Positions 1-64,000 of a stretch of 64,000 nt of DNA are shown here, one piece after another. The stretch covers positions 1 through 64,000 of the forward strand of contig VIKE01000002.1 of NCBI GenBank assembly GCA_008080565.1, in the 5' to 3' direction. The notes below the pieces were generated by a model. The model worked only from the letters and a program-made list of their open reading frames with translations. It was not told where the DNA came from and did no database searches. Positions within the stretch are counted from its first letter, which is position 1, and each line of letters starts with the position of its first letter. The position numbers and the translations under genes are program-made. The stretch is from Rhodocyclaceae bacterium (lineage in GTDB: Bacteria > Pseudomonadota > Gammaproteobacteria > Burkholderiales > Rhodocyclaceae).

Positions 1-1
1 C

Positions 2-1296
2 CTGCCGACAGCACCGGCCACTCAGGCTACATATGTCACCAACCTGGCCCCCCATTGGGAGGGCCATTGCTGGAGCCCGTTCCAAGTCGTCATGGCGGCA
101 GGTTCCGGCTGCACGAGCGGGACGTGCAATTACACCTTCCAGTTTGGCTCAAGTTGGAGCCTGCCCTTGTCATTCATTCAGCCGGCCATGGTGCAACACG
201 AGACCGATGTCTGGGTCGACAAGAGTGCCGTGCTTAATGCGGGTGGGCGCTGCGCTATTACCACTGCCGACACCTGCGTCGACGGCCCGGCAACCAAGGC
301 CATCGAAGGCCGCCCCGTGAACCGTGCCTGCTGGTCCTATGAGCGCACAATGACCTGCACCTCAGGCGCTCCGATCGACGAGTGCGCAGCGCTGGTCAGC
401 AGCGGCTGCACGCCGGCCAGCAGCACCTGCAAGCAAATGAATCTCGGCAGCGGGCTGTGCGAGATCACCCAGGACACCTATACCTGCCCTGTTGCCGCGC
501 AAACCACGACTACTGCCTCGAACTGCCCGGCTAACGTCTACTGCCTGGGCGCGAACTGCTTCAATACCAGTTACACCAACGATGCGGACTTCGCCCGTTC
601 GATGTCCATGATGGAAGCCGGACGCGAGGCCGGCGTGTATCTCGACACCAGCAAAATGCAGGTCTTCAAGGGCGAAGGCAACCGCTGTCGCGATCGCCTG
701 CTGAAGAACTGTTGCAGTTCCGACTCATCTGGTGCTGGCATGACCAATCAGAGCCTGTTCGGTACCGGCTCGAGTTTGGTCTACGACGTGCTGATGAATT
801 CCCAGAACCGCGAGTTCCTCTATCAGGGGATGCAGGCCTTGCTGCTGGGTGGCGGTTTCAGCGGCAGCTTTACCACCTATGGCATCACCGTCGCGGTCAA
901 CGGTACGGCACTACCGGCCAGTTCAGCCGTGCTTTATTCCGGTGAAAGCCTGGTCGTCGCCTTCGACCCCTGGTCGCTGGTCATCGCGATCGTCATCTAC
1001 ATCATCATGTCGATGTCGTCCTGCAACGAGGAAGAAGGCAAGCTCGCCATGAAAAACTCGCCCGGATCGTCAATGAACAGGGCCGCGTGCAGGTCGGCAA
1101 GGGCTGGGGCTCGGGCGAAAGTCCCGACTGCTCGGGCTTCACCATCGCGCAACTCCAGAGCCTCGACTTTGCGGCCATGGACCTGACCGAGTTCTACGCT
1201 TCCATCGTCCCGACACTGCCCAATGCCGGCGCAATCCAGGGCAGCAATGCTGCGCGCCTGACGACCTGCTACTACGGACAGGGGAAGTGCCAATGA
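2..1296 (+). pseudogene. traN: TraN-like conjugal transfer mating-pair stabilization protein, 5' partial, internal deletion/frameshift
   Basis: F-type TraN is a large Cys-rich outer-membrane protein that stabilizes mating pairs. The open frame enters from the left edge and is rich in Cys (for example CTSGAPIDECAALVSSGC), then reads through a hydrophobic stretch and SSCNEEEGKLAMK near 1050. There the frame breaks. The conserved C-terminal part, KLARIVNEQGRVQVGKGWG followed by ESPDCSGF and ending YYGQGKCQ, continues in another frame up to the stop at 1294-1296. In TraN relatives these two blocks are separated by a Cys-rich stretch of several tens of residues. So this looks like an internal deletion that is not a multiple of three, rather than a simple indel. 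The downstream ORF overlaps the stop codon. The family call is by motif recognition; whether the break is real or an assembly fault cannot be told from the sequence. Confidence 0.72.
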
Positions 1297-1602
1297 AAAT
1301 CGCCTATGCCGGATCCGCGACCGGTCATGTTGGCCGCCCTTCAATCAGTCAATGGCGAGGCCCATGGCATCCTCAGTGGCGAGATTGCCGAGGCGCTCAC
1401 CCAGCGCTTTACTGCCACCTCGTCGATTTACATCGATGTCACGACCGAGAAGCGCTATGCCCAGGTCGGCTGTGCCCGCTTGAAAGTCAGGTTCTGGCAG
1501 GACGGGGTTCTGCTACCCGGTGCGTCGAGCCCCCGCCGCCAAACGATCGATTTCGGCATCAACTACTGCCTCGATGGCCAGCCACCGCAATCCCTGAAGT
1601 AG
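1293..1602 (+). pseudogene. Small conserved-looking ORF between traN and traF, probable one-base frameshift
   Basis: A ribosome binding site (AGGGGA near 1280) is well spaced for ATG 1293, which overlaps the traN stop. That start reads MKIAYAGS and then becomes out-of-frame text fused toward traF. The plausible protein lies one frame over, usable from about 1306: RPVMLAALQSVNGEAHGIL and onward to the stop at 1600-1602, about 100 residues, with a mixed alpha/beta look (SSIYIDVTTEKRYAQVGCA). Removing one base around 1317 joins the two parts into about 102 residues. There is no recognisable domain. Its place between traN and traF suggests a transfer-apparatus accessory protein. I assign no function. 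Confidence 0.5.
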
Positions 1603-1610
1603 CGCCAGGC

Positions 1611-2468
1611 ATGACAATCCGCAACCTTCCCTCCTTCGTGCTGCTGACCTTCGCCGTGATCCTCGGCAGCCATAGCGCGACAGCCCAGGATGCTTCCCGC
1701 TACTGGGCTGACAGTTGGCGCGGCTGGCATTTCTATGAAGCGCCGGCACCCGAGGAACACGAACTTCCGTTGCCACCGGGCAAGACCACAGCAACTGCGC
1801 CACCGACTCTGCCGCCGCGGGCACCGGAACTGGTCGAATTCGAACGTCTCCAGAAAACCCTGGAAGAGACACGCAACATCGCCATCATGCGACCGAGCGA
1901 AGCCAATGTCCGGCGCTACATGGAACTGGAGTCCCAGGTCGTCGCCCGCGCTTCCTATTTCGCCGACACCGCGCAGCGTGTGGCCTGGGCTACACCGCAA
2001 CTCGATCCGACCCTGCAGGGCCGCCCGGTCAATGCCAAGGCCCTGGAAGTCTTCGGCCAGGCCGAGTTGGTGGATCGTTCGCGCGCCATTGCCGATCTGG
2101 GCAAGGATCACGTGCTGTTCTTTTTCTACCGCTCGGACTGCCCGTATTGCCATGCCTTCGCGCCGACGCTGGCGGCTTTCCAGGCCCGTCACGGTATCCA
2201 GGTCGTTGCCATCAGCGTAGACGGCGGCCCACTGCCGAGTTTCCCCAATGCCCGCCCGGACAACGGCATTGCCACCACCCTGAAGGTCAGCCAGGTACCC
2301 GCTGTTTTTCTGGCTCAGCCCTTCACAGGAAAGATCTCTCCCATCGGCTTCGGGGTGCTCTCCGAATCCCAGTTGCTCGAACGCATCGCCACGGTGTCCG
2401 CTCCGCAGGGCGAGGTCCTGCCGCCTACAACCACACAAGGTCTCGCCCTACCCCTGGAGGCGCCATGA
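1611..2468 (+). CDS. traF: TraF-like conjugal pilus assembly protein, periplasmic thioredoxin fold
   Basis: The 285-residue product begins with a signal peptide (hydrophobic FVLLTFAVILG, cleavage near ATAQD). It ends with a thioredoxin-like domain holding a CxxC motif, FFYRSDCPYCHAFAPTLAAF, and a cis-Pro region SQVPAVFLAQP. F-type TraF proteins are periplasmic thioredoxin-fold proteins needed for pilus assembly. Unlike F TraF itself, this one keeps the redox-active CPYC pair, so it may also act as a disulfide oxidoreductase for the Cys-rich TraN and TraH. The start at 1611 was chosen because the signal peptide follows immediately. An open frame extends far upstream, but it is out-of-frame traN-region sequence. 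The stop overlaps the traH start by four bases, so translation is likely coupled. Confidence 0.85.
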   Translation: MTIRNLPSFVLLTFAVILGSHSATAQDASRYWADSWRGWHFYEAPAPEEHELPLPPGKTTATAPPTLPPRAPELVEFERLQKTLEETRNIAIMRPSEANVRRYMELESQVVARASYFADTAQRVAWATPQLDPTLQGRPVNAKALEVFGQAELVDRSRAIADLGKDHVLFFFYRSDCPYCHAFAPTLAAFQARHGIQVVAISVDGGPLPSFPNARPDNGIATTLKVSQVPAVFLAQPFTGKISPIGFGVLSESQLLERIATVSAPQGEVLPPTTTQGLALPLEAP

Positions 2469-3850
2469 AACATTACGACCATCCTCATTTGCGGCGTAGC
2501 GCTGCCGCCTTCCTGGCGCTGCTGCTGGCGATCCCGTCCTTCCAACTGCAGGCCGGCGACCTCAACAGCGAGGTGAACAACATGTTCAACAATCTGGGTG
2601 CAATTGGCAACTACACCGCCCCCGGTGCCTTCCGCGGCCAGACCTTCAATACCTACACCGGCGGCAACTTGATGATGCGTTCGCCGAACAAGGTTTATCA
2701 GCTGGCCGCCATCCAGTTCCCGAGTGCCAAGGCCGGCTGCGGCGGCATCGATGTCTTTGGCGGCTCCTTCTCGCACATTTCGGCAACCGAGTTCAAGAAC
2801 ATGCTGAAGAACATCACGGCTGCCCTGCCGGGGATCGCTTTCCAGCTCGCTCTGGAGGCGGTCTCGCCCCTGCTCGGCGGACTGACCAAGTGGGCCAAGG
2901 GACTGGAGACCTGGATCAACAACGCCCGGATCAATTCCTGCGAAACCGCCAAGGCCATTGTCAGTACGGCGGCCGAATCGATTGGCTACAGTTCGCAGGA
3001 AACCTGCGCCGATCTGGCCATCGAAATGGGCATGGAAAGTGATCGCGATGCCGCACGTCGGCGCTGTGCAACGGATCGGCCGAGCATTCTGTCGTCAGCA
3101 CGCTCCTCGGCCGACCCGAAGGTGAAAAATAAGGCGCCCTTTGTTGGCAACCTGACCTGGAAAGCCTTGCAGTACACCGGTGCCTATCTGGATGATCAAG
3201 AGCGCGAACTGATCATGAGCCTGGTTGGTACCATCATCTATTACCCGGAAGAATCGGCCCGTGACCCCGCTCTACGGCCAGGGAGCAGCCGCTGGCACGG
3301 ATGTCGTGCAGCATGTCTTGAAATGCAACGACTACAGCAATTGCGACGTCGTTACCTTGAACACCACGTACACCCACACGCCCTTTACCGCCAAGGTCGA
3401 GGCGATCATGCGCTCCATTGCCGAGAAGATCACGACGCGCACCGCCATCCCCAATAACTCGACTGAAGTCGGCTTCGTCAACCAGACCACCGAGCCGGTC
3501 TACAAGATGCTGTCCATCGGTACCAGCATCCCGGGATCGGGCTTGGCCGACAGCCTGATCGCCCAGTACCGTGACGTGATTGCCGCCGACTACGCCTATG
3601 TCTTCCTCGAACGCAATCTGCGTCTGGGCATGGCTGCGCTGGATAAGAACTACACCTTGCAGCAGTCACAACGCGAGCAGGCCAACCAAGTTCGCCAGCG
3701 GGCGCAGGCCATGCTCATGCAACTCTCCCAGGAAAATCCTTCCGGGCGGTATCGAACCACTTGGAGCAACTCGAACGCCAATTGCGCTCCAGCATGCCGC
3801 AACACGTGATGGACATGCTCGGTCAGCAGGCCGCTTACCTGTCGCAATAG
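2465..3850 (+). pseudogene. traH: TraH-like conjugal pilus assembly protein with two compensating frameshifts
   Basis: The N-terminus has a signal peptide (AAAFLALLLAIPSFQLQAG) followed by the TraH-like start DLNSEVNNMFNNLGAIGNYT and the motif GCGGIDVFGGSFSHIS. The frame shifts by +1 near 3255-3262 (after YYPEES) into VTPLYGQGAAAGTDVV. It shifts by -1 near 3733-3737 in an A-run (QLSQE then SFRAVSNHLEQLERQL), ending MLGQQAAYLSQ at 3850. Correcting both gives 461 residues, close to the known length of F TraH (about 458). The C-terminus is coiled-coil-like. TraH is a periplasmic pilus assembly/mating-pair stabilization protein acting with TraF and TraG. The breaks may be homopolymer sequencing errors; if real, the gene is dead. 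Confidence 0.78.
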
Positions 3851-3883
3851 CAATGACGCGATAGCGCGATAGGAGAAAGCAGC

Positions 3884-6625
3884 ATGTGGGAAATCTACGC
3901 TTACCAGAACGCCGACAGCCTGTTCGGTGTCTTCAATGCCGCGGCGGCGATTCACGCCTCGGGCGACTACGCCGCCGCCATGGCGGCCGTGGCCTTCTGC
4001 GGTTTTGTGGCGGCCCTGATTGCCTATGCTTTCGCCCCCGAGAAGTTGCAGGGTTGGAAGTGGCTGGGCACAGTCGTGCTGGTCTTCTCGGTGCTGATCG
4101 TCCCCAAGGTCACCGTGGGCATCGTAGACAAGACCGGCGGTTCCGCCGTCAAAGTCGTCGGCAATGTGCCTTTCGGGGTGGCCGCGCTGGGCGGCATCAC
4201 CAGTACGATCGGCAATACGCTGACCAGTCTGTTTGAAACAGCCTTCCAGGTTATTCCGGGTGTCGGTGCCCTGCCAGTCGAACTGAGCTACCAGCAGAAC
4301 GGACTGATGTTCGGCAACCGGCTGATCCGCGAGACCGGCAACGTGGTTTTCCAGGACCCAGCTTTCCGCACCGACCTGATCAACTTCATCCACAACTGCA
4401 CGACCTACGACCTGATCGACGGCACGCTTGATCCGGCAGTTTTTTCTGCATCGGATGATGTCTGGCCGCTGATGGCCTCACCCAATCCAGCACGCTTCAG
4501 TACGCTGACCGGCGCGGGCGGCAGCGTCGGCGTCGATACCTGCCCCAATGTCTATCTGAGCCTCAATGGCCGCTTGCCGGTCCAGATCAGCCGCATCCAG
4601 GGGCGCCTGGCGTTTCAGCTCAATCCAACCTTGCCCGGCGCTGCCGCTGCAGCAGTCATTGCCGGACAGATTCAGCAGGCCTATCTCAAGAACAGCATCG
4701 CCACCGCGGCGGCAACGGCGGCCGACATCATCCGGCAGAATGCGATGCTCAACGCGCTTGAGGACACCAGCAAGATCGTCGGTCAGAAGGTGAACGACCC
4801 GGCGGCGATGGTTCTGGCGGTCGGCCGCGCCCAGGCGGTGGCCCAGCAGAACGCTTCCTGGCTCAATTACGGCAACGTGGTCGAGGCGGTGACCTACGCG
4901 ATGTTCCCGCTCTTCGTGATGCTCCTGCTGCTTACCAGCGGGCGGGAGACAATGCTCGCTTTCAAAGGCTATGCGGCCGTGCTGATCTGGATTCAATTGT
5001 GGCCGCCGCTCTACGCCATCCTGAACTACATGGCTTCGATCTACGCGGCTTACGACCTCGCCGCCGCTGCCGATCTCGGAACGGGGGGCAAATCACTCGC
5101 ATTGCAGACGGCTTCAACGATCTATTCGCGGGCGATCTCGGGTGAGGCCGTCGTCGGTTACCTCGCCATCAGCATTCCTTTCATTGCCTGGGCCGCCCTG
5201 AAGCGAATGGAAAACTTCGGAACAGCACTGGTCGGTGGCTTGTCGGGGTTGCAAGGAATGATCTCGGGCGGAACCTCGGCCGCCACCGTTGGTAACGTCT
5301 CGATGGGGAACGTCGGTATGGACCAGATGCAACTGGCGCCCAACCGGACCTCGGCATTCATGGGCAGTTGGCAAAACGACATTTCCGGAAATACGTTCTC
5401 GTCGAACGCGCTGACCGGTCGTACTGCCGTCAGCCTGTTACGAAATCAGGGGTTTGCTTCCAGGATGGTTTCGATGCGGGTGTCTGAGCAGGATGTGCAG
5501 CAAGCCAGCAAGCAGGTCGATGCAGCTCAAAACGAGAGTGTCGCAGCCAACACTGAACGCTCAGCCATCCTGTCAGAGGCTTTCTCTCGAGGATTGAGCA
5601 AATTGCGCTCATCGCGCAGTAGCAACGGCTCTACGTCCAGCAGCTTCGAGCAAATGGGAGAAACGTTGAACGAGTTGAATCAAATCACCAAGAGCGTCGC
5701 GGAAAATACAGGACTGAGCCAAGCACAGGTCGCACGTATCGCTTTCGGTGCAGCCGGACATGTTGGCATCAACACAGGTTTCGCTGGAGGCCAGTTGAGG
5801 GCAAGTGCGGAGAAATCCTATCTGTCGAGTCTATCGGCACAGGAGCAGAAAGCGCTGGCCAGCATGAGCGGAGAGCAGTTAGTAGCGTTCAAGCAATTCG
5901 GCGATCGGGTATCCCGGGATAGCAGTTTCTTGAACGCAGTCTCCAGCGACTCCCACGACGCTCGTGAAATGTCGTCCCGGCTTGGTTCAACTGTCGCGCG
6001 ATCCGAACGGGCCGAAGCGAGCCTTGCCGAGCGCACCAGCTTTGCCGAGCGAGTATCCTCGGCCTATGAAAAAGGCGAGTCCATTTCCATCGACATTGCA
6101 CAGGACCCCCACAATCTTGAGATGTTTATGCGCTACGCCGAGGAATACGGCGGCGACAGTGCGGCAGCTCACGCCTTGATGGAATCGGAATTGGCACGGC
6201 AGTCCCCGCGCCCAAACCGGGTGTTTTCCGACGGGACGGCACTGCCTGCTTCTTTTGGGAATATTCGGGATCAACATGTACAGCAGCGGGGCAATACTGC
6301 GCTGACACCCGACATCATCGGTCAGCATCAATCCAATCGGGATCAAATCTCACACTTTGAAAACACCGCTCCATCCCGAGAGCGCACGCCGGCGGCATCA
6401 CCAGCCCGAGAGGAAGTTCATGCCCGCGGCAATCAAATTCGCTCAGACGCTGCATCACGCCGCGCTGACTTCGACGCCAAGGCTGAGATCATCAAGACGG
6501 ATGACGGAACGCTCGCATCGAAGAAATCGCTGCTGGTGCAATCGGGCAAACAGGTAGGCAGAGACGCAGGAGCGACATTCGACAATGCCAAAGAGGTGGT
6601 GAATGACTTGCTTAAGAAAAAGTAA
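3884..6625 (+). CDS. traG: TraG-like conjugal transfer mating-pair stabilization membrane protein
   Basis: The 913-residue protein has the layout of F-type TraG: an N-terminal membrane part (helices around residues 25-50 and 60-80, then several around 340-450) and a long hydrophilic C-terminal region rich in Ser, Ala and Gln with coiled-coil character. The N-terminal start WEIYAYQNADSLFGVFNA is typical of the TraG_N family. TraG acts in pilus assembly and mating-pair stabilization, and in F also in entry exclusion through its C-terminus. It sits 33 bases after traH with a good ribosome binding site (AGGAGA), in the usual traF-traH-traG order. It is intact, unlike its two broken neighbours upstream. 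Exclusion specificity cannot be read from sequence. Confidence 0.88.
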   Translation: MWEIYAYQNADSLFGVFNAAAAIHASGDYAAAMAAVAFCGFVAALIAYAFAPEKLQGWKWLGTVVLVFSVLIVPKVTVGIVDKTGGSAVKVVGNVPFGVAALGGITSTIGNTLTSLFETAFQVIPGVGALPVELSYQQNGLMFGNRLIRETGNVVFQDPAFRTDLINFIHNCTTYDLIDGTLDPAVFSASDDVWPLMASPNPARFSTLTGAGGSVGVDTCPNVYLSLNGRLPVQISRIQGRLAFQLNPTLPGAAAAAVIAGQIQQAYLKNSIATAAATAADIIRQNAMLNALEDTSKIVGQKVNDPAAMVLAVGRAQAVAQQNASWLNYGNVVEAVTYAMFPLFVMLLLLTSGRETMLAFKGYAAVLIWIQLWPPLYAILNYMASIYAAYDLAAAADLGTGGKSLALQTASTIYSRAISGEAVVGYLAISIPFIAWAALKRMENFGTALVGGLSGLQGMISGGTSAATVGNVSMGNVGMDQMQLAPNRTSAFMGSWQNDISGNTFSSNALTGRTAVSLLRNQGFASRMVSMRVSEQDVQQASKQVDAAQNESVAANTERSAILSEAFSRGLSKLRSSRSSNGSTSSSFEQMGETLNELNQITKSVAENTGLSQAQVARIAFGAAGHVGINTGFAGGQLRASAEKSYLSSLSAQEQKALASMSGEQLVAFKQFGDRVSRDSSFLNAVSSDSHDAREMSSRLGSTVARSERAEASLAERTSFAERVSSAYEKGESISIDIAQDPHNLEMFMRYAEEYGGDSAAAHALMESELARQSPRPNRVFSDGTALPASFGNIRDQHVQQRGNTALTPDIIGQHQSNRDQISHFENTAPSRERTPAASPAREEVHARGNQIRSDAASRRADFDAKAEIIKTDDGTLASKKSLLVQSGKQVGRDAGATFDNAKEVVNDLLKKK

Positions 6626-6629
6626 GTCA

Positions 6630-6950
6630 TCAGCCGGCGGAGCCTCGATCCCACCGATGCATTTCGCCCTCACTGGTTCCTGGTTTCGCAAACGGTGAAT
6701 GCCCTTCGTCACGCCAGTAGTTTGCCGCCATGTCTTTCGATGAAGTGCCATCGCTTGGTAAGCGACTATCACTCCACTCAAGGGATCGCCTCTTCTTTCC
6801 GATGCCGGCCAGAGCCCCGCCAACGGGCGCCATGAAAAGTGCGCCAACGCCCATCATCACAAGGCGGGTTCCCCAGTCGCCATTCATAACGGAAATCCAA
6901 CCGATCAGGGCGCCCAGCACAATGAATCCGATAAATATGAGTTTTCTCAT
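6630..6950 (-). CDS. Small two-helix membrane protein, unknown function
   Basis: The 106-residue product begins with two transmembrane helices (LIFIGFIVLGALIGWISVM and a Gly-rich LVMMGVGALFMAPVGGALAG) and ends in a polar tail of about 55 residues. A strong ribosome binding site AGGAGG lies just upstream of ATG 6950, supporting a real gene. It is convergent with traG, with only four bases between their stops. I do not recognise a family. The position next to traG raises the possibility of an entry-exclusion protein (F TraS is a small inner-membrane protein beside traG), but that is inference from place and topology only. Confidence 0.7.
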   Translation of the reverse strand: MRKLIFIGFIVLGALIGWISVMNGDWGTRLVMMGVGALFMAPVGGALAGIGKKRRSLEWSDSRLPSDGTSSKDMAANYWRDEGHSPFAKPGTSEGEMHRWDRGSAG

Positions 6951-7212
6951 CTCTGCCTCCTGAATTCAGAGTACCTCTAGTGGTACAGGTTGCAAGCCTA
7001 TGGCGAGCTATCCAGCTAACATTTCCACTACCAAGAGCAGGCATTCAGAATGCCTCGACTGCCGAACATGAAACCAACCAACACACAGAACTCGATACAC
7101 CCCTTTGTTCGGTAAAAATGAACTTTTTCTGACATCCTGAAGACTCATTCATGTGTGCAATCTTGGTTCAGTTTGTCGTACTATAGAGTCCATCAACAGA
7201 AGGAGTTTTGCT

Positions 7213-7392
7213 TTGAAGTCCGCACACGTGGGTTCATACAACGGGTACGCCTTGTCCAAGAAGGATCGGCAAGAGGCTTTTGTTGTCCGTGCAGCCGACC
7301 AACGCTTGTCTCAAGAACAAGCGATTGACCAAGCTCGTCTTATCCCAAAGAGTGTCGTTTCGCAGTTCAAGGTGGTTCGCTGGGTTAGATAA
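7213..7392 (+). CDS. Short putative antitoxin/DNA-binding protein upstream of a nucleotidyltransferase
   Basis: The ORF reads from TTG 7213, preceded by AAGGAG at a good distance (7199-7205), to the stop at 7392, about 59 residues. A GTG at 7153 in the same frame lacks such a site. The C-terminal half, LSQEQAIDQARLIPKSVVSQ then FKVVRWVR, resembles a helix-turn-helix, with the second helix starting at IPKSVVSQFK. It is 12 bases upstream of, and co-directional with, the nucleotidyltransferase-like gene. This matches the layout of AbiE-type (type IV) toxin-antitoxin pairs, although the protein is much shorter than AbiEi. The antitoxin role is inference from layout. Confidence 0.5.
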   Translation: MKSAHVGSYNGYALSKKDRQEAFVVRAADQRLSQEQAIDQARLIPKSVVSQFKVVRWVR

Positions 7393-7404
7393 CCCGCTTG
7401 CTGC

Positions 7405-8220
7405 ATGCAGACTAGCAGCCCCTCGGATTTAGGCTGGTTTACTCCACCAGACCTCGACCTCCTCTTCACTGCACTTTCCCGGTTACCAAACCCCGGCTCC
7501 ATAATACTCATCGGAGGCCAGTCACTCTCGTTCTGGGTGGATTACTTTGACATTCCTATGCCGAGGCTGGAATCCTTGTATTTGACACAGGATGCAGACT
7601 TTCTTGGCACACATCGAGACGCTGAGTTGTTGGCCAAGGAACTGGGAGCTGAGATCAGGCTTGCCACTATGGACGACAACACGTCGAACTTGGCGACATT
7701 GCTCTACCAAGGCCTTGAGGGAAAGAAGCTGCTGATTGACATTCTGAGCGTAGTCATCGGCCTTGACGAGTCGGAAGTAAAGAAACGCGCCATCATGATA
7801 GAGGGACGCGGACAACAACTACATATCCTTCACCCATTACTCTGCCTGAAAAGCCGTATCGAAAATCTGAGGACGTTGCCAAGCAAGCGTAACGGTAATG
7901 GAATTTCACAAGCTCAAGTTGCCGTTGAGGTCGCTCGGAAGTACATCGGAGCCCTACTTTCTCAACCCACAGAGCGGGATGCCATCAACGCCGTACACCA
8001 GATCAAGGATATGGCCTGGAGCCGCGCAGGTCTTTTCGTTTTCAAAGAGTATGGAATTGACCTTCTTCGTGCAGTCGAACTAGAAAAATTTCACTCCGTT
8101 CCTTTCAGGGAAAAGGACTGGCCGAATATTCTTCGGTGGATAACCGATAGACGAAATCGCTCTGGTCGTACGGCTCTTCGCCTCGAAGCTATGGCCCTCG
8201 CAAAGAAGCACCAAGGGTAG
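7405..8220 (+). CDS. Nucleotidyltransferase-fold protein, possible AbiEii-like toxin
   Basis: The 271-residue protein shows nucleotidyltransferase signature spacing: a GGQS motif at residues 37-40 (IILIGGQSLSFWVDYF) and a DAD acid pair at D63/D65 (LTQDADFLG), with a further acidic strand later (LLIDILSVVIGLDESEV). GG[ST]xxxx(n)DxD is the hallmark of the MNT/AbiEii/Cca superfamily. The C-terminal half is helical and lacks a known partner domain. AbiEii-type toxins transfer nucleotides to tRNA or related targets and act with a transcription-repressing antitoxin encoded just upstream. Here a short candidate sits upstream. The gene lies in the cargo slot between the transfer genes and the integrase and is more AT-rich than the tra genes. 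The fold is fairly secure; the toxin role is not. Confidence 0.62.
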   Translation: MQTSSPSDLGWFTPPDLDLLFTALSRLPNPGSIILIGGQSLSFWVDYFDIPMPRLESLYLTQDADFLGTHRDAELLAKELGAEIRLATMDDNTSNLATLLYQGLEGKKLLIDILSVVIGLDESEVKKRAIMIEGRGQQLHILHPLLCLKSRIENLRTLPSKRNGNGISQAQVAVEVARKYIGALLSQPTERDAINAVHQIKDMAWSRAGLFVFKEYGIDLLRAVELEKFHSVPFREKDWPNILRWITDRRNRSGRTALRLEAMALAKKHQG

Positions 8221-8243
8221 ATAGGCCGTTCAACGGGACTCCG

Positions 8244-8273
8244 TGTCCGAAAATTGTGGATCTTATTCGGACA
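8244..8273. repeat. Inverted repeat TGTCCGAA ... TTCGGACA
   Basis: Perfect 8-base arms (8244-8251 and 8266-8273) are separated by 14 bases. They lie in the short gap between the convergent nucleotidyltransferase and integrase genes. The loop is long and no T-run follows, so it is a poor terminator. It could be a protein-binding site or a decayed terminator. Confidence 0.45.
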
Positions 8274-8322
8274 TGGAAAAGCCCCCTGCCGATGCATTTG
8301 CCACTGCAAGGCAGCTAAAAAG

Positions 8323-9603
8323 CTACGTGCTCCTACCTGTGCGCAATGGCACCGATTTGGCACCACCAGCAACCCATTCATCAACCATATCGGCCCAATT
8401 TTGCAGCATTTCTCTGCGCTGAGCAGCGTACTCAGCCTTGTTATAGACGGCGCGTACGCCTCGCTGCTCGTGCGCCAAGCACTTCTCGATCCAGTCGGTA
8501 TTAAAACCGGCCTCATGCAACAGTGTCGAAGCTGTCCGGCGTAGGTCATGGACGCAGAAGTGTGGTAGATCAAGGCCCTCCTTTTGTGCCTTCTCGACTA
8601 CCGCAGTAATCACACGATTGAGCGTTGCATCGCTCATCGGTTTATCCGTCTCATATCGACCGGGGAGAAGGTATGGGCTACTGCCGGCACAAGTCTTGAG
8701 CCCTACGAGCAAATCAAGGGCTTGTTGGCTCAAATAGACCACGTGCGGCCGACGAGCCTTCATGCGCTCGGCCGGAACCGTCCAGGTGGCTGCCTCGAAA
8801 TCAACTTCCTTCCAGGTCGCCTGCAACAATTCACCCTTGCGACACATGGTTAGCAGGACCAACTTGATGCCGAGTTTAAGTGTGGGCAAAGTCCCGACGG
8901 TATCGAGTACGAAAAAAAACGTCTGTATCTCCCCCGGCGTCAAAGCCCGCTCACGCGGCTTGAATGTAGCAATGGCTGAAGCCTTGACACTCTCGGCTGG
9001 GTTTTCAATCTTGAGGCCGCGGGACATGGCGTGACGGTAGACTTGCTGGATGATTTCGCGGGCGTGTACCGCCGTGGCCGGCGCCCCACGTTCTTTGATC
9101 TTCTCGCACAGAGCTAGCACTTGGCTTGGCGTAATTTCTTCCAGCTTGCGTTTGCCTAACTTAGGCAACACGTCGCGATCAAGGATGCTCTTACGCATCG
9201 CTGCTGTACTGTCTGCCAAACCGGCGTCGCGCAACCAGATTTCGGCAAAGGTCTGAAAAGTTCCCGATTCCCGAAGCCCCTTTTTACCGTCAGCCTTATC
9301 ACGTGCCGGTGACTCACCACGGCTGACAGCATTCTTGGCCCGCATCAGCAGTTCGCGGGCATCGGCCAGCGAGAGTGGATCCCCGTACTTGATGGTCTCG
9401 GGATCACGCTTGGGCCGGCTGGCTTGGAACTCGTCGTACTGGCCCAGGGTAAGAGTTTCGCGCCGACTGGCTAAACGGTAGTCATAACGGAAGGCGATGA
9501 CCCCCTTTGGCCACACCACCACATACATGCCGTCACGATCTGCAACCTTATAGATCTTTTCCTGTGGCTTGAGGTTCTTGAGCTTCGCATCAGTCAGTGC
9601 CAT
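8323..9603 (-). CDS. int: P4-type tyrosine recombinase (integrase) of the integrative element
   Basis: The 426-residue protein has an N-terminal DUF4102-type arm-binding domain (MALTDAKLKNLKPQEKIYKV), a SAM-like core-binding domain around residues 115-215, and a C-terminal catalytic domain. The catalytic residues are visible: Arg in LLTMCRKGELL, the HDLRRT box, a later His (KCLAHEQ), and the nucleophile Tyr in AVYNKAEY. It catalyses site-specific integration and excision. ATG 9603 was chosen over 9618 because the ribosome binding site (GGAGGT) lies between the two. The gene sits at the element end beside the 3' end of guaA, on the same strand. guaA 3' ends are known targets for such integrases. 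Confidence 0.92.
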   Translation of the reverse strand: MALTDAKLKNLKPQEKIYKVADRDGMYVVVWPKGVIAFRYDYRLASRRETLTLGQYDEFQASRPKRDPETIKYGDPLSLADARELLMRAKNAVSRGESPARDKADGKKGLRESGTFQTFAEIWLRDAGLADSTAAMRKSILDRDVLPKLGKRKLEEITPSQVLALCEKIKERGAPATAVHAREIIQQVYRHAMSRGLKIENPAESVKASAIATFKPRERALTPGEIQTFFFVLDTVGTLPTLKLGIKLVLLTMCRKGELLQATWKEVDFEAATWTVPAERMKARRPHVVYLSQQALDLLVGLKTCAGSSPYLLPGRYETDKPMSDATLNRVITAVVEKAQKEGLDLPHFCVHDLRRTASTLLHEAGFNTDWIEKCLAHEQRGVRAVYNKAEYAAQRREMLQNWADMVDEWVAGGAKSVPLRTGRST

Positions 9604-9625
9604 TGCGTTCACCTCCATTACTCAC

Positions 9626-9700
9626 GTCTACCGTCAGATCATCAAGACGGTAGACAGTTCACCGTTCTATATACCAATAATTCTACCGTCACATCTACCG
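9626..9700. promoter_or_regulatory. Cluster of TCTACCG(TC) repeats upstream of the integrase gene, operator or arm-type sites
   Basis: A perfect inverted repeat has arms GTCTACCGTC (9626-9635) and GACGGTAGAC (9646-9655) with a 10-base spacer. It is followed by TCTACCGTC at 9682-9690 and TCTACCG at 9694-9700, giving four copies of one 7-9 base word in 75 bases. It covers the int promoter region and points toward the guaA end. Such spaced repeats fit integrase arm-type sites, excisionase sites or a repressor operator. Confidence 0.65.
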
Positions 9701-9746
9701 ACAAAAATGATGGGATGTCTAGATACTACATGAGACGATATAAAAG

Positions 9747-9775
9747 AAAAGACCCTTGTTTTATAAAGGGTCTTT
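9747..9775. terminator. Bidirectional intrinsic terminator between int and guaA
   Basis: Stem AAAGACCCTT (9748-9757) pairs with AAGGGTCTTT (9766-9775) over an 8-base AT loop. A-rich and T-rich flanks on both sides give a U-tract on either strand. It likely ends guaA transcription before it reaches int. Confidence 0.75.
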
Positions 9776-9818
9776 ATCAGAAATGAACCGCTATGGGACA
9801 GTATGAAACGCTATCGAA

Positions 9819-9840
9819 TCATTCCCACTCGATGGTCGCC
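9819..9840. other. Probable attachment site region at the guaA 3' end
   Basis: The last codons of guaA (ATIEWE then stop) adjoin an integrase gene on the same strand, the arrangement seen for elements that use the guaA 3' end as attB and restore it on entry. No second copy of the guaA end was seen inside the window, so the other att copy would lie beyond the left edge. The exact core is unknown. Confidence 0.45.
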
Positions 9841-11453
9841 GGCGGCTTGCCCGAGACGTCGTACACGACCCGGTTCAGACCACGGACTTCATTGATGATC
9901 CGGTTCGAGACGCGACCGAGCAGTTCGTAGGGCAGATGCGCCCAGTGGGCAGTCATGAAATCGCTGGTCACGACGGCGCGTAAGGCAACGACGTTTTCGT
10001 AGGTGCGCCCGTCGCCCATCACGCCAACGCTCTTGACCGGCAGGAAGACCGCGAAAGCTTGGCTGGTCAGGTCGTACCAGCTCTTGCCGATGTCGGCGGC
10101 AGTACAAGCACCGGCTGCAACATCACGCTCAGTAGCATGCGTCGCGCGCAATTCATCGATGAAAATGGCGTCGGCACGCTGCAGCAGATGAGCGGCTTTC
10201 AGCGTAACTTCGCCAAGAATACGGACACCCAGCCCCGGCCCGGGGAACGGATGGCGATAAACCATCTCGCGCGGCAAACCAAGCGCCACGCCGAGTTCGC
10301 GGACCTCGTCCTTGAACAGCTCACGCAGCGGCTCAAGCAGCTTGAGGTGCATATCTTCCGGCAAACCACCGACGTTGTGATGACTCTTGATGGTATGGGC
10401 GCCCTTCTTGCCCTTGCCGGCCGATTCGATCACGTCCGGATAAATGGTGCCCTGAGCCAGCCACTTGGCTGCGGGCAATTTTTTGGATTCAGCCTGGAAC
10501 ACCTCGACGAATTCCTTGCCGATGATCTTGCGCTTCTGTTCCGGGTCGGAAACGCCGGCCAGCTTGCCCATGAAGTCCTCAACTGCATCGACGCGAATAA
10601 CCTTGACGCCAAGGTTGCGGGCGAACATGTCCATGACCATGTCACCTTCGTTCAGGCGCAGCAGGCCGTGATCGACGAAGACGCAGGTCAGCTGGTCGCC
10701 GATCGCCTTGTGGATCAGCGCCGCGGCAACGCTGGAATCGACGCCACCGGACAGGCCGAGGATGACTTCCTCATCACCAACCTGGCGCTGGATAGCATCG
10801 ACGGCTTCGGCGATGTAGTCGCCCATCACCCAATCCGTGCCACAGCCGCAAATGCCATGCACGAAGCGCTCGAGAATGGCGCGGCCTTGTTGGGTGTGTG
10901 TCACTTCCGGGTGGAACTGGACGGCGTAGAACTTGCGACTCTCGTCGGCCATCGCGGCAATCGGGCAGGAGGCGGTCGAAGCCATCTTGACGAAGCCTTC
11001 CGGCAGCTCCATCACCGAATCGCCATGGCTCATCCAGACCTTGAGCATGCCGTGGCCTTCCGGGCTATAGAAGTCGGCGATGTCGTTGAGCAGTGCCGTG
11101 TGGCCGTGGGCGCGAACTTCAGAGTAGCCAAATTCGCGCGACTTGCCCGCTGCTTCCGCGGTCATCACCTTGCCGCCCAGTTGCTGGGCCATGGTCTGCA
11201 TGCCGTAGCAAATGCCAAGCACCGGAACACCGAGCTCGAAAACGATTTCCGGCGCGCGTGGCGTGTCGCCTTCGGTTACCGAACTCGGCCCGCCGGACAG
11301 AATAATGCCCTTGGCGCCATAGTTACGGATGAATTCATCGGAAACGTCGTACGGATGAATTTCGCAGAACACCTTGGCTTCGCGGACGCGCCGGGCAATC
11401 AGCTGGGTGACCTGGGAACCGAAATCGAGAATGAGGATTTTCTGGTGAGCCAT
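9819..11453 (-). CDS. guaA: GMP synthase (glutamine-hydrolysing)
   Basis: GuaA converts XMP to GMP using ATP and glutamine-derived ammonia. The class I glutamine amidotransferase domain comes first ([16 protein letters not shown]; nucleophile Cys in [10 protein letters not shown]; His/Glu in QFHPEVTHT). The ATP pyrophosphatase domain follows, with its P-loop ([15 protein letters not shown]), and then the C-terminal dimerization domain ending ATIEWE. ATG 11453 gives 544 residues, slightly longer than the usual 525; a TTG six bases upstream is in frame but has no better ribosome binding site. It lies after guaB on the same strand, with a strong hairpin between them, so it may have its own promoter. 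Its 3' end is the likely integration site of the element to the left. Confidence 0.97.
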
Positions 11454-11469
11454 TTTCAAAACCTTGAAT

Positions 11470-11496
11470 AAAAAGGGCGGCTCCCGGAGCCGCCCT
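11470..11496 (-). terminator. Intrinsic terminator after guaB
   Basis: A GC-rich hairpin has arms GGGCGGCTCC/GGAGCCGCCC (11475-11495) and, on the minus strand, a T-run (11470-11474). It lies between the guaB stop and the guaA start, so guaB-guaA co-transcription would be attenuated. Confidence 0.75.
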
Positions 11497-11513
11497 CAGT
11501 AACACGGAAAAGA

Positions 11514-12989
<1,476 letters not shown>

Positions 12990-13012
12990 TTAATCCAAGG
13001 TCACAAAATCGT

Positions 13013-13018
13013 ATTATA
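13013..13018 (-). promoter_or_regulatory. Candidate -10 box for guaB
   Basis: The minus strand reads TATAAT 36 bases before the guaB start codon. No good -35 box was found at the expected distance. The call rests on the -10 match and position only. Confidence 0.35.
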
Positions 13019-13040
13019 CAGAAAAGCCAAGGAAACCCAG

Positions 13041-13529
13041 ATGACCTCGAGACCTACCTTCATTTTTGCCCTGTTTTTGCCGTTGACCGTGGCAACCATT
13101 TCCGCCCACGCAGAAACCTTTCAGTGGAAGGACAGCAATGGCCAGACTGTTGTTTCCGATGTCCCGCCACCAGCTACAGCCAAGGGACGTCGATCCATCG
13201 GCGGCATGAAACCGGCGGTTGTTTCGGAGGCCCTTCCTGAAAAAACAGGCGACGCGCCCAAAGTTGCCGACGCCCCAAAGACTACGGCGGAAAAGGATCT
13301 CGACTTCAAGAAACGGCAGCAGGAGGCGAGAGAAAAGGCCGACAAACTGGCTGCAGAATCAGAAAAAAGCGAAAATTGCGAACGCGCCCGACGGAACCTG
13401 GTGGCATTGGAGTCAAATCAGCCCCTCAGCACATATGACGAAAAGGGCGAGCGCAAGTTGATGGATAGCTCGCAACGCGACCAGGAAATCGAACGTGCCC
13501 GCAGATTTGTGGCTGACACCTGCAAATAA
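13041..13529 (+). CDS. DUF4124 domain-containing exported protein
   Basis: The 162-residue protein has a signal peptide (FIFALFLPLTVATISAHA, cleaved before ETFQW) and then the DUF4124 signature ETFQWKDSNGQTVVSDVPPP, a short beta domain common in proteobacterial periplasmic proteins. The C-terminal half (residues about 75-160) is charged and helical, likely coiled coil, with an isolated Cys pair (NCERAR and DTCK). The ribosome binding site AAGGAAA precedes ATG 13041. It is divergent from guaB and convergent with rnfH. The molecular function of the family is not established. Confidence 0.8.
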   Translation: MTSRPTFIFALFLPLTVATISAHAETFQWKDSNGQTVVSDVPPPATAKGRRSIGGMKPAVVSEALPEKTGDAPKVADAPKTTAEKDLDFKKRQQEAREKADKLAAESEKSENCERARRNLVALESNQPLSTYDEKGERKLMDSSQRDQEIERARRFVADTCK

Positions 13530-13535
13530 GCAGGA

Positions 13536-13859
13536 TCAACCCTCGGCGTCGGAATCCCCGGCGCCTTTTTTCATGACTTTGCCTTCCGCCGCCCGCTGCC
13601 TTCGAACCTCCTTTGGGTCGGCAATCAGCGGCCGGTAAATTTCGACGCGATCCAGGTTGCGCAACACAGAGTCAGGCTTGGAAAGCTTGTTCCAGATACC
13701 GAACTTGTTCTTCTTCAAGTCAATTTCCGGGTATTTCTCGAGCAACCCGGAAACCTCCAGCGCCTGCTGCAGCGTTGCTCCGTCATTTAATCTGACGCGG
13801 ACAAGCTCCTGCTTGTTTGACATGGCATAGCAAACTTCGACACTCAACATTTCAGCCAT
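13536..13859 (-). CDS. rnfH: RnfH/UPF0125 family ubiquitin-fold protein
   Basis: The 107-residue protein has the beta-grasp pattern of the RnfH family: LSVEVCYAMSNKQELVRVRL, then EKYPEIDLKKNKFGIWNKL, then DRVEIYRPLIADPKEVRRQR, with a polar tail. The family is usually encoded beside ratA and smpB, as here; its role is not well defined. ATG 13859 is preceded by GGAG inside the end of ratA. The two genes overlap by eight bases, so they are probably translationally coupled. Confidence 0.9.
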   Translation of the reverse strand: MAEMLSVEVCYAMSNKQELVRVRLNDGATLQQALEVSGLLEKYPEIDLKKNKFGIWNKLSKPDSVLRNLDRVEIYRPLIADPKEVRRQRAAEGKVMKKGAGDSDAEG

Positions 13860-14295
13860 GGCTGACTCCAAAAACCTGCGTGGCACGGCGCACGAAGGCA
13901 TCGACGAACGTATTGGCAATATGGCTGAACACCGGGCCAATCACTTTTTCGAACAATTTGCTGGAAAACTCATAGTGCAACTGGAATTCAATCTTGCAGG
14001 CATTCTCGGCCAGCGCCTTGAAATGCCATGAACCCTCCAGATGACGGAACGGACCGTCAACCAGGCGAATTTTCATCAGCCGGGGAAACTCCTTATCGTT
14101 TTCTGTCGTAAAACAGGACTTAACCGAATGGTAATTGATGTGCAACGTTGCAACTGTTTTAGCAGCATCGCGATACTTCACCTCGGTATGGCTGCACCAG
14201 GGCAGGAACGTGGGGTAATCCTCGCAACGGTCCACCAGTTCGAACATGCGTTCGGCGGATTGCTCGATCAAGACGGTCTTTTCAACGAGGGCCAT
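13852..14295 (-). CDS. ratA: RatA-like START/Coq10-family protein
   Basis: The 147-residue protein matches the polyketide cyclase/START-like family: MALVEKTVLIEQSAERMFEL, VDRCEDYPTFLPWCSHTEV, then DGPFRHLEGSWHFKAL, and a C-terminal amphipathic helix. In E. coli RatA blocks 70S ribosome formation; mitochondrial Coq10 relatives bind ubiquinone, so either a translation or a quinone role is possible. ATG 14295 is favoured because the family begins exactly there. It is divergent from smpB, with only 58 bases between starts, a conserved arrangement in proteobacteria. It is coupled to rnfH. Confidence 0.9.
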   Translation of the reverse strand: MALVEKTVLIEQSAERMFELVDRCEDYPTFLPWCSHTEVKYRDAAKTVATLHINYHSVKSCFTTENDKEFPRLMKIRLVDGPFRHLEGSWHFKALAENACKIEFQLHYEFSSKLFEKVIGPVFSHIANTFVDAFVRRATQVFGVSHG

Positions 14296-14353
14296 GCAGC
14301 GGCAGTATTCCTGTTTCCTGTAGAATCGTGATTTTAAAGGAACAGCCGGTAGC

Positions 14354-14803
14354 ATGAGCATTACGGTCAACAAAAAAGCCTTTCACGACTATTTTGTCGA
14401 AGAAAAGTACGAAGCCGGGATCGCCCTCGAAGGTTGGGAGGTCAAAGCCATTCGTGCCGGCCGAATGAACATCAAGGAATCCTACGTCATCATCAAGAGT
14501 GGCGAAATTTACTTGATCGGGATGCATATCAGCCCGCTGGCGACCGCCTCCACGCACAACCAGCATGACCCGATACGCACGCGAAAGCTGCTCTTGCACG
14601 CCAATGAAATCGGCAAGCTGATCGGCAAGGTTGAGCGGGCTGGTTACACTCTGGTACCCATCGACCTGCATTTCGTGCGCGGACGGATCAAGCTTGAAAT
14701 CGGCCTGGCCAAGGGCAAGAAACAGCACGACAAACGTGCCGATGCACTGGATAAAGACTCGAAGCGGGAAGCCCAGCGCGCCATGAAAGAACGCCTTCAC
14801 TAA
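14354..14803 (+). CDS. smpB: SsrA-binding protein
   Basis: SmpB binds tmRNA and brings it to stalled ribosomes for trans-translation. The 149-residue protein has the full family pattern: an OB-fold core with [39 protein letters not shown], and [19 protein letters not shown]. It ends in the basic C-terminal tail [20 protein letters not shown], which folds into the decoding centre. Length and residues are typical. It is divergent from ratA-rnfH. The tmRNA gene itself is not in this window. Confidence 0.97.
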
Positions 14804-14909
14804 TACCATCCGGATTTAGCTGTATCATTTTTGTTCGCCGCATTGCCATACGCACAAATGACTATGTCGTTTAGTAACACGGGCTGCGGGACTTTCGCTT
14901 ATCCTTGCG

Positions 14910-15557
14910 ATGACCATGAAAACGATACGAATTGTTCTCGCAGATGACCAGTTATTGATACGCGCCGGAATCCGCGCGATTATCGAGACACTTCCCGGGT
15001 ATTTGATTGAAGCCGAATGTGCCGATGGCCATGAAACCATAGCTGCCATACGCAGTTGCCAACCCGACGTTGTCCTGCTCGATATCGCCATGCCCGGACC
15101 ATCGGGCATTGAGGTGGCGCGTACTATCCGCCAGTTTGATCAGGAAACAAGAATCCTTGTGCTGTCCAGCATTGACCGCCAAGAAATTGTCGAACAGGCG
15201 CTTGCTGCCGGCGTCAACGGCTATTTGCTCAAGGATTTCGTACTTGCCGAGCTGGTCCAGGCCTTAACCATGGTGCTCAATGGGGGAAGCTTCCTGTCGC
15301 CAAAGCTCAGTGCAATGACCTTGCGCTCGGAAGCCGAAAGCGATTCCGGACAAAACTCTCGACTGACCACGCGGCAAACCGAGATTCTCCGCCATGTCGC
15401 ATCGGGCAGAACCACCAAGGAAATTGCCCGCGAACTCGGAATCAGCCCAAAAACCGTCGAGTTTCACCGTAGTCGCCTGATGGAAAAAATAGGCGTCCAC
15501 GACGTAACCGGTTTAACCCGCTTTGCGCTCCATACAGGCATCGTCAGCTGCCCCTGA
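14910..15557 (+). CDS. NarL/FixJ-type response regulator
   Basis: The 215-residue protein has a receiver domain with the acidic pair in VLADDQ, the phospho-acceptor Asp in PDVVLLDIAMPGPSGIE, Ser in VLSS, and Lys in GYLLKDF. A LuxR-type HTH follows (LTTRQTEILRHVASGRTTKE, then GISPKTVEFHRSRLMEKIG). It would bind DNA when phosphorylated. No histidine kinase lies beside it; an Hpt-domain gene is convergent 12 bases away. Start alternatives ATG 14910 and 14916 are equivalent for the domain. Targets are unknown. Confidence 0.9.
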   Translation: MTMKTIRIVLADDQLLIRAGIRAIIETLPGYLIEAECADGHETIAAIRSCQPDVVLLDIAMPGPSGIEVARTIRQFDQETRILVLSSIDRQEIVEQALAAGVNGYLLKDFVLAELVQALTMVLNGGSFLSPKLSAMTLRSEAESDSGQNSRLTTRQTEILRHVASGRTTKEIARELGISPKTVEFHRSRLMEKIGVHDVTGLTRFALHTGIVSCP

Positions 15558-15569
15558 ACAGATAGCGAC

Positions 15570-15977
15570 TCAGCCTTCCCTTTCAACCAGATAGCCAGCC
15601 AGTTCTGCTGCCATACACTGTAAGCAAAGACTCAAAGGGGCCGACATCGACGGCCAGTCAGCTACGGGGGCGAAATTGCCATTCGGGGCTTCGAGAAGGT
15701 ATTGGCGAACCAGTTGTTCGATCTCGCGAGCCTGATCCAGGCACTGGTTCCCGGAAAACAGGACGCAACTGCTGCGAATATCGTGTAGCACATCTCTCAG
15801 TGCCTGCAGATCGCCCTGTTGTGCTGCATCGTCCAGTCGCCGACATAAGGCCGGGGCATTTTCAAGAAAAATGAGAACCAGTCGTTCTGCAGCCGCCTGG
15901 TTACGCCCCAGATTAACCAGCAAATACTCCAGATTGCAGAAGTCGCCACCCTTACGATTACTGCCGCTCTCAGACAT
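15570..15977 (-). CDS. Hpt (histidine phosphotransfer) domain protein
   Basis: The 135-residue, mostly helical protein contains LRDVLHDIRSSCVLFSGNQC, which matches the Hpt box (H-x-(L/I)-[KR]-[GS]-[SA]) with a phosphorylatable His, followed by the amphipathic helices of a four-helix bundle. Hpt proteins relay phosphate between receiver domains. It stands alone, convergent with a LuxR-type regulator, with no kinase nearby. The box has Arg-Ser in place of the commoner Lys-Gly, so activity is plausible but not certain. Confidence 0.7.
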   Translation of the reverse strand: MSESGSNRKGGDFCNLEYLLVNLGRNQAAAERLVLIFLENAPALCRRLDDAAQQGDLQALRDVLHDIRSSCVLFSGNQCLDQAREIEQLVRQYLLEAPNGNFAPVADWPSMSAPLSLCLQCMAAELAGYLVEREG

Positions 15978-16082
15978 TACCGAATACCTTGGCTTATTTG
16001 TATTATTCGGTCATAGCTTATGCCTGTGGAAAAAGACAGGGAACCCGGTGTTACCCTAGGGAAGACTACCTGCAAACAGAAA

Positions 16083-16111
16083 AGCCCGAAAAGCAGTAGC
16101 TTTCGGGCTTG
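16083..16111 (-). terminator. Intrinsic terminator downstream of the tRNA-Asp fragment
   Basis: Perfect 10-base arms AAGCCCGAAA/TTTCGGGCTT (16082-16110) around a 9-base loop are followed on the minus strand by TTTTC. It is the expected terminator of a tRNA gene on the minus strand and has survived although the tRNA has not. Confidence 0.75.
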
Positions 16112-16119
16112 ACGGTAGT

Positions 16120-16175
16120 TGGCGGAGTGGACGGGACTCGAACCCGCGACCCCCGGCGTGACAGGCCGGTATTCT
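16120..16175 (-). pseudogene. 3' fragment of a tRNA-Asp(GTC) gene
   Basis: On the minus strand the last 56 bases match tRNA-Asp. They hold the anticodon arm with GTC (CCGGCCTGTCACGCCGG), a variable loop, the T arm (CGGGTTCGAGTCCCG), the acceptor 3' strand CCACTCC, the discriminator G and an encoded CCA. Upstream of AGAATACC the expected D-arm and 5' acceptor strand (GGAGTGGTAGTTCAG) are absent and unrelated sequence follows. No acceptor stem can form, so this is not a functional tRNA. Such 3' pieces are left when an element inserts into, or leaves, a tRNA gene. A full gene must exist elsewhere. Confidence 0.8.
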
Positions 16176-16258
16176 GCGGCGAATAATAGCACGGGGCTAT
16201 GGTTCCGGGTGCCCGGCTACGACTACAATTTGACGTTTTCAGCCGTGCTACGGAAACG

Positions 16259-17872
16259 ATGACCGATACCGGTACGCTCAACTTCTGCTGGTCCCAGGCC
16301 ATGGTCGCCGGCTTTGTCGCGGCTGGCGTCTGCGATGCCGTCATCTCCCCCGGCTCGCGCTCGACGCCGCTGGCCCTGGCCATGTTGCGCCAGCCCCGGC
16401 TGCGCTGCCATGTTGCGGTCGACGAGCGAAGCGCAGCTTTTTTCGCGCTCGGCATTGCCAAGGCCAGCCGGAGGCCTGTGCTGGTACTAGCCACCTCGGG
16501 AACGGCGCCGGCCAACTGGCTGCCGGCCGTGATCGAGGCTGGCCAGTCCGGCGTTCCACTGCTCCTGATCTCGGCTGATCGTCCGCCGGAGCTGCAGGGC
16601 TGTGGCGCCAATCAGACGATCGACCAAATCGAGCTTTTTGGCTCGCATGTCCGCGCCAGCCACGCCCTTGGCACTCCGCATGATGGATTTGCCCCCGCCT
16701 ACCTGCACCGCCTCGCCGCTCGCGCCTACGAGCAGGCGACTTGGCCTCACCCCGGCCCTGTCCATATCAACCAGCCGTTCCATGAGCCGCTGCTTCCTTT
16801 GACGGAGACTGCTGAGGCCAAAATTCCGGAAGCGATCCGCGTTGCCCACCCGGCGCTGCCGCCAGTTCAGGAGGACATTCGCGACTTCGCCAACCGCATC
16901 AGCGGACGTCCCGGCATCATTGTCTTCGGTGAAGCGCCGGCACGTCGTGAGGACAGAAAAGCCATCGCCGCCCTGGCCGAGCGGCTCAAAGCCCCGATCC
17001 TCGCCGAACCGTTGTCCGGACTGCGTTACGGGGATCATGATCTATCGCATCTGTGCGTTCGTTACAACCACTGGCTGGCGGATCGAACCTTTGTCGAAAA
17101 GCATCAGCCGGAATGGGTGTTGCGTTTCGGCGCCTTCCCGGTCACCCGAAACCTGCAAAACTACGTCAGCGGAATCCGGCAGACCCACGCAGTGGTCGAG
17201 CCATGGCCACGCTGGAGTGACCCCGCACATCGGTTGACCCATCTGTTCCGCGCCGAGCCGGCTGATGTCTGCACCGCACTGCTGGCGGAATCGCTCGTCG
17301 CCGCCCCCAGTGGCTGGCGACAGGACTTTGCCGACCAAGAGGCCGCGGCAGCGAAGGGGGCTAACGCTGGCCACATTGCTGCCATGCTCGAAGAAATTCC
17401 GGATGCTACGCCGTTCTTCATCGGCAATTCGCTGGCCATTCGCCAACTGGACAGCCTGTCAGGCAGTGGCGAAAAAGCCATCCACTTTTACGGTAACCGC
17501 GGTGCCAGCGGTATCGATGGCAATATCTCGACAGCCATGGGGATTGCTGCGGTCCATGGCAATGTCGTTGCCCTGCTCGGCGACCTGACCACCCAGCATG
17601 ACCTTGGCGGACTGGCGCTGGCCGAGGGTCGAAATGCCGTGATTGTTGTGATCAACAACGCCGGGGGCGGCATTTTCGATCATCTGCCCCAGCACCAACT
17701 ACCTGAATTCGAGCGCGGCTGGCGTACCCCGCAACACATCAGCTTCGAACATGCGGCGCTGACTTTCGGCCTTGGCTTTGGCCGTACCGACTCGATTGAT
17801 GCTTTCAAAAAGGCGCTGCGCGCGGCGCTCGCCGCCGGCGGCCCACATCTGATCGAACTGCAGATGCCCTGA
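16259..17872 (+). CDS. menD: SEPHCHC synthase (menaquinone biosynthesis)
   Basis: MenD is a thiamine-diphosphate enzyme that joins 2-oxoglutarate to isochorismate in menaquinone synthesis. The 537-residue protein shows the MenD pattern: SPGSRSTPLALA, the ThDP-activating Glu in AVDERSAAFFALGIAK, ATSGTAPANWLPAVIEA, ISADRPPELQGCGANQTIDQ, and the C-terminal ThDP/Mg motif LLGDLTTQHDLGG with NNAGGGIFDHLPQHQLPEFE. ATG 16259 fits the family start (TGTLNFCWSQAMVAGFVAAG); an upstream in-frame GTG lacks support. No other men gene is in the window. It stands alone beside a broken tRNA gene, which hints at a rearranged or acquired position. The call is firm. Confidence 0.92.
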   Translation: MTDTGTLNFCWSQAMVAGFVAAGVCDAVISPGSRSTPLALAMLRQPRLRCHVAVDERSAAFFALGIAKASRRPVLVLATSGTAPANWLPAVIEAGQSGVPLLLISADRPPELQGCGANQTIDQIELFGSHVRASHALGTPHDGFAPAYLHRLAARAYEQATWPHPGPVHINQPFHEPLLPLTETAEAKIPEAIRVAHPALPPVQEDIRDFANRISGRPGIIVFGEAPARREDRKAIAALAERLKAPILAEPLSGLRYGDHDLSHLCVRYNHWLADRTFVEKHQPEWVLRFGAFPVTRNLQNYVSGIRQTHAVVEPWPRWSDPAHRLTHLFRAEPADVCTALLAESLVAAPSGWRQDFADQEAAAAKGANAGHIAAMLEEIPDATPFFIGNSLAIRQLDSLSGSGEKAIHFYGNRGASGIDGNISTAMGIAAVHGNVVALLGDLTTQHDLGGLALAEGRNAVIVVINNAGGGIFDHLPQHQLPEFERGWRTPQHISFEHAALTFGLGFGRTDSIDAFKKALRAALAAGGPHLIELQMP

Positions 17873-17896
17873 GGCCTTGCGGTAAAATCAGCCCCC

Positions 17897-18748
17897 ATGA
17901 ATTCTCCGATCAACGCCACCGACCCGAGCAGCGCCTCGCCCCTGGGCAAGGCCACGGAATACCAGAGCCACTACGCACCCGAGTTGCTCTACCCCATTCC
18001 GCGCCAGCTCAAGCGCAGCGAACTCGGCATTGCCGATGGCGCCCTGCCCTTTGTCGGCGAGGATTTGTGGAATGCCTATGAACTGTCGTGGCTCAACCCG
18101 AAGGGCAAACCGGTCGTTGCCGTCGGCACCTTCCGCGTGCCGGCCGACAGCCCGAACCTGATCGAATCGAAGTCCTTCAAGCTCTACCTGAACTCCTTCA
18201 ACCAGAGCACTTTCGCCGATGCTGAAACCGTCGCGCAGACGCTGGAGCGCGACCTCTCGGCCGCCGCCGGCAAGCCGATCGGCGTCGCGCTCGAACCGCT
18301 TGCCGACCGCCCGCAAGCCGTGATCGCCATCCCTGAAGGCATCTGTCTCGACGATCTGGATATTGCCTGCGACCGCTACCAGCCAGCCCCCGAACTGCTG
18401 ACCACGCAAGCCGGCGAAGTCGTCGAAGAAACGCTGTTCTCCCACCTGCTCAAATCGAACTGTCTGGTCACCGGGCAGCCGGACTGGGCGATGGTTGTCA
18501 TCCGCTATCGCGGGCAGGCCATCGAGCGGGAAGGATTGCTGCGCTACATCGTTTCCTTCCGCAACCACAACGAATTCCACGAACAGTGTGTCGAGCGGAT
18601 TTTCACCGACATCCAGAAGCATTGCGCGCCCGAGGCGCTGGCCGTCCACGCCCGCTATACCCGGCGCGGCGGCCTCGACATCAATCCCTTCCGGAGCAGC
18701 GGCGATTGCTACGGTCGACCGGAAAATATCCGCGAAATCCGACAGTAA
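17897..18748 (+). CDS. queF: NADPH-dependent 7-cyano-7-deazaguanine reductase
   Basis: QueF reduces preQ0 to preQ1 in queuosine synthesis. The 283-residue form is the long, two-domain (type II) Que[21 protein letters not shown], the substrate-binding [17 protein letters not shown], and the C-terminal domain with the active-site Cys region [20 protein letters not shown] and the later [15 protein letters not shown]. The ribosome binding region lies within the menD-queF gap of 24 bases, so the two genes may be co-transcribed. Length and motifs are typical of beta- and gammaproteobacteria. Confidence 0.95.
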
Positions 18749-18785
18749 CTTTCGCCCGCTGACAAAAATAACAAACGACAAGCTC

Positions 18786-21382
18786 ATGACTAAAGACGCC
18801 GCGCCCGACCTTTCCAAACACACGCCGATGATGCGCCAGTATCTGGCGCTCAAGGCCAGCCATCCGAACACCCTGCTCTTCTACCGGATGGGCGACTTCT
18901 ACGAGCTTTTTCATGAGGATGCGGAAAAGGCGGCGCGCCTGCTCGACATCACGCTGACCACGCGCGGCCAGTCGGCTGGCGTGCCGATCAAGATGTGCGG
19001 CATCCCCTTCCATTCTCTCGAACCCTACCTCGCCCGCCTGGTAAAGCTCGGCGAATCCGCGGTGATTTGCGAACAGATTGGCGATCCGGCGACCAGCAAG
19101 GGGCCGGTCGAGCGCGCCGTGGCACGCATCGTCACCCCTGGAACGCTGACCGACGCAGCGCTGATCGATGACAAGCAGGACATCTGGCTGCTGGCAGTGA
19201 CCACGCTGCGCAACACCGCCGGTCTGGCCCGCCTCAACCTGGCCAGTGGTGAATTCGTGCTGCTCGAAGTCCCGGCTGAACAGATTCCGGCAGCGCTGGA
19301 ACGCATCCGCCCAGCCGAAATCCTTTACCCGGAAAGCTGGACGCCCAATTTCGGCCTCGACGTCGCCCGCACCCGGCAGCCGGACTGGTATTTTGAATTC
19401 GACTCGGCCCGCCGCCTGCTCTGCGATCAGTTCGAAGTCGCTTCGCTCGCCGGGTTTGGAGCCGAAGGGCTGAAGCCGGCCATCGCCGCCGCCGGCGCCC
19501 TGCTCCAGTACGCGCAGGCGACGCAGGCCGGCAAATTGACCCATTTGCGCGGCTTGACCGTGGAAATCGAAGGCGCCTACCTCGGCCTCGATCTGGCCAC
19601 GCGGCGCAACCTGGAGTTGACCGAAACCCTGCGCGGCCAGCCGTCGCCGACGTTGTTTTCCTTGCTCGACAACTGCGTGACCAGCATGGGCTCGCGCCTG
19701 CTCCGTCACACGCTGCATCACCCGCTGCGCGAACGCGATCTACCGGCTGCTCGGCACGGCGCCGTCGAATTCCTGCTTGAGGATTATGGCCGCATCGCCG
19801 GCGAAATCCGTCGCGGCCTGCGCGGCATCGCCGACATCGAACGCATTGCCGGCCGTATCGCCTTGCGCAACGCCCGGCCGCGCGACCTGGCCAGCCTGCG
19901 CGAATCGCTGGCCCGCCTCGATGGCCTGCGCGCCCCGCTGGCCGGCGCTGTCTCGCCGTTGATTGGGCAACTATTCGGCGATCTCGACACCCCATTCGCC
20001 ACGCTCGATCTGCTGGTCCGCTCCATCGGCAGCGAACCATCCGCCCAGATCCGCGACGGTGGCGTCATTGCCCCGGGCTTCGACGCCGACCTCGACGAAT
20101 ACCGCTCGCTGAACGACAACTGCGGCGCCTATCTGGTCGACATGGAAGCCCGCGAGCGTGAGCGGACCGGCATCACCAGCCTCAAGGTCGAGTACAACAA
20201 AGTGCATGGCTTCTACATCGAAGTCACGCACGCCAACACCGAGAAAATCCCGGAAGACTACCGCCGCCGGCAAACGCTGAAGAACGCCGAGCGCTACATC
20301 ACGCCGGAACTCAAGGCTTTCGAGGACAAGGCGCTGTCGGCGCAGGAACGCGCGCTGGCCCGTGAAAAGCTGCTGTACGAAGCGATTCTCGACGAACTGC
20401 AACCGGTCATTCCGACCCTGCAAATGATTGCCCGCGCCGTCGCCCACCTCGACCTGCTGGCCGGTTTCGCCGAAACGGCGCCCTCAAGCGCAACTGGTGC
20501 AAGCCCGAATTTGCCGCAGAAATCGGGTTGACCGTGGAAGGCGGCCGTCACCCGGTGGTCGAGGGCGAACTGGCCAACAATGCCGAAACTTTCATCGCCA
20601 ACGACTGCCTGCTCGCCGAAAACCGCCGTCTGCTGCTCATCACCGGCCCGAACATGGGCGGTAAATCAACCTACATGCGGCAGGTCGCACTGATCGCCCT
20701 GCTCGCCCACATCGGCTGCTACACGCCGGCCGACCGCTGCGTGCTCGGCCCGCTCGACCGCATCTTCACCCGCATCGGCGCCTCTGACGATCTGGCTTCC
20801 GGCCGGTCGACCTTCATGGTGGAAATGACCGAAGCCGCCGCCATCCTGCACCACGCGACGGCCAACAGCCTCGTCCTGATGGACGAAATCGGCCGCGGCA
20901 CCTCGACCTTCGACGGCATGGCCCTGGCCTTTGCCATCCTGCGCCACCTGATCGACAAGAACCGCTGCCTGACGCTGTTCGCCACCCACTACTTCGAGAT
21001 GACCCGGCTATCGCACGAATACACCGAACTGGCCAACGTCCATCTCGGCGCCGTCGAGCACAACGACCGCATCGTCTTCATGCACGCGGTTGAAGAAGGC
21101 CCGGCCAACCAGAGCTACGGGATTCAGGTCGCCGCACTGGCCGGCATCCCGACCGCCGTCGTCCGCGCCGCCCGCAAGCAGCTCCGGGAATTCGAACAAC
21201 GCGCCACGGTCGATCCGCTGCAACCTGACCTTTTCGCCCAGGATTTTTCGCCGGAAGCGCCCGAGCCAGCCGAACCAGAACCGCATCCGGCCCTCGACCA
21301 CCTCGCCGCCATCGACCCGGACAGCCTGACGCCCCGCGAGGCACTCGATGCCCTCTATGCATTGAAGGGTTTGCTCCGTTGA
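18786..21382 (+). pseudogene. mutS: DNA mismatch repair protein MutS with a one-base frameshift
   Basis: MutS recognises mismatches. The first part holds the mismatch-binding domain with the Phe-x-Glu motif ([20 protein letters not shown]) and the connector and lever domains, up to [11 protein letters not shown] near 20478. There the frame is lost, reaching a stop at 20531. The rest continues in the -1 frame: [20 protein letters not shown], Walker [11 protein letters not shown], and the ABC-type ATPase [14 protein letters not shown], to the stop at 21382. One missing base in the GC-rich run near 20476-20483 restores 865 residues, a normal MutS length. If real, the cell is likely a mutator, because the Walker A and HTH parts are lost. 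A sequencing error is at least as likely. The start was chosen at the family N-terminus ([20 protein letters not shown]). Confidence 0.92.
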
Positions 21383-22344
21383 GCGGCAAAAAGGGGGTTT
21401 CCACGGTCAACCGGAAATTTTGGCCAAAATTGAAATGGGTTCTGCTGTTAATCGGCGGAATCACCCAGGCCCATGCCGAGGTCTGGCGCTTTGCCGTCAT
21501 TGGCGACACGCCCTATTCCGACTACGAGCGGGCTGAACTGCCGAAAATGCTCGAGGCCATCGCCGACAATCAGGTCGAATTTGTCGCCCATATCGGTGAC
21601 ATCAAGTCCGGCAAGGATCGCTGCGACGACAGCCTATTCGCTGATCGCCATGGCGTCTTCAACGCCTCACGCGTGCCCTTCGTTTTTGTTCCGGGCGACA
21701 ACGAATGGTCCGACTGCGATCGCGTGTCGAATGGCAGCTACGCTCCACTGGAGCGCCTGAACAAGTTGCGCCGCCTGTTCTGGAGCGATAGCTTTTCACT
21801 CGGCCAGAAAAAAATGACGCTTGAGCAACAGCCCGGCAACTATCCGGAACACGCCCGCTTTCGCCTTGGTCCGGTACTGTTCGTGACCGTAAATCTGCCA
21901 GGTGGCAACAACAATTGGGGGATGACTGGCCAACCGAGTGCGGAATTCCTGGACCGCAATCCGGTCGCCATTGAATGGCTCAAGGAAAATTTCGCACTGG
22001 CCCGACGCGACAAGCTGACCGGTATCGTCCTGCTTTTTCAGGCCAACCCAGGCTTCACACACTTCAACCAGGGATTTGGCCACCATGGCTACCTGGAATT
22101 TCTGGAGTTGCTACGCCAAGAAACGTCGCAATTCACTGGACAGGTCGTCGCCGTCCATGGCGACTCGCATATCAGCCGGATAGATCAGCCTCTTCGGGAC
22201 AAGCAAGGCCGGCCGATGGCCAATTTCACGCGGGTCGAAACCCACGGCTATCCGATCATGGGCTGGACGCGCGGCATCATCGACACAAAATCGCCTGCGC
22301 TCTTCCGGTTCGAAACCCATCCCTGGCCGCCCAAACAGCCATAA
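21379..22344 (+). CDS. Exported calcineurin-like metallophosphoesterase
   Basis: The 321-residue product has a signal peptide ([16 protein letters not shown] before EVW) and metallophosphoesterase motifs: [24 protein letters not shown] (GD-x-K variant), [12 protein letters not shown] (GDNE in place of GNHD), and a late [12 protein letters not shown]. It probably hydrolyses a phosphoester in the periplasm; the substrate is unknown. The start is the TTG at 21379, overlapping the mutS stop, with no clear ATG before the signal peptide. A terminator follows. Confidence 0.75.
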
Positions 22345-22345
22345 A

Positions 22346-22370
22346 AAATGCCCGCCGAAGCGGGCATTTC
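22346..22370. terminator. Bidirectional terminator between convergent genes
   Basis: Arms AATGCCCGC and GCGGGCATT (22347-22368) around CGAA have A-rich sequence on the left and T-rich sequence on the right. They separate the phosphoesterase gene from slyD on the other strand. Confidence 0.75.
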
Positions 22371-22392
22371 TTGGTGAAAGACAAGCCGCCGA

Positions 22393-22893
22393 TTAGTGGC
22401 AGCCTTCCTCGTCGTCATCGCCGCCATGCACATGGCCGTGCTCGATTTCTTCCGCACTGGCCGGGCGAATCGCCGTGACCGTACAGGTGAAAATCAGGGC
22501 CATGCCGGCCAGCGGGTGATTGCCGTCGAGAACAACCTTGTCGTCGGCAATTTCGGTGACGCGATAGATCACGAAGTCGTCCTCGCCGCCCTCTTCCGGG
22601 CCGCCTTCGAACTGCATGCCAACCTCGAGTTCCTTCGGAAAGTCCTTGCGCGGCTCGATCTGAACCATCTCGGCATCGTATTCACCAAACGCCTCGTCGG
22701 GCTGTAGCTTGACCTTGACCGACTCACCGACCTTCTTGCCCTGCAACGATTCCTCGATCAGCGGGAAAATGTCGTCGTAACCACCATGCAGGTAGATCAG
22801 CGGCTCGCGGCCTTCATCGACCACTTCACCATCGGGATCGGTGACATGGTAATCGAGGGTGATGACGGAATTCTTGGCAACCTGCGTGTTCAT
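22393..22893 (-). CDS. slyD: FKBP-type peptidyl-prolyl isomerase, SlyD-like
   Basis: The 166-residue protein follows the SlyD plan. The FKBP core holds NSVITLDYHVTDPDGEVVDE and PLIYLHGGYDDIFPLIEESL, the insert-in-flap domain follows (DEAFGEYDAEMVQIEPRKDF), and the closing motif is LDGNHPLAGMALIF. The His/Asp/Glu/Cys tail (HGHVHGGDDDEEGCH) may bind nickel or other metals. It catalyses proline isomerization and acts as a chaperone. ATG 22893 overlaps the stop of the peroxiredoxin gene by four bases, so the two are coupled. An open frame extends further upstream but overlaps the neighbour and is not used. Confidence 0.93.
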   Translation of the reverse strand: MNTQVAKNSVITLDYHVTDPDGEVVDEGREPLIYLHGGYDDIFPLIEESLQGKKVGESVKVKLQPDEAFGEYDAEMVQIEPRKDFPKELEVGMQFEGGPEEGGEDDFVIYRVTEIADDKVVLDGNHPLAGMALIFTCTVTAIRPASAEEIEHGHVHGGDDDEEGCH

Positions 22894-23363
22894 GAATTTA
22901 GTTCCTTGACCAGGCGCAGCACATCCAGTGCGTGGCCCTTGTAATTGACGTTGTAAAGCGCGTGGCGAATGATACCGCGACGATCGATGATAAAAGTGGA
23001 GCGGCAAACACCGAATTTTCTGTGGCCATCGACCTCCTTGGCCTGCCAGACACCATATTGCTTGCAGACGGTGCCTTCCTCATCGGAGAGCAGTTCGATG
23101 CCAATACCTTCCTTGTCCCGAAATTCCGCGTGCTTCAGGCAGTCATCACGACTGATACCGAACAGCACACAATCCTGACGGAGGAATTCATCCTCATGGT
23201 CCGAAAAATCAGTGACTTCCTTGGTACAACAGGGTGTCCCATCCTTCGGATAGAAGAATATAACGATGTGTTTCTGCCCCTGAAACTTCGCCAGATCGAT
23301 AGTCTCCATATCGGCATCCGGCAACGAAAATGAGGGAGCCTTTTCGCCAACCTTGAGCAGCAT
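22890..23363 (-). CDS. bcp: Peroxiredoxin, Bcp/PrxQ-like, with a Cys-Cys active site
   Basis: The 157-residue protein has the thioredoxin-like peroxiredoxin fold: GEKAPSFSLPDADMETIDL, HIVIFFYPKDGTPCCTKEV and FGISRDDCLKHAEF. It reduces hydroperoxides using a peroxidatic Cys. In PrxQ the usual box is TPGCT; here the Gly is Cys, giving adjacent Cys47/Cys48-type residues. Further Cys residues (DDCLKH, TVCKQY, GVCRSTF) could resolve the sulfenic acid. It is coupled with slyD. Confident as a peroxiredoxin, less so for the subfamily. Confidence 0.9.
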   Translation of the reverse strand: MLLKVGEKAPSFSLPDADMETIDLAKFQGQKHIVIFFYPKDGTPCCTKEVTDFSDHEDEFLRQDCVLFGISRDDCLKHAEFRDKEGIGIELLSDEEGTVCKQYGVWQAKEVDGHRKFGVCRSTFIIDRRGIIRHALYNVNYKGHALDVLRLVKELNS

Positions 23364-23459
23364 GTTGTTCTCCTTGAGCGCTCTGCGTGGGGCACTGCTG
23401 AGAACGATTCTAACGGAGGCAAATGCTCATGACTACTGCGGTCAACGCCTTTATTTCGG

Positions 23460-23744
23460 TTATTTTCCGGGAACCTTTTCGGGAATCTGCACGAAGATTT
23501 CGTCCTGTCGGACCATACCCAGCTCAAAGCGGGCCCGTTCCTCGATCGCATCGTAGCCCTGCTTCAGATCGCGGACCTCGGCGTCGAGGCCCGCGTTCCT
23601 GATTTCCAGCTTCTTGGTCACTTCCTTCTGCTGCTGCAACTGACGGTCGTATTCCCATACCTTCAGCCAGCCTCCCTTACCCACCCACAGGGGATACTGG
23701 AGCAGGCCAATGGCTGCGAGAAGGCCGACCGTAAGCCAGCGCAT
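23460..23744 (-). CDS. ftsB: Cell division protein FtsB
   Basis: FtsB is a small bitopic inner-membrane divisome protein that forms a complex with FtsL and FtsQ. The 94-residue product has one N-terminal transmembrane helix ([19 protein letters not shown]) and then a periplasmic coiled coil ([40 protein letters not shown]). It ends in the family motif [17 protein letters not shown]. It lies seven bases after eno on the same strand, the usual eno-ftsB pairing. Confidence 0.93.
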
Positions 23745-23750
23745 GCGTGA

Positions 23751-25043
<1,293 letters not shown>

Positions 25044-25095
25044 TTATTATCAGAAGGTTAAATTAAAAACTTAAACTAAATAATTAACAGTTGAA

Positions 25096-27596
<2,501 letters not shown>

Positions 27597-27711
27597 TCAT
27601 AGCCGATAAGGGCTCGACCAAATTCGACCTTGCGGATGGAATAACGCCTGCTCTCTGTAACAGCAAGCCGATTTGCTAGAATTAAGGGTTAGCCTGCTTA
27701 GCGGATGTCTC

Positions 27712-28656
27712 TTGAAACGCGTTCTCGTCGTCAACTATTCCCAAACCGGACAGCTTTCGGACATTACCGAGCGAGTCATCGCCCCCTTGCGGGCAGCCGG
27801 TCACGACGTTCACCTCGAAACACTGGTGCCGGAAACGCCGTTTCCGTTTCCCTGGCCAATCGTCGATTTTTTCGATGCTTTCCCCGAGTGCGTGCAGCTT
27901 GATGCACCACCGTTGCGCCAGCTGGGCATCGCCGCTGATACACCGTTTGATCTGGTAATCCTGACCTATCAGGTCTGGTATCTCTCCCCTGCGCTGCCGA
28001 TGACGGCATTCCTGCAAAGTGCCGAAGGCCGCCAGCTAATCCGCGGCAAACCGGTCATCACGCTGGTTGCCTGCCGCAACATGTGGCTGTCGGCACAGGA
28101 AACGATGAAGCAGTTGATTGCCGATGCCGGAGGCCGCCTGATCGATCATCTGGCGTTTACCGATCAGGGCCATCCGCTGGTCACCTTCATCACCACGCCG
28201 CGCTGGGTGTGGACCGGTAAAAAGGACGGCTTTCTTGGCTTGCCACCAGCCGGCGTGTCTCCCGAAGAAATTCGCCAGGCCGGTCGATTCGGAGTGGCCC
28301 TGGCCGACGGGCTGAACAATGACCAGGAAAAGACAAGCCAACCGATGCTGGCGGGCCTGCGTGCGGTCACCGTCAATCCAAGACTGGCGATCAGTGAACG
28401 TGCGGGCCGCCGGGCTTTTGGCGTCTGGTCAAAGCTGATTCGACTATTTGGACAGCGCGGCCAATGGAGGCGGCGTCCAGCCCTTTTGTTGTTTGTTCTT
28501 TACCTCATTACGCTGATCCTCACCGTCGTTCCAATAAGCCTGTTGTTACAATGGTTACTTTCCCCGCTGCTCAGACCCAAGCTTGAGCGGCTCAAGGCCG
28601 AACTGGAGCAGCCTTCCGGCTCGCAGGAATTCAACTTACAAAAATATGCACCCTAG
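27712..28656 (+). CDS. darA: DarA-like dialkylresorcinol condensing enzyme
   Basis: The 314-residue protein begins with a flavodoxin/NADPH-reductase-like Rossmann start ([20 protein letters not shown]) and contains the family stretches [20 protein letters not shown] and [20 protein letters not shown]. It ends with two hydrophobic helices ([20 protein letters not shown]) and a polar tail. DarA proteins condense two acyl-derived chains into a 2,5-dialkyl-cyclohexanedione/resorcinol core together with DarB. The probable start is TTG 27712, because the Rossmann strand follows at once; no strong ribosome binding site is seen. It overlaps darB by 11 bases and is first in a long operon. Confidence 0.8.
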
Positions 28657-29812
28657 CGGCAAGGTTTACATCAACGGCACATCGGCATTCCTGCCGAACG
28701 CGCCGGTCGGCAACGACGACATCGAAAAAGTGCTGGGCATGATTGCCGGCAAGCCTTCGCGCGCCCGGCGCATCGTGCTGCGTAACAACGGTATCCGTCA
28801 GCGCCACTACGCCATCGACCCGGTGACCGGTGCCCCCACCCACACCAATGCCCAGTTGACGGCTGAAGCCGTGCGCGGCTTGGCCTGCGAGCGTTTTTCC
28901 CCCGACGATATCGATTGCCTGGTCAGCGGCACGACCATTCCGGATCAGATCATGCCCAACCACGGCGTCATGGTGCATGGCGAACTGGGCATTCCGGCCT
29001 GCGAAGTAGTGTCGACCGCAGCCATCTGTGTGGCCGGCATCACGGCCCTCAAATACGCCTACATGAGCGTCCTTTCCGGTCTGGCCCGCAACGCAGTAGC
29101 AACCGCCTCCGAACTTTCCTCCAGCATCCTGCATGCGCGCAATTTCGCCGCCGAATCGGAACACCGGGTGGCCGAACTGGAAACCAATCCGGAAATCGCT
29201 TTCGAGAAGGATTTCCTGCGCTGGATGCTGTCCGACGGCGCCGGCGCCTTTCTGCTCCAGGATCAGCCGCGCCCTGACGGCTTGTCGCTGCGCATCGACT
29301 GGATCGACATCCTGTCGCAGGCCAACACGATGGAAGTCTGCATGTATGCCGGCGGCGAGAAGCTCGGCGACGGTTCGCTGCAGGGCTGGCAGCACTATTC
29401 TCAGGAACAGCGCGCGACGCTGTCGATTTTCTCGGTCAAGCAGGATGTGCGTTTGCTCAATGCCGAAGTGACCTACCAGACCATCGGCAAGTCGCTGGAA
29501 AAGATGCAGCGCACACGTGATGTAAAACCAGCCGATATCGACTGGTTCCTGCCACACATGTCCTCCGAGTATTTCCGCCAGCCGATGGCCGACTGCATGA
29601 CCGCGGTCGGCTTCCCGATTGCCCAGGAAAAATGGTTCACCAATCTGCAAACCAAGGGCAACACCGGTTCGGCTTCGATCTACATCATGATCGATGAACT
29701 GCTCAAAAGCGGCCGCCTCAAACATGGCGACCGCCTGCTTTGTTTCATCCCGGAAAGCGGCCGTTTCACCGGCTCGCTGATGCACCTGACGGCGGTCGAC
29801 CATGCTGGATAG
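28646..29812 (+). CDS. darB: DarB/StlD-like beta-ketoacyl synthase III
   Basis: The 388-residue protein is a thiolase-fold KAS III. The catalytic triad is present: Cys128 ([13 protein letters not shown]), His304 ([10 protein letters not shown]) and Asn339 ([11 protein letters not shown]). The family-specific start [20 protein letters not shown] and the stretch [20 protein letters not shown] fit the DarB/StlD group. DarB-type enzymes make and couple a beta-ketoacyl unit with a second acyl unit during dialkylresorcinol formation, with DarA. It overlaps darA at the start and the next gene at the end, both by 11 bases. Confidence 0.87.
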
Positions 29813-30197
29813 CGAAGTCCCGCAGGAAGGCAATAGCACGCTGGGCGGCCAGCGCAAGGCGATGTACGCACGCGGTGCCGACGGCAAGCTGCACATCGTC
29901 CAATCGGCCGGCTGGGAAGTCGAGGAAATCGTCACCCGGCAGGCCGTCGATGACCTCAACCGACTGGCCGAAGATGCCCGCCAGCGCGTCATCGCCGGCC
30001 AGACTTCGGCGCTCGAATACCACATGCACAAGGCGCGCATGGACGTGCCGTTGCTGTCGCAGGTCACCGGCCTGTGGCAATGGCGCATCCGCCGCCACTT
30101 CCGGCCCGACATCTTCCAGGGCCTGTCGGCCGGGCTGCTCAAGCGCTATGGCGACGCCATGGGCTTGACAGTCGAGCAACTCAAAAAGGCCGAATGA
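29802..30197 (+). CDS. Conserved hypothetical protein of the DAR-like operon
   Basis: The 131-residue protein has no recognised domain. It is soluble, with no signal peptide, and mainly helical after a short beta start ([20 protein letters not shown] then [20 protein letters not shown]). It has a basic stretch [19 protein letters not shown] and ends [20 protein letters not shown]. It overlaps darB by 11 bases and the BtrH-type gene by four, so it is embedded in the operon and probably acts on the same product. Function unknown. Confidence 0.75.
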
Positions 30198-31189
30198 TGG
30201 AATTCCAGCATAGCCACGCTTCCCATTGCGAAAGCGGCGTCATGTCGTCGATGCTGCGCCATCTCGGCCTGCCGATCTCGGAGGCGATGGCTTTCGGCCT
30301 GTCGTCGGCGCTCTCCTTCGCCTATCTGCCGATCATCAAGATCAACGGCCTGCCGCTGGTTGCTTACCGGATGCCACCGAAGTTCATCATCAAGGGCCTG
30401 CAGAAGCCGCTCGGCCTCAAGATGCGTTTCGAAACCTTCCGCAGCCCGGAAGCCGGCGAACAGCGCCTGAACGAACTGCTCGATGCCGGCCGACTGGTCG
30501 GCATGCAGACCTCGGTATTCTGGCTGCCCTACATGCCGGAAGACCTGCGCTTTCATTTCAATGCCCACAATGTGCTGGCCTATGGTCGCGATGCGGCGAG
30601 CGGCGACTACCAGCTATCCGACCCGGTGGTCGAAACGACGGTGACCTGTGCCCCGGCCGACTTGCGTCGCGCCCGTTTTGCCAAGGGCGTGCTGGCCCCG
30701 AAGGGGCTGCTTTACTACCCGGAAGGCAAGCCGTCCGAACCGGACTGGGCGAAAGTCCTGCCCAAGGCTATCAAGAAAACGACACGCATCCTGCTCGACT
30801 CACCGATCCCGATCATCGGCGTCCGCGGCATCCGTCGGCTGGCCAATGCCATTCAGCGCCTCGATGCAGCCGGTAACCCGGCCGCAGCCAAGATGTTCAT
30901 CGGCCAAGTCGTCCGCATGCAGGAAGAAATCGGCACCGGCGGCGGCGGCTTCCGTTTCATTTACGCCGCCTTCCTGCAGGAAGCGGCCGAGCGACTGGCT
31001 CGCCCGGCGCTCAATGAACTATCCGAAACGCTCGTCGACATCGGCGACGAGTGGCGCGAATTCGCGCTGTCCACGGCCCGCATGATCCGCGACCGCGAGC
31101 CGCTCAATCCGGCCAAACTGGCCGACAAGCTACGCGCCATCGCCGACCGCGAGCAGACCTTCTTCCGCGATCTGCGCCGCGCCGCCTGA
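30194..31189 (+). CDS. BtrH-type acyltransferase (BtrH_N/DUF4872-like)
   Basis: The 331-residue protein begins HSHASHCESGVMSSMLRHLG, matching the BtrH_N domain, a papain-like fold with a likely nucleophile Cys12. A partner His is at about 125 (FHFNAHNVLAYGRD), followed by an Asp (YQLSDPVVETTV). BtrH of butirosin biosynthesis moves an acyl group from an acyl carrier protein to an acceptor. Here a carrier protein is encoded three genes downstream, so transfer of an ACP-bound chain to an unknown acceptor is a reasonable guess. The C-terminal half is helical. Start ATG 30194 overlaps the previous stop. Confidence 0.72.
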   Translation: MMEFQHSHASHCESGVMSSMLRHLGLPISEAMAFGLSSALSFAYLPIIKINGLPLVAYRMPPKFIIKGLQKPLGLKMRFETFRSPEAGEQRLNELLDAGRLVGMQTSVFWLPYMPEDLRFHFNAHNVLAYGRDAASGDYQLSDPVVETTVTCAPADLRRARFAKGVLAPKGLLYYPEGKPSEPDWAKVLPKAIKKTTRILLDSPIPIIGVRGIRRLANAIQRLDAAGNPAAAKMFIGQVVRMQEEIGTGGGGFRFIYAAFLQEAAERLARPALNELSETLVDIGDEWREFALSTARMIRDREPLNPAKLADKLRAIADREQTFFRDLRRAA

Positions 31190-32100
31190 TGCTCGAGATC
31201 GATGGCGTTTCCTACCGCTATCGCGATGCCGCCGCCCCGGCGTTGCAGGACGTATCGCTCAACATTCCGGCTGGCGGCATTTACGGCCTGCTCGGCCCGA
31301 ACGGCGCCGGCAAGACGACACTCATTTCGCTGCTCGCCGGCTTGTTGACCGCAGCCGACGGCCGCATTTCGCTGAATGGCCAGCCACTAGCTGACGCCCG
31401 CGCCGCCAACCCGCGCGCCATCTCGCTGGTGCCGCAGGATTACGCCTTCTACCCGATGCTGACCGTCGCCGAGAATCTGGCCTTCTTTGCCGGCGCACTT
31501 GGCCTGGCGCACGGCGAGCGTCGGCAGCAGACCGACGCCGCCATCGCCTTCGCCCGGCTCGAACAAGTCACCGGCAAGCGCGCCGAACAACTCTCCGGCG
31601 GCCTGCGCCGGCGCCTCAACCTGGCCATCGGCTTGCTCGGCCGGCCGCAACTACTCCTGCTCGACGAACCCACCGTCGGCGTCGACCCGCAGTCGCGCAG
31701 CTTCTTGCTTGAATCCATCGCCGCTCTGCCCGCCGCCGGTACCACGGTGCTCTACACCAGCCACTACATGGAAGAAGTCGAGGCCATCTGCCAGCGAGTC
31801 GCCATCCTCGACCAGGGCCGCGTCCTGAGCGAAGGCACGCTCGACGACCTGCTGGCCACCGCCGACAGCAGCGCCGAAATCGAACTCGACCAGCCGCTGC
31901 CGCCCACTCTGGCCGAACGCTACGCTGCGACCGATCTCGGCCATTTCAAATTTGAGCTTTTTTTCCGGTCGACCGTGGAAGTGGCCCGTTTGCTCGAAGA
32001 GCTGGCCGAAGCTGGCTGCACCGTGCGCCAGCTACACGTCGGACGGCAAAATCTCGAACAGCTTTTCATGCGCCTGACCCGGCGCTCACTGCGGGACTAG
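31189..32100 (+). CDS. ABC transporter ATP-binding protein
   Basis: The 303-residue protein has Walker A GLLGPNGAGKTTLISLLAG, a Q-loop (ISLVPQDYAFYPMLTV), the signature AEQLSGGLRRRLNLAIGLLG, Walker B LLLLDEPTVGVDP and the H-loop TSHYME. It is a type 2 exporter ATPase of the NatA/DrrA kind. The start overlaps the BtrH-type gene's stop by one base and its permease follows eight bases later, so both serve the same operon product. Confidence 0.92.
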   Translation: MLEIDGVSYRYRDAAAPALQDVSLNIPAGGIYGLLGPNGAGKTTLISLLAGLLTAADGRISLNGQPLADARAANPRAISLVPQDYAFYPMLTVAENLAFFAGALGLAHGERRQQTDAAIAFARLEQVTGKRAEQLSGGLRRRLNLAIGLLGRPQLLLLDEPTVGVDPQSRSFLLESIAALPAAGTTVLYTSHYMEEVEAICQRVAILDQGRVLSEGTLDDLLATADSSAEIELDQPLPPTLAERYAATDLGHFKFELFFRSTVEVARLLEELAEAGCTVRQLHVGRQNLEQLFMRLTRRSLRD

Positions 32101-32107
32101 CCAAAAA

Positions 32108-33322
32108 ATGACCCGCCTGCTTGCCCTATGGACGAAGGAAACCCTGGCCTTGCTGCGCGACCGGCACGGGCTGGCCGCCCTTTTCGTCATGCCCGTCATC
32201 TTCATCCTGGTGATGACCATGGCGCTGCACGATGCCTTCATGCCCGGCGCGGCCATCGACGTGGCCTACGCCATTGTCGACCTCGACGGTAGCCCACATT
32301 CGCAATCGCTGGCCCGCCGCCTGGGCAAGACCGGCAGCTTCCGTCGCGTCGCCGATCCGGCGACGACCGATGCCGCCCGCGCCGACATCCGCGCCGGCCG
32401 CTACGCGCTGGCGCTGGTCCTGCCCAAGGGCTTCGGCGAACGCCTGCTGACCCCGGCCGGGGCCGATGGCCAGGCCACCGAGGCGCTGACCCTGATGGTC
32501 GATCCGACGCTGAACCCGGCGCTGCAACTCGCCTTCCGCAACCAGACCAGCGCCGCGCTAGGCATGCTGCGGGCCGACGAACTGACGCACAGCGCCGGCA
32601 AGCTGTTCGGCCTGCCGACGACGGCCCGTCCGGCCGAACGCGACTGGCCCGACGAAATCGTCAGCACCGCCGTGCAGAACGACCGCAGCATCCGTCCGCC
32701 CTCGTCGGTGCAGCAAAACGTCCCGGCCTGGCTGGTCTTCGCCATGTTCTTCGTCGTCATCCCGATTTCCGCCATCCTGATCACCGAACGCCAGCAAGGC
32801 ACGCTCCAGCGTCTGGCCGCCATGGGCGTGCCGTTCCGCCTCGTCCTGCTCGGCAAGCTAGTACCCTTTTTCGTCGTCAATCAAATTCAGGCCGTCCTGA
32901 TGGTTGCCGTCGGTATCTGGGGCGTCCCGCTGTTCGGCGGCGAAGCGCTCGTCATGCCGTCCGGCGCCGGGCTGTTCCATTGCTGGCTGGTTGCCGCCGC
33001 TGTCAGCCTGGCCGCTGTCGCCTGCGCCCTGCTCGTCGCCAGCGTGGCCCAGACGACGCAGCAGTCCACGATCATCGGCGGCGTTGGCAACATCCTCATG
33101 GCCGCCATCGGCGGCATCATGGTCCCCAAGTTCATGATGCCGGGGGCCATGCAGACCCTCGCCGAATGGTCGCCGATGGCCTGGGCGCTCAACGGCTTCC
33201 ACACCGTCATGCTGCGCCACGGCGACTTTGTCGCCATCCTGCCTGACCTCGTCAAACTCCTCGCCTGCGCGGCCCTGGCACTCGCCGCCGCGACCTGGCT
33301 CAACCGCCGCCAAAGCGCATGA
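32108..33322 (+). CDS. ABC-2 type exporter permease
   Basis: The 404-residue protein has one N-terminal transmembrane helix (LAALFVMPVIFILVMTMAL), a large extracytoplasmic domain of about 190 residues, and a C-terminal bundle of five helices (starting WLVFAMFFVVIPISAILITE). This is the YhhJ/NodJ-like ABC-2 topology used for export of lipids, polyketides and drugs. It pairs with the ATPase just upstream. Its end overlaps the carrier-protein start by four bases. Confidence 0.9.
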   Translation: MTRLLALWTKETLALLRDRHGLAALFVMPVIFILVMTMALHDAFMPGAAIDVAYAIVDLDGSPHSQSLARRLGKTGSFRRVADPATTDAARADIRAGRYALALVLPKGFGERLLTPAGADGQATEALTLMVDPTLNPALQLAFRNQTSAALGMLRADELTHSAGKLFGLPTTARPAERDWPDEIVSTAVQNDRSIRPPSSVQQNVPAWLVFAMFFVVIPISAILITERQQGTLQRLAAMGVPFRLVLLGKLVPFFVVNQIQAVLMVAVGIWGVPLFGGEALVMPSGAGLFHCWLVAAAVSLAAVACALLVASVAQTTQQSTIIGGVGNILMAAIGGIMVPKFMMPGAMQTLAEWSPMAWALNGFHTVMLRHGDFVAILPDLVKLLACAALALAAATWLNRRQSA

Positions 33323-33588
33323 CCACCGACCTCCGCCTCGCCCTCAAGACCCTGATCGTCGAAGCCTGCGACAAGGATTGCGATCCGGCCAGCATCACCG
33401 ACGACGAAATCCTCTTCGGGCCGGAAGCACCGCTCCAGCTCGATTCGCTTGATGCCCTGCAGGTCTCGATGGCGATCAAGAAAACCTACGGCTTGCGCCT
33501 GCCGGACAGCAAGGAAACCCGCCGCATCCTGTCCAGCGTCGCCAACATGGCCGAACACCTCGACGCCTGGCTGGCCAGCCGCGCATGA
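33319..33588 (+). CDS. Acyl carrier protein
   Basis: The 89-residue protein has the phosphopantetheine attachment Ser43 in LQLDSLDALQVSMAIKKTYG, the D-S-L motif of acyl carriers, with flanking acidic helices (EACDKDCDPASITDDEILFG). It would carry the growing or finished acyl chain for the operon's ketosynthases and the BtrH-type transferase. In Pseudomonas the third dar gene, darC, is likewise a carrier protein. It overlaps both neighbours by four bases. Confidence 0.88.
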   Translation: MTTDLRLALKTLIVEACDKDCDPASITDDEILFGPEAPLQLDSLDALQVSMAIKKTYGLRLPDSKETRRILSSVANMAEHLDAWLASRA

Positions 33589-34667
33589 CGCGTCCGGTCT
33601 TCATCGCCAATTCCGCCCTGCTCTGCGCCCGCGGCGATTCCCCGGCCACTGTTGCCAGCGCGCTGTGGAATGGCGAATGCAGCGCCGGCCAACGAAAACT
33701 GGGCGAGCGCTCCTTTCCCTTCTTTGGCTTGCCGCTCGATGAGTACGACTGGATGCTTCGCGCCGAGCAGGCCATCCGCCAGGTCGCCGGTCAGCTCGGT
33801 AAGCTTCCAGCCGAAACGCCACTGTTCGTAGCCTCCTCGTCATTCCAGATCGGCCATTTCGAGCAACTTGGCGCGCCGTTTGAACTGCCGGTCGCTGCCG
33901 CCTCGTTCAGCCGCCAAATCGGCGAATGGCTGGGCCTGAGCGGTGCCCGCACCAGCTTTTCCAACGCCTGCACCTCCGGCTTTTCTGCCCTCGACGCGGC
34001 GCGCAGCCTGATCGCCGCCGGACTGATCGACGACGCCATCGTCCTCGGCGTCGAACTCGCCAACGACAGCACGCTGGCCGGTTTCGCCGCCATGGAATTG
34101 CTCTCGCGCACGGCAGGCCGCCCCTTTGATGCCCGACGTGACGGCCTGGTCCTCGGCGAGGCAGTTGCTGCCGTGCACCTCAGCACCAAACCCGCCACCT
34201 GGCGCATCGCCGGGCTGCGTACCGGCCTCGACGGTTTTTCGACCACCAGCCCAAACCCTGATGGCTCCCGGATTGCCGATGTCACGGTCGACTGTCTAAA
34301 AGAGGCAAATTTGAAAGCCGCCGACATCGAGCTGATCAAGCTGCAGGCTGCCGGCTCGCCGGGCACCGACCTGGCCGAAGCCAACGCCCTGCGCAGCGTT
34401 TTCGGCCAGAACATGCCGCTGCTCCTCTCGCTCAAGCCGGGCCTCGGCCACACGCTGGGCGCCAGCGGCCTGGCCGAACTCGCCGCCCTGCTCGCCAGCC
34501 TCGATGCCGACAAGATCCCCGCCACAGCTGGTTTCTCCAAGGTCGATCCAGAAATCGCCCTGTTCCCGATGGTCGAGCGCAGCACCGAACACATCGAACG
34601 CGCCCTGCTCAACCTGATCGGTTTCGGCGGTGGTCTGGCCAGCCTGATCGTGGAGCGCCACGGATGA
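33585..34667 (+). CDS. Beta-ketoacyl synthase (KAS I/II fold) with an altered triad
   Basis: The 360-residue thiolase-fold protein keeps the nucleophile Cys129 (SNACTSGFSALDAARSL) and the second His289 (KPGLGHTLGASGLAELA). Where family members carry the first catalytic His (EAHGTGT) it reads KLQAAGSPGTDLAEANAL, with Ala at about 256. The FGG motif LIGFGGGLASLIV is present. It may condense, load or hand over acyl groups but probably not by the standard decarboxylative mechanism. It sits between the carrier protein and a half-length ketosynthase-like gene, overlapping both, suggesting a heterodimer with the latter. Confidence 0.87.
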   Translation: MTRPVFIANSALLCARGDSPATVASALWNGECSAGQRKLGERSFPFFGLPLDEYDWMLRAEQAIRQVAGQLGKLPAETPLFVASSSFQIGHFEQLGAPFELPVAAASFSRQIGEWLGLSGARTSFSNACTSGFSALDAARSLIAAGLIDDAIVLGVELANDSTLAGFAAMELLSRTAGRPFDARRDGLVLGEAVAAVHLSTKPATWRIAGLRTGLDGFSTTSPNPDGSRIADVTVDCLKEANLKAADIELIKLQAAGSPGTDLAEANALRSVFGQNMPLLLSLKPGLGHTLGASGLAELAALLASLDADKIPATAGFSKVDPEIALFPMVERSTEHIERALLNLIGFGGGLASLIVERHG

Positions 34668-35338
34668 TCAACCTGACTGCAGTACTCAGCCAAAGCTTCG
34701 CCCCCGCCGAACTGCCGGCCGCCGTACGCGCCGCCCTCGGCAAGCCGCTACGCCGGGCCGCGCCGCTCACCCAGTTGGCCTTGGTCGGCGCCCTGGCCTG
34801 CCTGCCTGCCGAGCGCCGCGCCTTGCCAACCGCCCTGCTCTGGCAATCGACCAGCGGCCCGCGCCTCGAAACACTGACCTTGCTCGATGAAGTCTGCTCT
34901 GGCAGCGCCGAGCCGATGCCTTACGATTTCCTCGCCACCCAGCCCGCCATCGCCGCCGCCCAGATCCAGAGCTTTCTGCCCGGCCTGCAAACGGCCACGC
35001 ACCTGCCGCTCGACTGCGCAGGCGTCGCGAACTGGTCGTTACTGCTCAGTCTGGCCATCGTCTGGCTCAACGAAGGTCGTTGCGCCCAGGTGCTGTGCGC
35101 CCAGCTCGACCACGCGGCCGATGTCGCCAGCGGCCACTGGCTGGCCTTGAGCCGCTCACCTCTTGAAAACTCGCCGGCCAGCCTCGATTTAATAAAAGAC
35201 ACAGCAAACGACGCTCTGCCCGACACACCCGACTTCCCGGCCCGCCTCGCCGAATGGCTGGTGCGTAACGACGGCCCGACGCTTTCCCTGCATTCTCCCG
35301 TCGCCATGAAGCTGACGGTAGAATTCACCCGACTCTAA
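34664..35338 (+). CDS. Short ketosynthase-like protein (chain-length-factor-like)
   Basis: The 224-residue protein resembles the N-terminal half of a thiolase-fold ketosynthase of the Ketoacyl-synt_2 kind: LTQLALVGALACLPAERRAL, TALLWQSTSGPRLETLTLLD, AQIQSFLPGLQTATHLPLDC, and the helix-strand LSLAIVWLNEGRCAQVLCAQ. No clear catalytic set is complete, and the C-terminal half with both His residues is missing. Such proteins in aryl polyene clusters pair with an active ketosynthase. It is the last gene of the operon. The family assignment is tentative. Confidence 0.65.
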   Translation: MINLTAVLSQSFAPAELPAAVRAALGKPLRRAAPLTQLALVGALACLPAERRALPTALLWQSTSGPRLETLTLLDEVCSGSAEPMPYDFLATQPAIAAAQIQSFLPGLQTATHLPLDCAGVANWSLLLSLAIVWLNEGRCAQVLCAQLDHAADVASGHWLALSRSPLENSPASLDLIKDTANDALPDTPDFPARLAEWLVRNDGPTLSLHSPVAMKLTVEFTRL

Positions 35339-35355
35339 TTTAAACAGGCCCCGCC

Positions 35356-36213
35356 ATGTCCGAATTTGCTTTTGACGTATCCATCGAAGATTTCGAAACC
35401 AAGGTCCTCCAACCGGCCGAAAGCGTGCCGGTGGTCGTCGATTTCTGGGCGCCGTGGTGCGAGCCGTGCAAGGTGCTCAAGCCCCTGCTCGAAAAGCTGG
35501 CCGAGGAATACAAGGGCCGCTTCCTGCTCGCCATGGTCAATGCCGACGAAAACCCGGAGCTTTCCCAGCACTTCGGCGTGCGCAGCATTCCGTCCGTCAA
35601 GGTCCTGTTCCAGGGCCAGTTGGTCGATCAATTCGACGGCGTCCTGCCCGAAGGCCAGATCCGCGAATTCCTCGACCGCTTCGCCCTGCCGGCCGGCCCC
35701 GGCGGCGACCTGCGCGCCGAAGCGGCTGCGCTGGTCAGCGAAGGCAAGCTCGAAGAAGCGCTCGCCAAGCTGGTTGAAGCCAGCCAGGCCAAGCCGGAAG
35801 ACCAGGCCATCCAGCTCGACGCCGTCGACGTCATGATGCAGCTCGGCCGCAACGACGAAGCCGGCCAACTGCTCTCCGGCGACTACACCCAGGAAGCCGA
35901 GCGCGCCAACGCCCTGCGCGCCCGCCTGGCGCTCGCCGCCGGTGCCGCCGATACAGCCGAACTCGAAGCCAAGCTGGCTGCCAACCCGGCCGATCATGGC
36001 GTTCGCCTCGATCTCTCGCGCGCCTTCGCCGCCCAGGGCAACTTCCGCTCCGCCATGGAAGCAGCGCTCGAGGTTGTGGTCCGCGACCGCTTCTTCGACG
36101 AAGGCGCCGGCCGCAAGGCCCTGCTGACGCTGTTCGAAGCCCTCGCCGGCAGCGACCAATACGACGATCTGATCCGCGAATTCCGTCGCAAGATGTCGGC
36201 TGCGCTGAACTAG
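35356..36213 (+). CDS. ybbN: YbbN/CnoX-like thioredoxin with TPR-like C-terminus
   Basis: The 285-residue protein has a thioredoxin domain (residues 1-110) with the active site WAPWCEPCKVLKP (Cys35/Cys38) and cis-Pro SIPSVKVLF. A helical, TPR-like C-terminal domain of about 170 residues is rich in Ala and Glu. This is the CnoX/YbbN layout, which acts as a co-chaperone handing clients to GroEL and DnaK. E. coli CnoX has SxxC; here the site is CEPC, so reductase activity is likely kept. It is 17 bases downstream of the DAR-like operon but probably has its own function. Confidence 0.88.
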   Translation: MSEFAFDVSIEDFETKVLQPAESVPVVVDFWAPWCEPCKVLKPLLEKLAEEYKGRFLLAMVNADENPELSQHFGVRSIPSVKVLFQGQLVDQFDGVLPEGQIREFLDRFALPAGPGGDLRAEAAALVSEGKLEEALAKLVEASQAKPEDQAIQLDAVDVMMQLGRNDEAGQLLSGDYTQEAERANALRARLALAAGAADTAELEAKLAANPADHGVRLDLSRAFAAQGNFRSAMEAALEVVVRDRFFDEGAGRKALLTLFEALAGSDQYDDLIREFRRKMSAALN

Positions 36214-36236
36214 GCTTTTCCCCGAAGACATCGGCC

Positions 36237-37139
36237 GTGCGGCTGTTTTACACCGATGTCTTCGTTCTGCCTCTGCCGGCCGGGCATCGTTTTCCCATGG
36301 AAAAATATTCCCGGCTGCGCGAAACCCTGCTCGCCAGCGGCGAGTTCGGTCCGGCCGATTTTCATCTGCCGCACGCCGCCAGCGACGAAGAACTGGCCCG
36401 CGCCCACGACCTCAGCTACATCCAAGCCGTTTCCCACGGTCAACTGGAAAAAACGGCCGAAAAACAAATCGGCTTTCCGTGGAGCGCCGGCATGGTCGAA
36501 CGCTCCCGCCGCTCGGCCGGGGCCACCATCGGTGCCTGCCGTGCCGCGCTGGAGGACGGCGTAGCGGCCAATCTGGCCGGCGGCACACACCACGCTTTCC
36601 GTGACCATGGCGAAGGCTTCTGCGTCTTCAACGATGCCGCCGTCGCCGCCCGCGCCATGCAGGCCGAAGGCCGCGTCGAGCGCGTGCTGATCGTCGATTG
36701 CGACGTCCATCAAGGCAACGGCACGGCCAGCATCCTGCGCGGCGACGACAGCATCTTCACCTTCTCCATCCACGGCGCCCGCAACTTTCCGTTCGACAAG
36801 GAACAGAGCGACCTCGACATCGAACTGCCCGACGGCTGCTCAGACGACGCCTACCTGCTCCAACTCGGCCACGGTCTCGCTACTGCCTTCGATCTCGTCC
36901 AGCCCGATCTGGTCATCTACCTGGCCGGCGCCGATCCCTACCACGACGACCGCCTCGGGCGCCTCGGGCTGAGCTTTGAAGGCCTGGCCGCGCGCGACCT
37001 GATGGTTTTCAACAAAGCCCTGGACCACCGTGTTCCGGTCGCCATTGCCATGGCCGGCGGCTATGCCCGACAGATAAACGATACCGTCAGCATTCATCGC
37101 CAAACCATCCTTCTGGCGAAATCCATCAGAACGCCGTAA
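36237..37139 (+). CDS. Histone-deacetylase-family hydrolase
   Basis: The 300-residue protein matches the arginase/deacetylase fold: NLAGGTHHAFRDHGEGFCVF with the paired His, NDAAVAARA, and the Zn ligands in LIVDCDVHQGNGTASILRGD and LAGADPYHDDRLGRLGLS, ending AMAGGYARQINDTV. Bacterial members deacetylate acetyl-polyamines, acetoin-related or other small amides; the substrate here is unknown. The start is probably GTG 36237, since the family begins with the beta strand RLFYTDVFVLP. Confidence 0.88.
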   Translation: MRLFYTDVFVLPLPAGHRFPMEKYSRLRETLLASGEFGPADFHLPHAASDEELARAHDLSYIQAVSHGQLEKTAEKQIGFPWSAGMVERSRRSAGATIGACRAALEDGVAANLAGGTHHAFRDHGEGFCVFNDAAVAARAMQAEGRVERVLIVDCDVHQGNGTASILRGDDSIFTFSIHGARNFPFDKEQSDLDIELPDGCSDDAYLLQLGHGLATAFDLVQPDLVIYLAGADPYHDDRLGRLGLSFEGLAARDLMVFNKALDHRVPVAIAMAGGYARQINDTVSIHRQTILLAKSIRTP

Positions 37140-37173
37140 GCTGTCAAAAAACGACAGAAACTCCAAAAGCACG

Positions 37174-39942
37174 ATGAAAAAACTGCTGGCACTGTTCGAT
37201 TTGCGATCGCTACAGACGCGCATCACCATCGGCGTTCTGCTGCTTGGCCTGTTCGTCCTGTGGAGCGCTGTGTTTGCGCTGGGCCACACCATGCGCCGCG
37301 ACATGGAGACAACGATCTCCCACCAACAATTCTCGACCGTCTCCCTGATTGCCGGCGAACTTGATCGCTCGATTCGGGAGCGGCAGCAGATCATCAACGT
37401 TATCGCCGACGGCTATCGCCTGAGCCGACTGGCCGACTCGCCGGAAGCCCAAGCCTCGCTGGAACGCCACCCTCTCCCCGAGAGCATTTTCAATTGGGGC
37501 GTACTGGTCATTGATCGCCAGGGCAGAGCAGTGGCAAGCATTCCACGCCAACTCAAGCGCACCGGCGTCAACTTTCTCGACTATCCCGGGATAAAGCATG
37601 TGCTGAGCGGCGCCGGGGCGACCATCACCGACCCGTTGTTCAGCGAACATAGCCAGCAACCGATCTTTGCCATCATGTCGCCGATCCACGATGAGCAAAA
37701 AAAAGTGGTTGGCGTCGTCGTTGGTGTCACCAACCTGAACCGGCCGAATTTCCTCGACCAGATCGGTGCAACCAAATACGGGGTGACTGGCGACTTCCTG
37801 ATCACCGCCCCCAAGACGCGCAGCTACGTGACAGCCTCGGACAAGCGCCGATTGCTCAAGAGTGGCCCGGCGCGTGGCGTGAACGCGGTTTACGACAGTT
37901 ACATCGACGGCTACGAAGGCTCCGGCCTGGCCCGCAGTTCGCGGGGCGTCCTCGAGTTGTCGTCAAGCAAACAGATACCGAGCACCGGCTGGCTCATGCA
38001 ATCCGTCCTGCCAGCCGCCGAAGCCTTCGCGCCAATCGAGGATGTCGAACGGCACCTCGTCATGGTTTCCTCCGGCCTGACGCTTGTGCTGGCCATCCTT
38101 TGCTGGTGGTGGCTGAGCAGGCAGTTCCGGCCATTGGCCGAAACCTCGCAGTTGCTGGCCCGGATGAGTAGCGGCGCAGTGCCGCGCCAGGCCCTGCCGG
38201 TCCACAAGAATGATGAAATCGGGCAATTGACCACCGCTTTCAACGGGCTGCAGGAAGTCATCATTGCCGAGGAGGCCAAGGCCGCCGAGCATGCCGCCAA
38301 CAACCGCCTGCGCCAGATCGTTTCCGAAGTACCGGGCGTCGTTTTCCAGTATCGGCTGGATGCCAATGGAAATGGCAGCTTTCCGTTTGCCAGCGATGCA
38401 ATCAAGGATCTATATGGCGTCACGCCGGACGAGGTCCGTGAAAGCACCGACAAATTGCGCCGGATGGTTCACCCGGATGACTACCATTCTTTTATCGACG
38501 CGCTCAATGCGGCAGCAAAAAACCTGCTTCCCTGGCGCTACGAATACCGCCTGTGCATGCCCGATGGCCAGATCAAGTGGCTGCTCATTCGCGCCGTCCC
38601 GGAACCCGGTGCCAACAACGACATCATCTTCTGTGGCTTCGTCGCCGACATTACCGACATCAAGGCAATGGAGAGCGACCTGCGCAACGCCATCGCCGAA
38701 CATACGCGCAAGGATGCCGAAATTGCGCGGTATCGTGACCATCTCGAACAACTGGTCGAGGAACGCACGGCCGATCTCGAACTGGCCCGGGCCGATGCCC
38801 TTCGCCTGGCCATGGCCAAGAGCGAATTCCTGGCCAAGATGAGCCATGAAATCCGCACGCCGCTGCATGGCGTGCTGGGTATGACCCACATCGCCCTGCG
38901 CGCCACGGACGAAGCCAGCAAGGCCCACGACGCCCTCGTCAAGATTCAGCATTCCGGCAAGCTGCTGCTCGGCATCATCAACGACATCCTCGACTTTTCG
39001 AAGATGGAAGCCGGCATGCTCAAGATCGAGGATGTGCCGGTGGACCTCCGTGTCATTCTCGATGAAAGCGTCGAGATGCTGCAGGAGCGTGCGATCGGCA
39101 AGGGACTCGATTTTCACCTGGCGCTGGACGATAACCTGCCGGCCGAATGTCGCAGCGACGCCCTGCGCCTGCGCCAGATCCTGCTCAATCTGCTCTCCAA
39201 CGCCGTCAAGTTCACCAGTAGCGGCAGCGTCAGCCTAGAAGCGGATCTCGATGGCGACCATCTGCGTTTCCGCATTACCGATACCGGCATCGGCATATCG
39301 CCGGAACAACAGGCCAGCATTTTCAACCCCTTCGAGCAGGGTGACAACTCAACGACCCGGCGTTTCGGCGGATCCGGCCTAGGGCTGGCCATCACCGATC
39401 ACCTTGTTCGCCTGATGGGCGGTACGATCAGCGTCGACAGCACACCCGACATCGGCAGTTGCTTCACCGTGCGCCTGCCCTACAGGGCGGTTCTCGTTGC
39501 AACCGAGGCAAATGCCAAAGCGGCTCAGGTCAACGCTGACGCCCCCCGACTGCTGGCCGGTTTACGAATTCTGGTCGCCGAAGACGTCGACATCAACCGC
39601 TTCATCATGAGCGAAATCCTCGCTGAGGTCGGTGCCGAGGCCAGCTTTGCCGAGGATGGCCAGCAGGCCGTCGACGCCGTTCGCAAAAATGGCGCGCAAG
39701 CCTACGATGTCGTTTTGATGGATATCCAGATGCCGGTGATGAACGGCCTCGACGCCACCCGGGCCATCTGCCAACAGGCCCCCGATCTGCCGATCATCGG
39801 CCAGACCGCTCACGCCCTGGCCGAAGAACGAGCTGCCTGCCTGGCCGCCGGCATGGTCGACCACATCACCAAACCGATCGATCCGGACACCCTGTTCGCG
39901 ATGATTCTCAAGCATGTGCGCCGTCCGCCGGCGATAGAATAA
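37174..39942 (+). CDS. Hybrid sensor histidine kinase (Cache-HAMP-PAS-HisKA-HATPase-REC)
   Basis: The 922-residue protein has, in order: an N-terminal helix (GVLLLGLFVLWSAVFALG); a periplasmic Cache-like sensor (about 45-290); a second helix (VSSGLTLVLAILCWWWLS); HAMP (about 310-365); PAS (about 385-500, VHPDDYHSF...RYEYRLCMPDGQIKW); HisKA with His558 (KSEFLAKMSHEIRTPLHGVL); HATPase (N box LLNLLSNAVKF; DTGIGIS; FGGSGLGLAI); and a receiver with Asp850 (VVLMDIQMPVMNGLDATRAI) and Lys in HITKPID. There is no Hpt domain, so a separate Hpt is needed for a relay. It overlaps nothing and is followed five bases later by nnr. Confidence 0.93.
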   Translation: MKKLLALFDLRSLQTRITIGVLLLGLFVLWSAVFALGHTMRRDMETTISHQQFSTVSLIAGELDRSIRERQQIINVIADGYRLSRLADSPEAQASLERHPLPESIFNWGVLVIDRQGRAVASIPRQLKRTGVNFLDYPGIKHVLSGAGATITDPLFSEHSQQPIFAIMSPIHDEQKKVVGVVVGVTNLNRPNFLDQIGATKYGVTGDFLITAPKTRSYVTASDKRRLLKSGPARGVNAVYDSYIDGYEGSGLARSSRGVLELSSSKQIPSTGWLMQSVLPAAEAFAPIEDVERHLVMVSSGLTLVLAILCWWWLSRQFRPLAETSQLLARMSSGAVPRQALPVHKNDEIGQLTTAFNGLQEVIIAEEAKAAEHAANNRLRQIVSEVPGVVFQYRLDANGNGSFPFASDAIKDLYGVTPDEVRESTDKLRRMVHPDDYHSFIDALNAAAKNLLPWRYEYRLCMPDGQIKWLLIRAVPEPGANNDIIFCGFVADITDIKAMESDLRNAIAEHTRKDAEIARYRDHLEQLVEERTADLELARADALRLAMAKSEFLAKMSHEIRTPLHGVLGMTHIALRATDEASKAHDALVKIQHSGKLLLGIINDILDFSKMEAGMLKIEDVPVDLRVILDESVEMLQERAIGKGLDFHLALDDNLPAECRSDALRLRQILLNLLSNAVKFTSSGSVSLEADLDGDHLRFRITDTGIGISPEQQASIFNPFEQGDNSTTRRFGGSGLGLAITDHLVRLMGGTISVDSTPDIGSCFTVRLPYRAVLVATEANAKAAQVNADAPRLLAGLRILVAEDVDINRFIMSEILAEVGAEASFAEDGQQAVDAVRKNGAQAYDVVLMDIQMPVMNGLDATRAICQQAPDLPIIGQTAHALAEERAACLAAGMVDHITKPIDPDTLFAMILKHVRRPPAIE

Positions 39943-39946
39943 GCGC

Positions 39947-41443
39947 ATGAATCCGCACACGCTTTACCGCTCGCCAAGCCTGCGCCAGATCGAAAGCCGC
40001 CATGCCAATGACGCCCTGATGCAGCGCGCCGGGGCGGCGGCTGCGGACTGGGCGGTCAGCCTCGCCGGTGAACGGAACCACGCCATCCTCGTCCTTGCCG
40101 GACCGGGCAATAACGGCGGCGATGCTTTCGAGGTGGCACGACTGCTGCGCCAGCGCTTTTTCGACGTGCGGGTTGTTTTCGCAGGCGATGCTGGGAAACT
40201 CCCGGCCGATGCGTCGGCGGCTCAACTAGCCTTCAGCGCCGCCGGCGGCGTGACAACCACGGTTATTCCGGACGATATCCGCTGGTCGTTGATCATCGAC
40301 GGCCTGTTCGGCATCGGCCTGACCCGGGCGCCGGAAGGCAGCTACGCCCAGTGGATCGCCACGGCCAATCGCCTGGCCGAACGCGACAACTGCCCGCTGC
40401 TGGCGCTCGACTGCCCATCCGGATTGAATGCCGACACCGGCGCCTGCTTTGCCCCGTGCATTCAGGCCAGCCACACGATCACTTTCATCGCCGGCAAACC
40501 TGGGCTGTTGACCGCCGACGGCCCTGATTGCTGCGGCGAGATTCGTGTCGCCAACCTCGCCCTGAACCCGGCTGACGAAGTCGAGCCGGATGCCCATGTC
40601 GTTACCCTGGCCGATTTTGCATCTCGCCTGAAACCGCGCCGCAACAACACGCACAAGGGCAGCTTCGGCAGTGCCGGCATCCTCGGCGGCGGCAAGACCA
40701 TGGTCGGCGCCGCCTTTCTGGCCGGTCGTGCCGCCCTCAAACTGGGCGCCGGCCGCGTCTATCTCGGGCTGCTTGATGCCGACGCGCCGACCGTCGACCT
40801 GCAGCAACCGGAACTGATGATGCGCCGGGCCGATACGCTGCTCCAGGCCGACCTCCAGGCGCTGGCCTGCGGCCCCGGACTGGGTCGTTCGTCGGAAGCC
40901 CTGCGCCTGCTCGAACAATCGCTCAAAGCCCCCGTCCAACTCGTCCTCGACGCCGATGCACTCAACCTGCTGGCCGAAGATGGCCGTCTCGAAGGCAACC
41001 TCTACAACCGCGTCGGCCCCGCCATCATGACCCCGCACCCGGCCGAAGCGGCCCGCCTGCTCGGCTGCTCGGTGCGCGACGTGCAAACTGACCGCATCAA
41101 GGCTGCTGGCGAACTGGCCGGCCGCTACCGCTGCCATGTCGCCCTCAAGGGCTGCGGCACCGTGATTGCCACGGTCAACCGGAAAATCTGGCTAAATTCA
41201 ACAGGCAATCCCGGCATGGCCACGGCCGGCATGGGCGACGTGCTAAGCGGCCTGATCGTCGCCCTGCTCGCCCAGAACTGGCCGCCCGAACTGGCGCTGC
41301 TGGCCGGCGTTCACCTGCACGGCGCGGCGGCCGATCGCCTCGTCGCCAACGGTATCGGGCCGGTTGGCCTGACTGCCGGCGACGTCATCGACGCCGCGCG
41401 CAATCTCTTCAACGAATGGGTTGCCGACAACGGCAAGCTGTAA
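39947..41443 (+). CDS. nnr: Bifunctional NAD(P)H-hydrate epimerase / ADP-dependent dehydratase
   Basis: Nnr repairs damaged NAD(P)H hydrates. The N-terminal YjeF_N epimerase (about 1-215) has VLAGPGNNGGDAFEVARLLR and LALDCPSGLNADTGACFAP. The C-terminal YjeF_C dehydratase (about 220-495) has NNTHKGSFGSAGILGGGKTM, QALACGPGLGRS, VLDADALNLLAEDG, IMTPHPAEAARLLG and the ribokinase-like GNPGMATAGMGDVLSG. The 498-residue length and domain order are typical. Its start is five bases after the kinase stop, and nadC follows. Confidence 0.95.
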   Translation: MNPHTLYRSPSLRQIESRHANDALMQRAGAAAADWAVSLAGERNHAILVLAGPGNNGGDAFEVARLLRQRFFDVRVVFAGDAGKLPADASAAQLAFSAAGGVTTTVIPDDIRWSLIIDGLFGIGLTRAPEGSYAQWIATANRLAERDNCPLLALDCPSGLNADTGACFAPCIQASHTITFIAGKPGLLTADGPDCCGEIRVANLALNPADEVEPDAHVVTLADFASRLKPRRNNTHKGSFGSAGILGGGKTMVGAAFLAGRAALKLGAGRVYLGLLDADAPTVDLQQPELMMRRADTLLQADLQALACGPGLGRSSEALRLLEQSLKAPVQLVLDADALNLLAEDGRLEGNLYNRVGPAIMTPHPAEAARLLGCSVRDVQTDRIKAAGELAGRYRCHVALKGCGTVIATVNRKIWLNSTGNPGMATAGMGDVLSGLIVALLAQNWPPELALLAGVHLHGAAADRLVANGIGPVGLTAGDVIDAARNLFNEWVADNGKL

Positions 41444-41476
41444 AATCCCGCCCTCCACCGCATCCTGAATCCTGCA

Positions 41477-42340
41477 ATGACCATCGCCTTCGACTACCCG
41501 CTCGCCGCCGAAATCTCCCGCAATGTCGCTGCTGCGCTCGCCGAAGATGTCGGCGCCGGCGACCTGACCGCCAGCCTCGTTCCTGGCGAACGCCAGGTCA
41601 AGGCCACGGTGATCTGCCGCGAACCCGGCGTACTCTGCGGCCGCGGCTGGTTCGACGAATGCGTCGCCCGCCTCGATCCGAGCGCCCGTATCACGTGGCA
41701 TGCCGCCGATGGCGAGCGTATCGTGGCCAATCAACTGCTCTGCGAGATCGACGGCAACGGGCGCGCCCTGCTCACCGCCGAACGCAGCGCCCTCAACTTC
41801 CTGCAACTGCTCTCGGCGGTGGCCAGCAAGGCGCGCATCTACGCCGATGCGATCGCCGGCACCAAGGCGCAGGTCGTCGATACCCGCAAGACGTTGCCCG
41901 GCCTGCGCATCGCTCAGAAATACGCAGTTCGCGCTGGCGGCGGCGGCAATCATCGCCTGGCCCTGTGGGACGCCATCCTGATCAAGGAAAACCATATCCA
42001 CGCGGCTGGCGGCATCGCCCAAGCGATGGCTGCCGCCAAAAAAGTGGCGGCTGGTGCAGCTGATCGCTGCAAGTTCATTCAGGTCGAAGTCGAAAACCTC
42101 GACGAACTGGATCAGGCCCTGAACGCTGGCGCGACGATGATCCTGCTCGACAATTTCGACAACGACCTGCTCCGCCAGGCCGTCGCCATCAATGCCGGCC
42201 GCGCCGTTCTCGAGGCCTCCGGCAACGTCACGCTGGAGACCATCCGGGCCATTGCCGAAACCGGCGTCGACCGCATTTCGGTCGGTGCACTGACCAAGGA
42301 CGTCAAGGCGCTCGATCTCTCAATGCGTTTCGTCGGCTAG
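41477..42340 (+). CDS. nadC: Nicotinate-nucleotide pyrophosphorylase (quinolinate phosphoribosyltransferase)
   Basis: NadC converts quinolinate and PRPP to nicotinate mononucleotide in NAD synthesis. The 287-residue protein shows LAEDVGAGDLTASLVPGER, EPGVLCGRGWF, RSALNFLQLLSAVASKARIY, VVDTRKTLPGLRIAQKYAVR, GGGGNHRLALWDAILIKENH, EVEVENLDEL-like and ILLDNFD, all family hallmarks. It follows nnr by 33 bases; both serve NAD(P) supply. Confidence 0.96.
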   Translation: MTIAFDYPLAAEISRNVAAALAEDVGAGDLTASLVPGERQVKATVICREPGVLCGRGWFDECVARLDPSARITWHAADGERIVANQLLCEIDGNGRALLTAERSALNFLQLLSAVASKARIYADAIAGTKAQVVDTRKTLPGLRIAQKYAVRAGGGGNHRLALWDAILIKENHIHAAGGIAQAMAAAKKVAAGAADRCKFIQVEVENLDELDQALNAGATMILLDNFDNDLLRQAVAINAGRAVLEASGNVTLETIRAIAETGVDRISVGALTKDVKALDLSMRFVG

Positions 42341-42405
42341 AATTCTGAACAGATTGTCGTCATAATCAGCGCCCGGCGATCCAAAAATAATCAGGGGAAT
42401 CTTAG

Positions 42406-42543
42406 ATGCTGTTTGCGCTGTTCTACGTCGTTGCCATTTTCATACTGGTATTGCACTTCACGGGCTTCCTCGCCCGGCGCAACCTCGAATGGCTGGTCAT
42501 CGTACTGGCCGTCGCCGTCTTCCCTGCCGTCATCTACCTCTAG
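42406..42543 (+). CDS. 45-residue membrane microprotein
   Basis: ATG 42406 is preceded by AGGGGA and opens a 45-residue frame with two hydrophobic segments (LFALFYVVAIFILVLHF and LEWLVIVLAVAVFPAVIYL) around a short basic loop FLARRN. The stop is TAG 42541-42543. Its topology looks like a hairpin membrane peptide. It is too small for automated gene calling and has no recognised family. Ribosome binding site, composition and the open gap between nadC and the methyltransferase support it. Confidence 0.6.
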   Translation: MLFALFYVVAIFILVLHFTGFLARRNLEWLVIVLAVAVFPAVIYL

Positions 42544-42558
42544 AGGCGAAGCAAACCT

Positions 42559-43182
42559 CTAGGGTTTGCGCGCGACAAGGTCGATCAACGCCGAGCGGCC
42601 GATATGGGCCGAACCTTCTTCTATCGTATCCTCATGCTCATGAAGCGAGACGATTTCCCAGTCGGCGAAGAACTCACGCAACATCTCTGCCGTGTACAGA
42701 CTTTCCACCGCTGACGGCCCGCCCGTCCGGTATTCCAGCTGTTTCGGCGTATAGCCCTGGAGGAACAGCAAGCCCCCCGATTTCACCGCCTGCTTCATCC
42801 CGGCCAACTGGCGCGGCCGCTCGGCCGGGGTGGCGAACTGGATGAAGATGCCGACAACGGCATCGAATTCTTCGCGTGGCCACTCCCAGTTCAAAATATC
42901 GGCCTGCACGAGGTCGACCGTGACATTCCGGCCACGGGCCAGTTTGGCTGCCTTCTCCAGGGCTACCGGTGAAATTTCGGTGGCGGTTACCTGACAGCCC
43001 TGCTCGGCCAGCCACACAGCATTGCGTCCCTCGCCATCGGCAACGGAGAGAACGCTCATGCCCGCCCCGAAATTTTCTGCCTGCGCTGCGAGAAACTTGT
43101 TGGGCGCGGTGCCAAACAGGTAGTCGTCGCCCACGCCACGATAGCGGGCCGACCAGAAGGCTTCGTGATCAAAAGTCGTCAT
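42559..43182 (-). CDS. Class I SAM-dependent methyltransferase (TehB-like)
   Basis: The 207-residue protein has the Rossmann methyltransferase motifs: motif I MSVLSVADGEGRNAVWLAEQ, TATEISPVAL as motif Post I, a motif II Asp region (EEFDAVVGIFIQFATPAERP), and a later HEHEDTIEEGSAHIG. It starts FDHEAFWSARYRGVGDDYLF. TehB-type enzymes methylate tellurite or thiols, but the substrate here cannot be told. It is convergent with the microprotein gene. Confidence 0.85.
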   Translation of the reverse strand: MTTFDHEAFWSARYRGVGDDYLFGTAPNKFLAAQAENFGAGMSVLSVADGEGRNAVWLAEQGCQVTATEISPVALEKAAKLARGRNVTVDLVQADILNWEWPREEFDAVVGIFIQFATPAERPRQLAGMKQAVKSGGLLFLQGYTPKQLEYRTGGPSAVESLYTAEMLREFFADWEIVSLHEHEDTIEEGSAHIGRSALIDLVARKP

Positions 43183-43349
43183 TGCGTTTCATCCTGGATT
43201 CCGGTTTGAAAATTGCTTGGGACACACCGGGCAACGCTGCCCGAGGCCACTGACAATAGCTCGTTATTGTGCAACAGCCTTCCTTCCAGGGGTCAACGAC
43301 GACACCGGACAAAACGTCTTCATACCAACATTGTCAGGACCGCGACAAC

Positions 43350-44288
43350 ATGAAAACACTGATCCGGGTTACCGAAATCTGGGTGCCCAACAAACAACAT
43401 ACGCACCTCGAATTCTTCGATGGCCTCTATGGCGAACTTGCCGAATTCAAAGGAGCCAGCCAAACGATGACTTTTCCCTACGGCGAGGGAATGCCCGGCA
43501 AGGCTTGGGCGACAAGGCGACCGGTCATTCTGCACAGTTTCGAGAACTCCTACTTTCTGCGCACCGAAGCCGCCAGCAAAGCCGGCCTGACGGCGGGTAT
43601 CGCCCTGCCTATCTTCGCTGGCGACTATCTGCAGGCGGTCATCGTCTTCTTCATCGGCGACGACCTCGACAACGTCGGCGGTATCGAAATCTGGAGCAAC
43701 ACGCCAGCCGAATCCTTCGACATGGGCATGGACGACGGCTATTACGGCACGGCCGAGACCTTCGAATGGACTGCCCGCCACACCAAGTTCCGACCCGGCT
43801 TCGGCCTACCCGGCACCGTCTGGCAAAGCGGCATGCCGTGCATCATGCAGGATCTGCTCAGTTCGAAACGCACCTTGCGCCACGACAGCAACGTCCGGAT
43901 CGGCATCAGCAAGGGTGTTGGAATCCCCTGCTCCTTCGACAACAAGCAGGCACTGGTGATGACCTTTCTCTCGGCGCTGGGCACGCCCATCGCCCGGCGC
44001 TTTGAAATCTGGGTGCCCAACGAGGACGGCAGCGGCCTGCGTTTCGGGGCGGGCGATTGCGACCAGATGCCGCATCTTTCCGAGTGCCATGGCGAGGCGA
44101 CCATTGCCCCATGGGAGGGCGCAATTGGCGAATCCTGGATAAAAGGCATCCCGACGGTGCGCGACAACCTGGTATTCGAACCCGGCCCGGCAGCACGTGC
44201 CGCCACCGCAGCCGGCCTGACCTCGATGGTGGTCATCCCGGTGATTCAGGACGGCCGTTTCAAGGCAGCGGTGACCTGGTATTTCTAA
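43350..44288 (+). CDS. Tandem GAF-domain protein without an output domain
   Basis: The 312-residue protein has two GAF-like halves. Each holds a small-ligand-binding pattern: GMPGKAWATRRPVILHSFEN with AGLTAGIALPIFAGDYLQAV, and GLPGTVWQSGMPCIMQDLLS with VGIPCSFDNKQALVM. A third similar stretch, GAIGESWIKGIPTVRDNLVF with AGLTSMVVIPVIQDGRFKAA, suggests a partial third copy. IEIW/FEIWVPN phrases recur at each junction. No kinase, cyclase or HTH domain follows. Start ATG 43350 has a nearby AGGA. Possibly a stand-alone sensor; function unknown. Confidence 0.7.
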   Translation: MKTLIRVTEIWVPNKQHTHLEFFDGLYGELAEFKGASQTMTFPYGEGMPGKAWATRRPVILHSFENSYFLRTEAASKAGLTAGIALPIFAGDYLQAVIVFFIGDDLDNVGGIEIWSNTPAESFDMGMDDGYYGTAETFEWTARHTKFRPGFGLPGTVWQSGMPCIMQDLLSSKRTLRHDSNVRIGISKGVGIPCSFDNKQALVMTFLSALGTPIARRFEIWVPNEDGSGLRFGAGDCDQMPHLSECHGEATIAPWEGAIGESWIKGIPTVRDNLVFEPGPAARAATAAGLTSMVVIPVIQDGRFKAAVTWYF

Positions 44289-44290
44289 GC

Positions 44291-44316
44291 AAGAAAAAGG
44301 GCAGCCTCGGCTGCCC
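44291..44316 (-). terminator. Intrinsic terminator after thrC
   Basis: Arms GGGCAGCC/GGCTGCCC (44299-44316) with loop TC are followed on the minus strand by TTTTTCTT (44291-44298). It lies between the convergent GAF gene and thrC. Confidence 0.75.
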
Positions 44317-44338
44317 TCGTCAGGTCAATACAACGCGA

Positions 44339-45766
44339 TCAGACGCGTTCGACAAGATAGCGTTTGACCGCCTCGACATCCGGCGCCATGACCACGACAC
44401 GTTGCGGCAGGTTCTCGATGCCAGCCAGGTCGGCCGGGCGGACCGGCTCGGTGCCCAGCGCTTCGCGGATGGTTTCCTCGAACTTGGCTGGTTGCGCCGT
44501 TTCGAGGACGATCATCGGAATGTTGGGCAGACGATGCTCGAGGGCGACCTTGAGGCCATCAGCGGTGTGCGTATCGAGCATGACGTTGTAGCGGCCTTGC
44601 GCGAAACGGATGGTGTTGATGCGGTCGATGTGCGTGCTCTTGCCGGAAACGAATTTGAATTTCGGCAAGTTTTTCCAGTTGACCGTGGAAGACAGGTCAA
44701 AGGCCTCGCCCTTGTCGACCTTGGCCCACAATTCCTTGACGACAGCCGGGTCGCGACCGACCAGATCGAAAATGAAACGCTCGAAATTGGAAGCCTTGGA
44801 GATATCCATCGACGGGCTGGAGGTGATGCTGGTTTGGGCTGCAGTGCGCGGACGATAGACGCCGGTGCGGAAGAACTCGTCGAGCACGTCGTTCTCGTTG
44901 GTGGCGAGCACCAGGCGGGCAATCGGCAGGCCCATCTGGTGGGCGATGTGGCCGGCGCAGATGTTGCCGAAGTTGCCCGACGGCACGGCGAAGGCCACCT
45001 GCTCGTCGTTTGATTTCGTGGCCAGGAAGTAGCCCTGGAAGTAATAGACGATCTGCGCCGCAACGCGGGCCCAGTTGATCGAATTGACGGCGCCGATCTT
45101 GTACTTGGCCTTGAAGGCGGCATCGTTGGAGACGGCCTTGACGATGTCCTGGGCGTCGTCGAACAGGCCGGTAACGGCGATGTTGAAGATGTTGGCATCC
45201 TGCAACGAATACATCTGGGCGCGCTGGAAGGCGCTCATCTTGCCATCCGGCGAGAGCATGAAGACCTTGACGTTGTGCTTGCCGCGCATGGCGTATTCGG
45301 CCGCTGAGCCGGTGTCGCCGGAGGTGGCGCCGAGAATGTTGATCGACTCGTTGCGCTTGTCGAGCACGTACTCGAACAGGTTGCCAAGCAACTGCATGGC
45401 CATGTCCTTGAAGGCCAGCGTCGGGCCGTTGGACAGTTCCTGCGTGTAGAGGCCGTCTTCGAGTTTGGTCAGCGGCGTGATCTGGGCCGCATCGCCGCCG
45501 TTGCGCGTGTGGCAATAAACCTCGGCGGTGTAGGTCTTGGCAACCAGCGCCTTGAGGTCGGCAGCCGGGATGTCGGTGATGAACTTGGCAAGGATTTCGT
45601 AGGCCAGATCGGCGTACGACAGCTGGCGCCATGCATCGAGTTCGTCACGACCGATCTGCGGATAGCTTTCCGGCAGATAGAGGCCGCCATCGGGCGCCAG
45701 GCCACCGAGCAGAATGTCGCAGAAGGACTGGGGCGCGGCGTGACCGCGGGTCGAAATGTAGCGCAT
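44339..45766 (-). CDS. thrC: Threonine synthase
   Basis: ThrC makes threonine from O-phosphohomoserine using PLP. The 475-residue protein begins MRYISTRGHAAPQSFCDILL. It has the PLP Lys in TLAFKDMAMQLLGNLFEYVL, ILGATSGDTGSAAEYAMRG, SINWARVAAQIVYYFQGYFL, and AVPSGNFGNICAGHIAHQMG. It belongs to the longer ThrC class. The open frame runs about 570 bases further upstream, but that overlaps the membrane gene on the same strand, so ATG 45766 is used. hom lies 4 kb away on the same strand, so the usual hom-thrC pair is interrupted here. Confidence 0.95.
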   Translation of the reverse strand: MRYISTRGHAAPQSFCDILLGGLAPDGGLYLPESYPQIGRDELDAWRQLSYADLAYEILAKFITDIPAADLKALVAKTYTAEVYCHTRNGGDAAQITPLTKLEDGLYTQELSNGPTLAFKDMAMQLLGNLFEYVLDKRNESINILGATSGDTGSAAEYAMRGKHNVKVFMLSPDGKMSAFQRAQMYSLQDANIFNIAVTGLFDDAQDIVKAVSNDAAFKAKYKIGAVNSINWARVAAQIVYYFQGYFLATKSNDEQVAFAVPSGNFGNICAGHIAHQMGLPIARLVLATNENDVLDEFFRTGVYRPRTAAQTSITSSPSMDISKASNFERFIFDLVGRDPAVVKELWAKVDKGEAFDLSSTVNWKNLPKFKFVSGKSTHIDRINTIRFAQGRYNVMLDTHTADGLKVALEHRLPNIPMIVLETAQPAKFEETIREALGTEPVRPADLAGIENLPQRVVVMAPDVEAVKRYLVERV

Positions 45767-45798
45767 GGCGAAAACCTGAAAGGCGAAAAACCGTGATT

Positions 45799-46966
45799 TT
45801 ACCGCGTGGACCGGGTGACGCGCACGGCTTGCAGCACGGCGATGACGAAGAGAGCCAGCCCACATGCCGCCAGGGCGGCGCCGAGTACCTCCAGTCCGGC
45901 CAGCAAGGCCAGCGCTGAAGACAGGAACAGCCCGGCCCGTACCGAACCGGACGACGCCAGCCTCCGCCGCATCAACAGTCGCTCCGGGGTCTGCGGACCG
46001 GGCCAGCGCCAGACCGGCAGCAACTGGCTCAACGCACCGCTCACCAGCGGCAGCAGGAAACCGCTCGCCCAGGCCAGCAAGGACGGCCGGGTCGAAATAA
46101 TGTCGGCGCCGTGCAGCAAGCCAGCCGCCAGCGTGAGCAGCAACCCGATGACCGCCGCCAGCAGCGAAGCACTGACGCCATCGCGAAGCAGCGGCCAGAT
46201 GCCGAAACGTCGCCCCCATTGCCCGAGCAAGCCAAGGGCCGCGACCAGCATGAGCGCCGTGCCGGGTGCGGCGAATGGCCAGGAGATGGCGGCGCCGGTC
46301 GCCACCATCAGGGCGCCGGAAGCGACCAGCCATAAACGCCGGCGCAACCAGCCACCCGCCTCGGGATCAGCCAGTCCCAAGGCGGTCGGCAGCAGAACCG
46401 GCAAGGTACCCAGGGCGGCCAGACCAACCAAACCAAGCGTATTGAGATGCAGATGAAAAACCCGCAGCGCTTGCCAATAAGACGGCCAGACCGGAATCAG
46501 CACAATCGCCGACAGGGCCAGCATCAAGCAGCCGAGCGCCGCGCCGTACCAGCGCCAGCCGGGATGCGGTGTGCCAAGCGCTGCCCGGGCACGCAGGGCG
46601 ATCCAGTTGAGCAAAATGGCGGCCAAAACAAGGTCGACCGCAGCAGCCAGGTAAACCACGCTGTAAGGCAGCCAGCCCTGCATTGCTGCAACGGCCACCA
46701 GGCCGGTTGCCTGGGCCGCCGATGGCAGCTTCGCCAAACGCCGATCCGGCTCACCGGTGCGGGTCAGCACCGGCACAAAGTGCATCATCGCTGCAAAGAT
46801 CAGCGGCACGATGCCGACGGCAAACGCCAGATGCGCTACCGCCAACGGCGAACCCAACCCGCTCAGCGCCAGAACGCGCTACCGCCAACGGCGAACCCAA
46901 CCCGCTCAGCGCCAGAACGGCGCTGCACACCAGTGAAAGCAGGGTCAGGCTCGCGGTGAAAATCAC
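45799..46966 (-). pseudogene. Polytopic membrane protein (NnrS/heme-copper-oxidase-like) broken by a 43-bp duplication
   Basis: The gene reads from GTG 46966 (TASLTLLSLVCSAVLALSGL, then GSPLAVA), but a 43-bp tandem repeat at 46833-46918 shifts the frame. The remaining frame HLAFAVGIVPLIFAAMMHFV continues to 45799. Removing one repeat copy joins the two parts into about 374 residues with some ten transmembrane helices and His motifs (MMHFV and VFHLHLNTLGLVG) of the kind that bind heme or copper in NnrS and oxidase-like proteins. The GTG abuts the DUF2249 stop, so the two form an operon. The downstream part has an in-frame start near 46857, but it would lack the first helix. Confidence 0.65.
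46833..46918. repeat. 43-bp perfect tandem duplication
   Basis: Unit 46833-46875 (starting GCGCTACCGCCAACGG and ending GCGCCAGAAC) is repeated at 46876-46918 without mismatch. It lies inside a membrane-protein gene, and because 43 is not a multiple of three it destroys the frame. Confidence 0.95.
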
Positions 46967-47242
46967 TCAGCCAACAACGGAGAAATCGATCACGATAGCG
47001 CCCGGTTCGCGCTGCTTGTATTCGATATTGAGATGAGCGCCGTAGCGAGCCTGCAATTGGGCCAGCAGCGGCAAGGGATCGTGATCGTTGCAGAAGCGCA
47101 TCGTTTCGCCGGCTTGCAGCGCATCAAGGGCGCCAAAGATGGCGGCATGACGGAAACGCTTGGCGATCCCGCGGGCATCGAACGGATAGAGAGCTTCAGC
47201 GGTCGGATGGTCGCAGGAGTGGACGGGGTGAATGGTTTGCAT
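46967..47242 (-). CDS. DUF2249 domain protein
   Basis: The 91-residue protein matches the DUF2249 pattern: LYPFDARGIAKRFRHAAIFG, ALDALQAGETMRFCNDHDPL, then LLAQLQARYGAHLNIEYKQR. DUF2249 proteins occur with denitrification, nitric-oxide and iron-sulfur stress genes; function is not settled. ATG 47242 is chosen because GGAG lies just upstream; the open frame extends further but that part reads as non-coding. Its stop abuts the start of the heme/copper-like membrane gene, so the two are probably co-translated, which fits a nitrogen-oxide theme. Confidence 0.8.
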   Translation of the reverse strand: MQTIHPVHSCDHPTAEALYPFDARGIAKRFRHAAIFGALDALQAGETMRFCNDHDPLPLLAQLQARYGAHLNIEYKQREPGAIVIDFSVVG

Positions 47243-47373
47243 GTGAGCTCCAGAAAAGGCATGCCGGGATGGCATCAGGCTGCGATTCTGCCCGTCAGCC
47301 GCCACCGTTTCCTTGATCCTGATCGGAATAACCCTTTCGCGACAAGGCCCTCCTGCCGACATCACGGCCACCA

Positions 47374-48447
47374 TCATTTGGCCGCCCCGGACTGGCGTGC
47401 CTGCTCCAGCGCCTTCTGAATCTGCACCCGATCCTTGGCGCGCAAACCCTCGACCATGGCGCGTGAAGCATCGCGCCGCTGTTCGGCATATCGCGTCACC
47501 CGCTCGGCAGCCAGGGCCGATGGCAAGTTGGCATCACGCGGCAAGGCAGAAAGTTCTTCGAAACTATGCTCGTAGCGATCGACCACGACGGACTCAATCA
47601 CGTCAGCCAGTTCTTCAAAAGAGGCACCCTTTCTCTGCCCCTGGCGCATGATGCTCTCCCAGGCCCGGGTGATCGCCGCATCCTCCTGCAGAAACTCGCC
47701 GATTTCCCGCTGAACCTCTTTTTCATCGCTCCAGCGGTAAGCCTGCTGCGGAATGTTGGCGACCATGACACCGACGAGAGCAACGAACACGAGGCCCGTC
47801 ATCAATTTTGCCCGCTGTGGCATGACCACAGGCCCGGCGTTGGGCTTGATCAAAACCCCCATCAGCAGGCCGCCGATCAAGCCACCGATATGTGCCGCAT
47901 TGTCAATTCCCGGGACCATCAATCCAAAAACAATGCTGACCACAGAAAAGCCAATGGCCGCCCAGAATAGCCAGCGAAACTCGCCACGCTGGATTTGGGA
48001 GCGCTCCAGCCAGAGATAGCTCAGCAAAGCCCCATAGAGGCCGAAGATGGCCCCTGAGGCTCCACCTGACACGGCATGCCCCTGATGAATCACCAGCGAC
48101 AGCAGATTGCCAGCCAGGCCTGCGACAAAATAGATCGCCGCAAACCGGAAATGCCCATACATGCGCTCGACCCATTGGCCGCCATCCCACAATGCCCACA
48201 TGTTCAAGGCCAGATGCAACAAGCCAAAGTGCAGGAACATCGCGCTGCCCAGACGCCACCACTGACCATCCTGGGTCGCCGGTCCAAAATTGGCGCCCCA
48301 CGCCAACTGGACGCCATTCTGCGAATGCCACAGCCCTGCCCCGCTGAGCAGCATCGCCCCGAAGACCAGCACGTTGGCTGCCATCAACAGCGGCGTAATG
48401 CGCAATTGCGGCATGCGCAGGCAAAGCAGATCGTTGAGAGACGACAT
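47374..48447 (-). CDS. Rhomboid-family intramembrane serine protease
   Basis: The 357-residue protein carries the rhomboid motifs: HFGLLHLALNMWALWDGGQW, the catalytic Ser in GHAVSGGASGAIFGLYG, and the catalytic His in NAAHIGGLIGGLLMGVL. About six or seven helices are followed by a soluble C-terminal domain of roughly 130 residues (SDEKEVQREIGEFLQEDAAI and onward), which is unusual in length. It cleaves membrane proteins within the bilayer; substrates are unknown. Start ATG 48447 is a choice by topology; no clear ribosome binding site is seen and starts up to 48501 are open. Confidence 0.88.
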   Translation of the reverse strand: MSSLNDLLCLRMPQLRITPLLMAANVLVFGAMLLSGAGLWHSQNGVQLAWGANFGPATQDGQWWRLGSAMFLHFGLLHLALNMWALWDGGQWVERMYGHFRFAAIYFVAGLAGNLLSLVIHQGHAVSGGASGAIFGLYGALLSYLWLERSQIQRGEFRWLFWAAIGFSVVSIVFGLMVPGIDNAAHIGGLIGGLLMGVLIKPNAGPVVMPQRAKLMTGLVFVALVGVMVANIPQQAYRWSDEKEVQREIGEFLQEDAAITRAWESIMRQGQRKGASFEELADVIESVVVDRYEHSFEELSALPRDANLPSALAAERVTRYAEQRRDASRAMVEGLRAKDRVQIQKALEQARQSGAAK

Positions 48448-48530
48448 GGAGCGGGAGGATTGATGATCAATGGCTTTCAAGACCGTGATTATGCGCGACA
48501 ATCAGGTCACTGTTGAATTAGCGAATCGCC

Positions 48531-49772
48531 ATGCCCGCCAAGCATCTACCCGTTTTTCTGCGCATCCTGGCCTTGAGCATCCTGCTCGGGGCCGTACATG
48601 CCCATGCAGGCCCCACTATCCAGCTACCGAGAACCGGCATTTCCGCCGACGAACTGGCGCTGCTGATCAACGACGATGATCCACTCTCCCGCGAGACCGG
48701 TGCTTATTACCAACGAATGCGCAAATTACCGGAACAGAACGTCATTCATCTGCGCTTTCCCTCCGGAAAAACAACGCTGAGCCCGCAGGAGTTCGAGCCG
48801 CTCAAGGCCGAAATCGACCGCCTTGCTCCGAAGCACATTCAAGCCTTTGCTGCGGCATGGACGCAGCCCTATCAGGTTGGCTGCATGTCGATGACCTCGG
48901 CCCTGGCCTTCGGATACGACGAAAAATATTGCTCGACAAAATGCAGTCCAAGTAGCGCCAGCCGATATTTCGACACGGCCAGTACCTACCCATTCCATGA
49001 TTTTCAGACACGCCCGGCCATGATGTTGGCCGGACAAAATTTTGCTGACGTCAAGGCGCTGATTGATCGCGGTGTCGAGGCGGATCACAGCTTCCCGGAC
49101 GGCACCGCTTATCTGCTGAGTACGTCCGACAAGGCGCGCAGCGTAAGAACCAAGCTATTCGGCATCACCAAAACAGTAATCGGCGTAATGGTTCCCATCG
49201 AGGAAATTGAAGCGGACTCGATCACGGGTCGCCAGGATGTGTTGTTCTATTTCACGGGTCTGGCTCAGGTACCAAATCTTGACACGCTCAAGTTCATACC
49301 GGGTGCGCTAGCCGACCATCTGACCTCATTCGGCGGCCAGTTGACCGACTCTAAACAAATGAGCAGCCTGCGCTGGCTGGAGGCTGGCGCCACAGCGAGC
49401 TACGGCACGGTTACCGAACCCTGCAATCACCTGCAGAAGTTTCCAATGCCTGCCGTTGCGATGTTTCACTATCTGTCAGGCGCAACGGCCATCGAGGCCT
49501 ACTGGAAAAGCGTGGCTTGGCCGGGTGAAGGTCTTTTCATCGGCGAACCACTGGCCCGCCCATTTGCGCCAAGCCTGACCAGGACCGACGACGAAATCTA
49601 TCAGTTGAAACTGATCTCGCCCAAAAAAGCCGTCTGGCGAGTCGAACAAGCCGATTCGATCATGGGGCCGTTTCAGCCCATTTCCCGAGGTCTGCCTGTC
49701 GTGGCCGGGAGAAACACCGTGCGCATCGCAGTCCCGCCAAGTACCAAGGCCTATCTTCGCCTGGTTCGTTAA
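48531..49772 (+). CDS. TIGR03790-family exported protein
   Basis: The 413-residue protein has a signal peptide (VFLRILALSILLGAVHAHAG) and matches the TIGR03790 pattern: YYQRMRKLPEQNVIHLRFPS, ALAFGYDEKYCSTKCSPSSA, LRWLEAGATASYGTVTEPCN, VAMFHYLSGATAIEAYWKSV and PGEGLFIGEPLARPFAP. The family is uncharacterised but known to occur almost only in genomes with an exosortase. That fits the PEP-CTERM gene and export gene found later in this window. It is divergent from the rhomboid gene and stands alone between hom and thrC on the other strand. Confidence 0.85.
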   Translation: MPAKHLPVFLRILALSILLGAVHAHAGPTIQLPRTGISADELALLINDDDPLSRETGAYYQRMRKLPEQNVIHLRFPSGKTTLSPQEFEPLKAEIDRLAPKHIQAFAAAWTQPYQVGCMSMTSALAFGYDEKYCSTKCSPSSASRYFDTASTYPFHDFQTRPAMMLAGQNFADVKALIDRGVEADHSFPDGTAYLLSTSDKARSVRTKLFGITKTVIGVMVPIEEIEADSITGRQDVLFYFTGLAQVPNLDTLKFIPGALADHLTSFGGQLTDSKQMSSLRWLEAGATASYGTVTEPCNHLQKFPMPAVAMFHYLSGATAIEAYWKSVAWPGEGLFIGEPLARPFAPSLTRTDDEIYQLKLISPKKAVWRVEQADSIMGPFQPISRGLPVVAGRNTVRIAVPPSTKAYLRLVR

Positions 49773-49775
49773 CCA

Positions 49776-49801
49776 AAAACGGGAGCTTGAAGCTCCCGTT
49801 T
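49776..49801. terminator. Bidirectional terminator between convergent genes
   Basis: Arms AACGGGAGCTT and AAGCTCCCGTT (49779-49800) have an A-run to the left and TTTCTTGTTT to the right. They separate the TIGR03790 gene from hom. Confidence 0.8.
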
Positions 49802-49824
49802 CTTGTTTGCATGCCTGGTCGGGC

Positions 49825-51135
49825 TTACTGCAACTCCTCCAGACGAATGCGCTTGACCTTGCCCTTCTGGGCAGACAGCGCTTCGATCTTGGCAATTGCG
49901 GCATCGGCAGCGCTTTCCTTGCAAACATGAGTCAGGATGATGATGTCGGTCTCGCCTTCACCCTCTTCCGGTTCGCGCTGCAGCATGGCATCGATGGAGA
50001 TGCCCTGATCGGCCAGAATGCGCGTGACGTCAGCCAGCACGCCCGGCTTGTCTTCGACACGCAGACGCAGGTAATAACCGGTCTCGATCTCGCTCATCGG
50101 CAGGATCGGCAGGTTGGACATGGCATTCGGCTGGAATGCCAGGTGCGGCACGCGGTGCGCGGCATCAGCCGTAGCCAGGCGGGTGACATCGACCAGATCG
50201 GCAATCACGGCTGAAGCGGTCGGCTCGGCGCCGGCACCCTTGCCGTAGTACATCGTCGCGCCAACGGCATCGCCCTTGACCAGTACGGCATTCATCGCGC
50301 CTTCGACATTGGCAATCAGGCGCTTGGCCGGGATCAGGGTCGGATGGACACGCAGCTCAATGCCCTTGTCGCGACGCTTGGCAATGCCAAGCAGCTTGAT
50401 GCGGTAGCCGAGTTGCTCTGCATACTTGATATCGGAAGCTTCGAGCTTGGTGATGCCTTCCACATAAGCCTTGTCGAACTGCACCGGGATGCCGAAGGCG
50501 ATCGAGGCGATCAGCGTGGCCTTGTGAGCGGCATCGACACCTTCGATATCGAAAGTCGGATCAGCCTCGGCGTAACCGAGACGCTGGGCTTCCTTGAGCA
50601 CGTCGTCAAAAGACAGGCCCTTGTCGCGCATTTCGGAGAGGATGAAGTTGGTCGTACCGTTGATGATGCCGGCCGCCCATTCGATGCGGTTGGCGCTGAG
50701 GCCTTCGCGCAGCGCCTTGATGACCGGGATACCGCCGGCCACGGCTGCTTCGAAAGCAACCATGACGCCCTTGTCTTGCGCTGCGCTGAAAATTTCAGTG
50801 CCGTGCACGGCGAGCAGCGCCTTGTTGGCCGTAACAACATGCTTGCCATTGGCGATCGCCTGCATGACCACTTCCTTGGCCACGCCGTAGCCGCCGATCA
50901 GTTCGACAATGATGTCGATTTCCGGATCGTTTACCAGCGAGAAGGCATCGTCGGTGACACGGGCAGAGCCACCAGTGATTTGCTTTGCCAGTTCAACATT
51001 CTTGTCGGCCACGGCAGTAATCCGGATCGGACGGCCGGCACGGCGGGTAATTTCTTCCTCGTTGCGTTTGAGAACGGTCCAGGTGCCACCGCCGACGGTG
51101 CCGATGCCGATAAGGCCAACATTGATAGGTTTCAT
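49825..51135 (-). CDS. hom: Homoserine dehydrogenase
   Basis: Hom reduces aspartate semialdehyde to homoserine with NAD(P)H. The 436-residue protein has the NAD(P) motif NVGLIGIGTVGGGTW, the catalytic core with NGTTNFILSEM and EADPTFDIEGVDAAHKATL, LIPAKRLIANVEGAMNAVLV, and a C-terminal ACT domain (YYLRLRVEDKPGVLADVTRI), probably binding threonine for feedback. It lies ten bases downstream of alaA on the same strand, an operon typical of betaproteobacteria. Confidence 0.96.
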   Translation of the reverse strand: MKPINVGLIGIGTVGGGTWTVLKRNEEEITRRAGRPIRITAVADKNVELAKQITGGSARVTDDAFSLVNDPEIDIIVELIGGYGVAKEVVMQAIANGKHVVTANKALLAVHGTEIFSAAQDKGVMVAFEAAVAGGIPVIKALREGLSANRIEWAAGIINGTTNFILSEMRDKGLSFDDVLKEAQRLGYAEADPTFDIEGVDAAHKATLIASIAFGIPVQFDKAYVEGITKLEASDIKYAEQLGYRIKLLGIAKRRDKGIELRVHPTLIPAKRLIANVEGAMNAVLVKGDAVGATMYYGKGAGAEPTASAVIADLVDVTRLATADAAHRVPHLAFQPNAMSNLPILPMSEIETGYYLRLRVEDKPGVLADVTRILADQGISIDAMLQREPEEGEGETDIIILTHVCKESAADAAIAKIEALSAQKGKVKRIRLEELQ

Positions 51136-51144
51136 GTGCAGTCT

Positions 51145-52383
51145 TTACTTGGTTTGGTTGGTGTTGTGACGTTTGCGATAGTTTTCGAGGAAGCGAGCGA
51201 TACGCGCAATGGCCTCTCGCAAATCATCCTCATGCGGCAGAAATACAAGGCGGAAGTGATCCGGATGCGGCCAGTTGAAGCCCGTCCCCTGCACCAGCAA
51301 CACCTTTTCTTCCTGGAGCAGTTCAGAGATGAATTGCTGGTCGTTCTTGATGGGATAAATTACCGGATCAAGCTTTGGGAACATGTACAGCGCTGCCTTC
51401 GGCTTGACGCAGCTGACCCCGGGAATAGCAGTTATCAGTTCATGCGCAATGTCGCGCTGGCGACGCAGGCGACCGCCGTCCCTGACCAGGTCGTCAATGC
51501 TCTGATAGCCGCCCAGCGCGGTCTGAATGCCATGCTGGCCCGGTGCATTGGCGCACAAACGCATGGACGCCAGCATGTCGAGCCCTTCGATGTAATCCTT
51601 GGCGTGGCGCTTGTCGCCTGAAACCACCATCCAGCCAGCACGATATCCGCAGGAGCGATAGTTTTTCGACAGGCCATTGAAGGTGATCATCAGGACATCT
51701 TCGGCCAGCGAAGCGATCGAGGTGTGCTTTTCAGCGTCGTACAGCACCTTGTCATAAACCTCGTCGGCATAGATCGTCAGGTGATGCTGGCGGGCAATGT
51801 CGATGATTTCATGCAGCAGGTCGTCCGGGTAAAGCGCGCCAGTCGGGTTATTCGGGTTGATGATGACAATCGCCTTGGTATGGGCGTTGATCTTGCTGCG
51901 AATGTCGTCAAGGTCGGGCAACCAGCCCTTGCTCTCGTCGCACAGGTAATGCTTCGGCGTACCGCCGGAAAGGCTGATCGCTGCCGTCCATAGCGGATAA
52001 TCCGGCGCCGGGACCAGTACTTCATCACCTGCATCGAGCAAGGCATTCATGGCCATCACGATCAGCTCTGACACGCCGTTGCCGACGTAGATGTCATCCA
52101 GCGTCACGCCCTTGATGCCCTTCTGCTGGGTGTAGTGCATGATCGCCTTGCGCGCCGCGAAGATACCCTTGGAGTCTGTGTAGCCGGCCGCATTCGGCAG
52201 ATTGCGGATCATGTCCTGCTGGATTTCTTCAGGCGAATCAAAGCCGAACGCAGCCAGATTGCCGATATTCAGCTTGATGATCTTGTGGCCCTCTTCCTCC
52301 ATCTGCTTGGCTTTCTGCAGCACGGGGCCGCGAATGTCATAGCAGACGTTGGCGAGTTTGGCGGACTTCTTGACGTGTTTCAT
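51145..52383 (-). CDS. alaA: AlaA-like glutamate-pyruvate aminotransferase
   Basis: The 412-residue PLP enzyme is of fold type I: RGPVLQKAKQMEEEGHKIIK, NGVSELIVMAMNALL, VPAPDYPLWTAAISLSGGTP, IINPNNPTGALY, YADEVYDKVLYD, and the PLP Lys in NGLSKNYRSCGYRAGW. AlaA transfers amino groups between glutamate and pyruvate in alanine synthesis. ATG 52383 fits the family start KHVKKSAKLANVCYDIRG. It is divergent from the Mth938-like gene. Confidence 0.93.
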   Translation of the reverse strand: MKHVKKSAKLANVCYDIRGPVLQKAKQMEEEGHKIIKLNIGNLAAFGFDSPEEIQQDMIRNLPNAAGYTDSKGIFAARKAIMHYTQQKGIKGVTLDDIYVGNGVSELIVMAMNALLDAGDEVLVPAPDYPLWTAAISLSGGTPKHYLCDESKGWLPDLDDIRSKINAHTKAIVIINPNNPTGALYPDDLLHEIIDIARQHHLTIYADEVYDKVLYDAEKHTSIASLAEDVLMITFNGLSKNYRSCGYRAGWMVVSGDKRHAKDYIEGLDMLASMRLCANAPGQHGIQTALGGYQSIDDLVRDGGRLRRQRDIAHELITAIPGVSCVKPKAALYMFPKLDPVIYPIKNDQQFISELLQEEKVLLVQGTGFNWPHPDHFRLVFLPHEDDLREAIARIARFLENYRKRHNTNQTK

Positions 52384-52491
52384 TGGAATCTTCCGACGTA
52401 ACGACTTATGGCCCACAAGGGCCAAAGGTATAATCCTACTTTATCGTATGGTGCACCGCAATTTTGGCGGACTTTTCGGAATGATCGCGCA

Positions 52492-52863
52492 GTGAAACTT
52501 CACATCTCGAATACCGCAGGACTCAACCTGTTTACCGCCTATGGCGATGACTATGCTGCGGTCAACCACGAAAAACATGAAAAAAACCTGATTCTGCTTC
52601 CCGAGTCGATGATTCCCGCCTGGACTTCAGCGACAGTGAACACCTTGAGCGAATCAGACATGAATATTCTGCTCGGACTGGATACCGAAATAGTCCTGCT
52701 TGGCACCGGCAAAAGGCTGCGCTTCCCGCCTAGCGCCCTGCTCAGGCCCTTTGCCCCGGCCGGAATCGGCATCGAAATCATGGATCTGAAAGCTGCCTGC
52801 CGAACCTACAACATCCTTGCCGCTGAAGGGCGCAAGGTTGCAGCAGCACTGCTCTTCGACTAA
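52492..52863 (+). CDS. Mth938/NDUFAF3-like domain protein
   Basis: The 123-residue protein from GTG 52492 begins KLHISNTAGLNLFTAYGDDY and carries LILLPESMIPAWTSATVNTL and EIVLLGTGKRLRFPPSALLR, then AGIGIEIMDLKAACRTYNIL, the Mth938-like signature. Relatives include the complex I assembly factor NDUFAF3. An upstream in-frame ATG 52408 exists, but the family starts at KLH. It is divergent from alaA. Confidence 0.85.
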   Translation: MKLHISNTAGLNLFTAYGDDYAAVNHEKHEKNLILLPESMIPAWTSATVNTLSESDMNILLGLDTEIVLLGTGKRLRFPPSALLRPFAPAGIGIEIMDLKAACRTYNILAAEGRKVAAALLFD

Positions 52864-52867
52864 TCGC

Positions 52868-53662
52868 TCAGTCCAGCTTTTTCAGGTATTCCTTGGTAAA
52901 CACCTTGTCCGGAAGGTCACGCAATTTCATGTCGCTATAGTCGAGAATCGACTTATCGCCGTTGCGTAACGCATCTTCCATCACCAGCCGCGTCGGACGA
53001 ATCCGCCCCGCCAACGTCTGGAAATTCTCGTAGCTGCATTTCTTCATAAGACGATTGGACAGCGAGTAGAACTCAGCCTTCAATGGCCAGCCCGATTTTT
53101 CATTGACCCAATAAACGACTCGCTGATAGGTAACGCTACGGTCAACGGCAATTAACTCAAGAATATGAAAAGAGTCGTTACCGATTTTTTCGGTGCCGAT
53201 GATTTTGGGATTATAGTCGCCAGAAAAATTGGCTCTCGCCAGATCACCATTTGCCACCTGCCCAGTCAGACGCTGCGCCAGCGAAATTCGAACCGGCTGC
53301 GATACCTCTGGCATGAATACCCAGAGATCACGCCCCTTCATCAGAATGATCTGGCCACGCTCCGAAGCCGGCTCCGTCACCATGACGACTGTGTTCTCGT
53401 TACCCTTTGAAAGCACGCGGTATTTGCGCATGTCGGCATCTTTGTCCGGGCGCAGGGAATTTATTACAATGTCAACCTGAAACCCATCAGCGGGAAAGCG
53501 AACCTTGTCCGCCTTTTCAACTATACTGCGGGCAATCGCATCATCGGTCGGCGCAACACTGCTTCCTTGCGCTGCAACGGTCAGTGACTGGAGCAAAAGA
53601 AAAATGCCGGACGTCAGAGCAACGCACCATCTGCCATTCCGAATGCACTTGTTATTTACCAT
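52868..53662 (-). CDS. LolA-like outer-membrane lipoprotein-sorting protein
   Basis: The 264-residue protein has a signal peptide (VALTSGIFLLLQSLTVAAQG) and then the LolA-like half-barrel pattern seen with MacB/Lol-type ABC systems: IVEKADKVRFPADGFQVDIV, GRDLWVFMPEVSQPVRISLA, and QRVVYWVNEKSGWPLKAEFY. Such proteins carry a hydrophobic cargo across the periplasm. ATG 53662 is preceded by AGGAG. It is divergent from the LolD-like ATPase gene with a 54-base gap, suggesting shared control. Cargo unknown. Confidence 0.8.
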   Translation of the reverse strand: MVNNKCIRNGRWCVALTSGIFLLLQSLTVAAQGSSVAPTDDAIARSIVEKADKVRFPADGFQVDIVINSLRPDKDADMRKYRVLSKGNENTVVMVTEPASERGQIILMKGRDLWVFMPEVSQPVRISLAQRLTGQVANGDLARANFSGDYNPKIIGTEKIGNDSFHILELIAVDRSVTYQRVVYWVNEKSGWPLKAEFYSLSNRLMKKCSYENFQTLAGRIRPTRLVMEDALRNGDKSILDYSDMKLRDLPDKVFTKEYLKKLD

Positions 53663-53716
53663 GAATACTCTCCTGCACGATCTTGATGGTCTAATTACTG
53701 ACGGCAGCAACCAACT

Positions 53717-54466
53717 ATGAGCGTTGTCCGCATCGAACACGTCTTCAAGGACTACCAGCTCGGCGAACAGACCGTCCACGCCTTGAATGATATTACATGG
53801 TCCATCGACGCCGGCGTCTTTCTCGCCATCTCCGGCCCCTCTGGCAGCGGCAAAACCACCTTGCTCAATCTGATCGGCTGCATTGACAAGCCGACTCACG
53901 GCAAGATTTTCATCAATGAAGAAGACGTGTCCGAAAAAACCGCTAACGAACTGGCCGACCTCCGTTCGCGATCAATTGGATTCATCTTTCAGACCTTCAA
54001 TCTGCTCCCGGTGCTCTCCGCGGCGGAAAATGTAGAGTACCCCCTGCTCCGCCGCACCGATATTTCTGCCGAAGAACGGAAGATGCGGGTTGATTACTTT
54101 CTGGATATCGTCGGCCTCAGCCAGTTTGCCAACCATCGCCCGAACCAGTTGAGTGGCGGACAACGTCAGCGTGTCGCCATTGCCCGCGCTCTGGCTATCA
54201 AACCCAGTATCGTCCTCGCCGACGAACCAACCGCCAACCTCGACAAGGCAACTGGCCGCGAAATTCTCAGCCTGATGAAGCAGATCAATCGTCACCTGAA
54301 AACCACCTTCATTTTTTCCACGCACGACCAAAAAGTCATTGATCGCGCTGACCGTTTGGTTCAAATGGAAGATGGTTGCATCACCGCCTTTGGCGTCCGC
54401 AACGAAAGTAACAAGACCTGGAACCTGGCCCGAGTCCGCAGCTTGCCCGAATCCGAAGACGAATAA
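53717..54466 (+). CDS. LolD/MacB-type ABC transporter ATP-binding protein
   Basis: The 249-residue ATPase has Walker A ISGPSGSGKTTLLNLIGC, signature NQLSGGQRQRVAIARALA, Walker B IVLADEPTANLDKATG and H-loop IFSTHDQKV. The subfamily (MacB/LolD/FtsE) pairs with FtsX-type permeases, and two such permeases lie 7 kb downstream on the same strand. It extracts or pushes substrate from the inner membrane by a mechanotransmission mechanism. The DUF1302-like gene follows 30 bases later. Confidence 0.92.
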   Translation: MSVVRIEHVFKDYQLGEQTVHALNDITWSIDAGVFLAISGPSGSGKTTLLNLIGCIDKPTHGKIFINEEDVSEKTANELADLRSRSIGFIFQTFNLLPVLSAAENVEYPLLRRTDISAEERKMRVDYFLDIVGLSQFANHRPNQLSGGQRQRVAIARALAIKPSIVLADEPTANLDKATGREILSLMKQINRHLKTTFIFSTHDQKVIDRADRLVQMEDGCITAFGVRNESNKTWNLARVRSLPESEDE

Positions 54467-54496
54467 CCGGCCCACTGAAATCAACAGGAATATCCC

Positions 54497-55837
54497 GTGA
54501 CCGAACCAAAAACCGCCCACTGTCTAACCATCATCGCTGCCTGCACTCTTGCCATTGGCGCCAACGCTGCAGACGACGACCTGTTTGGCCGCGACGCACT
54601 CTTTGGCGACGATCTTCCCAAGCTCTCTTCACCCTCCCGTGAGGCCGGCTCCGGCATCAAGGGCTTTATCCAATTCGAAGCTGCCCGTACGACAGCCACT
54701 CCGGAACATTGGTCCAAGCTACGCACCCGTGCCGAACTGGGCAGCGCCGGCAAGCTTGGCGAAGGGACAAAATGGAAAATGGGAGCCCGCTTCGACTACG
54801 ACGCAGCCTACAGTATCAACGACTACTACCCTGCCGACGTCGAAAAGAATCAGCGCTACAACCTTGAGCTGCGAGAAAACTATCTAGACGTCAGCGCCGG
54901 CAACTGGGACTTCCGATTCGGCAAACAGAACGTTGTCTGGGGCGAAATGGTCGGCCTGTTTTTCGCCGATGTCGTATCCGCCCGAGACCTTCGAGAATTC
55001 GTCCTTCCAGAATTCGACCAAATGCGCATTCCGCAATGGGCTGCCCGCGCCGAATATTTCGCCAATGACTTTCATGCCGAATTGCTGTGGATTCCGGTGG
55101 CCAGCTACGACAACATCGGCAAACCCGGATCTGAGTTTTATCCGATGCCAGCCGCCGCCAACGTCCGCTACCTCGCCGAAACGAGACCGGAGCGTGACAC
55201 CGACAACATGAACTACGGTCTACGTCTCTCAACCCTGAAATATGGCTGGGACGTATCAGGTTTTTATTACCACAGCACAGATATCAGTCCGACCTTCTAC
55301 CGCCAATTCGATGGTCCGACAGTCGTCTATCAAGCTCACCACGACCGCATTCATCAATACGGTGGCACGCTATCCAAGGACTTTGGAGATGTAGTCTTGA
55401 AGGCCGAAGGTGTGTACACGACCGGCCGTAGCTTCAGCGTACAGGACCTTGCCGACAGTGATGGTGTCGTCCGGCAAAACACCTTCGACTGGGCCGCTGG
55501 GCTAGATTTCACCCTTCCTGCTGAAAGTCGTTTCAACGTCCAATTATTCCAGCGTCGATATTCCAACTACAACGCAACCCAGATTCCGCATAAAGAAGAA
55601 AATGGCTACAGCCTGTTGCTCAACACCAAGTTCATCAATAACTGGGAAGCCCAGGCCATCTTCATTTCCAGCCTGAACCGGAGCGACTGGCTATTGCGAC
55701 CACGCTTAGCCTGGAATTTCGAGCGCAATTGGCGATTACTGATTGGCGCAGATATCTTTAAAGGCCCTCCTACTGGCTTGTTCGGTAGATACGACCAACA
55801 GGATCGCGTCTATTCCGAAATTCGCTACAGTTTTTAA
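54497..55837 (+). CDS. DUF1302-like outer-membrane beta-barrel protein
   Basis: The 446-residue protein has a signal peptide (LTIIAACTLAIGANAADDDL) and a barrel-like sequence with alternating residues and a terminal Phe (SEIRYSF), a sign of outer-membrane insertion. Phrases such as YYPADVEKNQRYNLELRENY, DFRFGKQNVVWGEMVGLFFA and WELLRPRLAWNFE-like strands resemble the DUF1302 family, often paired with Lol-like transporters. The start is GTG 54497 with CAGGAAT upstream. It may be the outer-membrane exit or anchor for the transport system. Confidence 0.78.
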   Translation: MTEPKTAHCLTIIAACTLAIGANAADDDLFGRDALFGDDLPKLSSPSREAGSGIKGFIQFEAARTTATPEHWSKLRTRAELGSAGKLGEGTKWKMGARFDYDAAYSINDYYPADVEKNQRYNLELRENYLDVSAGNWDFRFGKQNVVWGEMVGLFFADVVSARDLREFVLPEFDQMRIPQWAARAEYFANDFHAELLWIPVASYDNIGKPGSEFYPMPAAANVRYLAETRPERDTDNMNYGLRLSTLKYGWDVSGFYYHSTDISPTFYRQFDGPTVVYQAHHDRIHQYGGTLSKDFGDVVLKAEGVYTTGRSFSVQDLADSDGVVRQNTFDWAAGLDFTLPAESRFNVQLFQRRYSNYNATQIPHKEENGYSLLLNTKFINNWEAQAIFISSLNRSDWLLRPRLAWNFERNWRLLIGADIFKGPPTGLFGRYDQQDRVYSEIRYSF

Positions 55838-55901
55838 GTCCCTGTTTAATCAACGCAGAGCAAGACGCTACGCCCCGTAGCAACAGGACAAGGAAAGCCC
55901 A

Positions 55902-57122
55902 TTGAAAAAGCTAAAAGTGCTTTTCTTTGCTGAAGGTGCCACCCTTGCTCACGTTGCACGGCCGCTAACGCTGGCCAAAGAATTGGACGCACAACAATTC
56001 GACGTCGTTCTTTGTCGTCCTGCCGAATATGCGAAATTAACTTCGGGGCTTCCATTTCCTGTACTGGACCTGGAATGCCAAGATGGGGACACTTTCGCGC
56101 ACAAACTCGAGCATGGCTCACCGCTTTATGACTTCCCAACTTTATGCCGCTATGTCGACGCAGACTTGGCGCTGATTGATCAGGAAAAACCAGATGTCGT
56201 GGTTGGAGACTTTCGACTTTCGCTGTCAGTTAGTGCCCGTTTACGCTCCATACCGTATATCGCCATTTGCGATGCTTACTGGAGCCCGGAACGTCAGCTC
56301 AGCACGCCGTTGCCTGTATTCGGCTTTACCCGCTACTCACCAATCCCGCTAATTGAATTCCTGTTTCATCGCATCGCCCCATTGGCATTCCGTCTGCACG
56401 CCTTGCCGCTCGAACGTCTCCGGTCAAAATTTAATCTCCCGTCTCTTGGGTACGATCTGCGGCGCTGCTATACCGATGCTGATCAGCGATTATTTGCCAA
56501 CTTCCCCGCTCTTTTCCCTGATGTATCCGCGCACAAGGGCGCCGAATTCATTGGTCCGATCGCATGGTCACCCGATTTCGATGGGGAAATGGATTTCCTG
56601 TCCGGCACGGGGCCTCTAGCGTATGTCACCATGGGTAGTTCCGGTAATCCACAAGTTATTGAAGACATCGCTCCCATCCTAGAGGGTATCGGAAGCAGAG
56701 TCTTGATAGCGACCGCTGGTAAGCCATTGTTCCTGAAGGACCCAAAACCCACCACGCAAATTTTCAACTATCTACCAGGATCAGTTGTTTGCCGGCATGC
56801 CACTCTGGTCATCTGCAACGGGGGCAGCCCAACCACCAATCAGGCATTAACAAATGGAATACCTGTTTTGGGAATCGCCCGAAACATGGATCAATTTCTC
56901 AACATGGAAACTATTGTCAATTTCGGAGCAGGACTGTTGGTACGAGCCGACCGTGCTACGCCAACCCGGCTACGGCAGGCCATCGAAAAGCTCATGGGCG
57001 ATCCAAAATTCACGCTCCGTGCAAAAAATTTGGCCGACAATCAATACGGGGAACACGTCTCGTTGACGTTGGCTAAACACATCAAGGCTCTGTGCGTACG
57101 TAGCCTTAGCCAATTGCAATGA
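55902..57122 (+). CDS. UGT/MGT-like glycosyltransferase (GT-B)
   Basis: The 406-residue protein is GT-B: an N-terminal KVLFFAEGATLAHVARPLTL and VVVGDFRLSLSVSARLRSIP, and a C-terminal donor-site region with PLAYVTMGSSGNPQVIEDI, then IFNYLPGSVVCRHATLVICN and GGSPTTNQALTNGIPVLGIA. These match UDP-glycosyltransferases of macrolide, sterol or lipid type. The likely start is TTG 55902 with AAGGA upstream. It lies after the barrel gene and before a hexapeptide acyltransferase, so it probably glycosylates a lipid-like acceptor. Confidence 0.87.
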   Translation: MKKLKVLFFAEGATLAHVARPLTLAKELDAQQFDVVLCRPAEYAKLTSGLPFPVLDLECQDGDTFAHKLEHGSPLYDFPTLCRYVDADLALIDQEKPDVVVGDFRLSLSVSARLRSIPYIAICDAYWSPERQLSTPLPVFGFTRYSPIPLIEFLFHRIAPLAFRLHALPLERLRSKFNLPSLGYDLRRCYTDADQRLFANFPALFPDVSAHKGAEFIGPIAWSPDFDGEMDFLSGTGPLAYVTMGSSGNPQVIEDIAPILEGIGSRVLIATAGKPLFLKDPKPTTQIFNYLPGSVVCRHATLVICNGGSPTTNQALTNGIPVLGIARNMDQFLNMETIVNFGAGLLVRADRATPTRLRQAIEKLMGDPKFTLRAKNLADNQYGEHVSLTLAKHIKALCVRSLSQLQ

Positions 57123-57158
57123 ATTTTCAAACATCCGTGTAATCTCAAGGATCATCAG

Positions 57159-57866
57159 ATGAGACGAATAAACAGTTTGCAGATAGCGGCATTTGCACTG
57201 CTACTGACGCTAGCGGTAAGCATCGGGATAAGCGCCGCCGTGCTATTGGCGACACTTATTCCGTTGGGGGGCTATCACGAGATAGCCGTGGTATTTTTAT
57301 CTGCGCTTCTGATCTATGCCTTCGCTCTGTTTTTTTTCAGGGCTTTTCTGTTGCTCTTCCCTCTGCGCAGTGGAGATATCCCGGAAGGATCTCAACAAGA
57401 GTTTGTCTACCATGTTTATCTCTTGTTCTATCTGATTCTTTTCTACCCTATTCTGCGCAGTGGCTTCGTTCCCGTGCCGATCATGCGATTGGTGTACTTG
57501 GGCTTGGGCGCAAAACTTGGAGATAACACCTATAGTTCAGGCATTATTCTCGATGCGCAGTTTGTCGAAATTGGCAGCAACAGCATTGTTGGCCAATATG
57601 CATTACTTGTTCCACACGTGATCGAGGGAAGTAAGCTAGCGCACTACCCAATTAAAATGGGGAACAACGTAACCATAGGAGCTGGCGCAACAGTACTTTC
57701 CGGCGTGACGATCGGCGATGGTGCGATCGTTTCCACTGGGGCTGTAGTAACAAAAGGTACTCAAATCGGGCCAGGTGAAATATGGGGTGGAATTCCGGCC
57801 AAATTAATCGGAACAAGGGTTACAACCGATCAGCAGCCTCCTGAGGATGCTGAAGAATCTGTTTAA
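57159..57866 (+). CDS. Membrane-anchored hexapeptide acyltransferase
   Basis: The 235-residue protein has two or three N-terminal membrane helices (LQIAAFALLLTLAVSIGISA, EIAVVFLSALLIYAFALFFF, HVYLLFYLILFYPI) and then a left-handed beta-helix domain with hexapeptide repeats (VEIGSNSIVGQYALLV, IKMGNNVTIGAGATVLSGVT, IGDGAIVSTGAVVTKGTQIG), ending GEIWGGIPAKLIG. Such domains transfer acetyl or acyl groups to sugars. It is 36 bases after the glycosyltransferase, so the pair likely acts in order. Confidence 0.87.
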   Translation: MRRINSLQIAAFALLLTLAVSIGISAAVLLATLIPLGGYHEIAVVFLSALLIYAFALFFFRAFLLLFPLRSGDIPEGSQQEFVYHVYLLFYLILFYPILRSGFVPVPIMRLVYLGLGAKLGDNTYSSGIILDAQFVEIGSNSIVGQYALLVPHVIEGSKLAHYPIKMGNNVTIGAGATVLSGVTIGDGAIVSTGAVVTKGTQIGPGEIWGGIPAKLIGTRVTTDQQPPEDAEESV

Positions 57867-57998
57867 GCTCCATTTGCGGCACTGAAATGCTCCTAGAAGG
57901 AAATACTGTCGGAATATTTTACACAGGTCATTTTTGATTGCTTTTCTGAGGCAACAAAAACGCCGTTAACAACTGATTAATAAGGGTTTTAATCATGT

Positions 57999-58014
57999 TG
58001 GCACGCATATCGCT
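57999..58014 (+). promoter_or_regulatory. Sigma-54 (-24/-12) promoter of the PEP-CTERM gene
   Basis: TGGCACGCATATCGCT matches the sigma-54 consensus TGGCAC-N5-TTGCA: the -24 GG and -12 GC are 12 bases apart. The start codon lies about 60 bases downstream. PEP-CTERM genes are known to be under sigma-54 and the PrsK/PrsR pair. The rest of the 57867-58074 gap holds AT-rich sequence where an activator may bind. Confidence 0.72.
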
Positions 58015-58074
58015 TTAGATCACTGCGTAAGTTCAAACAATGTAATTTCCATCCAGACAGACCGGAGAATTCTC

Positions 58075-58848
58075 ATGAAAAAAACTCTTATTGCGGCAGC
58101 CGTAGTCGCGATGTCCTTTAGTTCCGCTGCCAACGCAGCATTGGTTAACACCATTGACCTGTTTACGACCGCACAAGCCCCCCTTACTGACACTACTCCT
58201 GGCGGCGCTTACATCATGTCGCAAGTTGGCGCTGTCGGCGATACCAGCATTCTCGGTGGTTACCGTGACCTCGGTGTAAATCTGTTGACCAACGGCGGTG
58301 TTGGAACCCGTGACGCAAACATTTCCGTTTCCAGTGGTTTCCTTGACTTCAGCGTCGATACACTAGCCACTGGTACAGGCCTCGTTCGCTGGGACGGCGT
58401 AAATAGCGCCGCCGCAATTGACCCGACCGGTCTGGGCGGCATATTCCTTGCCGATGCAGCCACCTCCGCCTTTGCCCTTGATGTCATTTTCTCCGATGGT
58501 GGTTTCCGTTTTGACTTGGAAGCTTACACATCGGCCAACCAGTGGTCGAAAATTCAGTTGATTTCCAATGCGCACGTAGTGCCGGAAACCACGTATATCT
58601 CGCTGGCGGCTTTCGGCCTCTGCGGCTTCAACAACGGCGTTGTAATCGTTACCTGCGGCGCAGGTGGTGCGGTTGATTTCGCAAGCCTCGGCGCTTTGCA
58701 AGCTGTTATCGACCCTCTCGGCGGCAGCACCGCCATTGACTTGACCTTGGGCCAAGTGGTTGTTGTGCCGGAACCCGCCTCTCTGGCGCTTGTTGGTTTG
58801 GGCCTGCTTGGCGTTGGTGCACTCCGCCGCCGCCGTTCTGCCAAGTAA
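58075..58848 (+). CDS. PEP-CTERM sorting-domain protein
   Basis: The 257-residue protein has a signal peptide (TLIAAAVVAMSFSSAANAAL), a Gly/Ser/Thr/Asn-rich secreted body, and the PEP-CTERM tail: VVPEPASLALVGLGLLGVGA followed by a basic RRRRSAK. The VPEP motif, hydrophobic helix and Arg cluster are the exosortase sorting signal; the protein is cleaved and likely surface-linked or released. It sits behind a sigma-54 promoter and is followed by two hairpins, so it is likely a monocistronic, strongly made protein. The body has no known domain. Confidence 0.92.
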   Translation: MKKTLIAAAVVAMSFSSAANAALVNTIDLFTTAQAPLTDTTPGGAYIMSQVGAVGDTSILGGYRDLGVNLLTNGGVGTRDANISVSSGFLDFSVDTLATGTGLVRWDGVNSAAAIDPTGLGGIFLADAATSAFALDVIFSDGGFRFDLEAYTSANQWSKIQLISNAHVVPETTYISLAAFGLCGFNNGVVIVTCGAGGAVDFASLGALQAVIDPLGGSTAIDLTLGQVVVVPEPASLALVGLGLLGVGALRRRRSAK

Positions 58849-58868
58849 TAAATACTCGACGTAAAAAT

Positions 58869-58890
58869 GAAGCCGCCTTCCGGCGGCTTC
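58869..58890 (+). terminator. Hairpin after the PEP-CTERM gene
   Basis: Perfect arms GAAGCCGCC/GGCGGCTTC around TTCC lie 20 bases after the stop. A T-run is lacking, so it may stabilise the mRNA 3' end rather than terminate. Confidence 0.6.
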
Positions 58891-58903
58891 AGACGGATAC
58901 CAG

Positions 58904-58934
58904 AGCCCCCAAGTAATTGGGGGCTTTGTTTTTA
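58904..58934 (+). terminator. Intrinsic terminator of the PEP-CTERM gene
   Basis: Arms AGCCCCCAA/TTGGGGGCT (58904-58925) around GTAA are followed by TTGTTTTTA. It is a strong rho-independent terminator. Confidence 0.85.
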
Positions 58935-59015
58935 GTATCCTCGCAAGCCAGCCAAACCAGATCGAACAAGAGGCTGTGACCTTGGAAGAACCTTGATATT
59001 CGCTAAGATTGCGGT

Positions 59016-60089
59016 TTAGTTTAGATTCAGCAATTCACTTAGACTCTTACGTAAAGACCGCGATATTGGGACTGTCGATTGACCAACCCGACAAAAGAAA
59101 GCAAAGCTTTGATCATTTGACGCCCCAACCAAACCTTCAAAACGTGAAGCTACCAGTTCAATTTCGGTATTGATTTCTGAGTTGGCCGATATTTTACGAC
59201 CAGCTCTGGCATACCAACGGAAAATCACAGGCGTCATTTCTGGTTGCAGATGCAACCCAAGCGAAGTAGCCGTCAACCAAAGACGCTGCATCGCCATTCC
59301 CGCCTCAACGTAATCATTCAAAGAATTTAGTGGTTTGCGAGGCTTAAGCAGAAGATGCCCCGCACAAGCAAGAGCTGGGATGAAATCAAGCTGGATGCGA
59401 GGAACAACAGTTCCCAGTAGGTAGCGATTAAAGAACTCCACCCTCGACCAACTCTGCATCACCCATTTCATGAGTTTGGCCGTCATTGGATCAACTCCAA
59501 TTGCCTCTTCAGGCAAGCGATCATGACTAAAGCGCGCTCCCCATTCAATGATATCCCTGTGTACTTGATACGCTTCCGGGCAAGTCAGGCGAATATACGC
59601 ATTATCCCAAAGCAGTCTTGCCACCCTCATCCGATCAGTCATATTTTCGAAAACCTGGACGGAATAATTGCTGCCGGGGGCTAGCGAAAGTAAGTTTCGC
59701 TGCTCCGCGGAAAGCGGTGTCATACGCATGGGGCGGCGTTGGACCACGCGCTTTTCAATATAAGGGAGCAACGGATCAACCGACAAATCCGGCACACTCC
59801 TCAATTGAATATCATAAACCGGAGCGTTATCTGGAGATCCCGGCCGCACGCGCCACTCGCACACAAGCTGATATCCACTCGCCGCAATTCGCAATGTCTC
59901 AATCAGAGCACCATGAGCCATCTGGCTCGGATGCCCGTCAAAATCGTAAAGGACATGCTCTCTGGTGTCATAGCCGTGTACTGCCAAGCGATCATCTGCC
60001 ACGATTTCAAATCGCCACGGCTGAGTGTTATCACCACTCGGCGCCCAACGAGCCAAGTCGAGAATTTCTATCAGCACGTCACGACTCAT
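59016..60089 (-). CDS. Nitroreductase-family protein (MoeY/Rv1355c C-terminal part-like)
   Basis: The 357-residue protein begins with the FMN-binding nitroreductase signature ILDLARWAPSGDNTQPWRFE and has EAGMAMQRLWLTATSLGLHL in the C-terminal half, typical of the fold. A middle region (about 110-230) is an insert unlike classic nitroreductases. It overlaps the ThiF-type gene by 11 bases. In mycobacterial Rv1355c/MoeY the ThiF and nitroreductase domains are fused; here they are separate but coupled. Substrate unknown. Confidence 0.8.
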   Translation of the reverse strand: MSRDVLIEILDLARWAPSGDNTQPWRFEIVADDRLAVHGYDTREHVLYDFDGHPSQMAHGALIETLRIAASGYQLVCEWRVRPGSPDNAPVYDIQLRSVPDLSVDPLLPYIEKRVVQRRPMRMTPLSAEQRNLLSLAPGSNYSVQVFENMTDRMRVARLLWDNAYIRLTCPEAYQVHRDIIEWGARFSHDRLPEEAIGVDPMTAKLMKWVMQSWSRVEFFNRYLLGTVVPRIQLDFIPALACAGHLLLKPRKPLNSLNDYVEAGMAMQRLWLTATSLGLHLQPEMTPVIFRWYARAGRKISANSEINTEIELVASRFEGLVGASNDQSFAFFCRVGQSTVPISRSLRKSLSELLNLN

Positions 60090-60966
60090 TGTCTGTTTTC
60101 CTTGCCATGAGCGCCAACTGCCGACGAACCAAACTCCGCATCAGGCGCTGTAGCGGATTCCGGTACCCGCCAGGACGCCAAGTCCGGACATAGCGCATGC
60201 GATACGCATCAAACTGGCTACCCCAGGGGGCTAGCCTTACCCCTCCCCGACCAAGCAGTAGCTTTAATGTTTCAACAGCCGCTACTCCGGCACATAGCTG
60301 GCAGGCGGCAATACTCGACGGACCCCGTCGTTCGGCCAAGTTGACACGACTCATATCGGCAACGTAACCACGTTGAAGCATAGCGGGCGACAGACCAACA
60401 AGAAATCGGATTGCCATCTCCATTTCATCGCATCCCTCAAAGCCAAAATAATCTTCATAAGGCATCCCACCCGGCCCGAAAACCAGAAGTGCCGTTCCTA
60501 ATCCCAACGGGGCAGCAGTAACGACCGGAATGTTTTTTCGTTCGCACGCAGAAAACGTCATCCGCCGGGCAGAAAATGCAAAAAAATCAAGCCCATCGAC
60601 GTATACATCAACATCGTCAAGAAACGCTTCCAGTGAGTCTTCTTGCACCCCTGCTGAAAACAGCTTCAGGTCAACCTCTGGATTGATGTCTTTGACCATA
60701 TCAGCCAGAACATCGATTTTGGGATGTTTTAAACTGCTGACCGTTGCACCGACCTGACGATTGAAATTTACAATATCAAAGACATCAAAATCAGCTATTG
60801 AGAATCGCCCAATTCCAAGACGAGCCAGTGTCAGTAAGTGAACACCGCCAACCCCTCCCAGCCCTCCTATAGCAACACGCGATTGGCGAAGCCGCTGTTG
60901 CTCTAACTCGGTGACCCACCCGATATTCCTTGAAAACGCATCGTCGTAATTAAACATTCCTGCCAT
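60079..60966 (-). CDS. ThiF/MoeB/HesA-type adenylyltransferase (E1-like)
   Basis: The 295-residue protein has the E1 nucleotide-binding core: RQSRVAIGGLGGVGGVHLLT, FSIADFDVFDIVNFNRQVGA, and HPKIDVLADMVKDINPEVDL, with later GPGGMPYEDYF and SSIAACQLCAGVAAVETLKL. It should adenylate a C-terminal carboxylate or a similar group. No ubiquitin-like partner (ThiS/MoaD) is encoded nearby. It is upstream of, and overlapping, the nitroreductase gene and divergent from the FtsX-type permeases. Confidence 0.85.
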   Translation of the reverse strand: MAGMFNYDDAFSRNIGWVTELEQQRLRQSRVAIGGLGGVGGVHLLTLARLGIGRFSIADFDVFDIVNFNRQVGATVSSLKHPKIDVLADMVKDINPEVDLKLFSAGVQEDSLEAFLDDVDVYVDGLDFFAFSARRMTFSACERKNIPVVTAAPLGLGTALLVFGPGGMPYEDYFGFEGCDEMEMAIRFLVGLSPAMLQRGYVADMSRVNLAERRGPSSIAACQLCAGVAAVETLKLLLGRGGVRLAPWGSQFDAYRMRYVRTWRPGGYRNPLQRLMRSLVRRQLALMARKTDNES

Positions 60967-61037
60967 TCCTCAAGACTTGATTCGTTTGGTATTACAATCA
61001 ATTGAGCCACATTACCCGAAGCAGCCCCCTTGCGCCA

Positions 61038-62267
61038 ATGATCAGTTTAATTACAGAATTTCGAGTTGCAGCACGCAACCTGAAACGCAACAGGAATCGC
61101 ACGGCCATTGCCGTTCTTACTGTGGCCGGGGGGTTGGTCGCCTATCTTCTAGCTGGCGGTTTCATTGAATGGATCTTCGAAAACATGCGCGAATCGACGA
61201 TTCGCTCTCAGTTGGGACATATCCAAATAGTCAAACCAGGCTATCTGGAAAAAGGTATCGCAGATCCATATAGTTATCTATTGCCGTCGCGCTCGGAAGA
61301 ATTCAATAGCATTTCTCAGCACCCGAACGTAGTGAGTATTGCCCAGCGTGTCGCATTCAGTGGCTTGGCCAGCCTTGGCGACACTACCGTTAGTTTCATT
61401 GGTGAGGGCATAGAGCCTGCACAAGAAGCTGTGATCAGTGATCAAATTCACATCCGCTTAGGAAAAAATTTGGAAAGAAGTGATGAGCGCTCCGTCCTTC
61501 TTGGCGAAGGCCTTGCAAAGAACCTGACTGCAAAACCCGGAGATACCATCGTTCTACTTGTTACCGCCGCAAACGGCACGCCCAATGCAATTGAAGTTGT
61601 CGTTGCGGGCGTATTTTTTAGCTCTGCCAAAGAGTTCGACGACACTGCTTTACGCCTCCCACTCAAACTTGCACGCAAACTAATGCGAATCGATGGTGCT
61701 AGTTCGTGGGTCGTGCTACTGCAGGACACGAAACAAACTACACAGGTCGTAGCCAAATTGCGTTCCGTGCTATCACCAACAGATTTCGAGGTAATTCCAT
61801 GGATAGATCTCGCTGATTTTTATAAAAAGACTGTAGTGCTTTTTGGAACGCAAGTCAGCCTGATGAAGACAATCATTGCGCTGATAATTGTATTGACGAT
61901 ATCCAATACACAGACCATGAGCGTTCTTGAACGAACCACCGAAATCGGCACAATGATGGCCATAGGCTCAAGACGTTCTGAGGTATTGAGAATGTTCGTA
62001 GTTGAGGGTTTATTAATTGGGGTTATTGGCGGGTTTACCGGCGTATTAGTCGGTTATGGAATCGCCGAAGCCCTGTCGGCAATAGGTATCCCGATGCCCC
62101 CCCCTCCGGGGATGGAAACTGGGTTCACCGCCCAGATTCTAGTCACTCCGTGGCTTTCCCTGGATGCGCTCGGACTAGCTATGGTTACGACACTGATTGC
62201 CAGCGTAATGCCCGCTTGGAAGGCCAGTCACATGAACGTTGTAGACGCATTAAGGTGCAACCAGTGA
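61038..62267 (+). CDS. FtsX-type ABC transporter permease (LolC/LolE-like), first subunit
   Basis: The 409-residue protein has an N-terminal helix (TAIAVLTVAGGLVAYLLAGG), a MacB-like periplasmic domain (about 45-270), and three C-terminal helices (LMKTIIALIIVLTISNTQTM, VEGLLIGVIGGFTGVLVGYG, LDALGLAMVTTLIASVMPAW). This is the LolC/LolE/MacB topology. ATG 61038 was chosen over an upstream TTG. Its stop overlaps the next permease's start by four bases. The likely ATPase partner is the LolD/MacB-like gene at 53.7 kb. Confidence 0.87.
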   Translation: MISLITEFRVAARNLKRNRNRTAIAVLTVAGGLVAYLLAGGFIEWIFENMRESTIRSQLGHIQIVKPGYLEKGIADPYSYLLPSRSEEFNSISQHPNVVSIAQRVAFSGLASLGDTTVSFIGEGIEPAQEAVISDQIHIRLGKNLERSDERSVLLGEGLAKNLTAKPGDTIVLLVTAANGTPNAIEVVVAGVFFSSAKEFDDTALRLPLKLARKLMRIDGASSWVVLLQDTKQTTQVVAKLRSVLSPTDFEVIPWIDLADFYKKTVVLFGTQVSLMKTIIALIIVLTISNTQTMSVLERTTEIGTMMAIGSRRSEVLRMFVVEGLLIGVIGGFTGVLVGYGIAEALSAIGIPMPPPPGMETGFTAQILVTPWLSLDALGLAMVTTLIASVMPAWKASHMNVVDALRCNQ

Positions 62268-63496
62268 CGAGTCAGACATTTGGGCGACTTGCGCTGGCAC
62301 AGCGAAATCTGTTTCGCCATCGTTCACGTACTGCCGCCACCTTATTTGCAATTATTCTTGGAGTAATCAGCATGATCTTGGCTGGAGGCTTCGTTCAAGA
62401 CATCCTGATACAGCTTGGCGAAGCGACCATCCACTCCCAAACCGGGCACATTCAGTTGGCGACTCCTGGCTATTGGGCGAGCAGATCGCGTACGTCTGAG
62501 TCACACATGATCAATGATCCGACAATTACGAAGAAAATTCTTGAGGCGCAAACTGGAGTAGAACAAGCTGTTAACAGAATCAATTTTGTTGGGATGCTAA
62601 GTAATGGCAAGCGCGACTTGGCAATTATTGGCGAAGGCATCGAACCAGCCGGTGAACGAAAAATTGGCAGCTTCATTCGCTATAGCGAAGGACGACCATT
62701 GGAAGAGGCAGACTCTGATGGAGTTGTTATTGGTCAAGGCATTGCGCGCTTGTTAAATTTGCACGTTGGTGATCGTGTCACGTTAATAATAAGTTTGTCT
62801 CAAGGTGCAATCAATACAATGGACCTTCAGGTCATTGGCGTCTTTCAAAGTTTTTCAAAGGAGTTCGACGCTAGGGCGATACGTATTCCCCTAACTGCGA
62901 CACAAGAGTTACTCGACACCAAATCTGCCCACGTTCTGGTCTTGACACTGAGTGAGACCAAAGAAACAGATCAAATCGCCAGTGCCATTCGTGATCAGGT
63001 TGAGAAGCACGGGATCAAAGTAATGACTTGGCGGGAACTTTCGGATTTTTACGAAAAAACTGTTCAACTCTATGATGCTCAATTCGGCGTCCTACGCTTG
63101 ATTATCTTTTTGATGGTTCTCCTCAGTGTCGCCAATAGCATTAATATGACCTTGTATGAGCGAACCAGGGAGTTCGGCACACTGCTTTCTCTTGGTGACA
63201 AGCCAAAAACGGTTTTTGAACTAATCATGATGGAAACCATCTTGCTGGGACTGCTCGGTGCCGGCCTTGGCATTCTCCTTGGTTGCATCTTCGCTTGGGG
63301 CATTTCTGCCATAGGCATTCCAATGCCGCCTCCACCAAATTCCAATCTCGGCTATACGGCCCTGATCCGTCTGGAGCCTTTAGCCATACTCTCAGCCGGC
63401 GCAACAGGATTCGGCGCAGCTGTTTTTGCAGCTCTATACCCAGCCTACCGTGCCACAAAGGTCAATATTGTTGACGCCTTGCGTCATGGTGTTTAG
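62264..63496 (+). CDS. FtsX-type ABC transporter permease (LolC/LolE-like), second subunit
   Basis: The 410-residue protein is a paralogue of its upstream neighbour: the same start plan (LFRHRSRTAATLFAIILGVI), a periplasmic domain with GHIQLATPGYW (compare GHIQIVKPGYL), and a C-terminal FtsX bundle with IPMPPPPNSNLGY (compare IPMPPPPGMETGF). GTG 62264 overlaps the previous stop by four bases. The two permeases probably form a heterodimer with the LolD-like ATPase. Confidence 0.87.
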   Translation: MTSQTFGRLALAQRNLFRHRSRTAATLFAIILGVISMILAGGFVQDILIQLGEATIHSQTGHIQLATPGYWASRSRTSESHMINDPTITKKILEAQTGVEQAVNRINFVGMLSNGKRDLAIIGEGIEPAGERKIGSFIRYSEGRPLEEADSDGVVIGQGIARLLNLHVGDRVTLIISLSQGAINTMDLQVIGVFQSFSKEFDARAIRIPLTATQELLDTKSAHVLVLTLSETKETDQIASAIRDQVEKHGIKVMTWRELSDFYEKTVQLYDAQFGVLRLIIFLMVLLSVANSINMTLYERTREFGTLLSLGDKPKTVFELIMMETILLGLLGAGLGILLGCIFAWGISAIGIPMPPPPNSNLGYTALIRLEPLAILSAGATGFGAAVFAALYPAYRATKVNIVDALRHGV

Positions 63497-63626
63497 ACAT
63501 TAACGTGAATTCCTTCTCGATGCAGCGTTGTCATTTTCGTTTTTTGCACCTGTTTCCGTTATGATATCGCCCTACTAAGCGCCTTCAACACTAGTTACCG
63601 CCTGCAACTTGATCGAGATAACAACC

Positions 63627-64000
63627 ATGCCCTTAAATCATTTCAACTTGGTATTTGCTACCAAATTGCTGATCGCATCACTCTTAGCATCAACGTTGAT
63701 CGGTTGTAGTAGCAATCCTCCAGCCCCTGCTTTGGCTGCCACAGCCGACTACAGCTACAAGATTGGCCCTGGCGACACGCTCAACATCGTTGTGTGGCGC
63801 AATCCTGAATTGTCAATGAGTGTACCTGTCCGCCCCGATGGCAAAATATCGGCTCCCTTGATTGATGACTTGGCTGCAATGGGGAAGGATTCAACGACCC
63901 TTGCCCGTGACATCGAAAAGGAACTGGGGAAATTCATTCGTGATCCAGTGGTCACTGTGATTGTCACTGGTTTCGTCGGTCCCTACAGCGAGCAAATTCG
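63627..64000 (+). CDS. Wza/EpsD-like polysaccharide export lipoprotein, 3' partial
   Basis: The frame from ATG 63627 runs off the right edge (about 124 residues seen). It has a lipoprotein signal (LLIASLLASTLIGCSSN, lipobox Cys) and the Poly_export domain start YSYKIGPGDTLNIVVWRNPE, SVPVRPDGKISAPLIDDL and VTVIVTGFVGPYSEQI. It forms the outer-membrane exit for exopolysaccharide. With the PEP-CTERM gene nearby it is probably the first gene of an exosortase-associated (XrtA/EpsH-type) exopolysaccharide cluster continuing to the right. Confidence 0.88.
   Translation, partial: MPLNHFNLVFATKLLIASLLASTLIGCSSNPPAPALAATADYSYKIGPGDTLNIVVWRNPELSMSVPVRPDGKISAPLIDDLAAMGKDSTTLARDIEKELGKFIRDPVVTVIVTGFVGPYSEQI

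Follow-up and report, generated by a model that had tools for sequence, protein, structure and literature searches.

The nine genes at positions 27712–35338 of the window (the 64,000-nucleotide stretch of contig VIKE01000002.1, from a Rhodocyclaceae bacterium, that was analysed here) constitute an operon of a type that is already known, the arcuflavin-type dar operon. Taken as a whole, the evidence makes it very probable that this operon is the dialkylresorcinol (DAR) half of an arcuflavin-type pathway whose polyene half is encoded on a different contig, C109, of this genome; that DarE joins the two halves is probable, with less assurance. The gene identities and the pathway type are supported, at the level of sequence, by homology, gene order and co-occurrence, and apart from the joining step the operon is ordinary. 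Placing it in a pigment pathway that is already known disposes of a mistaken claim of novelty and leaves two useful remainders: the proposal, open to test, that DarE catalyses the step which joins the two halves of arcuflavin and of flexirubin, and the existence of DarE loci in genomes with no recognisable DarB.

Gene content of the operon

The operon was confirmed as nine open reading frames on the + strand (Table 1), whose number, order and short overlaps are as described in an earlier note made from the sequence alone. The junctions of genes 1–4 are overlaps of 11, 11 and 4 bases in order; genes 4 and 5 overlap by 1 base if gene 5 starts at ATG 31189, a start chosen from the translation (the computed frame begins with CTG at 31186); one 7-base gap separates gene 5 from gene 6, and the later junctions are overlaps of 4, 4 and 4 bases. 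Such a nine-gene arrangement is far beyond chance.

Table 1. The nine genes of the dar operon, with their positions in the window and the evidence for each assignment.
Gene	Product	Position	Strand	Evidence
darA	putative dialkylresorcinol aromatase, flavodoxin-like domain and long C-terminal helices	27712..28656	+	position before darB and predicted fold; TTG start uncertain
darB	StlD/DarB ketosynthase-cyclase	28646..29812	+	NF005293 607.5 bits, cut-off 450; StlD 5gk0 528 bits
darD (Azoarcus name)	DarG family (NCBIfam)	29802..30197	+	NF053536 169 bits, cut-off 70
darE (Azoarcus name)	DarH (NCBIfam), BtrH-type acyltransferase	30194..31189	+	NF053550 472.8 bits, cut-off 300; BtrH_N and DUF4872
darF	ABC transporter ATP-binding protein	31189..32100	+	PF00005 115.5 bits
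darI	ABC-2 type permease	32108..33322	+	PF12698 125.5 bits
darC	acyl carrier protein	33319..33588	+	PF00550 21.3 bits, cut-off 20.8; NF006617 46 bits, under cut-off 70
darJ	diverged ketosynthase	33585..34667	+	PF02801, PF00109
darK		34664..35338	+	no Pfam/NCBIfam match; conserved downstream of darJ in relatives

Most of the identities proposed earlier, together with the link to DAR, proved right. The StlD/DarB, DarG-family and DarH_acyl models are all matched above their cut-offs. Against the narrower resorcinol_DarB model DarB scores 497.1 bits, under the cut-off of 550, and gene 3 scores 122.1 bits against the flexirubin DarG model, under the cut-off of 170. DarB residues Cys128, His304 and Asn339 are invariant across 42 aligned sequences, and DarJ residues Cys129 and His289 across 33, both alignments being drawn from loci numbered below L058. 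The half-ketosynthase label given to gene 9 is unsupported by Pfam and NCBIfam profiles; that darK is a half-ketosynthase can be inferred at most.

Profile searches bear out DarB but not DarA, which has no matching model in Pfam or NCBIfam and owes its putative identity to its place before darB, its conservation as far as Bacteroidota and its flavodoxin-like fold. In relatives darA lies immediately upstream of darB, and its conservation was followed by comparison of loci and in an alignment of 31 hand-picked rows of 46 found, to which the window sequence was added. The predicted structure (pLDDT 91.5) matches WrbA/flavodoxin-like folds; a comparison with the PDB by sequence gave chance-level matches only, and a search of plasmids for an annotated DarA led to three plasmids of Streptomyces, on which the matching proteins are annotated as hypothetical. 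The earlier note stated that no aromatase is present; PMC3949708 enters darA itself as a DAR-aromatase.

Correspondence with the arcuflavin pathway of Azoarcus

The dar operon of Azoarcus sp. BH72 (azo0293–azo0283), published in 2014 as part of the arcuflavin pathway (PMC3949708), agrees with the window in all nine genes and in their order, the match being one of gene description and not of BH72 sequence. The published order is darA,B,D,E,F,(G,H),I,C,J,K, the extra small genes darG (prevent-host-death type) and darH (PilT type) lying between darF and darI, where the window has 7 bases. Because this gene set and its product were already in print, the claim that the operon is distinct from described clusters fails. 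Arcuflavin consists of an aryl polyene of xanthomonadin-like type linked to a DAR (PMC3949708), which agrees with the proposal that the product is larger than a plain DAR and leaves no room for an acceptor unknown in kind.

In BH72 the DAR–polyene hybrid was characterised by mass spectrometry and feeding, and was absent in mutants of two polyene genes. As far as the accessible part of PMC3949708 goes, no dar gene was mutated, and the tie between the dar genes and arcuflavin is a DAR fragment matching the DAR made by heterologously expressed dar proteins. The two arc loci of Azoarcus are physically unlinked (PMC3949708), and BH72 and the window genome are alike in having the polyene genes elsewhere in the genome and, putatively, a chorismatase-type start. 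For Dechloromonas aromatica RCB, DAR and polyene clusters are both reported (PMC3949708), a likeness in clusters and not in compared gene order; the window operon itself is kept in several Dechloromonas species. The likeness extends to the flexirubins of Bacteroidota, in that locus L056 has DarA-like (33–34% identity) and DarB-like (50% identity) genes, with flexirubin DarG (197.7 bits, cut-off 170) and DarH both above cut-off. Flexirubin synthesis, however, starts from tyrosine by way of an ammonia-lyase (PMC3992019), whereas the polyene cluster of the window genome has a chorismatase.

Polyene genes on contig C109

As judged from its sequence, C109 encodes the greater part of the known polyene pathway. 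This contig carries a polyene ketosynthase (NF006618, 545 bits, cut-off 407), an AMP-ligase (PF00501), a lipid-A-type acyltransferase (PF03279), LolA_3, an MMPL exporter, two carrier proteins, a half-ketosynthase (PF13723), an SDR reductase piece, a Trp_halogenase-like protein and a Na/H exchanger. Its FabA-like dehydratase (PF07977, 27.6 bits, cut-off 23) is the sole dehydratase candidate above cut-off, a second candidate being a weak ApeP-like match of 15.9 bits against a cut-off of 27. The chorismatase, a candidate for the XanB2-type enzyme of the arcuflavin pathway, scores 129.8 bits with PF21168 (cut-off 27) and 236.7 with TIGR04444, below the cut-off of 325; its product type is not deducible from sequence. 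Profiling covered some of the reading frames of C109, with the counterparts of the regulator, arcF, arcL, arcO and arcU lying outside it. The genome's listed contamination is 6.13%, and a foreign origin of C109 is therefore conceivable. In a profile search that served as a proxy for the antiSMASH resorcinol and arylpolyene rules, the StlD/DarB and polyene ketosynthase models were both above cut-off in this genome. The lack of a ketoreductase noted earlier thus disappears at the scale of the genome, C109 supplying a reductase piece, a dehydratase and a polyene ketosynthase; a new class of cluster without a reductase was rejected for the reductase piece and the dehydratase found there.

Distribution in other genomes

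All nine genes occur in order in 29 of 45 related loci, the remaining 16, many of them short contigs, being without at least one gene. Every locus holding darA, darB and darE (41 of 41) has them in the order A-B-D-E. In one draw of 397 Pseudomonadota genomes, 13 exceed the curated cut-off for DarH, and exactly these 13 also exceed the one for DarB; four of them belong to one family (f16) and two to one genus (g27). A polyene ketosynthase is above cut-off in all 13 DarH genomes as against 95 of 397 overall (hypergeometric 4e-9, kinship ignored). Below cut-off, DarH appears in three further genomes, none of them in the DarB list, and DarB in seven, none of them in the DarH list. A plain DAR pathway was rejected, since DarH and the polyene ketosynthase co-occur with DarB in this survey. 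Among close relatives, a polyene ketosynthase above cut-off and a chorismatase are found in 11 of 11; these profile searches covered 15 genomes chosen from the 45 loci, with a separate look at 6. In L013 the dar genes, the ketosynthase and the chorismatase all lie on a single 3.46-Mb contig.

DarE and the joining step

In the proposed pathway, DarB would condense two fatty-acid-derived acyl chains, and DarA, presumably as a flavin-dependent enzyme, would aromatise the ring to give a 2,5-dialkylresorcinol. On C109, the chorismatase would supply 3-hydroxybenzoate, the AMP-ligase would load it, and the aryl polyene would be built on carrier proteins. Cys12 of DarE, assisted by His125 and Asp143, would then accept the polyene acyl group that the carrier protein delivers, and DarE would hand it to a phenolic hydroxyl of the DAR, forming the ester. 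We infer that the DarF/DarI ABC pair would transport either the DAR or the finished pigment.

That DarE performs the ester step is probable, with less assurance than the pathway as a whole. It scores above the cut-off of the NCBIfam DarH_acyl model, named "BtrH-related acyltransferase DarH", and Cys12, His125 and Asp143 form an invariant set in an alignment of relatives (34 hand-picked rows of 58 found, with the window sequence added). The predicted fold resembles those of AziU2/U3, CtaG and CcbD over nearly the whole length, with TM-scores of about 0.6–0.75, and the variants recorded in CtaG entries, at C11, H128 and D144, fit C12, H125 and D143 of DarE; by sequence, comparison with the PDB gave chance-level matches only. 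CcbD is an amide-forming enzyme. DarE thus has in common with the carrier-protein-dependent acyltransferases BtrH, CtaG and CcbD both a fold and a Cys/His/Asp set, and this modelled likeness makes the BtrH-type transferase, as the earlier note had suggested, the likely joiner. Where CtaG is proposed to transfer hydroxybenzoate to a carrier-protein-bound peptide, DarE would form a phenyl ester instead.

The principal alternative leaves the pathway unchanged and contests the ester step alone: the ester would be made by another enzyme, either a FlxW-like ligase or acyltransferases of the polyene cluster, with DarE an accessory that, for example, clears stalled acyl-carrier proteins. FlxW has been proposed for the joining step of flexirubin in Chitinophaga pinensis (PMC3992019), C109 holds two acyltransferase-like genes, and darE is labelled only a "BtrH-like peptidase" in the accessible part of PMC3949708; but the fold and conserved Cys/His/Asp of DarE are those of carrier-protein-dependent acyltransferases and the A-B-D-E order is constant, so that this alternative is rather unlikely. 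The joining role of DarE is put forward neither in PMC3949708 nor in PMC3992019, as far as their accessible parts go, although the family already bears the name of an acyltransferase in NCBIfam; in the open-access literature searched, no paper credits a BtrH-type protein with the ester step in its title or abstract.

Improbable is a second alternative, in which the operon would yield a free DAR, or a resorcinol that acts as a signal, and the BtrH-type enzyme would acylate another molecule, the product having no relation to the polyene pigment. DarA and DarB of Chitinophaga pinensis yielded DAR on heterologous expression (PMC3992019), and DarD-DarE-DarF-DarI loci occur in genomes without DarB above cut-off (four of the six DarH-bearing genomes examined), both of which favour it; yet Azoarcus extracts contain the hybrid and no detectable free DAR (PMC3949708), and DarH, DarB and the polyene ketosynthase coincide in 13 of 13 genomes of the Pseudomonadota sample. 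The reading first proposed, from an operon that itself has no reductase or polyene genes, was of a new pathway to an acyl-resorcinol whose acceptor is unknown; it is very improbable, as the polyene pathway is mostly on C109, its markers recur in all 11 of the close relatives examined, and the operon as a category is already published (PMC3949708).

DarE loci without DarB

The four genomes with darD-E-F-I and no DarB above cut-off, L053's own among them, are from the six DarH-bearing genomes of L053's phylum, a different one from that of the window genome, and they indicate that DarH does not always accompany DAR. It is conceivable, as a tentative reading, that DarD-DarE-DarF-DarI with a carrier protein and a ketosynthase form a portable acyl-transfer-and-export cassette, whose acceptor would be the DarA/DarB dialkylresorcinol in Proteobacteria and Bacteroidota and a different one in DarB-less lineages such as L053's genome and the three others of its phylum sample.

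Correspondence with the published dar operon

The nine genes lie on one strand and overlap as observed in the earlier note; the junctions are, in order, overlaps of 11, 11, 4 and 1 bases, a gap of 7 bases, and overlaps of 4, 4 and 4 bases (the 1-base darE/darF overlap depends on the ATG at 31189 as start). Upstream of them lies pyrG, transcribed from the other strand, and downstream a gene resembling thioredoxin (both names come from reading the sequence). The interpretation given then, a dialkylresorcinol (DAR)-like operon with a BtrH-type acyltransferase and an ABC exporter, unlike the usual flexirubin and aryl polyene clusters, is right in part, but a published account of Azoarcus sp. BH72 already covers the genes, their pathway and the type of product. 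Modest side leads are the role proposed for DarE and the loci that lack a recognisable darB.

As listed in the accessible text of PMC3949708, the BH72 genes are darA (DAR-aromatase), darB (DAR-cyclase), darD (conserved hypothetical), darE (BtrH-like peptidase), darF (ABC ATPase), darG and darH (small genes), darI (ABC permease), darC (ACP), darJ (ketosynthase) and darK; leaving out darG and darH gives the order seen in the window. Genes here carry the names of that paper and models those of NCBIfam, whose DarG and DarH correspond to darD and darE. Genes 1 and 9 matched no model in Pfam or NCBIfam searches. The same text describes arcuflavin as a DAR joined to a xanthomonadin-like polyene, the ester link being predicted from MS fragmentation; the polyene genes occupy two further loci, and pigment was lost in mutants of one gene per locus. 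The mutants it describes are in polyene genes, with none in dar genes.

Features of the operon and of related loci
Feature	Location	Assignment	Evidence
dar operon	window, 27712-35338	nine genes	
darA	window, 27712-28656		
darB (gene 2)	window	StlD/DarB	profile, 607.5 bits (cut-off 450)
darD (gene 3)	window	DarG-family protein	profile, 169 bits (cut-off 70)
darE (gene 4)	window	BtrH_N/DUF4872 protein	curated DarH_acyl model, 472.8 (cut-off 300)
other operon genes	window	ABC ATPase, ABC-2 permease, carrier protein, ketosynthase domains	profile
polyene genes	C109	AMP-ligase	PF00501
	C109	FabA-like dehydratase	27.6 bits (cut-off 23)
	C109	lipid-A-type acyltransferase	PF03279
	C109	LolA_3 protein, MMPL exporter, polysaccharide deacetylase, methyltransferase	profile
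	C109	two carrier proteins	profile
	C109	half-ketosynthase	PF13723
	C109	short-chain reductase piece	profile
	C109	glycosyltransferase, acyltransferase, MipA protein	profile
	C109	chorismatase	PF21168
	C109	Trp_halogenase-like protein, Na/H exchanger	profile
split reductase gene	C109, L009:18081-18762		
second ketosynthase set	C54, L011:5256-12006	ketosynthase, carrier protein, dehydratase, reductase	ketosynthase by profile; other genes from sequence reading
DarB-less locus	L053:9494-15653	darD-E-F-I	

Polyene genes in the same genome

The rest of an arcuflavin-type pathway is encoded in the same genome. Contig C109 carries a polyene ketosynthase (NF006618, 545 bits, cut-off 407) and, in its profiled stretches, most but not all members of the Azoarcus arc list; a second dehydratase candidate is a weak ApeP match (15.9 bits, cut-off 27). 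Some doubt about the origin of C109 remains because the listed contamination is 6.13%; this is offset by a near relative (L013) whose single 3.46-Mb contig carries the dar operon (~0.77 Mb), the polyene ketosynthase (2.14 Mb) and the chorismatase (2.15 Mb). The C109 reductase gene is split over two frames near its 5' end, by assembly error or a real break. The second ketosynthase set, on C54, adjoins two oxidoreductases that, on reading, resemble phytoene-desaturase-type flavoproteins.

Distribution

Scanning named genomes with gene 4 as query yielded 45 loci, labelled in record titles chiefly Dechloromonas, Azonexus, Rhodocyclaceae and Betaproteobacteria (a near relative, L015, is labelled Gammaproteobacteria), with more distant loci in Thauera/Azoarcus relatives, Simiduia, Myxococcales and Bacteroidota. 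The complete order is found in 29 of the 45, pyrG precedes darA in 29 of 45, and A-B-D-E holds in all 41 loci with darA, darB and darE. Two Azoarcus-type loci (L046, L048) have arcT and arcS homologues after the operon; there darE and darI are 1,980 and 1,648 bases apart, versus 922 in the window, spacing that would accommodate an extra darG/darH pair.

Among 397 Pseudomonadota genomes, DarH and DarB exceed their cut-offs in the same 13, all of them among the 95 with a polyene ketosynthase above cut-off; weaker matches add three genomes for DarH and seven for DarB, with no overlap. When 15 locus-bearing genomes were examined, this ketosynthase (above cut-off) and chorismatase occurred together in 11/11 close relatives; Simiduia has the ketosynthase above cut-off and no chorismatase match, and the Myxococcales and two Bacteroidota genomes gave ketosynthase matches under cut-off (370.8, 327.3, 273 bits) and no chorismatase match by profile. 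Seven proteins (L099-L101, L103-L106; open frames of 644-658 aa), from genomes of the same order, contain a DarB-like domain at 302-364 bits, under cut-off; a true DarB is present as well in two of the genomes.

Against a strict pairing, DarH-type genes also occur where no DarB exceeds its cut-off. Of 188 genomes from the phylum to which L053 belongs, DarH exceeds its cut-off in six, in four of which (completeness not stated) DarB falls below (best 92 to 112 bits); in the other two DarB adjoins DarH. Four DarB-less loci (L053, L130, L131, L132) keep darD-E-F-I with neither darA nor darB nearby, and three add a darC-like carrier protein and ketosynthase, the fourth stopping at a contig edge.

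Individual proteins

The DarE model (pLDDT 92.8) matches AziU2/U3, CtaG and CcbD across most of its length, and the residues Cys12, His125 and Asp143 do not vary among the 34 sequences aligned; CtaG entries list variants at C11, H128 and D144. CtaG is proposed to take hydroxybenzoate off its carrier protein and pass it to a peptide carried by a second one (PMC6772006), and BtrH, which has a papain-like domain, is described as an acyl carrier protein:aminoglycoside acyltransferase (PMC10318531). Because of this fold, the invariant Cys/His/Asp and the acyl transfer from carrier proteins by CtaG and BtrH, DarE is a good candidate for the enzyme forming the DAR-polyene ester; a 2014 flexirubin paper, in its accessible part, proposed the ligase-like FlxW instead (PMC3992019).

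The nearest solved structure to DarB by sequence is StlD (5gk0, 528 bits). Cys128, His304 and Asn339 are retained across 42 aligned DarB sequences, as are Cys129 and His289 across 33 of DarJ. The high-confidence DarA model (pLDDT 91.5) has a flavodoxin-like domain, best matched by WrbA and FMN flavoproteins, and after it long helices at the C-terminus which, judged from sequence, look embedded in the membrane; matches to receptors such as CB1 probably come via fused flavodoxin. Flavin-dependent oxidation, with flavin binding inferred, fits the name DAR-aromatase. The DarA family is well conserved yet lacks Pfam or NCBIfam matches in the copies searched. DarA-like proteins labelled hypothetical protein, which align at 38-40% identity with 80% of the query but not with its C-terminal part, occur on Streptomyces plasmids NZ_CP109562, NZ_CP108465 and NZ_CP108315.
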